Positions 1 to 53,246 of a DNA stretch of 53,246 nucleotides are shown here, piece by piece (the first letter of the stretch is position 1; every line of letters starts with the position of its first letter). The translations under genes and the position numbers were made by a program. Source of the DNA: Caulobacteraceae bacterium (GTDB taxonomy: Bacteria > Pseudomonadota > Alphaproteobacteria > Caulobacterales > Caulobacteraceae). Location: NCBI GenBank assembly GCA_028290905.1, contig JAQGIW010000169.1, forward strand, positions 1 to 53,246. The letters run 5' to 3'. The notes beneath the pieces were generated by a model. That model saw nothing but the letters and a program-made list of their open reading frames with translations. It was not told where the DNA came from and made no database searches.

Positions 1-1438
1 AGCGCTGGCGGACCGGCGCCTTGAAGGCCTCCTCTTCCGCGGGCGTCCACTTGTCGGCGTCGCGGTGGACCGTCGCGAGCACGCTGGCCGCCTGCTCGCC
101 GCCCATGACGCTTATGCGGCTGTTGGGCCAGGTAAAGAGGAAGCGCGGGCTGTAGGCCCGGCCGCACATGCCGTAGTTGCCGGCCCCGAAGGAGCCGCCG
201 ATGATCACCGTCAGCTTGGGAACCTCAGCGCAGGCGACGGCGGTGACCAGCTTGGCCCCGTCCTTGGCGATGCCGCCGGCCTCGTACTTGCCACCCACCA
301 TGAAGCCGGAGATGTTCTGCAGGAAGATCAGCGGCACGCCGCGCTGGCACGCCAGCTCGATGAAGTGGGCCCCCTTCAGCGCGCTCTCGGAAAATAGAAC
401 GCCGTTGTTGGCCAGTATGGCGACGGGATAGCCCCACAGACGGGCGAAGCCGGTGACCAGGGTCGGGCCGTAGAGGGCCTTGAACTCATCGAAACGGGAG
501 CCGTCCACCAGCCGGGCGATGACCTCGCGCACCTCGTAGGACGCGCGCACGTCGGCGGGGATGATCCCGTAGAGGTCCTCGGCCGGATAGGCCGGCGGCT
601 CGGGCGCGTGGCGGTCCAGAGCCGTGGGCGGGCCGCCGTTGAGGTTCGCGACGATGGCGCGGACGATCTCCAGGGCGTGGTCGTCGTCGGACGCGACATG
701 GTCGACGACGCCGCTGCGCCGGCCGTGGGTGTCGGCGCCGCCGAGATCCTCGGCGCTGATCACCTCGCCCGTGGCCGCCTTCACCAGGGGCGGACCGCCC
801 AGGAAGATGGTGCCCTGCCCGCGCACGATGATCGTCTCGTCGCTCATCGCCGGCACATAGGCGCCCCCGGCCGTGCAAGAGCCCATCACGCAGGCGATCT
901 GGGAGATCCCCGCCGCGCTCATCCGCGCCTGGTTGTAGAAGATCCGCCCGAAGTGCTCCCGGTCGGGGAACACCTCGGCCTGGTGGGGCAGGTTGGCCCC
1001 GCCGCTGTCGACGAGGTAGACGCAGGCCAGCCTGTTCTGCAGGGCGACCTCCTGCGCCCGCAGGTGCTTCTTCACGGTGATCGGGAAATAGGCGCCGCCC
1101 TTCACCGTGGCGTCGTTGGCTATGATCAGCACCTCGCGTCCGGATACCCGTCCGACACCGGCGATGAGGCCCGCGCCGGGCGCCTCGCCGTCATGCAGGC
1201 CAGAGGCGGCCAGCTGGCCGATCTCCAGGAAGGGGGCCCCCATATCCAGCAGGCGCTCGACCCGTTGGCGGGGAAGCAGCTTGCCGCGGGACGCGTGACG
1301 CGTGCGCGCCGACTCGGGCCCGCCGAGCGCGGCCGCCGCCACCCGGCGCCGCAACTCTGCGGCCAAGGCGAGATTGATGTCGCGGTTGGCGAGGAAGGGC
1401 TCGCGGGTGGGGTCGATGGCGCTGACGAGCCTGGGCAT
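1..1438 (-). CDS. mccB: Methylcrotonyl-CoA carboxylase, carboxyltransferase (beta) subunit, 3'-partial
   Basis: Carboxyltransferase half of a biotin-dependent acyl-CoA carboxylase, probably the methylcrotonyl-CoA step of leucine degradation in the cytoplasm. The frame opens at an ATG at 1438 (MPRLVSAID) and stays open to the left edge, giving about 479 residues of a family usually near 535, so only the last 50-60 residues are missing. The second half has family-typical blocks: [20 protein letters not shown], then [20 protein letters not shown] and SVMGGEQAA, which form the CoA and biotin sites. MccB rather than PccB is chosen because a separate, better pccB match lies at 19424-20956; geranyl-CoA carboxylase is an alternative. 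The matching biotin carboxylase (mccA) would be expected beyond the left edge. Confidence 0.9.
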
Positions 1439-1487
1439 GGACGGCGATATAACCTTCTCTCGAAGCCGAGTCCGACGGGAGTTCGCT

Positions 1488-2084
1488 CTACGGGGGGCCG
1501 GAGACCGTCACGCCGAGGTCGGTGACGAGGCCATTGGCGATCGAATAGACCCAGCCGTGCACGCGAAGGGATTGGCCGCGGGCCCAGGCGTCGGTGACGA
1601 AGACGTCGGAGGCGACGTTGCGCACCTGGCGCATGACGTTCAATTCGCAGAGACGGTCGAGGCGAGCGCGTTCCGCCGGGATCGCCTCGAGCTCATGAAG
1701 ATGATCCTGATGCACCTCGCGAATCGGGTGCAGCCAGTGGTCCACGAGCCCGCGCCGGACCCCGTCCACGGCGGCGGCCACGCCCCCGCACCCGTAGTGG
1801 CCGACGACCAGGATGTGCTTCACTTTCAGCACGTCGACGGCGAACTGCAGCACCGAAAGGTAGTTGGCGTCCTGGGGCGGCGCCAGATTGGCGACGTTGC
1901 GGTGGACGAACATCTCGCCGGGGTCCAGGCCGACGATCTCATTGGCCGGCACCCGGCTGTCCGAGCAGCCGATCCAGAAATATTCGGGCGCCTGCTGGTC
2001 CACCAGCCGCTTGAAAAAGCCCGGGTCGACGGCGACCTTGCGCTCCGCCCACTGGCGGTTGTTGGCGATCAGATGGTCAAGCAT
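1488..2084 (-). CDS. Beta-class carbonic anhydrase
   Basis: Cytoplasmic zinc enzyme interconverting CO2 and bicarbonate. The 198-residue protein has the three beta-class signatures in order: CSDSR (Cys40, Asp42, Arg44), HRNVAN (61-66) and GHYGCGGV (95-102). Cys40, His96 and Cys99 are the zinc ligands, and Asp42/Arg44 form the catalytic dyad. Length is normal for a prokaryotic beta-CA. It lies 49 bases downstream of the mccB start on the same strand, which is suggestive because biotin carboxylases consume bicarbonate; a functional link is only an inference. Confidence 0.96.
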
Positions 2085-2160
2085 GCCCGCGCCGTAGAGC
2101 GCGAAGAGGGAAGGCGCAATCGCCTTTCATCCGGATCGCGCGAGAGAAGCCGCCGCCGGC

Positions 2161-3414
2161 TCAGGCGAGGGAGTCGGTGATGGCCGAATAGACCAGGGTG
2201 CGCAGGTCGCGCCTGAGGGTCAGCCGGGCGTCCGAACCCATGACCTGGGTCATGAACACCACCGTCAGCTCCTCCTTGGGGTCGATCCAGAACGCGGTCG
2301 ACGCGGCCCCCCCCCAGAAATACTCGCCGGCGGTTCCGGGCAGCCGCGTGCGGGCGACGTCGACGTTCACACCGCACCCGATGGAAAAGCCGATGCCGTC
2401 GTAGCTCGACTCGCTGAACGCTCCCGGCGGGGCCATGGCCGCCAACTCCCGGCCACCCTCCAGGTAGTTGAGGCTGAACATCGCCACCGTCTTCGGGCTG
2501 AGGATGCGCACCCCGTCGAGGGCGCCGCCGTGCAGCATCATGCGGCAGAACCGCATGTAGTCGTGGATGGTGGAGACCAGGCCGCCGCCGCCGGACTCCA
2601 GGGCCGGCGGCGCGGCATAGTTCGATTTCTGGGCATCGTCCTGCACCTTCAGGCGCCCCTGCTCGTCTGGCGCGTAGCAGGTGGTGAAGCGCTCGATCTT
2701 CTCGGGGGGGCAATGGAAGGCGGTGTCGACCATCCCGAGCGGCTCGAACAGCCTGCTGCGCAGGAAATCTCCGAAGCTCTGGCCGGAGAGCTTCTGCACC
2801 AGATAGCCCATCACATCGATGGAAAGGGAGTAGTTCCACATGGTTCCCGGCGAGAACTCCAGCGGCACGGCGGCCAGCTGCTCGATCATCGTGTCCAGGC
2901 CTCCAGGTGTCTGGAAGTCGCCGATCTTCTGCTTGCGATAGGTGGCGTCGACGCTGGTGCGCATCAGGAAGCCGTAGGTCAGTCCGGCCGTGTGGGTGAC
3001 CAGGTCGACCACCTTCATTGGCCGGGCCGGCGAGGTGGTCAGGAATGTCGTCGGCTGCCCCTGCAGCAGGGTCGCCACACCGCTGGCGTAGACGCCGAGG
3101 TTCTTCCACGACGGAATGTGGGTGTGCACGGCGTCGTCCAGGCCGATCAGGCCCTCCTCGACCAGCATCATCAGGGCCACGGCGGTGATCGGCTTGGTCA
3201 TGGAATAGATGCGGAAGATCGCGTCCTCGCGCATCGGCTTGCCGCGCTCCAGGTCCATGTGTCCGGCCATGCCGGTGTGGACGAGCGCGCCCTGCCGGTA
3301 GACCTGGGTCAACAGCCCCGGCAGCATGCCGCCATCCACGTAACGCTGGGCCATCACCCGGTCCAACGTGGCCAGGCGCGACAAGGACAGTCCGGCCACT
3401 TCAGTCTTCGACAT
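2161..3414 (-). CDS. Serine hydrolase of the beta-lactamase / EstB family
   Basis: A 417-residue class C beta-lactamase-fold hydrolase, more likely an esterase or transesterase than an antibiotic-resistance enzyme. The catalytic SxxK motif is SMTK (Ser71, Lys74) and the YxN-position tyrosine is in NYSLSID (Tyr195). The C-terminal part has YFWGGAAST followed by FWIDPKEELTVVFMTQ, typical of the EstB-like subfamily and replacing the KTG box. No clear signal peptide precedes the domain, so it is probably cytoplasmic. The substrate cannot be read from the sequence. It diverges from hdaA across about 118 bases that must hold both promoters. Confidence 0.9.
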   Translation of the reverse strand: MSKTEVAGLSLSRLATLDRVMAQRYVDGGMLPGLLTQVYRQGALVHTGMAGHMDLERGKPMREDAIFRIYSMTKPITAVALMMLVEEGLIGLDDAVHTHIPSWKNLGVYASGVATLLQGQPTTFLTTSPARPMKVVDLVTHTAGLTYGFLMRTSVDATYRKQKIGDFQTPGGLDTMIEQLAAVPLEFSPGTMWNYSLSIDVMGYLVQKLSGQSFGDFLRSRLFEPLGMVDTAFHCPPEKIERFTTCYAPDEQGRLKVQDDAQKSNYAAPPALESGGGGLVSTIHDYMRFCRMMLHGGALDGVRILSPKTVAMFSLNYLEGGRELAAMAPPGAFSESSYDGIGFSIGCGVNVDVARTRLPGTAGEYFWGGAASTAFWIDPKEELTVVFMTQVMGSDARLTLRRDLRTLVYSAITDSLA

Positions 3415-3532
3415 CTGGTTTTCCTCCGCTGTTCCTGTGATCCTAGAGGGTCGGAGGGCGGATGCGAAACCTCAATCTGGCCAACGGCGACGCAGAATTC
3501 CCCAGAGAGCCTTTTGGCTCTAGTCTAGAGGT

Positions 3533-4225
3533 GTGAACGATGAGTCCCCCACAGGCGCCCGGACCCAGTTGCGATTGGCGCTCGGACGCCAGCACGTCTT
3601 CGACCGCGCGGATTTCATCGTCTCCGACCGCAACCGCGAGGCCGTCGCGGCGGTGGATTCCTGGCCGAACTGGCCGGGAGCACGGCTGGCGCTGTTCGGT
3701 CCGCAGGGAACGGGCAAGACCCATCTCGCCCGGGCCTGGGCGGCGCGGGCGGGCGCCGTCGTGGCCAGTGACCTGGGCCTAGACCTCGCACGCGCACCGG
3801 TGGGCCCAATCGTTGTGGAGGACGCCGACCGGGGCATTTCCGACGACGTCCTGTTCCATCTGATCAACCGCGCCGACGCCGGCGCAAGCCTGCTGCTGAC
3901 GGCCCGCACCGCGCCCCGCCTGTGGCCCGTCGGTCTGCCCGATCTCAAGTCCCGGCTCAACGCCCTGTTCGCCGTGGAAATCGGCGCGCCGGACGACACG
4001 GTGCTTGAAGGGCTGCTCACGAGGTTCTTCCGCGACCGGCACATCCGGCCCGAACCAGAGCTCCTCCCCTACCTGCTTCGCCGCATGGAACGCTCGGCGA
4101 CTGCGGCCCAGGTCCTGGTCAACCGGCTGGACGAGGCGGCAGACACCTCGGGACGGCCCATTACCCGCGCCCTGGCCCGCGAGGTCCTCGGCGCCGATGA
4201 TCGATCCGACGACCTTTTCGAATGA
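3533..4225 (+). CDS. hdaA: DnaA-homologous regulator of replication (HdaA)
   Basis: AAA+ DnaA paralogue that works with the beta sliding clamp to stimulate hydrolysis of DnaA-ATP and so limit re-initiation. The 230-residue protein has a clamp-binding-like stretch near the N-terminus (QLRLAL, 12-17), Walker A GPQGTGKT (56-63) and a Walker B-like VVEDAD. It lacks DnaA domains I-II and the DNA-binding domain IV, as expected for Hda. The start is a GTG; the ATG seven bases further on is in another frame. Its stop overlaps the ppk start as ATGA, so the two are translationally coupled. The hdaA-ppk order is as I recall it in Caulobacterales. Confidence 0.93.
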
Positions 4226-6615
4226 GACTCTGGCCCTCGGGTCTTGCGGGGCCCGGACGGCGGCGCCACAACCAGACGCATCCCGTCCCCGAAATCCCGA
4301 CCACCCCACCAGCGAGCGACTCACGGCCGAGGATGACCAGTTCGCGCACGCTTTCGGACGGCGCCCGAACGTCCGGGGCTCCCGAGCCCATGATCGACGG
4401 CGATGGGCCGCGCGGCGCCAACGCTGAGCCGTCAGTGGACGCCGGCGCGGCGCTCTCGACGGCTGCGTCGCCCCACCCCCTGGCCAACTCGCCCAAGCGG
4501 TTCATCAATCGCGAACTGTCGTGGCTGGCCTTCAATGCCCTGGTGCTTGCCGAGGCCACCAACCCGCGCCACCCCCTGCTGGAGCGGCTGGGTTTCCTGG
4601 CCATCTCTGCCAACAACCTCGACGAGTTCTTCATGGTGCGGGTGGCCGGGTTGAAGGCGCAGGTCCGCGAAGGCGTCAGGGTCGTCAGCCAGGACGGCCT
4701 GACGCCGGCCGAGCAGCTGGCGGAGGTGAACACCAAGGCCAACCGGCTGATGGCCGCGCAACAGCGAATCTGGGTCGAGGTGCGGGCGGAACTGGCCGCC
4801 GAAGGACTGCTGCTGCTGGACGCGAAGGACATCACCGGTACGGACCGATCGGCCGCGCAGTCGATCTTTCTGCAGCACATCTTTCCCGTGATCACACCGC
4901 TGGCGATCGATCCGGCTCACCCCTTTCCGTTCATCCCCAACCTCGGCTTCTCCCTGGCGCTGAAGCTGCGTCGGCGCTCCGACAACAGCGAGTTTTACGC
5001 CCTCGTTCCGGTCCCCACGCAGGTGTCGCGGTTCTGGGAGCTGCCCCGCCCGAAGCGCGGGCGGAAAAAGGCCCAGCACCGGTTCGTCGCCCTTGAGAGC
5101 TTCCTGATCCTCTTCCTCGACAAGCTGTTTCCCGGCTGCGAGGTGCTGGGCCGGGGCCTGTTCCGGCTGATCCGCGACTCCGATGTGGAGGTCGAGGAGG
5201 AAGCCGAGGATCTCGTGCGCGAGTTGCAGGCGCGGCTTAAGCGGCGGCGACTGGGAACGGTGGTGCGCGCGGAGATCGAGGCGTCGATGCCCGAGGAACT
5301 GCGCGCCTTCATCCTGGCCGGCCTGGCGGCCGATCCGGGAGACGTTGTCCTGGTGGAGGGCAAGCTTGGGCTGGCGCAGATGAACCAGCTCATTCCCCCC
5401 GACCGGCCGGACCTGAAGTTCAAACCGTTCACCGCCCGGTTTCCCGAACGGATCCGGGACCATGGAGGAGACTGTTTCGCAGCGATCCGCGAGAAGGACA
5501 TCCTGATCCACCACCCGTTCGAGAGCTTCGATGCGGTGGTGCAGTTCATCCTGCAGGCGGCGCGTGACCCCAACGTCCTCGCGATCAAGCAGACCCTGTA
5601 CAGGACCTCAAAGGACAGCCCGATCGTCGCCGCCCTGATCGAGGCGGCCGAGAGCGGCAAGAACGTCACCGCTCTCGTGGAGATCAAGGCCCGGTTCGAC
5701 GAGGAGGCCAATCTCAAATGGGCCCGCGACATGGAGCGGGCGGGCGTCTACGTCGTCTTCGGTTTCGTGGAGTACAAGACCCACGCGAAGCTGTCGCTGG
5801 TGGTGCGGCGCGAGGGCGACGCCCTGCGCACCTACTGCCATTATGGCACCGGGAACTACCATCCGGTGACCGCGAAGATCTATACAGACCTCTCGCTGTT
5901 CACGACCGATCCGGCCATGGGGCGCGATTCAGGGCGTCTTTTCAACTACATAACCGGATACGCGCAACCCGAGCACCTGGAGAAGCTGTCCTATTCCCCG
6001 GTCACCATGAAGCACGACCTGCTGCGCATGATCGAGAACGAGTCCAGGAACGCGCGCGCGGGCCGGCCCGCCGCGATCTGGGCCAAGATGAACGCCCTGG
6101 TGCATCCCGAGATCATCGACGCCCTCTATGCGGCCAGTTGCGCGGGCGTCTCGATCGACCTGATCGTGCGTGGCATCTGCTGCCTGCGCCCGGGAATCCC
6201 CGGCCTCTCCGAGAATATCCGGGTCAAGAGCATCATCGGGCGGTTTCTCGAGCACGCCCGAATCTTCGCCTTCGCCAACGGCAAGCCCATGCCCTCCAAC
6301 GAGGCCCGGCTGTTCATCTCCTCCGCCGACTGGATGGAGCGCAACCTGGATCGACGCGTTGAGGCGATGGTTCCGGTGGAGAACCCGACGGTTCACCAGC
6401 AGGTGCTTCAGCAGATCATGGTCGCGAATCTCAACGACGTGGCGCAGAGTTGGCTCCTCGATTCGGAGGGCGGCTATAGGCGCAGCCCAGGGTGGAACGC
6501 GGCCAACGCGTTCTCCGCCCACGAGTACTTCATGAACAACCCCTCGCTCTCGGGCCGGGGCCACAAGGTCAAGGACCTGCCGAGGGCGTTCGAACATGTC
6601 GGCCCCCGAACATAG
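4222..6615 (+). CDS. ppk: Polyphosphate kinase 1
   Basis: Reversibly transfers the ATP gamma-phosphate to make long-chain polyphosphate. The 797-residue frame has the PPK1 domain order: N-terminal [13 protein letters not shown], head domain, then two PLD-like C-terminal domains. The autophosphorylated histidine is in CHYGTGNYH (His540) and the second catalytic histidine is in LEHARIFAF (His678). PPK1 proteins are usually 690-730 residues. The extra length is a proline/serine/arginine-rich stretch of about 90 residues before the conserved core; internal ATGs at 4333 and 4390 could be the true start, which would break the overlap with hdaA. It overlaps ppx by 20 bases. Confidence 0.95.
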
Positions 6616-8128
6616 GCCCAGCCACAGCGACGCCGCCGTCATCGACGTCGGCAGCAACTCGGTGCGCCTCGTGCTCTACCGGCTCGACGGCCGGGCTATC
6701 TGGAGCGTGTTCAACGAGAAGGTGCTGGCCGGGCTGGGACGCGACCTGACGCGCACCGGGCGCCTCTCGCCTGACGGCGTCACCACGACGCTGCTCGCCC
6801 TCTGCCGCTTCCGGGCCCTGGTCGACGCCAGCCGTCCCCTCCGCGTCTTCGCCGCCGCCACCGCCGCTGTGCGCGAGGCCCTGGACGGCGAGACCTTCCG
6901 CGAGCGGGTGGAGCGCGAGACGGGGTTCCAGCTTCAGATCCTCAGCGGCGAGGAAGAGGCCCGCTATTCGGCCCTCGGGGTCATCGCCGGGGCGCCCGAC
7001 GCAACCGGCCTTGTAGGAGACCTGGGGGGCGCGAGCCTGGAACTGACCCATCTGGACGGCGGCCAGCCGCGCCAGGGCGTCAGCTTGCCGCTCGGGCCCT
7101 TCGCGGTTGACGGCCGGTCGCGTTTCGATTCCGCCGCCGTGCGCGACGCCACCCTCCGCCACCTTGCCCCGATTGAGCGGACCTTCCGCGCCGACACCCT
7201 GCACGCGGTGGGCGGCGCCTGGCGAAACTTGGCGCTGCTGAACATGAAGATCACACACTATCCCCTGTCGATTATTCATCAATACGTGATGGGTCGGCGG
7301 GAGATTCTCGACGCGGCGCGATTCATCGGCCAGCAATCGCGAACCTCCCTCGAACGGATCGAAGGCCTCTCGAAGCGGCGCATCGAGGCCCTGCCCCACG
7401 CGGCGGTCGTGCTGGAAACCCTCGTGGAGCAACTGGGCGTGCAACGCGTGGTGATGAGCGCCCACGGACTGCGGGAGGGCCTGCTCTGGGAATCCATGCC
7501 GCCGGAAGTCCGCGGACGCGACCCCCTGATCGCTGGTTGCGCAGCCCTTGGCAGCCGCCAGGCCGTCGCCGAGTCGCTCGGCCAGGCTCTGGAGGGCTGG
7601 GCCGCGCCCGCCTTCGGGAAGCTGGAGCCCGTCTTCGGCGAGCGCGATCAGGTGCTGCTCGCCGCCGCCGCCCGCCTGGCCGAGCTGGGCGCCCAGCTGC
7701 ACCCCGATCACCGCGCCGAGCTGGTGTTCAACCAGGTCCTGAGGGCGCCGATCGCGGGCGTGGACCATCCTGAGCGCGCCTATCTGGCCTGCGCCGCCTT
7801 CGCGCGGCACACCTCGGCGAACCAGGTTCCTGACAGCGAGCTGGTCGAGCGGCTGCTCAACCCCGAGCGTCTCCAGCGCGCCCTCGCCCTGGGCGCGGCG
7901 ATGCGCCTGGGCTGCGATCTATCCGGCCGCAGCCCGGAGCTGCTGGCGCGCACGCGCCTGGATTTCAAGACCGGCGTCGTCCTCCTGCAGGCCGAGGAGG
8001 CCTGGGCCCCCATCCTGCTCGGCGATCAGGCCGCCAAACGCGCCCAGACCCTGGCGAATCTGCTGGATCGCGATCTCAAGCTCCGCGCCATGGCCCCGCG
8101 CACGCGCGCCTTCGTCCCGGCGGACTAG
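6596..8128 (+). CDS. ppx: Exopolyphosphatase / Ppx-GppA family phosphatase
   Basis: Releases terminal phosphate from polyphosphate, or hydrolyses pppGpp in the GppA branch. The 510-residue protein has the ASKHA phosphate-1 loop DVGSNSVRL (from residue 17) and the second loop [11 protein letters not shown] near residue 142. A C-terminal helical (HD-like) region follows, as in long alphaproteobacterial Ppx proteins. Its ATG lies inside the last 20 bases of ppk, so synthesis and breakdown of polyphosphate are coupled in one transcript with hdaA. Which activity dominates, exopolyphosphatase or pppGpp hydrolase, cannot be decided from the sequence. Confidence 0.93.
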
Positions 8129-8192
8129 ACGCGCCGGCCTGGCCCTTTGTTTGATGAGCGTTTCACCGAAGACGGCTTCCCACTAACGCGCC

Positions 8193-9362
8193 TCAGGCCG
8201 GCTTGGGGGTGCGCCTGACTTCGACCACCCGCACGCGGGTCCCGTCGAGGACAAGGGCCAGTTCGCCGTGCTTGAGGCGAAGCGCGTCCTCGCCAAAGGC
8301 CTCCCGACGCCAGCCCTGGAGCGCGGGCGTGTCGGCATTGTCGTCGTTGGCGATCTTTTCCAAGTCCGAGACGGTGGCGATCAGCTTGGAGGCGACGTCC
8401 GCGTCCTCCGCCCGGGCCTTGAGAAGCACCTTGAGGAGCTCGACAACGGCGCCGGCCGACGGCGAGGCCGGCGCCGAATTGCGAGTGACCGTGGGCGCGT
8501 AGGTGTCGGCGTTCTTGACCGCCTCGCGGATGGCCTCCAGCAGTTCGGGACCGAACCGCGAACCGGAAAAGCCCTTGGGCACGGATCTGAGACGGTCCAG
8601 GCTCTCGGCGTCGAGGGGCGTCTGGGTGGCCAGTTCGTCGATGGCCTCGTCCTTGAGGATGCGGCCGCGGGGCTGGTCGCGAGCCTGGGCGGTGCGCTCG
8701 CGCCAGGCCGCCACCGCGCGAAACACGGACAGGTACTTGGCGGTATGGCGGCGGGGCCGCAGCCGCTTCCAGGCGTTCTCCGGCTCGACGTCGTAGAGCG
8801 CCGGATCGGTCATGGCGCGCATCTCTTCGGTGACCCAGGCCAGGCGTCCGGTGTCCTCGAGCCGGCCGCGGAGCATGGGATAGAGCCGGGCGAGGTGTGT
8901 CACGTCGGCGGCGGCGTACATCAGTTGCGCGTCGCTGAGCGGCCGACGCGCCCAGTCCGTGAAGCGGCTGGACTTGTCCAGATCTATCTTCAGCATCTGG
9001 CGGACCAGGGCGTCGTAGGCGATCTGCTCCCCGAACCCTGCCGCCATCCCGGCGATCTGGGTGTCGAACAGGGGCGTCGGGATCGCGCCGAGGTTGCTGA
9101 AGATCTCCACGTCCTGGCGCGCCGCGTGAAAGACCTTCTCGATGCTCGGGTCCGCCATCAGTTCCAGGAACGGCGAGAGATCGATATCCGGGGCGAGGGG
9201 GTCGATCACGGCCTCGGCGGAGGGGGTCGCTGCCTGGATCAAGCACAGCTTGGGCCAGTAGGTGGTCTCGCGCATGAACTCGGTATCGACGGCGACGAAG
9301 GGCTGTCCCTGAATCTGTTCGCAAAACGCCGCGACCGCGGCGGTGGTGGTGAGTGGCGTCAT
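8193..9362 (-). CDS. rnd: Ribonuclease D
   Basis: DEDD-family 3'-5' exoribonuclease that trims tRNA and other small RNAs. The 389-residue protein shows Exo I FVAVDTEFM (Asp26, Glu28), Exo II HAARQDVEIF and Exo III LMYAAADVTHLARL, which is the DEDDy form. An HRDC region follows (DEAIDELATQTPLDAESLDRL) with a less conserved C-terminal tail. It converges on ppx with a 64-base gap and diverges from purM across 100 bases. Length and domain order match the family. Confidence 0.95.
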   Translation of the reverse strand: MTPLTTTAAVAAFCEQIQGQPFVAVDTEFMRETTYWPKLCLIQAATPSAEAVIDPLAPDIDLSPFLELMADPSIEKVFHAARQDVEIFSNLGAIPTPLFDTQIAGMAAGFGEQIAYDALVRQMLKIDLDKSSRFTDWARRPLSDAQLMYAAADVTHLARLYPMLRGRLEDTGRLAWVTEEMRAMTDPALYDVEPENAWKRLRPRRHTAKYLSVFRAVAAWRERTAQARDQPRGRILKDEAIDELATQTPLDAESLDRLRSVPKGFSGSRFGPELLEAIREAVKNADTYAPTVTRNSAPASPSAGAVVELLKVLLKARAEDADVASKLIATVSDLEKIANDDNADTPALQGWRREAFGEDALRLKHGELALVLDGTRVRVVEVRRTPKPA

Positions 9363-9462
9363 CCGTTAGCTATAGCCCCGCGCGTGGGCGAGTCCGCAAG
9401 ACCAAGCGCTACGCCATCGTTTCAAATGTTCAACCGCTTACCCTACGGACGCCCCCACGATC

Positions 9463-10488
9463 ATGACAGAACGACCCAACGGGCTGACCTACGCCGAGGC
9501 CGGCGTCGACATCGACGCGGGCGCCGCGCTGGTGGAGCGGATCAAACCTCTGGCCCGAGCGACCCGCCGTCCCGGCGCGGACGTCCAGCTCGGCGGGTTC
9601 GGCGCCCTCTTCGATCTAAAGGCGGCCGGCTATGACGATCCGTTGATCGTCTCCACCACCGACGGCGTCGGGACGAAACTCAAGATCGCAATCGACACCG
9701 GGCTGCACGACACCGTGGGCGTCGATCTGGTGGCCATGTGCGTCAACGACCTGCTGGCCCAGGGCGCCGAGCCGCTGGTGTTCCTGGACTATTTCGCCAC
9801 CGGCAAGCTGGACGTCGACGCGGCGACCCGAGTGGTGGCCGGCATCGCCGAAGGCTGCCGCCTCGCCGGCGCCGCCCTGGCGGGGGGAGAGACGGCCGAG
9901 ATGCCCGGCCTCTACGCGGGCGGGGACTATGATCTCGCGGGCTTCTGCCTGGGCGCGGTTCGGCGGGACGGGGTGTTGCCCCGGCTTGACGAACAGCGCG
10001 CTGGCGACGTGATGATCGGCCTCGCCTCCTCAGGCCCGCACTCCAACGGCTATTCCCTGATCCGCCGGATCGTCGAGCGCTCGGGCCTGCCGTGGGACGC
10101 ACCCTCCCCGTTCGGCGGCGGCGCCACGCTGGCGGCGGCTTTGATGACGGCGACGCGGATCTATGTGCGCCCGGTCCTGCCGCTGGCCAAGGCTGGCCGG
10201 CTCAAGGGCTGCGCCCACATCACCGGAGGCGGCCTGATCGAGAATCCGCCGCGGGCGATCGCCCCGGCCCTCGTCCCGCGCTTCGACTGGGCGTCCTGGG
10301 CGCTGCCGCCGGTGTTCGACTGGTTGCAGAAGACCGGCGGGGTCGCCGACCAGGAACTCCGCCGCACGTTCAACTGCGGCGTGGGCTTCCTGCTGATCGT
10401 CGCGGCGAAGGACGGGCCGGACGTGCTGGCGGCGCTGGTCGAGGCGGGTGAGGACGCCTTCGTGTGCGGGGAACTCACGGCGGCGTAA
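9463..10488 (+). CDS. purM: Phosphoribosylformylglycinamidine cyclo-ligase (AIR synthetase)
   Basis: Fifth step of de novo purine synthesis, ATP-dependent closure of FGAM to AIR. The 341-residue protein has the family features: [14 protein letters not shown] at the N-terminus, [42 protein letters not shown] and the [15 protein letters not shown]-like segment (here [16 protein letters not shown]), then [13 protein letters not shown]. Length is normal. In many alphaproteobacteria purN follows purM directly; here purM is followed instead by a hairpin and the convergent ndk, so purN must lie elsewhere. Confidence 0.97.
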
Positions 10489-10494
10489 GAAAGG

Positions 10495-10513
10495 GCGGGC
10501 TGACAAAGCCCGC
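10495..10513. terminator. Possible bidirectional hairpin terminator between purM and ndk
   Basis: GCGGGC and GCCCGC form a 6-bp perfect stem around a 7-base loop, a few bases after the purM stop and just before the ndk stop on the other strand. There is no T-tract on either side, so it may be only a transcript-end hairpin. The convergent position supports a termination role. Confidence 0.4.
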
Positions 10514-10520
10514 ACTTGGC

Positions 10521-10940
10521 CTAACCGACGATGTCGGCTTCGTCGAAGAACTGGGCGATCTCGACCTTGGCGTTGTCGACACTGTCGGAGCCGTGCACCG
10601 AGTTCTCGCCCACCGACTGGGCGAAGAGTTTGCGGATGGTCCCCTCGGCGGCCTGGGCCGGGTTGGTGGCCCCCATGATTTCGCGATAGCGGGCGACGGC
10701 GTTGTCGCCTTCCAGAACCTGGACCACCACCGGGCCCGAGGTCATGAACTCCACCAGCTCGCCGTAGAACGGACGTTCGCGGTGGACGTCGTAGAAGTCC
10801 TCCGCCTCCTCCTTCGTCATCCGGATCCGACGTTGCGCCACGATCCGCAGGCCCGCGTCCTCGATCACGGCGTTGATCTTGCCGGTCAGGTTCCGCTTGG
10901 TGGCGTCCGGCTTGAGAATCGAGAAAGTGCGTTCGGTCAT
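10521..10940 (-). CDS. ndk: Nucleoside diphosphate kinase
   Basis: Balances NTP and dNTP pools by ping-pong phosphate transfer through a histidine. The 139-residue protein is standard length, begins [16 protein letters not shown], and carries the active-site block NSVHGSDS with the phosphorylated His116. Nucleotide-binding residues around [12 protein letters not shown] are intact. It stands alone, converging on purM. Confidence 0.97.
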
Positions 10941-11094
10941 TCGCTGGACACTCGTTCACGGTTGGGTAGGGGTTGGCGGCGGCGGTTGGAAACCGCGGGG
11001 TGGCGGCTTATAGCGACGCGTGACGCGTCCGCCAAGGCGGGCTGTCCCGCTGTCTTTCCAAGCCTCGGATTCTCCCCAGGACGCCAAAGCCGCC

Positions 11095-12960
11095 ATGCTG
11101 CGCATCCACGATCTTGTCTTCGACGCCTGGGGCCGCCGGTTCTTCGACCAGGCCACCGTCTCACTGCCCGCGGGGGCCAAGGTAGGGCTGGTAGGGCGCA
11201 ACGGCGCCGGCAAGTCGACGCTGTTCCGTCTGATCCTGGGTGAGCTGTCGGCCGGCGGCGGGGAAATCGATTACCCCAAGGCCGCGCGCATCGCCACGGT
11301 CGAACAGGAACACGCGGCCACGCCGATCCCGCTCCTGGAGACCGTTCTCGCCGCCGATCTCGAGCGCGCGGCCCTGCTCAGCGAACTGGAGACCGCCCCC
11401 CCGGAGCGCATGGGCGACATCTATGGCCGGCTCAACGAGATCGACGCCGACCGCGCGCCCTCGCGCGCCGCCGAGATCCTCAGCGGGCTGGGCTTCTCCA
11501 CCGAGGACCTGCACCGGCCGATGGCGGAGTTCTCCGGCGGCTGGCGCATGCGGGTGGCGATGGCCGCGGCCTTGTTCGCCGAGCCCGACCTGCTGCTTCT
11601 GGACGAGCCGACCAACTACCTGGACCTGGAGGGCGCCCTGTGGCTCGAGGCGCGTCTGCGGAAGTATCCGCACAGCGCCCTGATCATCAGCCACGACCGC
11701 GAGCTCCTGGACCACTCCGTGGACGCCATCCTGCACCTGACGGAGGGCAAGCTCGACTACTACACCGGCGGCTATTCCAGCTTCGAGCAGCAGAGGGCGG
11801 AAAAGCTGCGCCTGCAGACGGCGATGCGGGGAAAGATCGAGGCCAAGCGCGCCCACATGCAGACCTTCGTCGACCGTTTCCGCGCCTCGGCCACTAAGGC
11901 CCGACAGGCTCAGTCACGCCTGAAGATGATCGCCAAGCTCGAGAGCGTGGCCCCGGCGGTCGAGGAGAATGTCGCGCCGTTCCTGCTGCCCTCGCCCGAA
12001 CGTCCCCTGTCGCCGCCGCTGGTGCGCCTCGAGGGGGTCTCGGTGGGCTACGGCGGGGCGCCGGTGCTGCAGCGGCTCAACCTCCGGCTCGACGTCGACG
12101 ACCGCATCGGCCTCCTGGGCGTCAACGGCTCCGGCAAGAGCACCTTCGCGCGGATGATCGCCGGCGACCTCGCCACCAGCGGCGGACAGGTCCATCGCGA
12201 CCGGCGCATCAAGGTCGGCTGGTTCCACCAGCACCAGATCGAGGCGATGGACGGCGAGGACACGCCCCTCTCCATCATCCGCCGCGCCATGCCCGAAGCC
12301 AGCGAAGCGCAGCGGCGCTCCCGCCTGGCCCGGTTCGGAATGACGGTGGACAAGGTCGAGACCACGGTGGCCAACCTGTCCGGAGGCGAGCGGGCCCGCC
12401 TGTTGCTGAACATGGTGGCGATGGAGCGGCCGCACCTGCTGATCCTCGACGAGCCGACCAATCACCTGGACATCGACAGCCGGCGGGCGCTCACCGAGGC
12501 GCTCAACGACTATTCCGGCGCGGTGATCCTGATCACCCATGACCGGTCCCTGATGGAGATGGTCGCCGACCGCCTTTGGCTGGTGGCGGACGGAACGGTG
12601 AAGGCCTTCGACGGCGACATGGACGACTATGCCCGCTTCGTCCTCGACCGCGCCCGGACCGCCAACCGCAATCCCGGCAAGGCGCCCCCGCCTCCCCCGC
12701 CCGCGGCGACGCCGCCCGCCAGGGGCCCGATCGGTCCCCTCAAGCGCCGACTCGAGGCCGCCGAGGAGGCGCTGGCGCGGGAGACCAAGCTGTTCGCTGA
12801 GGTCGACGCGCTCCTCGCCGACCCGGCGGTGCATGCCGACCCGCTGAAGTCGGCGGAGGTGCGCAAGCGCCACGTCCGCATGCTGGAGCGCCTGGCCGAG
12901 GCCGAAGCCAAGTGGATGGAGGCCGCCGAGGTCTACGAGGCCGCCCGAGTGGGAGCCTGA
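11095..12960 (+). CDS. ABC-F family ATPase (Uup/YheS type)
   Basis: Soluble tandem ABC ATPase without membrane domain; ABC-F proteins act on the ribosome. With the ATG at 11095 (MLRIHDLVFDAWGRR) it has 621 residues. First cassette: Walker A GRNGAGKST (34-42), signature FSGGWRMRVAMA, Walker B LLLLDEPTNYLDL. The linker (about 220-310) is helical and basic (RAHMQTFVDRFRASATKARQ). Second cassette: GVNGSGKST, LSGGERARLLL, LILDEPTNHLDI. A proline-rich hinge (PPPPPPAAT) and a C-terminal coiled coil follow. A GTG at 11020 would add 25 residues but lacks family support. No antibiotic-resistance role can be assigned. Confidence 0.93.
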   Translation: MLRIHDLVFDAWGRRFFDQATVSLPAGAKVGLVGRNGAGKSTLFRLILGELSAGGGEIDYPKAARIATVEQEHAATPIPLLETVLAADLERAALLSELETAPPERMGDIYGRLNEIDADRAPSRAAEILSGLGFSTEDLHRPMAEFSGGWRMRVAMAAALFAEPDLLLLDEPTNYLDLEGALWLEARLRKYPHSALIISHDRELLDHSVDAILHLTEGKLDYYTGGYSSFEQQRAEKLRLQTAMRGKIEAKRAHMQTFVDRFRASATKARQAQSRLKMIAKLESVAPAVEENVAPFLLPSPERPLSPPLVRLEGVSVGYGGAPVLQRLNLRLDVDDRIGLLGVNGSGKSTFARMIAGDLATSGGQVHRDRRIKVGWFHQHQIEAMDGEDTPLSIIRRAMPEASEAQRRSRLARFGMTVDKVETTVANLSGGERARLLLNMVAMERPHLLILDEPTNHLDIDSRRALTEALNDYSGAVILITHDRSLMEMVADRLWLVADGTVKAFDGDMDDYARFVLDRARTANRNPGKAPPPPPPAATPPARGPIGPLKRRLEAAEEALARETKLFAEVDALLADPAVHADPLKSAEVRKRHVRMLERLAEAEAKWMEAAEVYEAARVGA

Positions 12961-12999
12961 TTCAGCCTTCTGATCTGTTCCGTCAAAAGGCGTCAGGCT

Positions 13000-13077
13000 C
13001 TAGCGTGCTGGATTTGAAGTTCGCCGGTGTGTGGGGTCAGGCTCGGTGCGAACTTCAAATCCAAAAAAGCACACTAG
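13000..13077. repeat. CTAG-bounded palindrome A
   Basis: The 15-base arm GGATTTGAAGTTCGC (13010-13024) is matched exactly by GCGAACTTCAAATCC (13048-13062). The arms extend outward to CTAGCGTGCT and AGCACACTAG, 9 of 10 paired, with five extra A bases in the right arm. Both ends are CTAG and the loop is about 23 bases. It is the first of three such elements filling the 346-base gap after the ABC-F gene. I see no gene in this gap. Confidence 0.7.
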
Positions 13078-13090
13078 AATTCAATAGTTT

Positions 13091-13215
13091 CTAGTGGTGC
13101 GAATCAGACGCCTCGAACCCACCCGAGAGGCGCCGAACGCACCACAAGGCTTTGAATCTTGCGGTGCATTCTGAACCGCGGGGATCGGACTCATGTGTTT
13201 GATTTGCACCACTAG
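13091..13215. repeat. CTAG-bounded palindrome B
   Basis: The left arm CTAGTGGTGCGAATCAGACGC and the right arm ending GATTTGCACCACTAG pair over about 21 bases. The three differences are transitions that would be G-U pairs in RNA. An inner stem (GCCTCG with CGAGAGGC) lies in the left half. It starts 13 bases after palindrome A. Confidence 0.6.
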
Positions 13216-13286
13216 CGTGGCTGGAGATTTAGAATCCGCTCCGGAAATGCCACAAACATCGGCGAATTCCTGAATCGCGACACTAG
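13212..13286. repeat. CTAG-bounded palindrome C (degenerate)
   Basis: It shares its left CTAG with the right end of palindrome B and ends in CTAG at 13283-13286. Only the outer 10 bases pair well (CTAGCGTGGC against GCGACACTAG, 8 of 10), so it is weaker than A and B. It belongs to the series by position and by its ends. Confidence 0.4.
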
Positions 13287-13306
13287 GGGCCGGGGAGCGC
13301 CCGAAC

Positions 13307-14137
13307 CTACCGATGGCAGGCGTCCAACCAGTACCAGGGCGCCCCCAGAAGCCCGGGGTGAAGGGTGACACAAGCGAACTCCCCTTCGGCAAGCCGATTG
13401 AAGACGGCCTCCGGCACCTGCGGGCCTTCGTCCCGAGGCAAGTGATTGTACTCCCATGGGCGCCGGCTCAGACCTACATAGAACTGGCGGCCCGAGCGGA
13501 CGCTCAGGTGTTCAGTTTTCTTGAGTACTGGAATCTGAAATACCCGCCCTTTGGACAGGTCGAATTGAGTGTCGACCAGTTCGAAGACACCAAAGCCGTA
13601 GCCCGCCCATATCAAAGGATAGGCCAGTAGGATAAGCCATCGGCGGGAGTCATTCTGAAAGGGTTCGAGAATCTTGTTCCAGAAGGTGTTTCGCCCGGGT
13701 TGGAACAGCCGCCACAAACAATAGGTCGACAAGCCCCACGCAACGAGCATCATTCCCATGCCGACGCCGTTGTCGCTGACATTGTACTGCCATATATGAA
13801 TGCAGACGTCCGCCGGGAACAGCAAGACGCCGCCGAACGACAGAGCCAACAGCGGAGTACCCACCTGAAAACGATATATCCAGGACCGACAGTGATAGAT
13901 GATCACCAGAAAAAACAACGTAGAAAATACGACAAGTTCCTGGAACCACCACGGTGGAAAATTCCAGCGACCATAAATGAACGAAATCGCTACTGCGCAA
14001 ATAAACGGTATGGCAACGATAGATCCGCGCAAGCTCTTTGCACGGGTATAGACTACCCGTTCGGATTTGTTTATGATTTGTCTGGACTTGGACGAGATGA
14101 TGTCGATCATGCTACCGGTTTTCACAGACGGGGGCAT
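13307..14137 (-). CDS. Multi-pass membrane protein of unknown function
   Basis: I do not recognise this 276-residue protein. From the ATG at 14137 it has a basic N-terminus, then four or five hydrophobic segments: IVAIPFICAVAISFIYG, ELVVFSTLFFLVIIYHC, TPLLALSFGGVLLFPADVC, GMGMMLVAWGLSTYCLW and LILLAYPLIWAGYGFGVFEL. A soluble C-terminal domain of about 90 residues follows, ending LHPGLLGAPWYWLDAC. A TTG at 14149 could add four residues. The gene is clearly poorer in GC than its neighbours, has atypical codon use, and sits next to palindromic repeats, which suggests acquisition by transfer. It separates the ABC-F gene from the holC-pepA pair. Confidence 0.75.
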   Translation of the reverse strand: MPPSVKTGSMIDIISSKSRQIINKSERVVYTRAKSLRGSIVAIPFICAVAISFIYGRWNFPPWWFQELVVFSTLFFLVIIYHCRSWIYRFQVGTPLLALSFGGVLLFPADVCIHIWQYNVSDNGVGMGMMLVAWGLSTYCLWRLFQPGRNTFWNKILEPFQNDSRRWLILLAYPLIWAGYGFGVFELVDTQFDLSKGRVFQIPVLKKTEHLSVRSGRQFYVGLSRRPWEYNHLPRDEGPQVPEAVFNRLAEGEFACVTLHPGLLGAPWYWLDACHR

Positions 14138-14213
14138 AGTAAAGGACAATGCGTCACCGCCTAGAAGCTATTGCTCGGCATTTTAGGGAGCGCCGCGTGG
14201 GCGGCTCGAAGCC

Positions 14214-14669
14214 CTAGCTCTGTTTCTCCCAGCCCCGGCTCTCCCCCTGGCGCCAATAGGTGACCGGATGTCCGGCCTTCCGGCACCGGGACCACAGCGC
14301 CCGGGCCGCCTGCAAGGCCGGTTCGTCGCGGCCGTCGAAGACCACCACGCATCGCTCGTATCCGGCGAGATCGCCGGGATCGCCGTCCAGGAGAAAGAGG
14401 GCCTGAGCCCCGTTGGTGTTGTCGGAGCCTTCGCCCAGAAGGATGGGCTGGCGATCGGTGAAGGGCTCGCCGATCACGCCATGCGGAAGGAAACTGTCGT
14501 CGCGGTAAGTCCAAAGCGCGGCGTCGAGCGCCGCGATGCGTCCGGCGTCCGCCGACCGGACCCTGGCCCGCCAGCCGCGGCTGACGGTTTTCTCCAGCAG
14601 CTCCGGCAGCACCTGCTCCAGCGAGGTTCGCTCGAGATGGTAGAACCAGATCTCGCAGGGCGGCGGCAT
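14214..14669 (-). CDS. holC: DNA polymerase III subunit chi
   Basis: Chi links the clamp loader to SSB at the replication fork. From the ATG at 14669 the protein has 151 residues and begins CEIWFYHLERTSLEQVLPEL, the usual chi opening, followed by DSFLPHGVIGEP and QPILLGEG. Ten bases separate it from the end of pepA upstream on the same strand; pepA-holC is a widespread pairing, which supports both calls and the chosen start. A longer open frame upstream runs into pepA and is not family-like. Confidence 0.9.
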   Translation of the reverse strand: MPPPCEIWFYHLERTSLEQVLPELLEKTVSRGWRARVRSADAGRIAALDAALWTYRDDSFLPHGVIGEPFTDRQPILLGEGSDNTNGAQALFLLDGDPGDLAGYERCVVVFDGRDEPALQAARALWSRCRKAGHPVTYWRQGESRGWEKQS

Positions 14670-14679
14670 GGCGCGGGCC

Positions 14680-16164
14680 TCACTCCTCGTAGGTGTCCGC
14701 CACGAGGCGATCGAGGAGGCGCACCCCGAAGCCGGTGGCGCCGCTGGGGATCGTGGGAACCGTGGAGTTCGGCTTCCAGGCGGTCGAGGCGATGTCAAGG
14801 TGCGCCCAGGGGGTGTCCTTCACGAACCGCTGGATGAACAGGGCGGCCGTGATCGAGCCGCCGTAACGGGGGCCGACGTTCTTCATGTCAGCCACGGGGC
14901 TGTCGATATTGTGCTCGTACTGCGGGGGCATCGGCATCCGCCAGAGCGCGTCGCCGCTGGTCTTGGAGGCGGCGAGGAGCTTGTCGGCGAGCTCGTCGTT
15001 GTTGCTGAACAGGCCGCCTATGTCCTTGCCCAGGGAGACGATGATAGCCCCGGTGAGAGTGGCCAGGTCGATGAGGAACTTCGGCTTGAAGCGCTGCTGG
15101 CAGTACCAGATGGCGTCCGCCAGGACGAGGCGGCCCTCGGCGTCGGTGTTGATCACCTCCACGGTCTGGCCGGACATGGTGGTGACCACGTCGCCCGGGC
15201 GCTGGGCGTTGCCGTCCGGCATGTTCTCCACCAGGCCGAGGATCCCCACGGCGTTCACCTTGGCCTTGCGCGCCGCCAGGGCGTACATCGCCCCCGTCAC
15301 CGCCGCCGCCCCGCCCATGTCGGTGATCATCTCCTCCATTCCGTCGGCCGGCTTCAGGCTGATGCCGCCGGTGTCGAAGCACACGCCCTTGCCCACGAAG
15401 GCGATGGGCTGGGCGTTCGGGTCCTTGGCGCCCTTCCACTGGATGACAGCCAACTGGCTCTCACGAACGCTGCCCTGGCCGACCCCCAGCAGGGCGCCCA
15501 TGCCCAGCTTCTTCATCTCCTTTTCGCCGAGTATCTCGACCTCGAGGCCGAGGCCGGTCAGACCCTTCACACGGCGGGCGAATTCCTCGGGATAGAGGAT
15601 GTTGGCGGGCTCCGAGACCAGGTCGCGGCTGAAGATGACGGCGTCGGCGAGGCCGGCGAGGCGCTTGAACGCCTTCGTCGCGGCCTTGGGATCGTCCACT
15701 TCCAGCCTGACCTTCTTGATCGACGGCTTCTTCTCGGGCTTTTCGGTGGTGCGGTAGCGATCGAAGCGATAGGCCGCGAGGCGGACCCCGAAGGCGGCCG
15801 CCGCCGCCAACTCGGCCGACGTCGCCGGCAGCTTCAACACCAGGACGTCGGCGCCGCTGGTCTTCACAGTCTGATAGGCCTGCGCGCCGGCGACCTCGAT
15901 CGCCTCGGCGCCGAAGGACCCCGACGGACCCGAACCCACCAGGATCACTCGCGCGGCGTCGACGTTGTGCGGCGCGACGATGTCCAGGGTCTGGCCCTTG
16001 GCGCCGGTGAAGCGGCCGCCGTCGATAGCGCGCTGAAGCGCTCCTCCCGTGGCCGCGTCGAGGATGGCCGCCGCCCCGGCCAGGGGGGTGTTCTCCGGCG
16101 CCAGCACGGCGATGGCGGCCTTGGCGCCGGCCTCGGCTTCGGCGGCGACGAATTCGATCTTCAT
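14680..16164 (-). CDS. pepA: Leucyl aminopeptidase (M17)
   Basis: Cytoplasmic di-zinc/manganese aminopeptidase that removes N-terminal residues from peptides. The 494-residue protein has a variable N-terminal macro-like domain and a catalytic C-terminal domain. The catalytic part carries VGKGVCFDTGGISLKP (metal-binding Lys and Asp), ITDMGGAAAV and the family signature NTDAEGRLVLAD. Length and motif order are normal. It lies upstream of holC and downstream of pccA, all on the minus strand with short gaps. Confidence 0.97.
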   Translation of the reverse strand: MKIEFVAAEAEAGAKAAIAVLAPENTPLAGAAAILDAATGGALQRAIDGGRFTGAKGQTLDIVAPHNVDAARVILVGSGPSGSFGAEAIEVAGAQAYQTVKTSGADVLVLKLPATSAELAAAAAFGVRLAAYRFDRYRTTEKPEKKPSIKKVRLEVDDPKAATKAFKRLAGLADAVIFSRDLVSEPANILYPEEFARRVKGLTGLGLEVEILGEKEMKKLGMGALLGVGQGSVRESQLAVIQWKGAKDPNAQPIAFVGKGVCFDTGGISLKPADGMEEMITDMGGAAAVTGAMYALAARKAKVNAVGILGLVENMPDGNAQRPGDVVTTMSGQTVEVINTDAEGRLVLADAIWYCQQRFKPKFLIDLATLTGAIIVSLGKDIGGLFSNNDELADKLLAASKTSGDALWRMPMPPQYEHNIDSPVADMKNVGPRYGGSITAALFIQRFVKDTPWAHLDIASTAWKPNSTVPTIPSGATGFGVRLLDRLVADTYEE

Positions 16165-16221
16165 GGCGAGCTCCGGGGAAAATCATCAAGTGAGAAGGGG
16201 GTGTTTAAGCTGAGGGGCGTT

Positions 16222-18222
16222 TCAGGCGAACCGCGCCAGCACGTCGTCGGCGGCGACGCTGTCGCCGGCCTTGGCGCCCAGGCTCTCGATCCTGCCGTCC
16301 CGCTCTGCACGGATGATGTTCTGCATCTTCATGGCCTCGATGACGCAGATCACCTGGCCCTCCTTGACCTCTTCCCCCTCGGCCACGTCCATGGAAACCA
16401 CCAGGCCTGGCATAGGGGAAACCACAAGACGCGAGGTATCCGGCGGCGCCTTGGGCGGCAGCCGCTGGTGGAGGTCGGCCGACATCGGCGTCAGGACCAG
16501 CACCCTCTGACGCACGGCATGGAAGCGGATCGTGAACCCCTCGGCCGCGGGCGCGACCGTCGCCGTGAAGTCCCGCCCGTCGAGCTGGCCGCTGAACAAC
16601 GGCGCGCCCGGCCGCCAGTCGATCTCGTCGAGGCGGAGGATCCTGCCTTCGGTGGGCAGGGCGATGGCGAGGACGCTGCCGTTCTCGGTCACCTCCACAT
16701 CCCGCCTGCGTCCCTCGGCCACCACGACCCAGGTGTTGCGTTTGACCTTCGGCGACAGGTCGCCGCCGGCGCCCAGGGCCCGGGCGGCCAGGACCCGGTG
16801 CATGGCCACGGCGGAGGCGAGGATCACGTCGCTCTGCCAGGGCTGAGGCGGCAGGCCCGAAAACCCGTCCGGGAACTCGTCCTTGATGTAGTTGGTGGAT
16901 AGCTGGCCCGAACCGTAACGCGGCTGGTCCATCACTGCGGCCAGGAAGGGGGTGTTGTGGCCCGGGCCCTCGATATGCAGGTCCTCAAGGGCGCGGGCCA
17001 TGCCGGCGATGGCGCCGGGCCTGTCCGGCGCCCAGGCGCAGAGCTTGGCGATCATCGGGTCGTAGAAGGTGGAGATCTCGTCGCCTTCGCGCACGCCGGT
17101 GTCGTTGCGCACGCGATAGCCGCCGCGATCGCCTTCGGCGGGCGTCAGGTAGCGCGACAGGCGCCCGATCGACGGCAGGAACTTGCGATAGGGATCCTCG
17201 GCATAGATCCGGCTCTCGATGGCCCAGCCGTCGATGGCGAGGTCCGACTGGTCGAAGGTGAGCCGCTCACCGGCCGCCACCCGGATCATCTGCTCGACGA
17301 GGTCGACGCCGGTTATCAGCTCGGTTACCGGATGTTCCACCTGGAGACGCGTGTTCATCTCCAGGAAATAGAAGGACTTGTCCTGCGCGGCGACGAATTC
17401 GACGGTGCCGGCGGAGTCATAGTTCACCGCCTTGGCCAGGGCCACCGCCTGCGCCCCCATGGCCGCGCGGGTCTCCGCGTCCAGCAGGGGGGATGGCGCC
17501 TCCTCGATCACCTTCTGGTTGCGGCGCTGGATCGAGCATTCGCGCTCGAAGAGGTGAATCACATGGCCGTGCTTGTCGCCCAGCACCTGGATCTCGATGT
17601 GGCGCGGATCGACGATGAACTTCTCGATGAAGATGCGGTCGTCGCCGAACGCGCCCTTGGCCTCGGCGCGGACCGCCGGAAAGCCCTCCTCCACGTCCTG
17701 TCGCGCCCAGGCCACGCGGATGCCCTTGCCCCCGCCGCCGGCGGAGGCCTTGATCATCACCGGATAGCCGATCTCCTCGGCGATGCGGACGGCGTGGGCG
17801 GCATCGTCGATCTCGCCGATGTGGCCGGGCACGATGGAGATCCCCGCCCTGGCTGCGAACAGCTTGGACTGGATCTTGTCGCCCATGGCGTCGATGGCGT
17901 CGGGGTTGGGTCCGATGAAGACGACGCCGGCCTCGGCGCAGCGGCGGGCGAAGCCGGCGTTCTCCGAGAGGAAGCCGAAGCCCGGATGCACCGCCTGGGC
18001 GCCGGTCTCATGGCAGGCGGCAATGATCTTGTCCGCCACGAGATAGGATTGGTTGGCGGGCGAGGGGCCGATGAAGACGGCCTCGTCCGCCATCGATACC
18101 GCCAGGGAGTCCGCGTCGGCCTCGGAATAGACGACCACCGTGGCGATACCCATTCGCCTGCAGGTCTTGATGATGCGCACCGCGATCTCTCCGCGGTTGG
18201 CGATCAGGATTTTCGAGAACAT
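16222..18222 (-). CDS. pccA: Propionyl-CoA carboxylase alpha subunit (biotin carboxylase / BCCP)
   Basis: ATP-dependent carboxylation of biotin, feeding the carboxyltransferase PccB to turn propionyl-CoA into methylmalonyl-CoA. The 666-residue protein has an N-terminal biotin carboxylase (FSKILIANRGEIAVRI; SAGGGGKGIRVAW in the ATP-grasp loop; EMNTRLQVEHPVTE), a middle BT domain and a C-terminal biotinyl domain. The biotinylated lysine is in EAMKMQN (Lys632). Substrate is inferred from the nearby pccB and from length; 3-methylcrotonyl-CoA carboxylase alpha is the alternative, especially with mccB in this window. msrB and a decayed gene separate it from pccB. Confidence 0.9.
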   Translation of the reverse strand: MFSKILIANRGEIAVRIIKTCRRMGIATVVVYSEADADSLAVSMADEAVFIGPSPANQSYLVADKIIAACHETGAQAVHPGFGFLSENAGFARRCAEAGVVFIGPNPDAIDAMGDKIQSKLFAARAGISIVPGHIGEIDDAAHAVRIAEEIGYPVMIKASAGGGGKGIRVAWARQDVEEGFPAVRAEAKGAFGDDRIFIEKFIVDPRHIEIQVLGDKHGHVIHLFERECSIQRRNQKVIEEAPSPLLDAETRAAMGAQAVALAKAVNYDSAGTVEFVAAQDKSFYFLEMNTRLQVEHPVTELITGVDLVEQMIRVAAGERLTFDQSDLAIDGWAIESRIYAEDPYRKFLPSIGRLSRYLTPAEGDRGGYRVRNDTGVREGDEISTFYDPMIAKLCAWAPDRPGAIAGMARALEDLHIEGPGHNTPFLAAVMDQPRYGSGQLSTNYIKDEFPDGFSGLPPQPWQSDVILASAVAMHRVLAARALGAGGDLSPKVKRNTWVVVAEGRRRDVEVTENGSVLAIALPTEGRILRLDEIDWRPGAPLFSGQLDGRDFTATVAPAAEGFTIRFHAVRQRVLVLTPMSADLHQRLPPKAPPDTSRLVVSPMPGLVVSMDVAEGEEVKEGQVICVIEAMKMQNIIRAERDGRIESLGAKAGDSVAADDVLARFA

Positions 18223-18334
18223 CCGGTTGGGGTCGCCTTCTTAAACGTTATATCGGGGGTTAGACGCCTAGGGCGGCGCTGACAACCGTGCCCAAACGTC
18301 ACCACCGCGTCGCTGACCCCGCTGGAGGATCACC

Positions 18335-18823
18335 ATGACCGAGACAGCCCAGACCCCGCGCCTCTCCCCGGCCGGCTTCGACCTCACGCCGCCGACCAAG
18401 GCGGACCTGGCCCGCCTGGAGGCCGGCCTCACGCGCGAGGAGAAGGACGTCCTCCTGCACCACGGCACCGAGGCTCCCTTCTGCGGCGGCTTGCTCGATA
18501 ATAAGGAGGACGGCGTCTACTGCTGCCGGCTGTGCGGCCTACCCCTCTTCCAGGCCAAGACCAAGTTCGAGAGCGGCACCGGCTGGCCGAGCTTCTTCGC
18601 CCCTTTCGACGAGAGCCATGTGCGCGCAATCAAGGACACCAGCTACGGCATGGTGCGCATCGAGACGCGCTGCGCTCGGTGCGATTCGCACCAAGGCCAC
18701 GTCTTTCCCGACGGCCCGCCGCCCACCCGCCTGCGCTATTGCATCAATTCGGTGTCGCTGCAGTTCGCGCCGACCGGCGAGCCCCTGCCCGATCCCCTGG
18801 GTCGCGGCGACCACATCGCCTGA
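18335..18823 (+). CDS. msrB: Peptide-methionine (R)-S-oxide reductase
   Basis: Repairs the R epimer of methionine sulfoxide in proteins. The 162-residue protein has the two structural zinc CxxC pairs (CRLCG and CARCD), the GTGWPSFFAPF block, HQGHVFPDGP and the catalytic RYCINSVSLQF (Cys136). A good ribosome-binding site (TGGAGGA) precedes the ATG by a few bases. It has no signal peptide. It diverges from pccA and is followed at once by a broken phosphoesterase gene. Confidence 0.96.
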   Translation: MTETAQTPRLSPAGFDLTPPTKADLARLEAGLTREEKDVLLHHGTEAPFCGGLLDNKEDGVYCCRLCGLPLFQAKTKFESGTGWPSFFAPFDESHVRAIKDTSYGMVRIETRCARCDSHQGHVFPDGPPPTRLRYCINSVSLQFAPTGEPLPDPLGRGDHIA

Positions 18824-18825
18824 TC

Positions 18826-19391
18826 TCCGCCAATCGCTTCTACCAGAAGTTCCAGCAGATGGACTGCAGCGTCAGCTACGCCACCCCCGCCAACCCGAGC
18901 GGCTGCCGCGGAGACCTGTGGCCGTGGGTGGAGATGGGCTTCTACAACGTCCAGCAGGGTGACATTCCCTACCTGAAGGGGCTGGCCGACCAGTACACGA
19001 TCCTCGACAACTATCACCGGCCAAGAGCGGCGCCGGTCTCGACAGCCTCTACCTCGGCTTCGCCGACGCGCTCTGGTACTGCGACGGCGCCGGCCATCCC
19101 GTGACGCCGCCGGCCAACCAGATAGGAAACCCCAACCCCAGCCGGGCGCCAACAACTGGTACACTCAGGACGGTTATTCGGGCGGCGCCTATAGCAACTG
19201 CTCCGATACGACCCAGCCCGGCGTCGCCGCTGTGGCGGCCTACCTCTCCGCCCTGCACGTGAAGCTGAACTGCGACGCAGGCCGCTACTCTCTGCTGAGC
19301 AACTACAACCCCGGATACCTTCGCGACGAACCCCTATGTGCCGATCAACGGCCCGGCGATCAGCGACTTGATGGCGGCCTTCAAGTTCTGA
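18826..19391 (+). pseudogene. Decayed phosphoesterase / phospholipase C-type gene
   Basis: Pieces of a phosphoesterase-family protein appear in order but in different frames. Frame one gives RFYQKFQQMDCSVSYATPAN, CRGDLWPWVEM and then GFYNVQQGDIPYLKGLADQY with TILDNYH. After about 19020 the homology continues in a second frame (LYLGFADALWYCDGAGHP) and a third (NWYTQDGYSGGAYSNCSD, PGVAAVAAYLSALHV). The last piece is INGPAISDLMAAFKF before a stop at 19389-19391. As I recall intact relatives, they have tens of residues between WVEM and GFYN and a long region between the YNPGY and C-terminal pieces, so internal deletions as well as frameshifts are likely. No signal peptide or start is left; msrB abuts the 5' end. 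Confidence 0.75.
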
Positions 19392-19423
19392 AGCCACGCC
19401 ATCGCGTACGGAAAGGGGCGCCC

Positions 19424-20956
<1,533 letters not shown>

Positions 20957-20986
20957 GCGTGGTTCCTTGTATTCGAGCAGTCCCGG

Positions 20987-21748
20987 TTAGCGGTCGGGCG
21001 GGCGCGTGACAAGTTGATCACGCGGGGCGCCGAGGGCCCCGTACCAGCGCTCGGCCATCACCGCCTCCACGGCCATGGCGTCCGCCCGGGCCGCGGCCTC
21101 GGCGTCGACGCCCCACTGCTCCTCCTGGAAGATCTCGTCGAGGCGCGCGGCGGCCATGGCCTCGTCGGCGTTGATGCGGCCGTCGCGCAGCGCCAGGGCC
21201 AGGATCGCCGAGCCGAACAGGGCGGCGGAGAAGGCCATACCGGCCAGCGCGAAGTCGTCCATCGCCGCCAGCAGGGCCGACAGCCGCGCCAGCGTCTCCG
21301 GCGGCTGCGGATGATGGACGATGCCCGCCGCGCGGGTGAAGACGAGCCCGTGGGCGTCGCGCGCCCAGTCCAGCAGCGGGCCCCAGGACTGCTCCTGGCG
21401 ACGCACCAGCCGCGCCGGACCCTCAGCGAAGTAGCAGAGGAGGTCGGCGCCGGCGTAGCGGACGACGCCCTCGGCCGTGGGGCCGCGCGCGGCCCCGACC
21501 GCGTCGATCGCGGTATGGGCGAGGCGGGTGGCCGGCATCGAGGCATGGGCGATCCAGTCCCCCTGCCCCCGCCATTCGTCGGCGATCAGATGCGCCAGCG
21601 CCCGGGTGGGGAGGATAAGCGGGCGTCCCTGGGGCGTGCGCGGCATGCGCCCGTCGAGTTGGACGGCGAACCCCTCGCCCTCCGGCTCGACATCGACCGC
21701 CTTGTAGAAGCGGCGCCGTTTCTGAAGGGGATCGCTGGGTTCGGCCAT
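20987..21748 (-). CDS. ATP12 family F1-ATPase assembly chaperone
   Basis: ATP12 proteins hold the F1-ATPase alpha subunit during assembly; alphaproteobacteria share this factor with mitochondria. From the ATG at 21748 (MAEPSDPLQKRRRFYK) it has 253 residues. Family-typical segments are KRRRFYKAVDV, VQLDGRMPRTPQGRPLILPT, LAHLIADEWRGQGDWI, MPATRLAHTAID, RYAGADLLCYFAEGPARLV and a C-terminal GVDAEAAARADAMAVE. A longer open frame to 21826 has no family support. Its stop is about 30 bases before the pccB start, so the two may be co-transcribed. Confidence 0.9.
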   Translation of the reverse strand: MAEPSDPLQKRRRFYKAVDVEPEGEGFAVQLDGRMPRTPQGRPLILPTRALAHLIADEWRGQGDWIAHASMPATRLAHTAIDAVGAARGPTAEGVVRYAGADLLCYFAEGPARLVRRQEQSWGPLLDWARDAHGLVFTRAAGIVHHPQPPETLARLSALLAAMDDFALAGMAFSAALFGSAILALALRDGRINADEAMAAARLDEIFQEEQWGVDAEAAARADAMAVEAVMAERWYGALGAPRDQLVTRPPDR

Positions 21749-21819
21749 GGCGGTCTTGCTTCCTGATCGACGGCGGTGATCCCTGAATCTAGGATCACCC
21801 ACAGCCGAACGGAGGAGCC

Positions 21820-23001
21820 CTGACAATCGCCCCGGATCAACCCCTCGCCGGACTGGTGGTGCTCGACCTGACCCTGGCGCGCGCCGGGCCGACCTGCGCG
21901 CGGCACCTCTCGGACTGGGGCGCCGACGTCATCTCGGTCCAGGCGCCGGGCGCGTCCGAGGAGGTCGTCGCCTCGCGCGACGGCTTCGACTACCAGAACC
22001 TGCACCGGGGCAAGCGGGCCATCAGTCTCGACCTGAAGTCGCCGCGCGGCCACGAGGCCTTCCTGCGGCTGGCGAAGAGCGCCGACGCGGTGGTGGAGAA
22101 CATGCGCCCGGCGGTGAAGCACCGGCTGCGCATCGCCTACGAGGACCTCAAGGCGGTCAATCCGCGCATCGTCTACGGCAGCATCAGCGGGTTCGGCCAG
22201 GACGGCCCGTACGGCGACCGCGCCGGCGTCGACCAGATCGCCCAGGGCATGGGCGGGTTGATGTCGATCACCGGGGCGCCCGGCGGCGGCCCGATGCGCG
22301 TGGGGATCGCGGTCTCCGACGTGACCGCCGGCAACTTGCTGGCCCTCGCGATCATGATGGCCCTGTTTCGGCGCGAGCGGACCGGCGAAGGCGCCTTCGT
22401 CCACACATCGCTGCTGGAGAGCCAGCTCTTCCTGCTGGATTTCCAGGCGTCGCGCTGGCTGATGGCCGGCGAGGTGGCGGGCCAGACCGGCAACGACCAC
22501 CCGACGATCGCCCCCTCCAGCGTCTATCCGACGGCCGACGGCCACATCAACATAGCCGCCTCCTGGCCGGCGCAGTGGAAGACGATGTGCGAGGTCATGG
22601 GCCGGACCGACTGGCTGGAGAACCCGGACTGGCGCTCCAGCCGCGGCCGCGTCGCGCATCGCGAGAGCCTCAACGCGGCGATCGCACGGGAAACGGCGGC
22701 GCGCCCCAGCGCCTATTGGATCGCACTCCTGGAGGCGGCGGGCATCCCCTGCGGCCCGATCTATTCCATCGACCAGGCCTTCGCCGATCCGCAGGTCAGG
22801 CACCTGGCCATGGCCGCGCCGGTCGAGCATCCCCGCCTGGGACCCACCCACATGGTCGCCTCGCCGCTCAACATCAGCGGCGCGGACAAGAACCTGCGCG
22901 GCGCCGCGCCGGTCCGCCCCGACCACACCGACGAGGTCCTGGCCGGGGTCGGCTACAGCAGTGAGGAGATCGCCGACATGCGGGCGGCGGGCGTTATCTG
23001 A
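21820..23001 (+). CDS. CaiB/BaiF family (class III) CoA-transferase
   Basis: Moves CoA between carboxylic acids. Family blocks are PLAGLVVLDLTLARAGP, HLSDWGADVISVQAPG, FDYQNLHRGKRAISLDLK, VENMRPAVKHRLRI and GSISGFGQDGPYGDRAGVDQ; the last region holds the catalytic aspartate. The start is unclear. Homology runs upstream of the first GTG codons (21853, 21856) to about 21826, yet no in-frame ATG, GTG or TTG exists before the upstream stop at 21790. A CTG at 21820 just after GGAGGAG is the best candidate. Starting at 21856 would leave 381 residues; at 21820, 393. It precedes an SMP-30 gene and may serve the acyl-CoA catabolism locus. Confidence 0.85.
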   Translation: MTIAPDQPLAGLVVLDLTLARAGPTCARHLSDWGADVISVQAPGASEEVVASRDGFDYQNLHRGKRAISLDLKSPRGHEAFLRLAKSADAVVENMRPAVKHRLRIAYEDLKAVNPRIVYGSISGFGQDGPYGDRAGVDQIAQGMGGLMSITGAPGGGPMRVGIAVSDVTAGNLLALAIMMALFRRERTGEGAFVHTSLLESQLFLLDFQASRWLMAGEVAGQTGNDHPTIAPSSVYPTADGHINIAASWPAQWKTMCEVMGRTDWLENPDWRSSRGRVAHRESLNAAIARETAARPSAYWIALLEAAGIPCGPIYSIDQAFADPQVRHLAMAAPVEHPRLGPTHMVASPLNISGADKNLRGAAPVRPDHTDEVLAGVGYSSEEIADMRAAGVI

Positions 23002-23034
23002 AGGCTGACCACCAGACACACAGAGGGAGACACC

Positions 23035-23913
23035 ATGGGACGGGAAACGCGCGTGCTCGCCGAGGGTATCTATTTCGGCGAAGGGCCCCGCTGGCGGGAG
23101 GGCCGGCTGTGGTTCAGCGACTTCTTCGTCAAGGCGGTGAAGTCGGTGTCGCTGGCCGGCGACGTTCGCATCGAGTTCACCATCGACGACCGCCCCTCCG
23201 GCCTCGGCTGGATGCCCGACGGCTCGATGCTGATCGTCTCGATGACCAGGCGCCAGGTGCTTCGCCGGACTCCGGAGGGCAGGATCGTGCTGCACGCCGA
23301 CCTGCATCACGTCGCCACCTTCCATTGCAACGACATGGTGGTCGACGCCGAGGGCGTGGCCTTCGTCGGCAACTTCGGGTTCGACCTCGACGCCGAACTG
23401 ACGTCCCGGGGCATGGAGAGCGTGCTCGCCGACCATCCCACCGCCAAGCTCGCCCGCGTCGCCCCCGATGGCTCGGCCGAGGTGGCCGCCATGGACATGC
23501 ACTTCCCCAACGGCTCGGTGATCACCCCCGACGGCAAGACGCTGATCGTCGGCGAGTCGCTCGGCGCCTGCCTCACCGCCTTCGACATCGACGACGATGG
23601 CTTCCTCACCGGCCGGCGGGTGTGGGCCGACCTGCGGCCGCGGGTGCCGGACGGGATCTGTCTCGACGCCAACGGCGCCGTCTGGGTCGCCAACCCGATC
23701 GCGCCTGAGTGCGTGCTGGTCGCCGAAGGCGGCGAGGTGCTTGAGGTGATCGAGACCGGGGATCCCTGCTACGCCTGCATGCTCGGCGGCGACGACGGCC
23801 GCACCCTCTTCATGCTCACCGCCCCCACCTCCATCGCCGAGGAAGCCGCCGCCGCCCCCAAAGGCAAGCTCCTCATCGCAACCGTAGACACCCCCCACGC
23901 CGGTCTGCCGTAG
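23035..23913 (+). CDS. SMP-30/gluconolactonase/LRE family protein
   Basis: A six-bladed beta-propeller metal-dependent lactonase-type protein, 292 residues. Family features are EGIYFGEGPRWREGRLWFSD (the metal-binding Glu is in GEGPRW), PSGLGWMPDGSMLIV, NDMVVDAEGVAFVGNFGFD, FPNGSVITPDGKTLIVGES and VPDGICLDANGAVWVAN, where the Asn and Asp metal ligands lie. It has no signal peptide and begins 33 bases after the CoA-transferase stop, so the two probably form one operon. The natural lactone substrate is unknown. Confidence 0.9.
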   Translation: MGRETRVLAEGIYFGEGPRWREGRLWFSDFFVKAVKSVSLAGDVRIEFTIDDRPSGLGWMPDGSMLIVSMTRRQVLRRTPEGRIVLHADLHHVATFHCNDMVVDAEGVAFVGNFGFDLDAELTSRGMESVLADHPTAKLARVAPDGSAEVAAMDMHFPNGSVITPDGKTLIVGESLGACLTAFDIDDDGFLTGRRVWADLRPRVPDGICLDANGAVWVANPIAPECVLVAEGGEVLEVIETGDPCYACMLGGDDGRTLFMLTAPTSIAEEAAAAPKGKLLIATVDTPHAGLP

Positions 23914-23957
23914 GGCTCGCGGACACGCCCCAAATCCGACACTCCGCCGGCGGTCTC

Positions 23958-24653
23958 ATGGCGGTTCGGCCGCCAGCCGATGAGGACACGAGGGTGCCTG
24001 TTTCCGCGCTGAGACGGCAGGGCCCCTCTTCCCGCGACCGGGCCGCGGCGATCGCGATTTCGGCGACCGGCCATGTCGCGGTGTTCGTCTTCCTGCTCTG
24101 GCATCTGCACTGGCGGGGCGAGAGCGAAGCGCCGGCGGCCATGGACGTGGAACTCGCGCGGCCCTGGTCGCCGGAACCGCGATCCCGTCCCGAACGCCGC
24201 GCGAAGACTGTGAGGCCGGGGCGGACCTCGTCGCCATCACCTGTCCCGTCGCGGCCGTTCGAGACCCGCCCGCTGACGCCGCTCCCGCCCGGCGAGGCCG
24301 CGGCCCCCGTCGTGGCGCCGCCAACCCCGCCGGTGGAGCTTTCGAAAGCCCTGCGCGGCGCCGTCGGCTGTGGCCATGCGGGCTATCTGCGGATGAGCCC
24401 GGCGGAGCGGCAGGCGTGCGAGACGCGGATGGCGGGGCGGGCCGGCTCGGACGGGCCGGCGTTCGGGGCCGATCCCCGCAAGCGGGCCGCCTTCGACCTC
24501 GCCGCCAAGAAGGAGGACTTCCTGCAGGAGCCGTTCCTTGCGGAGCGGCCGAGCAAGGGCTGCAAGCCGCGGGTCTTCGAACACGAGTCGGGGGTGGTCG
24601 GCCGGGCGCCGCCCAACTGGACGGCCTCGGTCGCCTGCGCGGTTCCGTTCTAG
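23958..24653 (+). CDS. Single-pass proline-rich membrane protein, TonB-like topology, unknown function
   Basis: Not assigned to a family. The 231-residue protein has a basic cytoplasmic N-terminus, one transmembrane helix around residues 30-48 (AIAISATGHVAVFVFLLWHL), a long proline/arginine-rich stretch to about residue 125, and a cysteine-containing C-terminal domain (VGCGHAGYLRMSPAERQAC, PSKGCKPRVFEH). TonB and TolA have this plan, but no TonB C-terminal motif is visible. It follows the SMP-30 gene by 44 bases and its stop overlaps the convergent crotonase stop by four bases. Confidence 0.75.
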   Translation: MAVRPPADEDTRVPVSALRRQGPSSRDRAAAIAISATGHVAVFVFLLWHLHWRGESEAPAAMDVELARPWSPEPRSRPERRAKTVRPGRTSSPSPVPSRPFETRPLTPLPPGEAAAPVVAPPTPPVELSKALRGAVGCGHAGYLRMSPAERQACETRMAGRAGSDGPAFGADPRKRAAFDLAAKKEDFLQEPFLAERPSKGCKPRVFEHESGVVGRAPPNWTASVACAVPF

Positions 24654-25444
24654 ATTCCCCGGAACACCGGCTTGCGCTTTTCCATGAAGGCCTTGCGGCC
24701 CTCGGCGTAGTCGGCGCTCTGGAAGCAGGCGTCGACGGCGGCGGCGACGTCGTCGAGCTTGCGGCGGTCCGGGTCCTTCATGGCCTCACGGACCGCCATC
24801 TTCGCGGCCTTGACCGTGAGGGGGGCGTTCTGGCCGATCTGGTCGGCGTAGTGCCAGATCGCGGGCTCCAGTTCGTCGCGGCTCGTCACCCTGTTGACGA
24901 GGCCGATGCGCAGGGCCTCGGCGGCGTCGAAGTGTCGGGCGGTGAACAGGATCTCCTTGGCGTAAGACGGCCCGACCAAGTCGGCCAGGGCCTTGAGGCC
25001 GTCGAAGCCGTAGCCGAGGCCGAGGCGCGCCGCGGGGATGCCGAAGCGGCTGTCGTCGGAGCAGATCCTGAGGTCGCAGGTCAGCGCCACGGCCAGGCCG
25101 CCGCCGATGCAGAAACCGCCGACCATGGCGATGGAGGGCTTGGAGAGGCTGGTCATCGCGCGCGTCGCGGCGGCGATATGGTCGTTGTAGATGTCGTTGG
25201 CCGCCTTGCTGTCGCGGTGCTCGCCGAACTGGGAGATGTCGGCCCCGGAGATGAAGGCCTTGTCACCGGCCCCCTTGAACACGATCACCCGCACCTCGGG
25301 GTCGGCCTCGAAGGCGTCGAGGACCCGGGGTATCCCCTGCCACATGTCGATCGAGAGGGCGTTGCGGCGCTCGGGATGGTTGAAGATCATCCAGCCGATC
25401 GCGCCGTCCTTCTCGCCGAGCAGACGCTGGGTTCCGGTTTCCAT
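24650..25444 (-). CDS. Enoyl-CoA hydratase/isomerase (crotonase) family protein
   Basis: Crotonase-fold enzyme, 264 residues from the ATG at 25444. The oxyanion-hole segments are KAFISGADISQF and GFCIGGGLAVALTCD. Compared with rat mitochondrial enoyl-CoA hydratase, both catalytic glutamates are absent: the Glu144 position is Ala in GGGLAVALTCD and the Glu164 position is Ala in FGIPAARLG. It is therefore probably not a simple hydratase. The C-terminal YAEGRKAFMEKRKPVFRG is family-typical. It is the last gene of a minus-strand run with a second crotonase and an acyl-CoA dehydrogenase. Confidence 0.9.
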   Translation of the reverse strand: METGTQRLLGEKDGAIGWMIFNHPERRNALSIDMWQGIPRVLDAFEADPEVRVIVFKGAGDKAFISGADISQFGEHRDSKAANDIYNDHIAAATRAMTSLSKPSIAMVGGFCIGGGLAVALTCDLRICSDDSRFGIPAARLGLGYGFDGLKALADLVGPSYAKEILFTARHFDAAEALRIGLVNRVTSRDELEPAIWHYADQIGQNAPLTVKAAKMAVREAMKDPDRRKLDDVAAAVDACFQSADYAEGRKAFMEKRKPVFRGI

Positions 25445-25461
25445 ACCAAGTCTCCACCCTT

Positions 25462-25515
25462 GCGGGGCGTGAGCCCCCTTCCCCGGCTTCGCCGGGACTT
25501 CCCCCACGGGGGAAG
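25462..25515. repeat. Paired GC hairpins between the two crotonase genes
   Basis: Two hairpins lie in the 77-base gap: CCCGGC-TTC-GCCGGG (25482-25496) and CTTCCCCC-AC-GGGGGAAG (25498-25515). A shorter GGGG/CCCC stem precedes them. A similar pair, with the same CTTCCCCC/GGGGGAG stem, lies at the right edge of the window, so this is probably a dispersed REP-like sequence. Confidence 0.55.
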
Positions 25516-25521
25516 AGATTC

Positions 25522-26319
25522 CTAGCGCGGCTTGCCGTAGGCGGGGGGGCGTTTTTCCAGGAAGGCGGCGACGCCTTCGCGGAAGTCCTCGCCCTGGGCG
25601 CAGAGGATCTGGTTGCGGTCCTCCATGGCGATTGCCGCCTCCAGGCCGCCCGCGTCGATGGAGTGGTTGAGGCACTCCTTGGTGAGGCGAAGGCCGAGCG
25701 GGGTGGTGAGCAGCATCTCGGCGACCAGGGCCTCGCCCTCGACCTCCAGCTTGTCCGGCGGCACGACGGCGCTGACCAGGCCGAGGTTCAGGGCGCGCTC
25801 GGCGCGCAGGAAACGGCCGGTGAGCATCAGCTCGGCGGCCACGGAGGACCCCACCATGCGCGGCAGGAAGTAGCTGACGCCGATGTCGCAGGCCGACAGG
25901 CCGATGCGGATGAAGGCGGCGTTCATCTTCAACGTCGGGGTGGCGATGCGCACGTCCGAGGCGAGCGCCAGGGCGAAGCCGCCGCCGGCCGCCGCGCCGT
26001 CGACAAGGGCGACGATCGGCTGCGGGCAGCGGCGCATGGCCATGACGATCTCGCTGATCTGCCGCTGGCGGACCAGGCCCTCGGACGGGCCGGTCCCCCC
26101 GCTGTTGTCGCGCTCCTTGAGGTCGAGGCCGGCGCAGAAGTTGGAGCCCGCCCCGCGCAGCACCACCACCCGCACCTCGTGGCGCCAGTAGAGGCCGGTG
26201 AAAAGGTCGCGCAGCTCCTCGACGAGTCGGCGGTTGAGGGCGTTCAGCCGCTCGGGCCGGTTCATGGTCACCCACAGGGCGTCGCCCCGGTGATCCAGCA
26301 GCAGGTGCTCGTAGTCCAT
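25522..26319 (-). CDS. Enoyl-CoA hydratase/isomerase family protein, PaaG-like
   Basis: A 265-residue crotonase-fold protein from the ATG at 26319 (MDYEHLLLDH). Oxyanion-hole segments are SNFCAGLDLKE and GAAAGGGFALALASD. Both hydratase glutamates are replaced by alanine, but an acidic residue lies in GLSACDIGVSYFLPRMVG, at about the position of the aspartate in PaaG-type isomerases. An isomerase or a CoA-substrate-specific role is therefore more likely than hydration. It starts five bases after the end of the acyl-CoA dehydrogenase gene, so the two are co-transcribed. Confidence 0.9.
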   Translation of the reverse strand: MDYEHLLLDHRGDALWVTMNRPERLNALNRRLVEELRDLFTGLYWRHEVRVVVLRGAGSNFCAGLDLKERDNSGGTGPSEGLVRQRQISEIVMAMRRCPQPIVALVDGAAAGGGFALALASDVRIATPTLKMNAAFIRIGLSACDIGVSYFLPRMVGSSVAAELMLTGRFLRAERALNLGLVSAVVPPDKLEVEGEALVAEMLLTTPLGLRLTKECLNHSIDAGGLEAAIAMEDRNQILCAQGEDFREGVAAFLEKRPPAYGKPR

Positions 26320-26324
26320 GTCGT

Positions 26325-27593
26325 TCAGGCCCGGCCGCTGGTGGGGATCTTGTTGAAGGGGACGTCCTTGTCGACACGGATGTCGGCGGGAAGGCCCAGG
26401 ACGCGCTCGGCGATGATGTTGCGCAGGATCTCGTCGGTGCCGCCCTCGACCCGGGTGGCCGGCGAGCGCAGCAGCATGGCCTGGAAGCGGCCGTGGGCGG
26501 CGGCGACCTGGGGATCGGAGATCACCCCGGCCTGGGCCTGCAGGTCCTCGGCGAACATGGCGATCTCCTGCATGGTCGGGCCGGCGACCAGCTTGCCGAT
26601 GGAGTTCTCCGGCCCCGGCGTCTCGCCGCGGGAGAGGGCCGAGAGGGCGCGGAAGCCGGTGTACCTGAGGCCGGTGGTGCGCACCGCCCAGGTGGCGAGC
26701 TTGGAGCGCACTGCCGGGTCGTCGATGGCCAGGCCGTTCTCGGTCTCGATGCGGCAGCAGAGATCGAAGAGCTCGGGGAAGCCGGTGGACATGCCCGAGC
26801 CGATGGAGAGGCGCTCGTTCATCAGGGTGGTCAGCGACACCTTCCAGCCGTCGCCGACCTCCCCCAGGCGCTGGGCGTCGGGGATGCGTACGTCGGTGAA
26901 GTAGACCTCGTTGAAGCCCGACTGGCCGTTGGCCTGCTTGATCGGGCGAATCTCGATCCCCGGCGACTTCATGCTCAGGAAGAACATGGTCAGGCCCTTG
27001 TGCTTGGGCACGGTGGGGTCGGTGCGGGTGACCAGGATCGCCATGTCCGAGTAGTGGGCGCCGCTGGTCCAGATCTTCTGGCCGTTGATGATCCAGTCGC
27101 CCGAGCCGTCCCCAGAGTCGTTTGGGGCGCGCTCGGCGCGGGTGCGCAGGCCCGCCAGGTCCGAGCCGCCGGCCGGCTCGCTGAACAGCTGGCACCAGAT
27201 CTCCTCGCCCGCGGCCAGGGGCGGCAGGTAGCGGCGCTTCTGCTCCTCGGAGGCGTAGGCCATCACGGTCGGGCCGCACATGCCGTGGCCGATGATGAAG
27301 ATCCCTCCGAGAGCGCCGTAGGGGGCCTCCTCCTGGCCCCAGATCACCCGCTCGATGGGCGACGCGCCGCGGCCGCCGTATTCCTTGGGCCAGTGCAGGC
27401 AGGCCCAGCCGGCCTCGGCCTTCTTCTTCTGCCAGGCCTTGGCGGCGGCCATGGGGTCGATCCCCTTGAGGTCCAGGTTGCCGAACCCGGACGACTCCAG
27501 ATCGGCCTTCAGCTCGCGCGGCGCGTTGGCGTCGATCCAGGCGCGCACCTGCGCCCGGAAGGCGGCTTCGGCGGGGGTGTCATCGAAGTTCAT
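26325..27593 (-). CDS. Acyl-CoA dehydrogenase family protein
   Basis: FAD-dependent acyl-CoA dehydrogenase, 422 residues, standard length. Visible features are the N-terminal helical domain (EAAFRAQVRAWIDANAP), HWPKEYGGRGASPIE, the middle beta domain with EIWCQLFSEPAGGSDLAGL and WIINGQKIWTSGA, and the C-terminal domain with RVEGGTDEILRNIIAERVLG. The last segment is typical for members acting on branched or cyclic acyl-CoAs; the substrate is not readable. It begins an operon with the two crotonases. Confidence 0.93.
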   Translation of the reverse strand: MNFDDTPAEAAFRAQVRAWIDANAPRELKADLESSGFGNLDLKGIDPMAAAKAWQKKKAEAGWACLHWPKEYGGRGASPIERVIWGQEEAPYGALGGIFIIGHGMCGPTVMAYASEEQKRRYLPPLAAGEEIWCQLFSEPAGGSDLAGLRTRAERAPNDSGDGSGDWIINGQKIWTSGAHYSDMAILVTRTDPTVPKHKGLTMFFLSMKSPGIEIRPIKQANGQSGFNEVYFTDVRIPDAQRLGEVGDGWKVSLTTLMNERLSIGSGMSTGFPELFDLCCRIETENGLAIDDPAVRSKLATWAVRTTGLRYTGFRALSALSRGETPGPENSIGKLVAGPTMQEIAMFAEDLQAQAGVISDPQVAAAHGRFQAMLLRSPATRVEGGTDEILRNIIAERVLGLPADIRVDKDVPFNKIPTSGRA

Positions 27594-27641
27594 GGCTCGG
27601 TGTCCGTTCAGGCGTCAGCCGCGAAGCGGCGAGATTGGTCT

Positions 27642-27742
27642 ATCCGCAGATGACGCAGATGACACAGATGAATGCGGGCGGCGGCGCTCGGCCGAACTCT
27701 TCCGGCGAGCACGCTCATCTGCGTCATCTGCGTCATCTGCGG
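27642..27742. repeat. MITE-like element, copy 1
   Basis: The left end ATCCGCAGATGACGCAGAT is mirrored on the right by ATCTGCGTCATCTGCGG, 17 bases in perfect inverted register. An extra GATG.CAGATG unit is repeated inside both ends. Size is 101 bases with no coding capacity. It lies between the two acyl-CoA dehydrogenase genes. Copies 2 and 3 are at 34994-35103 and 36420-36470. Confidence 0.8.
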
Positions 27743-27784
27743 CAAAAAGACTCTCTTTGTTGCGGCTTCGCCGCGGTTCGGGGG

Positions 27785-28912
27785 TCAGGCGGCGTTGCGG
27801 GCTCTCATGCGAGCTATGAGTTTGTTTTCCCATTGGGATTGCGGGCCGAGGTTTAGGGCAAGGAGGTTGGAGCGGCGGTAGAAGAGGTGACAGTCGAAGG
27901 CCCAGGTGAAGCCCATGCCGCCGTGGACCTGGATGTTGTTCTTGGCGCAGTGCTGGAAGGCCTGGGTGGCGCTGATGCGGGCGCTGGCCGCGGCTTCGCC
28001 GAGCTCGGCGGCGCCGGTGGAGAGGGCCCAGGCGCCGTAGTAGCCGTTGGAGCGGGCCAGGGTGGCGGCGACGTACATGTCGGCCAGCATGTGCTTGATG
28101 GCCTGGAACGAGCCGATCGGGCGGCCGAAGGCCATGCGCTCGAGGGCGTAGTCGCGGCCCATCTCCAGGGCGCGGTCGGCGCCGCCGATCTGTTCGAACG
28201 CGGTGAGCACGGCGGCGCGGTCGAAGACCTGCTCGAGGATCGACCAGCCCTCCCCAACTCCCCCCAGGGGCTCGGCCGCCGCGCCGGCGAAGTCGAGGCG
28301 GGCGTGGCCGCGGGAGGGGTCGATGGTCTGCAGGGGGGTGCGGGTGACGCCGTCCTGGCGCAGGTCGACCAGGTAGAGCCCGACGCCCCGGGCGTCGGAC
28401 CCGGGGACCGAGCGGGCCGAGACGATGGCGAAGTCGGCGATCTCGCCGTCGGGGACGGCGGTCTTGGCGCCGGTGAGGCGGCCATCGGCGATGGAGAGGT
28501 GGATGGTCTTGGGGGTGATCACGCCGGCGCGCTCGGCGTGGGCGAAGGTCCCGATCGCCTCGCCCGACGCCAGCCTGGGCAGCCACTGCGCCTTCTGCGC
28601 GTCCGAGCCGGCGGTCAGCAGGAACTCGGTGGCGAGGAACACCGAGGAGGAGAACGGCACGGGCGCCAGGGCGCGGCCTATCTCCTCGGCGATCACGCAG
28701 AGTTCGAGGTAGCCGAGGCCGAGCCCGCCGTGCTCCTCCGGGATGGCGACGCCCAGGAAGCCCATCTCGGCGAGGCCCGCCCACAGCGCCTTGTCGTAGG
28801 GATGCGAGCCCTCCAGCACCGCCCGCACCGCAGTGGTCGGGCACTTGGCGGCGAGGAAGCGGCGGGCCTCGGTCCCCATCTGCTTCTGTTCGTCCGAAAA
28901 CTCGAAATTCAT
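27785..28912 (-). CDS. Acyl-CoA dehydrogenase family protein
   Basis: Second acyl-CoA dehydrogenase, 375 residues from the ATG at 28912 (MNFEFSDEQKQMGTEARRF). It has AIPEEHGGLGLGYLELCVIAEEIG in the N-terminal domain and a C-terminal domain with AFGRPIGSFQAIKHMLADMYV and NNIQVHGGMGFTWAFDCHLFYRR. It is more divergent than its neighbour, and such pairs often form heteromeric dehydrogenases for steroid or branched substrates; that pairing is an inference from adjacency. The 54 bases upstream that remain open are not family-like. Confidence 0.92.
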   Translation of the reverse strand: MNFEFSDEQKQMGTEARRFLAAKCPTTAVRAVLEGSHPYDKALWAGLAEMGFLGVAIPEEHGGLGLGYLELCVIAEEIGRALAPVPFSSSVFLATEFLLTAGSDAQKAQWLPRLASGEAIGTFAHAERAGVITPKTIHLSIADGRLTGAKTAVPDGEIADFAIVSARSVPGSDARGVGLYLVDLRQDGVTRTPLQTIDPSRGHARLDFAGAAAEPLGGVGEGWSILEQVFDRAAVLTAFEQIGGADRALEMGRDYALERMAFGRPIGSFQAIKHMLADMYVAATLARSNGYYGAWALSTGAAELGEAAASARISATQAFQHCAKNNIQVHGGMGFTWAFDCHLFYRRSNLLALNLGPQSQWENKLIARMRARNAA

Positions 28913-29058
28913 GAGCGTCTCCCCGTGGGCGGCCTGGACCATAGGAGCGCGCCTTGGGTGGCGCAATCGCCGCTTGCGGTGACGCTAGGGCATGGGCCTA
29001 GGCCAATTCTTACGCCAATTCCATGCGTCTGTAACATTTCAGAGATAGGGCCGCCGCC

Positions 29059-31533
29059 GTGACTTCCCCTGCCCGCCTCCGCACCGGCGCCATGGCCGCG
29101 CTGCTTTTCGGGACAACGGGCGCCTGGGGCGCGAGAGCGGCGGACGAGGCGCCCGCGGCGACCAGCGTCAGCGAACTGGTGGTGACGGCGGACAAGGCGG
29201 GCCTGCTGGAGAAGCGGCCGAGCGACACGGTCTTCGGCATCGACAAGCCGCTGATCGAGACGCCGCGCTCGGCCAGCTTGATCAGCGACCTGACCATCCA
29301 GCGCTACGGAATCCAGACCATCAACCAGCTGGTGGCGATCGCGCCGGGGACCTTCACCGCCAGCTTCTACGGCGTGGCCGGCTCGCTGAACATCCGCGGC
29401 ACCTACGCCGAGAACTACTTCAAGGGCTTCAAGCTGATCGAGAACCTGGGCACCTTCACCACGCCGGTGGGGGACGCGGCCCGGATCGAGGTGGTGCGCG
29501 GACCGCCCTCGCCCATCTACGGGCCCGGGCGGGTGGGCGGGTTCCTGAACTTCATCCCCAAGTCGGCGGTGATCGACGGCGCCTATCTGACCCGGCCGCA
29601 GGGGGAGATCGACGTCACCTTCGGGGCCTACCAGAAGAAGAACGTGACCGCCCAGGGCGGCGCGCCGATCGACCTCGGCGACGTGCGCGGGGGGGTCTAC
29701 GCCTATGGCGAGGTCGACGATTCCCACAGCTATTACAGGGGCATCTACCCGAAGCATCAGATGGGCGAGATCTCCGCCCGCTTCGACTTCCCCGGCCAGT
29801 GGTCGCTGTCGCTGGACGCGCTCTACTACCATTCCACCGGCGACGTGCAGACGCCCGGCTGGAACCGGCTGACCCAGCAGCTGATCGACAACCAGACCTA
29901 CATCACCGGCCGCAACACGGCGCTGACCGCCAGCCCGGGCGCGCCCTACCTGGCCCCGGGGCAGGTGCTGATCCCGCCCGGCTTCTACCCGTTCCTGTTC
30001 ACGCCGAGCGGCAACGCCGGGCTTACCCGGGCCTATTTCGGCTTCCCGCCCGGGCCGGACCCGCGGTTCGTCCTCGACACCGGCGTCGGGACAACGACGC
30101 TCAGCCGGCGCGACATCTATCTGAGCCCGTTCGACTTCTCGAAGACCTCGACCCCGACGGTCTACCTCGGGCTGGAGAAGAACGGCCTGCCGGCCAGCGG
30201 CGTCGCCAAGCTGGAGCTGTTCTACACCGGCCTCGAGAACAAGCGGTTCGTCAGCTACGGATTCCCCGCCTGGCTGCGCGCCAATGTGCTGGAGGCGCGG
30301 GCGTCGTACCAGGCGAAGTTCACCGCCGCGGGCGGCGTCGTCGTGGTGGATAACATCGCCGGCTTCGCCGACCGCCACTCCCAGGCGCGGGACATGCAAA
30401 GCTTCAACAGCGGCGTCATCGCCCTGGACCGGCGCGACATTTCGCAGGGCGCCACGCCCACCGACACCATCTGCAGCCCGTTCGCCGGCAGGGTGACGGG
30501 CGACAACATCCCGGCCAATTGCCTGGGCTGGGAGCAGGACATCCACAGCCGGATCAACGACGCCGGCCTCTTCGACACCGCCGACATCGCGGTGGGCAAG
30601 CGCCTCGACCTGATCCTGGGCGGCCGCTACGACTACTACGACGTCAGGAGCAGCGACTCCGGCATCCTCGCCTTCGAGCCGCCGGGACCGGTGTCGGCGT
30701 CCAAGTGGCTGGGCACCTATAGCGCCAGCCTCAGCTACACGCTCGGGTGGGGCCTGATGCCCTATGTCACCTACGCCGAGGCCTCGGCCCTGGAGTACGG
30801 CCAGGCGGGGGACCTCTCCACCAGCCTGGTGGCCAACGGCGGCTGGATCCGCAACTCGCAGCTCAGCGAGGCGGGGGTGAAGTTCCAGTTCCTGAACGGG
30901 ACGCTGGTGGGCTCGCTGGACGTCTACCGGCAGTCGCGGCCGGTGCTCTCCGGCGCGCCGCCCAGGGTGGTCAACACCGTCGGCAAGGGCGAGGAGCTGG
31001 AGATCCGCTGGGTGGCGACGCGCAACCTCAGCCTGACCTTCGCCGGCAATCTGCAGCACACCGAGGTCATCGGGCCGGACCAGAGCTTCCAGTACATCCC
31101 GGCCTATACGGTGTGCGGGGCCAACTTCGCCTGCGACACAGCCTCGTTCGGGGGGGCCTATGTGGTCTACAACTTCAACAGCCTGGCCGGGCGCGCGGGC
31201 AACTACGCCTACGGCCCGATCCCGCACAGCGTCGACAGCCTGTATCTGAACTACGTCAGCGACGACCATTCCTGGGGGCGGGTCGGGATGACGATCGGCT
31301 CGACCTACACCTCCAAGACTTCGGGGACCGTGCCGAACGCGGTGACCTATCCCGCGTACTTCCTGGAGAACCTGTCTCTGTTCTACCAGTACGGGAAGAC
31401 CGAGATCGACCTCAACATCGACAACCTGACCAACGAACTCTACTTCACCCCGGACGCCGACACCTATGCGAACCTCGGGGCTCTTCCCGGTGTGGGTCGA
31501 GAGTGGCGGGTGACCCTCAAGCAGAGGTTCTAG
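29059..31533 (+). CDS. TonB-dependent outer-membrane receptor
   Basis: Gated outer-membrane transporter for siderophores or other large substrates, 824 residues. It starts at a GTG with a signal peptide ending near GARAADE, followed by a TonB-box-like SVSELVVTAD. The plug domain has ETPRSASLISDLTI, LNIRGTYAENYFKGFKL and DAARIEVVRGPPSPIYGPG. A 22-strand-type barrel follows, ending in the aromatic REWRVTLKQRF. The plug wording resembles ferric-siderophore receptors such as the FhuE/FpvA group. No Fur box could be made out in the 146-base upstream gap, and no TonB/ExbBD genes are adjacent. Confidence 0.93.
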   Translation: MTSPARLRTGAMAALLFGTTGAWGARAADEAPAATSVSELVVTADKAGLLEKRPSDTVFGIDKPLIETPRSASLISDLTIQRYGIQTINQLVAIAPGTFTASFYGVAGSLNIRGTYAENYFKGFKLIENLGTFTTPVGDAARIEVVRGPPSPIYGPGRVGGFLNFIPKSAVIDGAYLTRPQGEIDVTFGAYQKKNVTAQGGAPIDLGDVRGGVYAYGEVDDSHSYYRGIYPKHQMGEISARFDFPGQWSLSLDALYYHSTGDVQTPGWNRLTQQLIDNQTYITGRNTALTASPGAPYLAPGQVLIPPGFYPFLFTPSGNAGLTRAYFGFPPGPDPRFVLDTGVGTTTLSRRDIYLSPFDFSKTSTPTVYLGLEKNGLPASGVAKLELFYTGLENKRFVSYGFPAWLRANVLEARASYQAKFTAAGGVVVVDNIAGFADRHSQARDMQSFNSGVIALDRRDISQGATPTDTICSPFAGRVTGDNIPANCLGWEQDIHSRINDAGLFDTADIAVGKRLDLILGGRYDYYDVRSSDSGILAFEPPGPVSASKWLGTYSASLSYTLGWGLMPYVTYAEASALEYGQAGDLSTSLVANGGWIRNSQLSEAGVKFQFLNGTLVGSLDVYRQSRPVLSGAPPRVVNTVGKGEELEIRWVATRNLSLTFAGNLQHTEVIGPDQSFQYIPAYTVCGANFACDTASFGGAYVVYNFNSLAGRAGNYAYGPIPHSVDSLYLNYVSDDHSWGRVGMTIGSTYTSKTSGTVPNAVTYPAYFLENLSLFYQYGKTEIDLNIDNLTNELYFTPDADTYANLGALPGVGREWRVTLKQRF

Positions 31534-31609
31534 CGCAAACGCCATCCAGGTGGAATCACCGCTGACCGCCGAACCAGTTCCCACTTCGGCGGCGAACGCC
31601 CTAGGCAGG

Positions 31610-31765
31610 TTACAATCGACCGAGCAGGACGAGGATGACGAGGATGACCAGGATCAGGCCGAGGCCGCCGCTTGGGAAGTAGCCCCAGGAGCGGCTGTGA
31701 CCCCAGGTCGGCAGGGCGCCGATCACCAGGAGAATCAAAAGGATAATCAGGATTGTACCCAGCAT
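31610..31765 (-). CDS. DUF3309 family membrane miniprotein
   Basis: A 51-residue protein on the minus strand with two hydrophobic runs around a short polar loop: TILIILLILLVIGALPTW, then GHSRSWGYFPSGG, then LGLILVILVILVLLGRL. The PTW/SWGY.PSGGLG pattern is diagnostic of DUF3309, common in Proteobacteria and of unknown function. The ATG at 31765 is followed by a TAA at 31610-31612. Its length (51 aa) is normal for the family. Confidence 0.88.
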   Translation of the reverse strand: MLGTILIILLILLVIGALPTWGHSRSWGYFPSGGLGLILVILVILVLLGRL

Positions 31766-31840
31766 GAACGTCTCCGTGCCGCGCCCGCTCTGATGGCCAA
31801 AGGCGCAGTTTGAAAACGGCCGGAGCCGTGCCGGGTTCCC

Positions 31841-32839
31841 TCAACGTCGCTCCGGGCGTTCGGGGCGATGGTGGGGGAAGGGATCCGCCGGCGCCTCGGC
31901 GAGTTCGAAGCCGAAGCGGGCGAACCCTTCCTGCATCTCCGGGCCGGGCGGCGCACTGACATCGATCACCCCGCCGGACGGATGGGGGATGACGAGGCGC
32001 CGGGCGTGGAGCTGCAGCTTCAGCGGGCCGGAGAGCTCCATCGAGCCGGGGGTATTGTACTTCGGGTCGCCGAGGATCGGGTGGCCGATGGCCAGGAGGT
32101 GGGCGCGCAGCTGGTGGGTGCGCCCGGTCTGGGGCTGCAGGGCCAGCCAGGCGGCGCGGGGCCCGGCGCGGGAGATGGTGAGGTATTCGGTGACGGCCGG
32201 CTTGCCCTCGGGGTCCTTGGGGCCGACCGGGACCATGCGCTCGCGATCGTCTATGCCGACCTTGGCCAGGGGCAGATCGATCATCCCCTCGCCGGGCCTG
32301 GGGTTTCCCGCCACCAGGGCCCAGTAGGTCTTGCGGGCGCGGCGGTGGGCGAAGGCGCCGGAGAGGCGGGCGGCGGCGTCGGGGCTCTTGCCGAGGGCCA
32401 GGACGCCGGAGGTGTCGCGATCGAGGCGGTGGGTGAGGCGCGGGCGGCGGGTCCCCTCCCCCCAGGCGCCCAGCAGACGGTCGATGTGGTGGAGGGTCTT
32501 GGTCCCGCCCTGCACGGCGAGGCCGGCCGGCTTGTCGAGGATCAGCACCTCGTCGTCCTCGAAGAGCACCAGGCTGCGGGCGAAGGCGGCGTCGCGCTCG
32601 GAGATCGCCTCGCGCGCCGCGGGTGGCGGACCTTCGGGGAGCGGCGGCACGCGGACCACGGAGCCGGCGGCGAGGCGGCTGTCGGCCTTCACCCGGGCGC
32701 CGTCGACCCGCAGCTGGCCGCCGCGGGCCAGCTTGTGGATCAGGGTCTGGCCGAGCGTCGGCCAGCGCCGCCGCAGCCAGCGGTCGAGCCGGATGCCGTC
32801 CTCGGCCGCGCCCACGGTGATCAGCTTGACTTCGCGCAT
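31841..32839 (-). CDS. rluC: 23S rRNA pseudouridine synthase, RluC type
   Basis: Isomerises uridine to pseudouridine in 23S rRNA. From the ATG at 32839 (MREVKLITVGAAEDGIRLDR) it has 332 residues. It has an N-terminal S4 RNA-binding domain (RLDRWLRRRWPTLGQTLIHKL), the RluA-family catalytic block HRLDRDTSGVLALGKSP with the active aspartate, and QPQTGRTHQLRAHLLAIGHP. It begins ten bases after the crcB stop. The pair crcB-rluC and the upstream rarA make a housekeeping set often kept together in alphaproteobacteria. Confidence 0.93.
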   Translation of the reverse strand: MREVKLITVGAAEDGIRLDRWLRRRWPTLGQTLIHKLARGGQLRVDGARVKADSRLAAGSVVRVPPLPEGPPPAAREAISERDAAFARSLVLFEDDEVLILDKPAGLAVQGGTKTLHHIDRLLGAWGEGTRRPRLTHRLDRDTSGVLALGKSPDAAARLSGAFAHRRARKTYWALVAGNPRPGEGMIDLPLAKVGIDDRERMVPVGPKDPEGKPAVTEYLTISRAGPRAAWLALQPQTGRTHQLRAHLLAIGHPILGDPKYNTPGSMELSGPLKLQLHARRLVIPHPSGGVIDVSAPPGPEMQEGFARFGFELAEAPADPFPHHRPERPERR

Positions 32840-32849
32840 CGGCGCCCCA

Positions 32850-33248
32850 TCAGGCGAACAGGCGCCGCGCAAGCGCCAGGCCGACAAAGAGCGCCGTCAC
32901 CGACAGCACGACGGACGCGAGCGCATAGCCGAACGCCGCGTCCCAGGCCCGGCGCTGGATCATCAGGGCGGTGTCGAGGGAGAAGGAGGAGAAGGTGGTG
33001 AAGCCGCCGAGTACGCCCACCGCCAGCAGCAGGCGCCAGCGGTCCTGGTCGGCCCCGCCGCGGAAGGCGAGGAGCCCGACCAGCAGGCCCATGAGGAAGC
33101 CGCCGACTACATTGACCGTGAATGTCCCTGCCCATGGCGTACGGGGGCCGAGAACACGGAGGGCCCACACGCCGGTCTGATAGCGCGCGACCGAGCCCAG
33201 CGCCCCGCCGGCAGCCACCAGAAGCACTCGTCCGAGGGGCCCATCCAT
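32850..33248 (-). CDS. crcB: Fluoride ion channel Fluc/CrcB
   Basis: Small membrane protein that exports fluoride. The 132-residue protein has four hydrophobic segments and the fluoride-path signature GGFTTFSSFS, with the central GTFTVNVVGGFLMG segment. Size and topology match a dimeric Fluc channel. I looked for a fluoride riboswitch in the upstream sequence and did not find one. It is followed at ten bases by rluC. Confidence 0.95.
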   Translation of the reverse strand: MDGPLGRVLLVAAGGALGSVARYQTGVWALRVLGPRTPWAGTFTVNVVGGFLMGLLVGLLAFRGGADQDRWRLLLAVGVLGGFTTFSSFSLDTALMIQRRAWDAAFGYALASVVLSVTALFVGLALARRLFA

Positions 33249-33406
33249 GGGCCCTTATCGCCCGCCGGCTGGAGCAGCGGCAAGGCGCTCGGGCCGAGAC
33301 GACGGCGGCGGATAGGGGTCTCGCGATCCATGACCGGTGTGGACGTGTTGATCAGCATGTTCGGCCCCGTTCGTTAGGCGGCGTTCTATCTCAGCTGGGG
33401 CCGACT

Positions 33407-33442
33407 CAATTGTTATGGATTGTTGCGCACTGTTAACAATTG
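33407..33442. repeat. Short perfect inverted repeat after the zincin-like gene
   Basis: CAATTGTTA (33407-33415) and TAACAATTG (33434-33442) form a 9-bp perfect inverted repeat around an 18-base spacer, ending directly at the stop of the gene at 33443. It is AT-rich, unlike its surroundings. It could be an operator or a weak terminator; there is no T-tract. I see no gene in the rest of the 33249-33442 gap. Confidence 0.4.
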
Positions 33443-34177
33443 TCACGCCGAGGGCCAGCGGCGCTGACTGCGCCTCAGGGGCTCGACGGCTTGGCGCGCG
33501 CGGCGTTCGCGGCGCGAGCCCTTGGCCGGGGTCCTGGCGCGCGGGTTGCGCATCGCCTTGGCGCCGGTGACCTGCATCCAGCCCTTGCGACTCTGGAAGA
33601 GCTGGGCGTAGCCGCCGCTGAGGATCTGGAAGGGTGTGTGGGCGTGGTCCCGCAGATCCAGCCGGCCGTCGGCCCGCGGGTGGCTGAACCAGTCGGGGGT
33701 GACGAAGTCGGTGACCAGGACCTCGCCGATCCAGTAGGCGTAGTCTTCGTCGTCCACGGGGTCGCACACCTCGCCCGCCCAGAACACGCCGGTGGAATCC
33801 TGAAAGGCGCTGTTGAGCCACGGATCGACGGCCATTTCGCAGATCTCGTGGCTGGCGCCGACGCTGATCGTGGCCTTTTCGGCCAGAAGGGGGTCGACGA
33901 ACACCTTGGCGATCGGCAGGCCCTCGTTGGTGAGGTCGTGGTAGGCCAGGGCCGCGGCCTGGTCGCTGCTGTCCAGGAAGACCACCCACCACGCGCCGGC
34001 GGCGGGCGCAATGCTCTCGGAGATCCGGGCCCCGGGAAGGACGGCGAAGGTGGCGGGCTCGACGCCCCAGACCGCGCTCAGGTCGCGGTTCCACTGCTGG
34101 TCGAAGGCCGGCAGCATGGCCTGGACGTCGGCGTCGCTGACGCCCGCGGATTCGTTGATGAGCACGATGTTCGGCAT
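33443..34177 (-). CDS. Zincin-like hypothetical protein
   Basis: A 244-residue protein from the ATG at 34177 (MPNIVLINES), without signal peptide or membrane helix. The notable part is ISVGASHEICEMAVDPWLN (HEICE at 110-114), followed by FWAGEVCDPVDD. This order, SHE..E..DP and then E.CDP, is the metal-site pattern of zincin-like proteins that lack a classical HExxH. The C-terminal 40 residues are very basic (RRERRARQAVEPLRRSQRR). Function is unknown; a protease is possible but unproved. It lies between an rluA-type gene and crcB on the same strand. Confidence 0.75.
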   Translation of the reverse strand: MPNIVLINESAGVSDADVQAMLPAFDQQWNRDLSAVWGVEPATFAVLPGARISESIAPAAGAWWVVFLDSSDQAAALAYHDLTNEGLPIAKVFVDPLLAEKATISVGASHEICEMAVDPWLNSAFQDSTGVFWAGEVCDPVDDEDYAYWIGEVLVTDFVTPDWFSHPRADGRLDLRDHAHTPFQILSGGYAQLFQSRKGWMQVTGAKAMRNPRARTPAKGSRRERRARQAVEPLRRSQRRWPSA

Positions 34178-34246
34178 GGACACCCCAAGACAGGGAGTCC
34201 CGGTAGCCAAGCTTGACGCTCCGGTCGGTGATGTTTCCCACAGAAG

Positions 34247-35065
34247 TCACAAATTCCCGCCGCTCCACCGCCCCGGGACCGCGAGGCCGAGGGCCTGGGA
34301 TAGCGCCGCCATGTCGGCCGGCAGCGGCGCCTCGATCCGCCGCTCGCCGCCGGAGGGGTGGGGAAAGACCAGGGCGGCGGCGTGGAGCATGAGCCGGGGG
34401 ACCGGCGCGCCGGCGAGGACCAGGGCGCCGCCGTAGCGGGGATCGCCGGCGATGGGCCGGCCGATGGAGGCCAGGTGGACGCGCAGCTGGTGCATGCGGC
34501 CCGTGCGCGGGGCGAGCTCGACCAGGGCCGCCGTGTCGCTGGCGGCCAGGGTGCGGTAGCGGGTGGAGGCGGCCTGGGCGTCGGGGTGGTCGGGCGGGCA
34601 GACCTTGATGTAGGCCTCGCGGCCCTGGCTCTCCTTGCGCAGGGCCGCCTCGATGCCGCCCTCCCGCGGATCGGGGGCGCCGGGGGCGACGAGGGCGAGG
34701 TAGGTCTTCTTCACCCGCCGACTCATCATCGCCTTCCCCAGGAACGCCGCGCCCGGCTGGCTGCGGGCGGTGAGGATGACGCCGGAAGTGTCGCGGTCGA
34801 GCCGGTGGACCAGGCGGGGCTTGACGCCGCTGGACTTGGCGAAGGCGGCGAGGAGGTCGTCCAGGGTGTGGGCGGCGATCCGCCCGCCCTGGCTGGAGAG
34901 GCCGGGCGGTTTGTTCAGGGCGATCAGCTCGCCGTCCTCGTAGATGACCAGTGAACGGACGAAGGCGATCTCGGCTTCCGACAGAGAGATTTTATCCGCA
35001 GATGACGCAGATCGGCCGGAGGCCTGTCCTAGGGTATTTCGGGCTTCGCCCCGCGGTTTCAGCAT
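34247..35065 (-). CDS. RluA family pseudouridine synthase
   Basis: An rRNA or tRNA pseudouridine synthase without S4 domain. It has HRLDRDTSGVILTARSQPG with the catalytic aspartate, and ELAPRTGRMHQLRVHLASIGRP. Conserved sequence begins around SEAEIAFVRSLVIYEDGELI. There is no ATG, GTG or TTG between that point and the MITE-like repeat, so translation must start inside the repeat: at 35065 (272 residues), 35086 or 35095. The longer starts overlap the 3' end of rarA. The N-terminal 20-30 residues are therefore repeat-derived. Confidence 0.9.
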   Translation of the reverse strand: MLKPRGEARNTLGQASGRSASSADKISLSEAEIAFVRSLVIYEDGELIALNKPPGLSSQGGRIAAHTLDDLLAAFAKSSGVKPRLVHRLDRDTSGVILTARSQPGAAFLGKAMMSRRVKKTYLALVAPGAPDPREGGIEAALRKESQGREAYIKVCPPDHPDAQAASTRYRTLAASDTAALVELAPRTGRMHQLRVHLASIGRPIAGDPRYGGALVLAGAPVPRLMLHAAALVFPHPSGGERRIEAPLPADMAALSQALGLAVPGRWSGGNL

Positions 35066-35103
35066 GCGGGGCTCATCTGCGTTCATCTGCGTCATCTGCG
35101 GAT
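34994..35103. repeat. MITE-like element, copy 2, inside the rarA / rluA junction
   Basis: Ends are a perfect 19-bp inverted repeat: ATCCGCAGATGACGCAGAT (34994-35012) and ATCTGCGTCATCTGCGGAT (35085-35103). Total length is 110 bases. On the minus strand it encodes the last residues of RarA ([10 protein letters not shown] and stop) and supplies all usable start codons of the next gene. This is the best-preserved copy of the three. Confidence 0.85.
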
Positions 35104-36404
35104 GAATCCTGCTTCGCCCGCAGGGCGGACCAGCGGTCGAGGCGATCTTTTACGCGGGCTTCGGCGCCTTCGCCTTTGGGGCGGTAGAAGGTCTGGCGGT
35201 CCATGCCGTCGGGGAAATAGTTCTGGCCCGAGAAGCCTTCAGGGGTGTCGGGGTCGTACCGGTAGCCCTTGCCGTAGCCGAGGTCCTTCATCAGGCGCGT
35301 GGGGGCGTTGCGGATGTGGGCGGGGGGCATCAGGGAGCCGGTCTCCCTGGCCGCGCGGCGGGCGGCGCCGAAGGCGGTGTAGACGGCGTTGGACTTGGGC
35401 GCGCAGGCCATGTGCACGCAGGCCTGGGCGAGGGCCAGTTCCCCCTCCGGCGTCCCCAGGAAGTCGTAGGAGTCCTTGGCGGCGGTGGTGACCAGCAGCG
35501 AGAGCGGGTCGGCGGCGCCGATGTCCTCGCTGGCCATGCGCACCAGGCGCCTCGCGATGAACAGCGGATCCTCGCCCCCCTCCAGCATCCGGGCCAGCCA
35601 GTAGAGGGCGGCGTCGGGATCGGAGCCGCGCACCGACTTATGGAGCGCGGAGATCAGGTTGTAGTGCTCCTCGCGGTCCTTGTCGTAGGCCGGACTGCGG
35701 CGCTGCAGCACTTGGCTCATGGCCGCGGTGTCGAGCGGCTGGTCCGAGCCGATGTTGAACAGGGTCTCGGCCAGCGACAACACATAGCGGCCGTCGCCGT
35801 CGGCCATGGCGATCATCGCCTCGCGCGCCGCCGGATCGAGGGGGAGCGCCCTCCCCTCGTGCGCCTCGGCCTTGGCGAGCAGGGACGAGAGGGCGGCGTT
35901 GTCGAGCCGGCGCAGGACATAGACCTGGCAGCGCGACAGGAGCGCGCCGTTGAGTTCGAAGGACGGGTTCTCGGTGGTGGCGCCCACCAGGGTGACGACG
36001 CCGCTCTCCACGAACGGCAGGAAGCCGTCCTGCTGGGCGCGGTTGAAGCGGTGGATCTCGTCGACGAAGAGCAGCGTCGCCTTGCCGGCCGCGCGGCGCA
36101 GGCGGGCGGTCTCGAAGGCCTTCTTGAGGTCGGCGACCCCGGAGAACACCGCCGAGAGCTGATGGAACTCGTAAGCCGCCTGGTCGGCGAGCAGGCGGGC
36201 GATGGTGGTCTTGCCAGTACCGGGCGGGCCCCAGAGGATCATCGAGGAGAGGCGATGGGCGGCGGCCATGCGACCGATCGGGCCGTCGGGGCCGAGGAGA
36301 TGGTCCTGGCCGACAACCTCGGCGAGCGAGCGCGGGCGCAGCCGGTCGGCAAGCGGCGTGGGGACCTCCGGGGTGAGGCCGGCGGCTTCGAAGAGGTCGG
36401 TCAT
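35073..36404 (-). CDS. rarA: Replication-associated recombination protein A (RarA/MgsA)
   Basis: AAA+ ATPase acting at stalled replication forks, 443 residues. Features are [22 protein letters not shown], Walker A GPPGTGKT (59-66), Walker [17 protein letters not shown], sensor-1 [13 protein letters not shown] and the C-terminal tetramerisation domain with [22 protein letters not shown] and [19 protein letters not shown]. The family usually ends shortly after KDRLDRW; here the last residues ([10 protein letters not shown]) come from the repeat at 34994-35103. Confidence 0.95.
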
Positions 36405-36419
36405 GGAAGGGTCAATTTT

Positions 36420-36470
36420 ATCCGCAGATGACGCAGATGCACGCAGATAGGCATCCGTGTCATCCGCGGA
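36420..36470. repeat. MITE-like element, copy 3 (short)
   Basis: The left end ATCCGCAGATGACGCAGAT (36420-36438) is identical to copy 2. The right end (36453-36470) is a degraded inverted copy with three substitutions. Only 51 bases long, so the centre is mostly deleted. It lies in the 113-base gap between the divergent rarA and amidohydrolase genes, where it may affect their promoters. Confidence 0.7.
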
Positions 36471-36517
36471 CAGTGTCCATGGCAGGCGCGCAAACGCGCC
36501 GGAGGTTGGGGGATCGT

Positions 36518-37813
36518 ATGAGTATGAAATCGGCAGCGCTGGCTTGCGCGGTGCTTCTCGCGGGCGCCAATGTACGGGCGGAGACGATCTATCTGACGGC
36601 GGCGCGGATGGTGGATCCGGTGGCCGGGAAGGTGGTCGCCGATCCGGCGGTGGTGATCACCGACGATCGGGTGACGGCGGTGGGGGCGGCGGCGAGCCTC
36701 CCCGTCCCCGACCGGGCGCGGCGGATCGACCTGGCGGGGCGGACGATCCTGCCCGGGCTGATCGACATGCACACCCACATCACCAGCCGCGCCGACATGC
36801 ACGGCTATCGCGCGCTCAGCGTCTCCGTGCCGGCCGAATCGATCAGCGGGGTCGCCAATGCGGCGAAGACCCTGCAGGCGGGGTTCACCACCCTGCGCAA
36901 CGTCGGCGCGCCCGGGTTCGCCGACGTGGCGCTGCGGGACTCGATCAACTCGGGCGAGACGGTCGGGCCGCGGCTGTTCGTTTCCGGGCCGCTGATCGGG
37001 GCCACCGGCGGCCACTGCGACGAGAACCTGCTGCCGGAAAGCTATCACGCGGTCGGCGACGGGGTGGCCGACGGGCCGGACGCGGTGCGCCGCATGGTGC
37101 GTCGGAACCACAAGTACGGCGCCGACCTGATCAAGCTGTGCGCCACCGGCGGGGTGCTCTCCAAGGGCGACAGCGTCGGCGCCCAGCAGATGACCTATGA
37201 GGAGATGAAGGCGGCGGTGGACGAAGCCCACATGCTGGGCCTGAAGGTGGCCGCCCACGCCCATGGTGTGGCGGGGATCAACGACGCCATCCGCGCCGGC
37301 GTCGACACCATCGAGCACGCCAGCCTGGCCGACGAGGAGAGCATGCGCCTGGCCAAGGCCAGGGGCGCGGTCTTCGACATGGACATCTACAACGACGACT
37401 TCATCCTCTCCGAAGGCCCGAAGATGGGCATGCTGCCCGAGAGCATCGCCAAGGAGCGCGCCATCGGCCGCCAGCAGCGCGAGACGTTCCGCCGGGCGGT
37501 GAAGGCCGGGGTGACCATGACCTTCGGCACCGACGCCGGCGTCTATCCGCACGGCGACAATGCCCGGCAGTTCGCCAAGATGGTCGAGTGGGGCATGACG
37601 CCGATGCAGGCGATCCAGGCCGCTACCTCCACCGCCGCCCACGTGCTGGGCCCCCTGGGCGACAACCTGGGCGCCATCGCCCCCGGCAAATACGCCGACA
37701 TCATCGCCGTCGACGGCGACCCGACCAGCGATGTTTCGCGCCTGGAGCACGTGGACTTCGTGATGAAGGCGGGCATGGTGTACCGGCAGGACGGGAAGCC
37801 GGTCGCGCGGTAG
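36518..37813 (+). CDS. Exported metal-dependent amidohydrolase (Xaa-Arg/Lys or Xaa-Pro dipeptidase-like)
   Basis: A TIM-barrel amidohydrolase of 431 residues. The ATG at 36518 follows GGAGG and opens a signal peptide (MKSAALACAVLLAGANVRA), so it acts in the periplasm. Metal and catalytic residues are DMHTHI, the lysine in IKLCATGGVLSKG, VAAHAHG, IEHAS and the aspartate in TFGTDAGVYPHG. The pattern fits the subgroup characterised in Caulobacter as carboxypeptidases for dipeptides ending in Arg or Lys; older annotations call it prolidase. A frame open upstream to 36428 is derived from the repeat. Confidence 0.88.
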   Translation: MSMKSAALACAVLLAGANVRAETIYLTAARMVDPVAGKVVADPAVVITDDRVTAVGAAASLPVPDRARRIDLAGRTILPGLIDMHTHITSRADMHGYRALSVSVPAESISGVANAAKTLQAGFTTLRNVGAPGFADVALRDSINSGETVGPRLFVSGPLIGATGGHCDENLLPESYHAVGDGVADGPDAVRRMVRRNHKYGADLIKLCATGGVLSKGDSVGAQQMTYEEMKAAVDEAHMLGLKVAAHAHGVAGINDAIRAGVDTIEHASLADEESMRLAKARGAVFDMDIYNDDFILSEGPKMGMLPESIAKERAIGRQQRETFRRAVKAGVTMTFGTDAGVYPHGDNARQFAKMVEWGMTPMQAIQAATSTAAHVLGPLGDNLGAIAPGKYADIIAVDGDPTSDVSRLEHVDFVMKAGMVYRQDGKPVAR

Positions 37814-37822
37814 GCGGCGGGC

Positions 37823-37966
37823 GGCTGGCAGGTCCTGGCTGGCGTCCGGTAGGTATCGGGCGCCATCGCGGCAGGTCTTCGGCAGGCTCTGGCTGATGGC
37901 GGGCTGGTGTCCGGCAGGCGGCTGGCTCCGTCAGGCAGGTTCCTGGCAGGTTGTTGGCAGGTGCGA
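37823..37966. repeat. Degenerate tandem array with an 11-bp period (CTGGCAGGTYS-like)
   Basis: GGCAGG occurs at 37827, 37870, 37881, 37913, 37934, 37945 and 37956. Spacings are 43, 11, 32, 21, 11 and 11, that is multiples of 11 with single-base slips. The three clearest units are TTCCTGGCAGG, TTGTTGGCAGG and neighbours; the rest are diverged CTGGCTGG-type units. The array follows the amidohydrolase stop. The remaining sequence to 38164 holds only a weak small reading frame and the palindrome CATATT-GT-AATATG at 38139-38152. Confidence 0.6.
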
Positions 37967-38140
37967 CGGCACGGCTCGGCTGGAGATGTATTGATATTGT
38001 TGGGTAATTTCATCGGCCTGACTGCTGATGCCGCCGTTCACGGCGGAAACGGCCTTGGCGATGGCCTCCGAGCGGAACTGCGAGAGGGGGAACATCGGCG
38101 GGCCTTGGATGGGCTGGCGGCAAACAGAGACCATTTGCAT
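37931..38140 (-). CDS. Doubtful small protein downstream of the patatin gene
   Basis: A 69-codon frame starting 24 bases after the patatin stop, with a weak GGAG 14 bases before the ATG. The middle (LSQFRSEAIAKAVSAVNGGI, then SSQADEITQQYQYISS) looks protein-like, amphipathic and less arginine-rich than random frames here. An internal ATG at 38095 is an alternative start. The C-terminal residues fall in the 11-bp repeat array. No family is recognised, so it may be a chance frame. Confidence 0.25.
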   Translation of the reverse strand: MQMVSVCRQPIQGPPMFPLSQFRSEAIAKAVSAVNGGISSQADEITQQYQYISSRAVPSHLPTTCQEPA

Positions 38141-38164
38141 ATTGTAATATGATGCTCCGAAATG

Positions 38165-39322
38165 TCAACCCCGCTGGCTTGCCGCCATGGCGGAGGCGCC
38201 GGAAACCAGGTCGGCAAGCACGTCGAAGGCCCGGGCGCCCACCTCCGGCGGCATCGGCGCCCGCCACGGCGCCGTCGCCAGCGTCGCCTCGGCGTCGGCC
38301 AGGCCCTGGGCCCACCGCCGCAGCATCGCGCCGCGGCCGAAAGCGTAGTCCTTGGCCGGACCCTGCGCCGCCGGCGGCCGATAGGTGATGGCCACGATGT
38401 CCATGGTGGTGACGCAGCCGAATGCATAGAGGTACTGGGCGATCTGCGTCTGTCGCAGGTCCGGCGGCAGCTGCTCGATCAGCTCGTTGAGCCGGTGGCG
38501 CACGTCGTGCAGGCCTCGGTAGAGGTCGATCGCGCTCAGGGCCTTCGAGGCGTAGCGGATGTCCCTCTCCCGCTCGCTGACGGCCTCCAGGTCGCGGGGC
38601 TCGGCCCCCTCGGCGGCGAACAGGTCGACCTGGAAGATCAGCCGGCTGCGGCGCGGAACACTCTCCATCACGTACTGCAGGGGCGTATTGGAAACGAGGC
38701 CGCCGTCCCAGTAGGCCTCGCCGTCGATCTCCACCGCCGGAAACCCCGGCGGCAGCGCGCCGGAGGCCATCACGTGCTCGGGACGGATCGTGGCCTCGGC
38801 GTTGTCGAACCACGTGAGGGCGCCCGTACGGACATTCACCGCGGCGACGGAGAAGCGCGTCTCGCGCGCATTGATCCGGTCGAAATCGACTAGCCGCTCC
38901 AGCGTCGTCCTCAGAGCCGCGGTGTCGTAGAGGCTGGGCGGCGCTGCCCCGCCCAGCGCGCGGCCCAGCCAGCGGTAGGGCGGGTGTGGGGCGAAGAACC
39001 CCGGTTGGCCGAACATCATGGCGTTGAGGGCGCAGAGCCGCTGGCCATACGCGCCGGACGCGGGCCAGAACGCGGACGGCGCGGTGATCTGCTCCCAGAA
39101 CGCGCGCAACCGCTCGACCCGCCGCTCGGGCGCGTTGCCGGCGATCAAGGCCGCATTGATCGCCCCGATCGAGATCCCGGCGACCCAGGCGGGCGCCTGG
39201 CCGGCCTGAGCCAGGGCCTCGTAGACGCCGGCCTGGTAGGCGCCGAGCGCCCCGCCGCCTTGAAGCACGAGCGTGATGTTCCGCGCCCGTTCGGCGGCGC
39301 GATCCGTGGAGGGGACTACCAT
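38165..39322 (-). CDS. Patatin-like phospholipase, DUF3734 type
   Basis: Lipid acyl hydrolase with a Ser-Asp dyad, 385 residues. It has the oxyanion loop VLQGGGALGAYQAG (20-32), the nucleophile elbow GISIG (Ser51) and the aspartate in YWDGGLVSN (Asp206). The C-terminal third (RLIFQVDLFAAEGAEPRDLE through YAFGCVTTMDIVAITYRPP) is the DUF3734 region. No signal peptide is seen. Relatives are annotated as patatin-like phospholipases or, in some cases, polyhydroxybutyrate-related hydrolases; the substrate is unknown. Confidence 0.93.
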   Translation of the reverse strand: MVVPSTDRAAERARNITLVLQGGGALGAYQAGVYEALAQAGQAPAWVAGISIGAINAALIAGNAPERRVERLRAFWEQITAPSAFWPASGAYGQRLCALNAMMFGQPGFFAPHPPYRWLGRALGGAAPPSLYDTAALRTTLERLVDFDRINARETRFSVAAVNVRTGALTWFDNAEATIRPEHVMASGALPPGFPAVEIDGEAYWDGGLVSNTPLQYVMESVPRRSRLIFQVDLFAAEGAEPRDLEAVSERERDIRYASKALSAIDLYRGLHDVRHRLNELIEQLPPDLRQTQIAQYLYAFGCVTTMDIVAITYRPPAAQGPAKDYAFGRGAMLRRWAQGLADAEATLATAPWRAPMPPEVGARAFDVLADLVSGASAMAASQRG

Positions 39323-39353
39323 GGGGCGACTCGCAACAACTCGAGAGAGGGGG

Positions 39354-39920
39354 TCAGGGGAGCATCCGCTGCAGCACCTCGTCGCGGCGGACGAGGGCGT
39401 GGAGCAGGGTCGCGGCCAGGTGCAGGCCGATCAGGGCGAGCAGGGCCCAGGCGCCCCACTCATGGGCGGCGTGCAGGGCATGGAACACCGGCTTGTCCGG
39501 CGTCGGCAGCGCGGGGAACGTCCAGAGGCCGAGCCGGAAGGCGTGGCCGCGGAACAGCGTATCGCCCAGCCCGGTCAGGGGCTGCAGCAGCAGCAGCGCG
39601 TAGAGGGCGTATTCGTTGGCCGTCGCCGCGGCCTGCTGCGGCTTGGACATGGAGGGCGGGAACGGCGGCAGCCGGGCGGCGGTTCGGCGCCAGACGAGCC
39701 GGCCGACGACAACCATCCAGGTCATCACGCCGAAGAACCGGTGCCCCGCCAGCATCGACGCCGCGACCTCCGGCAGGCGCTGGACCAGCAAGGCGAGGCC
39801 GAACTGCCCGACCACCAGCAATGCCGTCAGCCAGTGCAGCACGATGCTCACCGCATCAAAGCGCTGAGCGGGCCGCTCCCGCACCCGCGTCCACGCGACC
39901 GCGTCCACCGTTTGATCCAC
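39354..39920 (-). CDS. Cytochrome b561 family protein
   Basis: Four-helix di-haem b membrane protein that moves electrons between quinol and periplasmic acceptors, 188 residues, starting at a GTG at 39920. Helix histidines are in SIVLHWLTALLVVGQFG, LAGHRFFGVMTWMVVVGRL, FHALHAAHEWGAWALLALIG and LHLAATLLHALV. The conserved NEYALYALLLLQPLTG segment is present. It lies 31 bases upstream of the patatin gene on the same strand. Confidence 0.92.
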   Translation of the reverse strand: MDQTVDAVAWTRVRERPAQRFDAVSIVLHWLTALLVVGQFGLALLVQRLPEVAASMLAGHRFFGVMTWMVVVGRLVWRRTAARLPPFPPSMSKPQQAAATANEYALYALLLLQPLTGLGDTLFRGHAFRLGLWTFPALPTPDKPVFHALHAAHEWGAWALLALIGLHLAATLLHALVRRDEVLQRMLP

Positions 39921-40061
39921 GTCTCAAGTCTCCTCGGGGCTGTCCCACGCTCCCGAACAAGACCGGGCCACGGCGCGGTTTATTCCCGCCCGAAAGGTCC
40001 GACCTGCGCCAATGCGGTGAAACCGCGCCCCGCCCGTCAGCTCAGCGGCAGCGAACGGCGC

Positions 40062-40964
40062 CTAACAGCTCGAGCAGCATCTCGCCCCGGGGCGAGGCGC
40101 CTCGATCAGGGCGATCGGCGGATCGAGCTTATCCCAGTTCTCCCGCCCGGCCGCCTTGAAATGATAGATCTCGGCCGGCGCGCCGGAGGCCTGGGCGATA
40201 TCGACCGATTCCTGGATGGCGCCGATGAGGCCGCTGCTTTCGTTGCGGATATGGGCGATGTAGATCCCGCCGCAGCGGGCCGACACCTTGGCCAGATCGA
40301 TCAGCTCGGGCGTCCTGGCGTAGGTGTTGGGCGCATAGATCAGGGCCGTGGTCAGGCCGAGCGCCCCCTCCTCCATCGCCCGCGCCACCAGGCCCTCCAT
40401 CGCCTTCAGCTGCTCCGGCCTCGGCTGGACGTCGTTCTCTCCCAGCAGGTTCGTGCGCACCGTGCCTTCGCCGACGAACGAGGCGACGTTGGGCGAGATC
40501 CCCTTCTTCTCCAGCCCGTCCAGGTATTGGCCGAGGGTGGTCCAGGCGACCCCGTACTTGATGTCGCTCTCCCGCTGGAGCGCGAGCGCCTTCATGGCCG
40601 GCGTCAGCGGCCCCATGGAGTCCTCGCCCAGCACCTCGAGCGTCACGCCCTGGGCCAGGTCGCTCAAGCCCCGGCCGTCGACGATCAGGCTCTCCTCCGG
40701 GTGGGCCAGCATGTTGACGAAGCCGGGCGACACCGCCTTGCCGCGCGCGTCGACCTCGGTCTTGCCGTGGGCGGGGATGTGGGGGGCGATGGCGGCGATA
40801 CGGTCGCCGGTGACCGCGACGTCCGCTTCGAAGGGCGGGGCGCCGGAGCCGTCGTAGACCATCCCGCCGCGGATCACGACGTCATAGGTGGCGGGCGGTG
40901 GAGCGGCGGCTGCTACGGACGTCGCGGACAGAGCCAGCACCAGGGCGGAGATGAGGTGGATCAT
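40062..40964 (-). pseudogene. 3'-truncated N-acyl-D-amino-acid deacylase (D-aminoacylase family)
   Basis: The 300-residue product has a signal peptide (MIHLISALVLALSATSVAAA) and the first half of a D-aminoacylase/dihydroorotase-like amidohydrolase: DVVIRGGMVYDGSGAPPFEA, VSPGFVNMLAHPEESLIVDG, GALGLTTALIYAPNTYA, YIAHIRNESSGLIGA and EIYHFKAAGRENWDKLD. The family is about 550 residues. Homology stops at IALIEA, after which the frame ends in PRPGARCCSSC and stop. Half the barrel and its active-site residues are missing, so it is probably inactive. I found no continuation of the homology in the 140 bases downstream. Confidence 0.8.
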
Positions 40965-41084
40965 GGCGGCCCCAGTGCAATCGATTGTGTTGAGGCTAAC
41001 ACGACCGGCGACCGCTGCGGCTCTTGTCAAGGTCGAGGGCCCCGAGCCGTCGACTTGAGCGGGGCCGTGAGTCAAGCTGAGTTC

Positions 41085-42290
41085 ATGCGGGCCGAATCAA
41101 AACCCCCCGAGGCGCCAGGGCCGAGGGAAACTGGAGTGGCTCCGCCGCGGTACGTCTTCTACGAGTTCTTCGCTGGCGGCGGCATGGCCCGTTTGGGACT
41201 GGGGGACCAGTGGAGTTGCCTGTTCGCCAATGATTTTGACGCCAAAAAAGGCGCGACCTACGCGCTAAACTTCGGCCGGCAAGTGCTCTCGGTCAAAGAC
41301 GTTCGCAAGGTCACCTTGGATGATCTCCCTGGGGTCGCCGACCTCGCCTGGGGCTCGTTTCCTTGCCAGGATTTGTCCCTGGCCGGCGCGGGCGCGGGAT
41401 TGAAGGGCGAGCGTTCGGGGACATTCTATCCGTTCTGGGAGGTCATGAAATCGCTGATCCGCGATGGCCGCGCCCCAAAGATCATTGCGCTGGAGAATGT
41501 CTGCGGCGCTCTAACATCTCACGGCGGCACGGACTTCGAGGCCATCTGCCGGACCTTTTCCACCCACGGCTACCTGTGCGGAGCGTTCGTGGTCAACGCC
41601 GAGCTGTTCGTGCCGCAGTCCCGCCAACGCCTGTTCTTCATCGGCGTGCGCGAGGACACGCGGATCGAACCCGCCCCGCTGTCTCCAGAACCCTTGGCGC
41701 CCTTCCATACGCGCGGGCTCTGCCGGGCGGTTGACGGCCTGCCCGAGCAGCTGAAGTCGGACCACCTGTGGTGGAACCTGCCGACCCCCGAGGGTCGTTC
41801 CGGGACCTTCGCCGATCTCATCGAAGAGGTGCCAACCAGCGTCCGCTGGCATTCGCTCGCCGAGACCCGGCAACTGCTGGCGATGATGTCTCCGCTCCAC
41901 AGGGCCAAGGTGACCCTCGCCAAGCAGGCGGGTCGCCGCATGGTTGGCGGCCTCTACAGGCGGACACGCGAGGACGAGAGGGGGGAGAAGGTTCAGCGCG
42001 CTGAGGTTCGCTTTGACGACATCTCGGGATGCCTGCGCACGCCCGTCGGCGGTTCCAGTCGCCAGATGATCCTGGTAGTTGAGGGCAACAGGGTCCAATC
42101 GCGGCTAATTTCGGCGCGAGAAACGGCACGGCTTATGGGGCTGCCCGACACCTACAAGCTTCCGAGGAACTACAACGAAGCCTACCACCTGACCGGCGAC
42201 GGCGTCGTCGTCGATGTGGTGCGTTACCTAACAAAGCACATCTTCGAGCCCCTACTCGCCGAACCGGTCAGGACCCGGCGGGCCGCGTGA
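41085..42290 (+). CDS. DNA (cytosine-5) methyltransferase
   Basis: C5-cytosine DNA methyltransferase, 401 residues from the ATG at 41085; a GTG at 41067 is a second possible start. Motif I is EFFAGGGMARLGLG (27-40), motif IV SFPCQDLSLAG with catalytic Cys94, motif VI ALENV (135-139), motif VIII QSRQRLFFIG (178-187), and the C-terminal motif X region is LTGDGVVVDVVRYL. Target recognition sits between motifs VIII and X and the specificity cannot be read. It is divergent from the truncated D-aminoacylase, and a 217-base gap separates it from the next gene. It is the likely modification part of the restriction island. Confidence 0.95.
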   Translation: MRAESKPPEAPGPRETGVAPPRYVFYEFFAGGGMARLGLGDQWSCLFANDFDAKKGATYALNFGRQVLSVKDVRKVTLDDLPGVADLAWGSFPCQDLSLAGAGAGLKGERSGTFYPFWEVMKSLIRDGRAPKIIALENVCGALTSHGGTDFEAICRTFSTHGYLCGAFVVNAELFVPQSRQRLFFIGVREDTRIEPAPLSPEPLAPFHTRGLCRAVDGLPEQLKSDHLWWNLPTPEGRSGTFADLIEEVPTSVRWHSLAETRQLLAMMSPLHRAKVTLAKQAGRRMVGGLYRRTREDERGEKVQRAEVRFDDISGCLRTPVGGSSRQMILVVEGNRVQSRLISARETARLMGLPDTYKLPRNYNEAYHLTGDGVVVDVVRYLTKHIFEPLLAEPVRTRRAA

Positions 42291-42507
42291 CGGCTCCGCC
42301 GGGGCGGCTCATCGGCGCGCGGCGGGACCGTTTGGGAGTGCGAGAACCAGGATGGGAGCGGCTAAGGATAACGGCGAACGAACGAATAATGACCCAGGCC
42401 ACCGGTAGCCAACTCCATCCCGTAGGATGTTCCGCCTTGTGGTGAGGCGGTGCGATCCTATAGCCCTAGCGCCGACGCGTTTGTCGACGGTGGTGAGGGG
42501 GAGAATT

Positions 42508-43374
42508 GTGGCGGGTGATACATCGGCACCGTGTAGGCATCCGGGGGCTCCGCCAGAGGAGATCATCCGGCTCGTTGTGGGTGCGGTGAAGGCAGTCGCG
42601 GCCGACCAGGCGTTTCTTCAGCGGAGGGGCCTGACCCCCGAGGATTTCGAGCTGGCATTACCCGCTGCGATCCAGCGCATTCGTGGAAGCGCGGCTGCTA
42701 GCAATGCAGATCGCCGCACGTTCTTAGTATCGATTTTCAAGGATTTGGTGTCCAGAAAGTTGATCTCCAGATTCGATACTCCTGACTACGGTGACGACAC
42801 GATCTACCGTCTATATATCACCGGCGTCGGCAGCGTGGCGATCATTCAGAAGGGATGTCCTGACGGAGCACATAGTAGCCTCAACTGGTCGCGACCGGCT
42901 TGGGCTGACGAAGCGTACCTATGGTGGCTTTGCGACAGCCTACAGTACGAACCCGGGGAGCACGTCACCAAAGGCGTCAATCGTCTCCGCAACAGGTTCT
43001 TTTCTCACGAATACGCCGATGCCCTAGACGGGGTGATTTTTGCCAACGCTACTTGCGGCACCACCTCGCGTCCCTGCCCCAAGATCGGCCGCGCGATAGT
43101 CTTGGAGGGCGAGAAAGTACCCCCGCCTTGCATCTGGATCATGCCCGAGCGCCGCGCTTTGCAGGCAGCACAACCCGCGGAGTGGAATTGGAGTGGAGAA
43201 CGAGTTCGGCGTTTCCCTGCGCTCCTGCTATCTGCCTTCGGCATCGATGCCGAGGAGGCCTCGCTCTACACGGGGCACGTCGGTTTCCAAAGCGGACCAC
43301 GCGGCACTCGGACCACCATCGCGTCGAGATTCGGTGCGGGCCGCTCAACGACTTATAGGAGCGATCCACGTTGA
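42508..43374 (+). CDS. Restriction-island protein of unknown function with an IIQKG motif (possible nuclease)
   Basis: No family is recognised with certainty. From the GTG at 42508, six bases after GAGGGGGA, it has 288 residues; an ATG at 42427 would add 27 less likely ones. The N-terminal 70 residues are helical. Then comes RFDTPDYGDDTIYRLYITG, followed by GSVAIIQKGCPDGAHSSLNW, AEDEAYLWWLC-like sequence (ADEAYLWWLCDSL) and GVNRLRNRFFSHEY. The D...(I/V)IQK layout could be a PD-(D/E)XK core with Gln in place of Glu, which would make this the cognate nuclease of the methyltransferase. That is an inference. Its stop overlaps the start of the ParB-domain gene. Confidence 0.75.
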   Translation: MAGDTSAPCRHPGAPPEEIIRLVVGAVKAVAADQAFLQRRGLTPEDFELALPAAIQRIRGSAAASNADRRTFLVSIFKDLVSRKLISRFDTPDYGDDTIYRLYITGVGSVAIIQKGCPDGAHSSLNWSRPAWADEAYLWWLCDSLQYEPGEHVTKGVNRLRNRFFSHEYADALDGVIFANATCGTTSRPCPKIGRAIVLEGEKVPPPCIWIMPERRALQAAQPAEWNWSGERVRRFPALLLSAFGIDAEEASLYTGHVGFQSGPRGTRTTIASRFGAGRSTTYRSDPR

Positions 43375-44687
43375 ATCCAGTCATGGACAGAGAGCGCGCG
43401 GAATTCCTCGCCGCCCGCATGGCTGGCGCCAAGCTTCAGTTGCTCCCGCAATGGATGCGGCCCGAGAAGGAGCTCCCCGTAGTCAACCTGCCCATCGAAT
43501 GGGTCCGCTTCTCGACGCTCAATCACCGGACCCGGGCCGAACAGATGCGCGCGGTTGAGACCAGCGGGCTCACAGACCTCTTCAGTGGTGATCCGATGGG
43601 GCCTGCCGCCCAACAAGCGCAGCTTAAGATCCTGTCGACCCAGGAGGGATTTGAATCGCTGAAGCAGGATCTCCGCGAACGTGGTCAGCAGGAGCCCGCG
43701 GTCGTCACTGCCGAGGGCGTGCTGATAAACGGCAATCGTCGTTCTGCGGGTTTGCGCGACCTGTGGCTGACCGAGCACCTCCAATCTGCCCGGTACGTGC
43801 GCACCTTTGTCCTGCCCGCTGACACCACGGCTGACGAGGTGATTGACCTTGAGACCGAGCTTCAGGTCGCCAAGGACTACCGCGAGGACTATTCATGGGT
43901 CAACGAGGCACTTCTGATCGAGGAAATCTTCGAGGCTTGTAACAAGGATTGGGATCGGGTCGCCCAGCGCATGCGTTTGAAGCCCGCTGAAGTCAGAGCG
44001 CAGTACGAGAAGCTGCAGCAGCTTCATCAATTAGTCGCGATGTCCAAGGGTACGAGACACCACGCCGATTTCGTTGGGAACGAGTCCGCCTTCGATGAAC
44101 TTTCCAAGCACGTTAGGGACAAATCACCAGAAGAATCAGCTTCTGTTCGGAGTGTATACTTTCTTGGCACGTTGTCGGGGGTGAACTATCGAGAATTGCG
44201 CCATCTTCGCCGGAAGGATGCAGGCACGTTTGTTCGTGGTGAGTTCGTCACGAACCCCACGTTGGTCTCATTGCTGTCCGTCGCGGACGACGACAGCACA
44301 ACTGCCGCTGATGACCTGCTCGACGATGTGCTCGGAAATGGGGGTTCCGCGCCTTTGGCCGATCTGACGTCCGTGTTGTCATTCCTGGCGCAGCGCAAGC
44401 CCGACGAGGTCGTCGAGATGCCAGACGGTGCCAAGGTGCCGGTGGAGCAGTTGCTGGCATCCGTACGCAGCGCGGTGAATTCGGCGGCCAATGAGGCGAG
44501 CGAGGAGGCCAAGGACGCACAGGCGGTAGTGGCACCGGTCCTCCGTTTATCGGCTGCTCGCGACCATATTGTGCGCGCCGCATCTGCTTTGGCGAAGGCT
44601 CGAACGCAGACCGGCTGGGACGAGGCAGGGTTCAAGAAGAAGATTGAGGAGGTAAGAGCGGCGGTCTCGCAAATTGAGGCGCTCTGA
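43371..44687 (+). CDS. ParB/Srx-domain protein of the restriction island
   Basis: A 438-residue protein with a ParB N-terminal-like domain at about 38-135: PVVNLPIEWVRFSTLNHRTR, then EPAVVTAEGVLINGNRRSAG with the ParB-type GNRR..A nucleotide-binding box (121-126). A helical region follows with a possible helix-turn-helix (DWDRVAQRMRLKPAEVRAQY), and a C-terminal helical segment rich in Ala and Glu. The start is a TTG at 43371, nine bases after AGGAG and overlapping the upstream stop; an ATG at 43383 is the alternative. It is not a plasmid partition gene: there is no parA, and the next gene is an SNF2 helicase whose ATG overlaps its stop. Confidence 0.85.
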   Translation: MNPVMDRERAEFLAARMAGAKLQLLPQWMRPEKELPVVNLPIEWVRFSTLNHRTRAEQMRAVETSGLTDLFSGDPMGPAAQQAQLKILSTQEGFESLKQDLRERGQQEPAVVTAEGVLINGNRRSAGLRDLWLTEHLQSARYVRTFVLPADTTADEVIDLETELQVAKDYREDYSWVNEALLIEEIFEACNKDWDRVAQRMRLKPAEVRAQYEKLQQLHQLVAMSKGTRHHADFVGNESAFDELSKHVRDKSPEESASVRSVYFLGTLSGVNYRELRHLRRKDAGTFVRGEFVTNPTLVSLLSVADDDSTTAADDLLDDVLGNGGSAPLADLTSVLSFLAQRKPDEVVEMPDGAKVPVEQLLASVRSAVNSAANEASEEAKDAQAVVAPVLRLSAARDHIVRAASALAKARTQTGWDEAGFKKKIEEVRAAVSQIEAL

Positions 44688-46588
44688 TGATTACGGCCGA
44701 ACTGTATCGCCACGGCCGTCCGACTGTGGTTGTCGAGCGCAAGGGCAACGTGAACCCTGGTGCCTGGGCACGTCTACAGGAAGCACTTGCCCGCGGGATC
44801 GAGTCCGGCTCGCCGGTGCGTACCGTTGTACATGCCGATGTATTCCTTGCTGAACTCGGCGTGGTTCGAGAACTGCGCGCCGTCTTCGGCGAGCGGGTAG
44901 AGCCAGGCCCTACGCTGTCCGACCAACTCCGTGCAATGGCGAATGACCGTAGGGCTCGCGAGGCGATCGTCGACGCTGGCGAGCCGGACGACGCGGCACT
45001 TGAGGCGTTGGCATACGAACTCAGCGCTTCGGGAGTCACCCGCGCACTGCATTCCTTCCAGCTGCGCAACCTCCATCGTCTCATCAGTCTTCCCCATGGC
45101 GCCGACTTCTCAGTTCCAGGCGCCGGCAAAACGACGGTCGCTCTCTCTGCATACTCGATCCTGCGGGCGCGAGGTGTCGTGAGTCGCTTAAGCGTGGTCG
45201 GCCCCATCGCCGCGTTCGGAGCTTGGAAGGAGGAGCTCGTCGCCTGCTTCGCGACTCCACCGCTTCTAGTTATTCACACGGGACCGGGCACCGTCATCCC
45301 ACAGAACACCGAAGTCTTGCTATCAAACTATAACCGGACTGCCAGCGATTATGACACGGTCCGGGCCTTTGTGGCTGCCAAGCCGACACAAGTCATCCTG
45401 GATGAAGCCCACCGAGTAAAGCGTGGTGCCGCAGGCGTGCACGGACGTGCCGTGCTTGACCTTGCCTATGCCGCCCGACGACGTGACGTGCTCACAGGCA
45501 CGCCCGCTCCCCAAGGCGCGTTCGACCTCGTCGCCCTAATTAGCTTCCTCTATCCCGGGCAAGATCGGCAGATTCTGCCTAACGCCGCTTACTTCGAGCG
45601 TCTGGGGCGAGATGAACCGGTGTTGGCAGAGACGAATAGCGCGGTCCGACGCTACTTCGTCCGGACACCGAAGGCGGAACTCGACCTCCCGCCGACGAGG
45701 TTCGCGGTTGTGAGGGAGCAGATGCCCCCGATCCAGTCGGCGATATACGACGCTCTGATGGGACAATATCGCTCGTCCTTTGCGTTGCCTGACCGAGGCA
45801 GGCACGAGATGCAGCGATTGGGTCGCATCGTCATGTACCTCTTGGAGGCAGCTACCAACCCCATGCTCCTCACCGCGGGTTCTGATGATGGCGATGATCC
45901 GGCCTTTCTTCACCCGCCGTTGAAGCTCCACGGCGGGGAGCCGTTGGCCGACCTGCTGGCGCGGTACGGCAGGTTCGAGCAACCGTGGAAGTACCAGCGG
46001 ATTGCGGCGATCGTCCAAGAGGCGGCCGCGCGTGGCGAGAAGGTTTTAGTCTGGTCCAGTTTTGTCCGTAACCTTAAAGCACTCGCTCGTCGTCTGGATC
46101 AATACGAGCCGGCACTGGTACACGGAGGTGTCCCCTCGGACGAGACGGCACCGGCCTATGTCGTCACACGCGAGCGCGAGTTCGAGCGGTTTCGCCATGA
46201 TCCCGCTTGCATTGTCTTGCTTGCAAACCCAGCTGCATGCGGCGAAGGAATTAGCCTACATCATTGGTGCCACCACGCCGTCTACCTTGATCGGACGTTT
46301 AATGCCGGTCACTTCCTGCAGAGCCAAGACCGCATTCACCGCCTCGGCTTGGCGCCGGATATACTCACTCGATTCACGCTGTTGATCAGCGCGGGATCGA
46401 TAGACGATTCGGTCGACGGCCGCTTGGCCGAAAAGGTAAGCGCGCTTGCCCGGCTGATGGACGATCCGGGCTTGGTACAAATCGCGCTCCCATCGTCGGA
46501 CGAAGGCGGAGGCGGTACCCCCGCTTTCGACGACGACTTCTCAGCGGGGGTGGCGCATCTGACTTCCGGCGATGCGCGACCTTCCTAG
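44687..46588 (+). CDS. SNF2/DEAH-type helicase of the restriction island
   Basis: Superfamily 2 translocase, 633 residues. An N-terminal domain of about 120 residues of unknown fold comes first. Then FSVPGAGKTTVALSA (Walker A, 142-149), DEAH at 239-242 in VILDEAHRVKRG, motif III LTGTPAPQG (269-277), and in the second RecA domain KVLVWSSFVRNLKAL, ANPAACGEGISLHHW and motif VI QSQDRIHRLG (545-554). The order and wording match SNF2-like DNA translocases. The gene starts one base inside the ParB-gene stop, and its end overlaps the nuclease gene by 17 bases. Confidence 0.92.
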   Translation: MITAELYRHGRPTVVVERKGNVNPGAWARLQEALARGIESGSPVRTVVHADVFLAELGVVRELRAVFGERVEPGPTLSDQLRAMANDRRAREAIVDAGEPDDAALEALAYELSASGVTRALHSFQLRNLHRLISLPHGADFSVPGAGKTTVALSAYSILRARGVVSRLSVVGPIAAFGAWKEELVACFATPPLLVIHTGPGTVIPQNTEVLLSNYNRTASDYDTVRAFVAAKPTQVILDEAHRVKRGAAGVHGRAVLDLAYAARRRDVLTGTPAPQGAFDLVALISFLYPGQDRQILPNAAYFERLGRDEPVLAETNSAVRRYFVRTPKAELDLPPTRFAVVREQMPPIQSAIYDALMGQYRSSFALPDRGRHEMQRLGRIVMYLLEAATNPMLLTAGSDDGDDPAFLHPPLKLHGGEPLADLLARYGRFEQPWKYQRIAAIVQEAAARGEKVLVWSSFVRNLKALARRLDQYEPALVHGGVPSDETAPAYVVTREREFERFRHDPACIVLLANPAACGEGISLHHWCHHAVYLDRTFNAGHFLQSQDRIHRLGLAPDILTRFTLLISAGSIDDSVDGRLAEKVSALARLMDDPGLVQIALPSSDEGGGGTPAFDDDFSAGVAHLTSGDARPS

Positions 46589-47486
46589 CCGGGGCCGATG
46601 CCACGCCACGTTCCTGTTGGCCTATAGCGCACGGGTCAGGCAGTGCTATGATGTGGACGCTTGGCTCCGCGCGACGCTCGAGAAGCCAACCGTTATGGCG
46701 GCCTCGCTCGACTTAGCAGGCACCGCACGTCTACTGATCGACGTGGGACTTGCCCGCGTCGACAGTGCGGTCGTGGCTTCCCGCGAGTTGGCGCGGTTTG
46801 ATCAAGTGGCGGATGTCGCCACGTTTAAGGGCATCGCGCGCCTGCTACTCGTGCACCGACCGCCGGACTGGCTGAGAGCAAGTGTCGTGGATGGTCGCCT
46901 TGCATCGGAGTTCATCCCGGGCTGCGACTTGGAAGCCATGTCGTGGATGGGGACAGACCTTGAGGCGGTGATCGTCGCCGCGCACCAGCAACTGTATAGT
47001 ACATCTGACGCTTTTCTGCTGAAGCGCCTGGGTGATGCCGGTGAGCTTGCTGTTATGTCGGCCCTGCAACTCAAGGGTCTCACCCCGCGCCATGTCGCGC
47101 TAATTTCCGACCGCTTCGGCTACGACATCGAACTTGGCGGTGTCGCTCAGCGCCTAGCACTGGAGGTCAAAACTGCGGTGACATCGACCGCCACGCGGGT
47201 TCTCGTATCGCGGAATGAGTTCGACGTTGCAAACCGAATGGGGGACCGCTGGAAAATTGTGCAAGTGACCTTCTCATCTAACGTGATCGTCCGCGGCGTC
47301 GCCCATGCAGCTGACATCGAGGCGATCCGAGAGCTCTCCAGTACCTCGCTTATCAACATGGCACCACCGGAGAACGACGTTTTCAGGTGGGCTGACGCAG
47401 CAGAATTCCGGCCGGGCCCCGGAATGTGGAGTACTAGTGATTTGACGGTTGACCAAGACTTTCGAGCTAGTTTGATGCTGCCTTAG
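46572..47486 (+). CDS. DUF3883-like PD-(D/E)XK nuclease of the restriction island
   Basis: A 304-residue protein with a probable restriction-endonuclease-like domain at about 150-240: GDAGELAVMSAL (Glu158), then RFGYDIEL (Asp185), then LALEVKTA (Glu198, Lys200), then SRNEFDVANRMGDRWKIVQV. The E...D...ExK order followed by an (R)NE(F/W) helix and a strand is that of DUF3883 domains found in many defence genes. The N-terminal 140 residues are helical and unrecognised. It overlaps the helicase gene, so it is translated in the same operon. Its nuclease activity is an inference from motif residues. Confidence 0.8.
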   Translation: MRDLPSRGRCHATFLLAYSARVRQCYDVDAWLRATLEKPTVMAASLDLAGTARLLIDVGLARVDSAVVASRELARFDQVADVATFKGIARLLLVHRPPDWLRASVVDGRLASEFIPGCDLEAMSWMGTDLEAVIVAAHQQLYSTSDAFLLKRLGDAGELAVMSALQLKGLTPRHVALISDRFGYDIELGGVAQRLALEVKTAVTSTATRVLVSRNEFDVANRMGDRWKIVQVTFSSNVIVRGVAHAADIEAIRELSSTSLINMAPPENDVFRWADAAEFRPGPGMWSTSDLTVDQDFRASLMLP

Positions 47487-47585
47487 TTTTGTTTAACTAC
47501 CCCGCGTCGGAGCTCTCACCTCGACAGTTTTGACCGAGCGCAGACCCGTCGCTGCCTACGCCGCCCACGCCCCAGCCATCAACAA

Positions 47586-48584
47586 TCAGGCTGCGGCTTT
47601 GAACAACTCGAACCGCGCGGCGAGGCGGTCGCGATCGGCCCGGTCCTTCTCGCGCCTGGGGTCGCGCAGCCTCGCGCCATCCAACTTCTTCATCGCCTCC
47701 AGAATCGGTCCATCGTTCAAAGACAACAGCCGATCCGAGACGTGAATGCGATACTCAGGGTCTATGCCAATTAGGTGTGCGTCGAAGGCCGCGTGATGGG
47801 TCTTCGAAAGCGGAAGCCCGTTCTGAACTATAGGTTGGCCGAGAAGTTCGTGGGTATCGGCCATAATGTGGGCGGCGTCGAGGAGCATCGGCTCCGGTAG
47901 CCCCGAGAGCGCGCAACGCCCTTGGTATGCAGTGATTACAGCTTCGCGGAAGGAAGCTTGATGCAGTCTCTGTTTGACGGCGCGCAGCGCGTACCGCCGC
48001 TCGAACGGCGTGGACGGCGCCTCTGACGAGGATTGATCTGGGAGGCCGAAGGTTATTCGAGCGCGCAGCCCAGCCCGATCGATTTCCGTCACGAAGACGG
48101 GTGTTACGACCTGATAGAGAGCGGGTTTCACCCCCAGGAAATAGATCAGCGGTATCTGATACTCGCAGGCCACTCGCAGATTGCGGTTGTCCGCCGCCTC
48201 GGGGTCGCCGCCCGTGAATGAATAGTCAATGAGCTCGTCGCCCTCATAGATCTGGCGGTGGACCTCGCGCTGGTCGTCGTACCAAACGCGATTGCCGGGC
48301 TTAGGAAACACCGTCTTGATCGAGAGCAGGAAACTCATCCCCGCTGGTTTGAATATGCCTCGCCGAGGGTTGTACAATGGGACGCGAACCCCATTGACGA
48401 AGAACCCCTGGTCGAGCTCCTTGGCAGGCACCAAGCTCCCCGCCCGGGATAACTCCCGCACCCGTTCGAACGCCGCCATGCGCATGAGGGTGTCGCGCTC
48501 GTCGGTGAGGGCTAGCCGCAGCCAGCCGTCCTGCGCCTCCAGTCCCTGGAATTTGGCCGGAGCTTCAGCAAACCCTTGAGGCAT
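47586..48584 (-). CDS. Predicted HNH restriction endonuclease (COG3440-like)
   Basis: A 332-residue protein with an N-terminal putative recognition domain and a C-terminal HNH nuclease. The N-terminal half has VPLYNPRRGIFKPAGMSFLL, the DNRNLRVACEYQIPLIYFLG block and VVTPVFVTEID, as in predicted restriction endonucleases. In the nuclease, FREAVITAYQGRCALSGLPE is followed by LLDAAHIMADTH (His239), QNGLPLSKTHHAAFD (Asn255, His263-264) and LIGIDPEYRIHVSD, which is an intact HNH_2-type site. It converges on the nuclease gene at 46572-47486 with a 99-base gap. Relatives are thought to cut modified DNA; that is not shown here. Confidence 0.88.
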   Translation of the reverse strand: MPQGFAEAPAKFQGLEAQDGWLRLALTDERDTLMRMAAFERVRELSRAGSLVPAKELDQGFFVNGVRVPLYNPRRGIFKPAGMSFLLSIKTVFPKPGNRVWYDDQREVHRQIYEGDELIDYSFTGGDPEAADNRNLRVACEYQIPLIYFLGVKPALYQVVTPVFVTEIDRAGLRARITFGLPDQSSSEAPSTPFERRYALRAVKQRLHQASFREAVITAYQGRCALSGLPEPMLLDAAHIMADTHELLGQPIVQNGLPLSKTHHAAFDAHLIGIDPEYRIHVSDRLLSLNDGPILEAMKKLDGARLRDPRREKDRADRDRLAARFELFKAAA

Positions 48585-48763
48585 CGACGTTCGGGCACCC
48601 TTCCGCTCTACCTTGACCTGGTTCGTTCGCGGATGGCCAGAAATCTTTCCGGCGTACTGAATTCAGCTGAGTCAGCCACGCCCTATCGATCTAGCGGGAT
48701 TGGGCATCCTCTCACGCAATAGTCGCGACGGGTGAGGGAGAGATGCGTTGCAGGGAGTCGACC

Positions 48764-49648
48764 ATGATCGTCATCACCACCCCCACGGGCAATATCGGCC
48801 GACAGGTCCTCCTGAACCTCCTCGAAAGCCGCGAGCCTATCCGGGTGATCGCACGCGACCCCTCCCGGCTGCCCCCGCAAGCCCGCGGACGCGTCGAGAT
48901 CGTGCAGGGATCGCACGGCGCCATTGATGTTGTCGGCCGCGCGTTCGCGGGGGCCGACGCCGTGTTCTGGCTGGTCCCCGCCGACCACCGCGCCGAGAGC
49001 GCCCGGGCCGCCTATGTGGATTTCACCCGTCCGGCCTGCGACGCTTTCCGAAGTCACGGCGTCAAGCGGGTGGTTGGCGTCTCGGCCCTCGGCCGTGGGA
49101 CCGCGCTGGCCAGGAACGCCGGGCATGTGACGGCGTCGCTGAAGATGGACGACCTGATCGCGGGCGCTGGGGTCAGCTACCGGGCGCTGACGATGCCCTC
49201 GTTCATGGACAACGTCCTCTACCAGGTCGAGTCGATCAGGAACCAGGGCCTGTTCTCGGAAGCAACCCCTGGGGACCTCGAGGTCCCGACCTGCGCAACC
49301 CGCGACATCGCCGCCGTGGCCGCCGAGCTTCTGCTCGATCCGTCCTGGAGCGGGCAGGACAGCGTCCCGGTGCTCGGTCCAGAGGACCTGTCGTTCAACG
49401 ACATGGCGCGGATCATGTCGGAGGTGCTCGGCAAACCGGTGCGCTTCCAGGAGACGCCCGTCGAGGCTTTCCGGTCCAGGCTGGCCGGCGCCGGCTATTC
49501 CGCGCCGATGGCGCAGGCCATGGTCGACATGATGGCGGCCAAGAGGGAGGGCCTGTTCAACGCCGAGCCGCGCACCCCGCGGACCGCGAGCCCCACCAGC
49601 TTTAGGCAGTGGTGCGAAGAGGTGCTGAGGCCGGCGGTCTACAGCTGA
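48764..49648 (+). CDS. NmrA-like NAD(P)-binding oxidoreductase
   Basis: Atypical short-chain dehydrogenase of the NmrA/QOR2 type, 294 residues from the ATG at 48764, which follows GGGAG by six bases. The dinucleotide loop is TTPTGNIGRQVL; RVIARDPSRLP binds the cofactor phosphate. SALGRGTALARNAGHVTASL and the conserved TMPSFMDNVLYQ follow. There is no YxxxK pair, as usual for this subgroup. Substrate unknown; a quinone or a regulatory redox-sensing role is possible. An ATG at 48743 is a weaker start. Confidence 0.88.
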   Translation: MIVITTPTGNIGRQVLLNLLESREPIRVIARDPSRLPPQARGRVEIVQGSHGAIDVVGRAFAGADAVFWLVPADHRAESARAAYVDFTRPACDAFRSHGVKRVVGVSALGRGTALARNAGHVTASLKMDDLIAGAGVSYRALTMPSFMDNVLYQVESIRNQGLFSEATPGDLEVPTCATRDIAAVAAELLLDPSWSGQDSVPVLGPEDLSFNDMARIMSEVLGKPVRFQETPVEAFRSRLAGAGYSAPMAQAMVDMMAAKREGLFNAEPRTPRTASPTSFRQWCEEVLRPAVYS

Positions 49649-49843
49649 GAGAAACGCCGACTCGCGCGCGGCGCGATAGCGGTTTCGCCAAATGGACTCT
49701 CTTCTTGCGCGTACGGAGACAGCTTCTTCCGCTGTCCCTCCGGCAGGGTTAGGGTGACGGTGAGCGGAACGCAGCACGGCCGAGTCTTCGATCGGCAATC
49801 AAAGTCATAGAAACGCAACGTTCAAAAGGGGAGGCCTGCAACC

Positions 49844-50326
49844 ATGAAGACCACGACCGGCGTGTGCCTGGCGATGTTGATGCTCGCGGCCTGCGAGGAG
49901 AAACCCAAGATCGTAACCGTCGTCGTGACGACGATCGGCGCGTTCCGGTCGCCGCCGAACGCGCCGCCGCCGATCATGGCCTTCGCAGTCGCCGACGAGG
50001 CCGAGAACATCATCGCCGTGGGCCAGTACAACAGCAACGACTGCTCCTCGCCCCCTCTCGGGACGATCATCGTCGCCGACGAGCCCGGAAGCCCCGTCGC
50101 CGCGAGCAGTACGACCGGCTCGATCAAACTGTCGAGCTCGGGCGAGTGCGGGGGAAAGATCATCCCCGCGCGATGCCTGCAGATCACCTGGAAGGGCGCC
50201 GCCCCCCTCCTGACCACGCATCACGGCCTGCGCTGGCGCTACAGCGCCGGGCCCGCGCAGGACAACACCGTCGACGTGCAGGTGCACACGGTCGGCGGCG
50301 GCAAGGCCAAGTGCTTCTCCGACTAG
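49844..50326 (+). CDS. Small predicted lipoprotein of unknown function
   Basis: A 160-residue protein with a type II signal peptide: MKTTTGVCLAMLMLAAC, with lipobox LAAC and Cys17 acylated. The mature part is rich in small and hydrophobic residues (IVTVVVTTIGAFRSPPN, AVADEAENIIAVGQYN) and has four more cysteines, which could form disulphides. No domain is recognised. A good ribosome-binding site (GGGGAGG) precedes the ATG. The 195 bases before it hold no gene. It converges on an LLM oxidoreductase gene. Confidence 0.75.
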   Translation: MKTTTGVCLAMLMLAACEEKPKIVTVVVTTIGAFRSPPNAPPPIMAFAVADEAENIIAVGQYNSNDCSSPPLGTIIVADEPGSPVAASSTTGSIKLSSSGECGGKIIPARCLQITWKGAAPLLTTHHGLRWRYSAGPAQDNTVDVQVHTVGGGKAKCFSD

Positions 50327-50341
50327 GCGCTCAGGTCCCAG

Positions 50342-51202
50342 TCACCGCAGTTTGCCCAACACCTCGCCCACGAAATCGATGTGCTGCCGGATGTCGGTGA
50401 ACCCCCGGCCCAGCGGAGAGATCGTGCCGTGGGTGCCGCCGCCGTCGCGCCAGCGTTTCAGGCCGTCGGCCGCCTCTTCCGCGCCGGCGACCTGCAGGGG
50501 GATGTAGTCGCGGCCGAACGTCGCCTCGGATCGCCCGGCCTGGGCGAGCAGCTCCTGGGTGCGCGCCCAGCCTTTGTCGAGGTCCGCATGGGTCCTGGTC
50601 GCGAAGATGAAGCCGTCGCCCTTCTTCACGGCGCGCCGGAAGGCCGGGTCGGTGAAGCCGCCCATCCAGATCGGGATCTGCCGCTTGGGCCGGATGTTGA
50701 GGTTGCCGCGGATGATCTTGTCGAACCTGCCCTCGAAGGTCAGCAGCGGCTCGGCCCACAGCTTGCGCAGGAAATCGATCTGCTCGTCCAGCCGCGCGCC
50801 GCGGGTGTGGAAATCCTGCCCCAGGGCCTCGTACTCCACATAGTTCCAGCCCGTGCCGACCCCCAGCCGCAGCCGCTCGCCCGACAGCAGGTCCAGGTCC
50901 GTCGCCTGCTTGGCCAGGAGCACGGTCTGGCGCTGGGGAAGGATCAGGACCCCGGTGGCGAATTCGATCTTCTGCGTCATGCCCGCCAGGTAAGCGAACA
51001 TGACCATCGGATCGTGGAAGGGATCGTGTTCGGTGTAAGGCCCCGCGAGCGGCGGATCCCGACCGGCGTGACTTGCGCCCGCCACGTGGTCGAAGGCCAG
51101 CAGGTGATCGAGGCCCATGCTCTCCATGGCCAGGCCGAACGCCCGCACATTGCGCGGATCGCCGCCGGCCTCGGTCTGCGGATAGACGGCTCCGATCCTC
51201 AT
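50342..51202 (-). CDS. LLM-class (luciferase-like) F420- or flavin-dependent oxidoreductase
   Basis: TIM-barrel bacterial-luciferase-family protein, 286 residues from the ATG at 51202 (MRIGAVYPQTEAGGDP). It has MESMGLDHLLAFDHV, QKIEFATGVLILPQRQTVLL, ATDLDLLSGERLRLGVGTGW, EYEALGQDFHTRGARLDEQI and IPIWMGGFTDPAFRRA, the usual LLM path. The wording is closest to the F420-type subfamily seen also in Caulobacterales. Cofactor choice (F420 or FMN) cannot be settled from the sequence. Longer upstream frame is not family-like. Confidence 0.9.
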   Translation of the reverse strand: MRIGAVYPQTEAGGDPRNVRAFGLAMESMGLDHLLAFDHVAGASHAGRDPPLAGPYTEHDPFHDPMVMFAYLAGMTQKIEFATGVLILPQRQTVLLAKQATDLDLLSGERLRLGVGTGWNYVEYEALGQDFHTRGARLDEQIDFLRKLWAEPLLTFEGRFDKIIRGNLNIRPKRQIPIWMGGFTDPAFRRAVKKGDGFIFATRTHADLDKGWARTQELLAQAGRSEATFGRDYIPLQVAGAEEAADGLKRWRDGGGTHGTISPLGRGFTDIRQHIDFVGEVLGKLR

Positions 51203-51279
51203 GCGTCCTCCTACCCAGTCCCGGCGGTCGAGCGCGGCCTCGAGGCGTTGGCCTGTCAGCACGCGCCCGCGCGGTGTGC

Positions 51280-51723
51280 CTATTTCAGGATGGCTTCCCG
51301 CATCAGGACGTCACCCTGTACAGTACGTATCGACCCGCGGTCGGCCTCCTGTTGGTTGGACTTGACGACCGAGCCATAGATGCTTTTGTCGATCTTGTAC
51401 CGATCGGCGACCGATCGGTCGAAGGCCGCCATGTTGGGCCATTCCTGCGCGAGTATCACGTCCGGCTCGCCCTGGCGGCTGTTTGAGACCAGATAAACCT
51501 TGTAGCCGATGATGACGCCGGCCTTCTTCAAAGCCTCCTCCTGGGCCTTCCACTCGGTGGACACCCACTTCATGTAGTCGTCGAAATGGCCATCCTTGGT
51601 CTGGATGTGGGCCATATCCCAGACCGGACCGTTCTCGTAGGCAGGCGCTTCGTCTTCGGCGGCGAGCGCCGGTACAGATTGCACGACGGCCCAAGCGGCC
51701 AGACCCAGAAGCAAGGCTTTCAT
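51280..51723 (-). CDS. Secreted protein of unknown function
   Basis: A 147-residue protein with a Sec signal peptide (MKALLLGLAAWAVVQSVPALA then AEDEAP). The mature part has VWDMAHIQTKDGHFDDYMKW, GYKVYLVSNSRQGEPDVILA and EWPNMAAFDRSVADR, reminiscent of a ferredoxin-like alpha/beta (dimeric barrel) fold, but no cofactor residues are evident. An in-frame ATG five codons upstream (51738) is possible. It lies 77 bases upstream of the LLM oxidoreductase gene on the same strand and may share its transcript. Confidence 0.8.
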   Translation of the reverse strand: MKALLLGLAAWAVVQSVPALAAEDEAPAYENGPVWDMAHIQTKDGHFDDYMKWVSTEWKAQEEALKKAGVIIGYKVYLVSNSRQGEPDVILAQEWPNMAAFDRSVADRYKIDKSIYGSVVKSNQQEADRGSIRTVQGDVLMREAILK

Positions 51724-51904
51724 CTGATTGTTCCCCATCCCCACGAGCCTTGGCGGCATGCCTTGACCTTGGATGGCAGGGCGATCGCAATTGCGACCGC
51801 AAGCCTCCCGGGCGCCCGACTGGAGACACCCTAGACCCAATTCCGGGCGCCTGGAATCCATATTCGCGGAGACCTCGTCGACGCGCTTAGCAACTGGGAT
51901 GCGC

Positions 51905-52174
51905 TCAACGCGGCGCTCGACGTTCCTCCAGCCCGCGCGCCGATCCGGAAGACCTCGTCCAGCGCGGGCGCGTCGGGTGGCGTCGCCCGGAGTCTCGCTC
52001 CGCGGCCGGCGATCCGCGTCGCGCCCGCACCGACACCGCCATCCCGCCGAAGCCCAGCAGCATGAGCGCCCAGGGCGCCAGCTCGCGAACGGCGGCGAAG
52101 TCGGTTTCGCTGAGGGCCGCGTACAACAGGGCCGGGGGGACCACGGCCGCGAACAGGATCAAAAAGGATTTCAC
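51905..52174 (-). CDS. Small exported protein with a PEP-CTERM-like tail
   Basis: An 89-residue protein with a GTG start preceded by GGGAG at six bases. It opens with a signal-like helix (VKSFLILFAAVVPPALLYAA). A second hydrophobic segment, ELAPWALMLLGFGGMAVSVR, is followed by a basic tail. This resembles a PEP-CTERM sorting signal (consensus PEPATWALMLLGFGG... then Arg) in which PEP has become REL. There is almost no domain between the two helices, so it may be a decayed or internally deleted exosortase substrate. An ATG at 52213 is another start. The 181 bases between it and the gene at 51723 hold nothing I can identify. Confidence 0.5.
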   Translation of the reverse strand: MKSFLILFAAVVPPALLYAALSETDFAAVRELAPWALMLLGFGGMAVSVRARRGSPAAERDSGRRHPTRPRWTRSSGSARGLEERRAPR

Positions 52175-52336
52175 GATTGCTCCCTGAACCGTCCCCCGAC
52201 GTCGTGGGGCCATAGCCAGGAAGTTCGCCGCAGTCGGTGGCCATTCTCACCCTGCGGAAAGATGCGGCGAAAAAATTGAGCGGCGTCCGGTGCTCCCTCT
52301 ATATGTCCCTCACGGGAACGCGCGAACGGAGAGGTC

Positions 52337-52846
52337 ATGGAGATCCCCGAAGTCTCCCCGCGGGAGGTCAATCGCCTGGGCGCGGCCGCCGGCGGCGCGT
52401 TTCTCACCGTCGAGGTGCTGGCCTATGTGGTGCTGGGCGTGATGCTGGCGCTCGCCGTGCTGGTGGGCGTGGGCGGGGCCGCCGTCTCCCTGTGGGGCGC
52501 AATCGAGGCCCGGGGCGAGGCGGAGGCCCTGGTGGTGGCCGTCGACCGCCTGCTGTTCGTGCTGATGGTGGTGGAGGTGCTGCACACCGTGCGGGTGTCG
52601 TTCCGCTCCGGCAAGCTGGTCTGCGAGCCGTTCCTCATCGTCGGCCTGATCGCCTCGATCCGCCGGGTGCTGGTGATCACGCTGGAGACCTCCCAGGCGC
52701 ATCAGCCGGGCAAGTGGAACCCCGACGCCCAGGCCCTGCTCAACTCCACCATGCTCGAGTTGGCCGTGCTGGGGGGTCTGATCCTGGTGATGGTGGTCTC
52801 GATCTACATTCTGCGGCGGAGCGATCGCGAGGGTGAGGGGGTGTGA
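52337..52846 (+). CDS. PsiE family membrane protein
   Basis: Phosphate-starvation-inducible E family protein, 169 residues with four hydrophobic segments: EVLAYVVLGVMLALAVLVGV, a second one around GEAEALVVAVDRLLFVLMVVE, FLIVGLIASIRRVLVITLET and LAVLGGLILVMVVSIYILRR. The central EVLHTVRVSFRSGKLVCEPFL is characteristic. The ATG follows GGAGAGG. Function is unknown. No PHO box is evident upstream. Confidence 0.88.
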   Translation: MEIPEVSPREVNRLGAAAGGAFLTVEVLAYVVLGVMLALAVLVGVGGAAVSLWGAIEARGEAEALVVAVDRLLFVLMVVEVLHTVRVSFRSGKLVCEPFLIVGLIASIRRVLVITLETSQAHQPGKWNPDAQALLNSTMLELAVLGGLILVMVVSIYILRRSDREGEGV

Positions 52847-52936
52847 AGGACGTGGGCCGGGAGCGCCATCCTTGGAACCGGCGGCGACAATTCCCACGTT
52901 ATCTCATTCAGGCGTCAGGGAGACCGGAGAGCGACG

Positions 52937-53200
52937 ATGGCGACAGGATGGGCCCGGGACGGCGCCGTGCAGGATCAGATCGACGACACCATCGTGGACG
53001 GGGTCTCGAGAGCGCGGGCGCGCCTGCCGACCGGCGAGGGAGAGACCCATTGCGTGGAATGCGGTGACGAGATTCCGCAGCCGCGCCGCCACGCCCTTCC
53101 CGGGGTCCGGACCTGCATCAGCTGCCAGTCGGCGCGGGATCGTCGTCCGGTGAACATCGGGTTCAACCGCCGGGGCAGCAAGGACAGCCAGCTCAAGTAG
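52937..53200 (+). CDS. DksA/TraR family C4-type zinc-finger protein
   Basis: An 87-residue short TraR/DksA-type protein. It has an N-terminal acidic helix (AVQDQIDDTIVDGVSRARAR) and a C-terminal C4 zinc finger, HCVECGDEIPQPRRHALPGV followed by RTCISCQSARD (CxxC, spacing, CxxC). Such proteins bind the RNA polymerase secondary channel, or resemble those that do; the short form lacks the long coiled coil of DksA. It follows the psiE gene by 90 bases on the same strand. Confidence 0.92.
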   Translation: MATGWARDGAVQDQIDDTIVDGVSRARARLPTGEGETHCVECGDEIPQPRRHALPGVRTCISCQSARDRRPVNIGFNRRGSKDSQLK

Positions 53201-53209
53201 GGTTCCTCT

Positions 53210-53242
53210 CTTCCCCCTCTGGGGGAGTACGGCCGAAGGCCG
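53210..53242. repeat. Paired GC hairpins at the right window edge
   Basis: CTTCCCCC-TCT-GGGGGAG and CGGCC-GAA-GGCCG lie next to each other just after the DksA-type gene. The layout and the first stem match the pair at 25462-25515 in reverse order. It may act as a transcript-end structure and continues to the edge of the window. Confidence 0.5.
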
Positions 53243-53246
53243 GGAG

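What the first reader, a model, noticed from the sequence alone, without database searches (positions are those of the whole stretch)
41085..48584. Candidate undescribed restriction/defence island: 5mC methyltransferase, unknown protein, ParB-domain protein, SNF2 helicase, DUF3883-like nuclease, HNH nuclease
Six genes that are modification, nuclease or translocase types sit together in a block unlike the housekeeping genes around it. Four of them overlap end to start (43371, 44687, 46572), so they are made together. Seen: MTase motifs with Cys94; ParB-type GNRR..A; SNF2 motifs including DEAH and QSQDRIHRLG; GE...GYD...LEVK in the nuclease; intact HNH. Established: 5mC MTases, SNF2 translocases, DUF3883 and HNH enzymes recur in defence loci. 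Inference: the MTase protects self DNA, and the ParB-helicase-nuclease complex attacks unmodified DNA. The set does not match DISARM (no drmA/drmB/drmC), Dnd/Ssp, BREX, Druantia or the Dpd system as I know them.
Basis: partly seen in the sequence, partly recalled or inferred. Interest (0 to 1): 0.85.

Follow-up and report, generated by a model that had tools for sequence, protein, structure and literature searches.

The report
Dead restriction enzyme guides helicase-nuclease module

Summary
In detail: six ORFs, four overlapping, in a GC dip. The interpretation needs correcting. The "unknown protein" is a type II restriction-enzyme (REase) homologue that lacks both presumed metal-binding acids in 30 of 30 distinct loci, whereas MTase-paired relatives keep them, with one exception. 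It is under purifying selection in the pairs tested. The order dead REase–ParB–SNF2–DUF3883 recurs among 30 loci from Pseudomonadota, Actinomycetota and a Verrucomicrobia MAG; a 5mC MTase lies in the stretch in 27 and Vsr in 23. The REase beside the MTase varies among three families; none of these was seen in the window. Strikingly, two other ParB–SNF2 classes carry, in the same position, REase homologues of unrelated kinds that also lost catalytic residues: HNH (10 of 10) and BamHI/BglII type (3 of 3, two near-identical). The ParB model matches ParB/Noc/KorB clamps. Best reading: a dead REase reads the unmethylated site and delivers a ParB/SNF2 motor complex, with DUF3883 as nuclease. The HNH gene is only a neighbour. 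No description was found in the searches named. Function is untested.

The parts
41085..42290 (+). 5-methylcytosine DNA methyltransferase (Cys94); same clade as the MTase of a plain two-gene R-M system (53-69% identical)
   Evidence: conserved block in the presumed recognition segment of 25 cassette-linked MTases
42508..43374 (+). dead restriction-enzyme homologue (orf2, 288 aa from GTG 42508; the longer mechanical ORF starts 42427): predicted sequence reader
   Evidence: PADLOC REase_II PDLC03501 9e-22; acids lost in 30 of 30 distinct loci; AF2 pLDDT 86.9; nuclease folds among VIA matches; dN/dS 0.04-0.28 in 4 pairs of its class, the window not among them
43371..44687 (+). ParB-type protein with GNRR motif, predicted nucleotide-dependent DNA clamp
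   Evidence: AF2 pLDDT 87.1; the 14 Foldseek hits with E<=0.001 are all ParB, Noc or KorB
44687..46588 (+). SNF2-family ATPase, predicted DNA motor; GAGKTT, DEAH, LTGTP and QSQDRIHRLG regions conserved
   Evidence: 29 sequences
46572..47486 (+). DUF3883/NOV_C protein, predicted PD-(D/E)XK nuclease (E, GYD, E-x-K kept)
   Evidence: Pfam PF13020 1.1e-7; motif kept in 24 of 24 aligned
47586..48584 (-). HNH_2 endonuclease, motif intact by my reading; island neighbour, not part of the conserved set

Best explanation
This is an ATP-dependent restriction module tied to a type II-style 5mC methyltransferase. A restriction enzyme that has lost its catalytic acids (orf2) is kept as the sequence reader. 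It recognises the MTase's site when unmethylated and passes the DNA to a ParB-type clamp and a SNF2 motor; the DUF3883/NOV_C nuclease cuts. Shown by sequence: homology of orf2 to a REase family, loss of its acids, purifying selection, conserved gene order, linkage to the MTase, ParB fold (predicted), intact SNF2 and NOV_C motifs. Inferred: that orf2 still binds the MTase's site, that the proteins form one complex, that ParB uses CTP, that NOV_C cuts, and that the target is unmethylated invading DNA.
For: orf2 is a REase homologue. Of 36 MTase-paired relatives with the motif, D at -16 is kept in 36 of 36, E or D at -2 in 34 of 35 and K in 35 of 35; orf2 has V/I, I/V and K in 30 of 30 distinct loci. 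The relatives found on viral contigs and in G406 lie beside a 5mC MTase in 32 of 32 entries, two of them one locus. dN/dS of orf2 is 0.04-0.28 in 4 pairs and of the dead HNH 0.08-0.13 in 3 pairs. Order is conserved in 30 loci (L037 ends inside ParB); MTase in 27 of 30, Vsr in 23 of 30. Parallel cases: an HNH homologue with the His replaced by Arg/Lys in front of ParB-SNF2 in 10 of 10 loci, while 4 of 4 MTase-paired HNH homologues keep the His; a BamHI/BglII-family homologue with the first E of ExE replaced in 3 of 3 loci, two near-identical. ParB fold. In L010 and L096 the run MTase-dead REase-ParB-SNF2-NOV_C holds no other REase.
Against: Nothing was tested at the bench. NOV_C is not universal: full length in 23 of 30 orf2 loci (4 partial, 3 not seen), and in the HNH class seen only as a weak 142-aa match in 1 of 10 (L039; a second weak hit, L041, looks spurious). 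22 of 30 loci also carry another REase gene beside the MTase (one partial, L034), so the module may be an accessory there. One MTase-paired relative (L025) also lacks the E. Foldseek gives no match at E<=0.001 for orf2, and in the VIA list acetyl-CoA carboxylase rows rank above the nuclease rows, all Z<8. The D/E/K triad is catalytic by pattern and topology, not by experiment. L009 and L097 have ParB-SNF2-NOV without a recognised REase homologue in front.
Confidence: 0.58

Rival explanations
1. The dead REase is a regulator or protector: it occupies the sites and tempers the active REase (self-protection), and ParB-SNF2 helps it spread or clears it.
For: 22 of 30 loci hold another REase gene beside the MTase; dead enzymes can compete for sites (inference).
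Against: The dead protein is mostly not of the family of the REase beside it (GIY-YIG or DUF4928 in 19 of those 22 loci); none of the three REase kinds was seen in the window, L019, L028, L035 or L037 stretches, nor plain or GIY-YIG ones elsewhere in the window's genome; a conserved nuclease motif in the operon.
Confidence: 0.15
2. Non-cutting defence: the reader loads ParB clamps at unmethylated sites and the SNF2 motor uses them to block replication or transcription of invaders; NOV_C is optional.
For: ParB and SNF2 are the invariant pair; NOV_C is not found, or only weakly matched, in the 10 HNH-class loci; the ParB model matches clamp proteins.
Against: NOV_C motifs intact in 24 of 24 aligned, and NOV_C follows SNF2 in most orf2-class loci and in 3 of 3 BamHI-class loci.
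Confidence: 0.14
3. orf2 is an active nuclease with a shifted active site (conserved D at -18, Q at -1, K), so this is an ordinary REase plus helpers.
For: D at -18 stands in 28 of 31 rows and Q at -1 in 30 of 31 (the window counted twice).
Against: The E at -2 is I or V in every row; a comparable loss is seen in HNH and BamHI-type homologues in the same gene position.
Confidence: 0.08
4. The genes are mere defence-island neighbours without joint function.
For: Islands gather unrelated genes; the HNH gene here is such a neighbour.
Against: Fixed order, overlapping starts, 30 loci over three phyla.
Confidence: 0.05

Closest known systems
CglI / NgoAVII ATP-dependent R-M (PMC5737866: abstract and outline; PMC4267653: start of abstract in a search listing)
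   Same: an MTase, a restriction protein and a separate helicase-like ATPase act together; cleavage needs NTP hydrolysis
   Different: There the R protein is the endonuclease; here the REase homologue is dead, a ParB-type clamp is added and the predicted nuclease is a separate NOV_C protein
Type II R-M of the PADLOC REase_II PDLC03501 family (MTase + plain REase, on plasmids and viral contigs)
   Same: same MTase clade; orf2 is a diverged homologue of its REase
   Different: that REase keeps D...(E/D)xK; no ParB, SNF2 or NOV_C match to my queries beside it in 32 entries, though L006, L013 and L025 hold both kinds
DISARM, Druantia, Dpd, Zorya (PADLOC models)
   Same: weak SNF2 helicase similarity (ZorD, DpdE, DrmD, DrmA); DruM-like MTase
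   Different: no DrmB/DUF1998, DruE, DpdA or ZorA/B hit among the six proteins (for the MTase 25 of 54 PADLOC hits were shown)
Type I restriction (HsdS as separate specificity subunit; recalled)
   Same: separate reader, motor and nuclease functions

Membership tests
Type II restriction-modification | an MTase | tested here: met
   PF00145 7e-45
Type II restriction-modification | a catalytically intact cognate REase | tested here: inconclusive
   orf2 lacks both acids; no plain or GIY-YIG REase elsewhere in G000; the DUF4928 search was empty but so were its controls; a REase of another family, or the window's HNH gene, cannot be excluded
CglI/NgoAVII | R protein with the active nuclease (PLD domain; recalled) | tested here: not met
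   no PLD domain reported in the six proteins
CglI/NgoAVII | NTP-dependent cleavage by an R-helicase complex | not testable with these tools
   needs purified proteins
DISARM | DrmA, DrmB (DUF1998), DrmC beside a MTase (recalled) | tested here: not met
   only weak DrmD and DrmA hits on SNF2; none for B or C in the six proteins
Druantia | DruE large helicase (recalled) | tested here: not met
   no DruE hit for the six proteins; only the MTase matches DruM (515.6 bits)
Dpd | DpdA TGT-like enzyme (recalled) | tested here: not met
   no DpdA hit in the six proteins; weak DpdE on SNF2 only
ParB/Noc/KorB superfamily | ParB fold | tested here: met
   AF2 model; 14 Foldseek matches E<=0.001, all ParB/Noc/KorB
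ParB/Noc/KorB superfamily | CTP binding and hydrolysis | not testable with these tools
   only the GNRR motif and the fold speak for it
PD-(D/E)XK fold (orf2) | REase core fold | tested here: inconclusive
   helix-strand-strand-strand-helix-strand order and many nuclease rows in VIA, but Z<8 and no Foldseek match at E<=0.001

The most novel reading that the evidence does not exclude
A general class of ATP-dependent restriction in which restriction enzymes of at least three unrelated families (the PDLC03501 family, HNH, BamHI/BglII type) were independently stripped of their catalysis and turned into exchangeable address readers for one conserved ParB-clamp/SNF2-motor engine, usually with a NOV_C cutter, paired with the matching MTase.
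Probability: 0.5. Interest if true: 0.93.

Novelty: new variant of a known kind. Interest (0 to 1): 0.84.

Why it matters
That would give a new way of building sequence-addressed, ATP-driven DNA targeting and a new use of the ParB clamp outside DNA segregation. It would also explain why an R-M locus keeps a restriction-enzyme gene that cannot cut, and it makes clear predictions that laboratory strains can test.

Tried and rejected
ParB query in viral contigs: 39 stretches, none confirmed. MTase-paired HNH query in viral contigs: 9 stretches, none confirmed. Eco29kI identity of the GIY-YIG REase (would give CCGCGG): phmmer of one member and a profile of 12 against the PDB gave no Eco29kI match, so no recognition site is claimed for the window's MTase. 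The NaeI link (PF09126, 3 of 3 tested) suggests GCCGGC (recalled) for the HNH class only. Foldseek for orf2 gave no match at E<=0.001. Profiles of ParB and of plain REases against PDB sequences gave nothing useful. Relatives search: 4 of 99 genomes had a ParB match, own included; the other three were distant. Of these G003/L081 is the BamHI-type case; G095/L083 has a ParB-like gene among metabolic genes and G023/L082 no SNF2 match, both dropped. Of the 4 of 398 in the phylum search, G256/L098 has no SNF2 match and was dropped, and L097 has a GHKL ATPase and Methyltransf_35 upstream instead of a REase, so it is not counted as a dead-REase case. Mantel correlation of MTase vs orf2 identity (r 0.50; SNF2 vs orf2 0.81; MTase vs SNF2 0.62; 24 loci) fits shared descent as well as shared specificity, so it is not used as proof. 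Druantia membership was considered because of the DruM hit and rejected.

Duplicates: one search lists 31 orf2 rows, two of which are the window (L001, L078), hence 30 distinct. L007, L017 and L018 are one close group, and L014/L015, L040/L043 and L010/L096 are near pairs, so independent cases are fewer. Of 38 'plain' rows 35 cover the whole motif; L077 shows only the D; two are C-terminal pieces. The 25 MTases are 25 of the 27 found (L015 and L017 left out as near copies).

Literature: six searches were aimed at this gene set or at dead REases and three at parts of it. None listed a paper that I could identify as describing it, but most listed papers were seen only as listings (15 of 19 listed, 15 of 18). 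Subscription papers and preprints were not searched. Seen: passages of PMC12839542, PMC10853773, PMC3710099 and PMC10952713; abstract and outline of PMC5737866; listings for the rest.
Full report
Observation. GC falls from about 0.69 to 0.60 across about 42-48.5 kb and recovers after the HNH gene; ARAGORN finds no tRNA in the window. Pfam confirms the MTase, SNF2, NOV_C (DUF3883) and HNH_2 domains; orf2 and the ParB-like protein have no Pfam match over cut-off. Homologues show that orf2 starts at the GTG at 42508 rather than at 42427.

The 'unknown protein' is a restriction-enzyme homologue. PADLOC matches it to REase_II PDLC03501 (E 9e-22); two plain members of that family match the same model over their full length (399 and 469 bits). 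Plain members lie beside a 5mC MTase in 32 of 32 entries from viral contigs and one genome (two entries are one locus). The MTases of 36 of 36 plain systems compared are 53-69% identical to the window's.

It has lost its catalytic acids. In plain members the pattern is D (position -16, 36 of 36), E or D (-2, 34 of 35; Ala in L025) and K (35 of 35). In orf2 proteins the two acids are V/I and I/V in 30 of 30 distinct loci, while the K stays. AlphaFold2 gives a confident model (pLDDT 86.9, pTM 0.82), with the K at the end of a core strand. Foldseek alone finds no match at E<=0.001. In the VIA second look, acetyl-CoA carboxylase rows rank first (Z 6.0), but many of the 50 rows are PD-(D/E)XK proteins (BspD6I2 Z 5.2, PaqCI 4.6, EndoMS 4.5, SfsA 4.3, EcoRV 4.0; the fold labels are recalled), all under Z 8. 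The fold is therefore likely, not proven. dN/dS is 0.04-0.28 in four orf2 pairs, so it is not a decaying gene in those.

The set recurs. Four plasmids (Kozakia, Rhizobium, Mesorhizobium, Azospirillum) and 25 close genome loci carry the set in this order, from Alpha-, Beta- and Gammaproteobacteria, Actinomycetes and a Verrucomicrobia MAG. With the window that is 30 loci: ParB in 30 (one cut by a contig end), SNF2 in 29, NOV_C full length in 23 (L036 by ORF length), partial in 4 and not seen in 3. Of the partial ones, L005 is split between two frames, L007 is split where a transposase gene is annotated, and two run off contigs; of the three not seen, L016 and L037 are contig ends. A 5mC MTase lies in the stretch in 27 of 30 and Vsr in 23 of 30, the window not among them. 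The set is rare: 2 of 385 class genomes matched the orf2 profile, the own genome and a plain REase, and 4 of 398 phylum genomes matched the ParB profile, own genome included.

The REase beside the MTase is exchangeable. It is GIY-YIG in 14 loci, DUF4928 in 5 (one partial) and the plain PDLC03501 enzyme in 3. None of these kinds was seen in 5 loci with an MTase (window, L019, L028, L035, L037); 3 loci had no MTase in the stretch. Remnants of replaced REases remain (plain in L014 and L015, GIY-YIG in L006). The window's genome, held at 96% completeness, has no plain or GIY-YIG REase elsewhere; the DUF4928 search was empty but so were its controls. The presumed recognition segment of the MTase keeps a conserved block in all 25 cassette-linked MTases compared, even at 33% overall identity, which fits one shared site; the site itself is unknown.

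Two parallel cases. In ten actinomycete loci with more distant ParB-SNF2 pairs (L038-L047), the gene just before ParB is an HNH homologue. The catalytic His of the HNH motif is Arg or Lys in 10 of 10, while the zinc cysteines stay; 4 of 4 MTase-paired HNH homologues keep the His (the roles of these residues are recalled). These loci carry an MTase in 8 of 10 and, by my reading of the sequence, Vsr in 8 of 10; a NaeI-family gene was confirmed by Pfam in 3 of 3 tested. In a Paracoccus plasmid (L010), a genome of the window's own genus (L081) and G630 (L096, near-identical to L010), the gene before ParB is a BglII/BamHI-family homologue (PF09195 E 3.6e-6 to 1.6e-5, above cut-off only in L081). 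The first Glu of BamHI's ExE pair is Cys or Gln in 3 of 3 (that this Glu is catalytic is recalled). NOV_C follows SNF2 in all three, but the HNH class shows only a weak partial NOV_C match in 1 of 10 loci. Thus three unrelated REase families, in the same gene position, each lost catalytic residues.

The engine. The ParB model (pLDDT 87.1) matches ParB, Noc and KorB structures, several of them solved with CTP-gamma-S or CDP; all 14 matches at E<=0.001 are of this kind. SNF2 motifs are conserved in 29 sequences and the NOV_C pattern E, GYD, E-x-K in 24 of 24. DUF3883 was called a novel REase domain in PMC3710099 (passage).

Mechanism. Most likely the dead REase finds the unmethylated site, ParB is loaded as a clamp, SNF2 moves the complex, and NOV_C cuts. 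Reading, loading, moving and cutting are all inference. Rivals are a site-protecting regulator and a non-cutting roadblock. CglI/NgoAVII is the nearest known logic (abstract of PMC5737866), but there the restriction protein itself is the endonuclease.

Novelty. No PADLOC 2023 model matched the ParB protein, and none that matched the other parts names this set. Six paper searches aimed at the set found no description in the held library, with the limits told under Tried and rejected. I rate it a new variant of ATP-dependent restriction-modification, with the stronger general claim in the section on the most novel reading.

Noticed in passing
L093:1-7674 (Lactococcus plasmid): A ParB-SNF2 pair follows a type III R-M system (mod, res) with overlapping starts, so the ParB-SNF2 engine may also serve type III systems.
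   Followed up: partly
L092, L094, L095 (Bacilli plasmids): ParB-SNF2 pairs near HsdR, dcm or MutH/Sau3AI-type genes; the upstream genes were not resolved.
   Followed up: partly
L097:4780-12352: ParB-SNF2-NOV_C followed by an N6/N4 MTase, with a GHKL ATPase and a Methyltransf_35 gene upstream instead of a REase homologue.
   Followed up: partly
L025:5692-6552: The MTase-paired plain REase in a cassette locus has Ala in place of the presumed catalytic E, as if it too were losing its function.
   Followed up: no
L085:3457-7316 (Rhodococcus pROB02): One MTase with both an HNH and a NaeI-family REase plus Vsr beside it.
   Followed up: no
window 13001-14500: A second GC dip (0.55) with an AT skew; an ORF there (13307-14149, minus) looks like a membrane protein by eye.
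   Followed up: no
window 47586-48584: Standalone HNH_2 nuclease with a sub-cut-off match to the PT-DNA restriction family (50.5 of 180 bits); other HNH genes lie near the cassette in some loci.
   Followed up: partly
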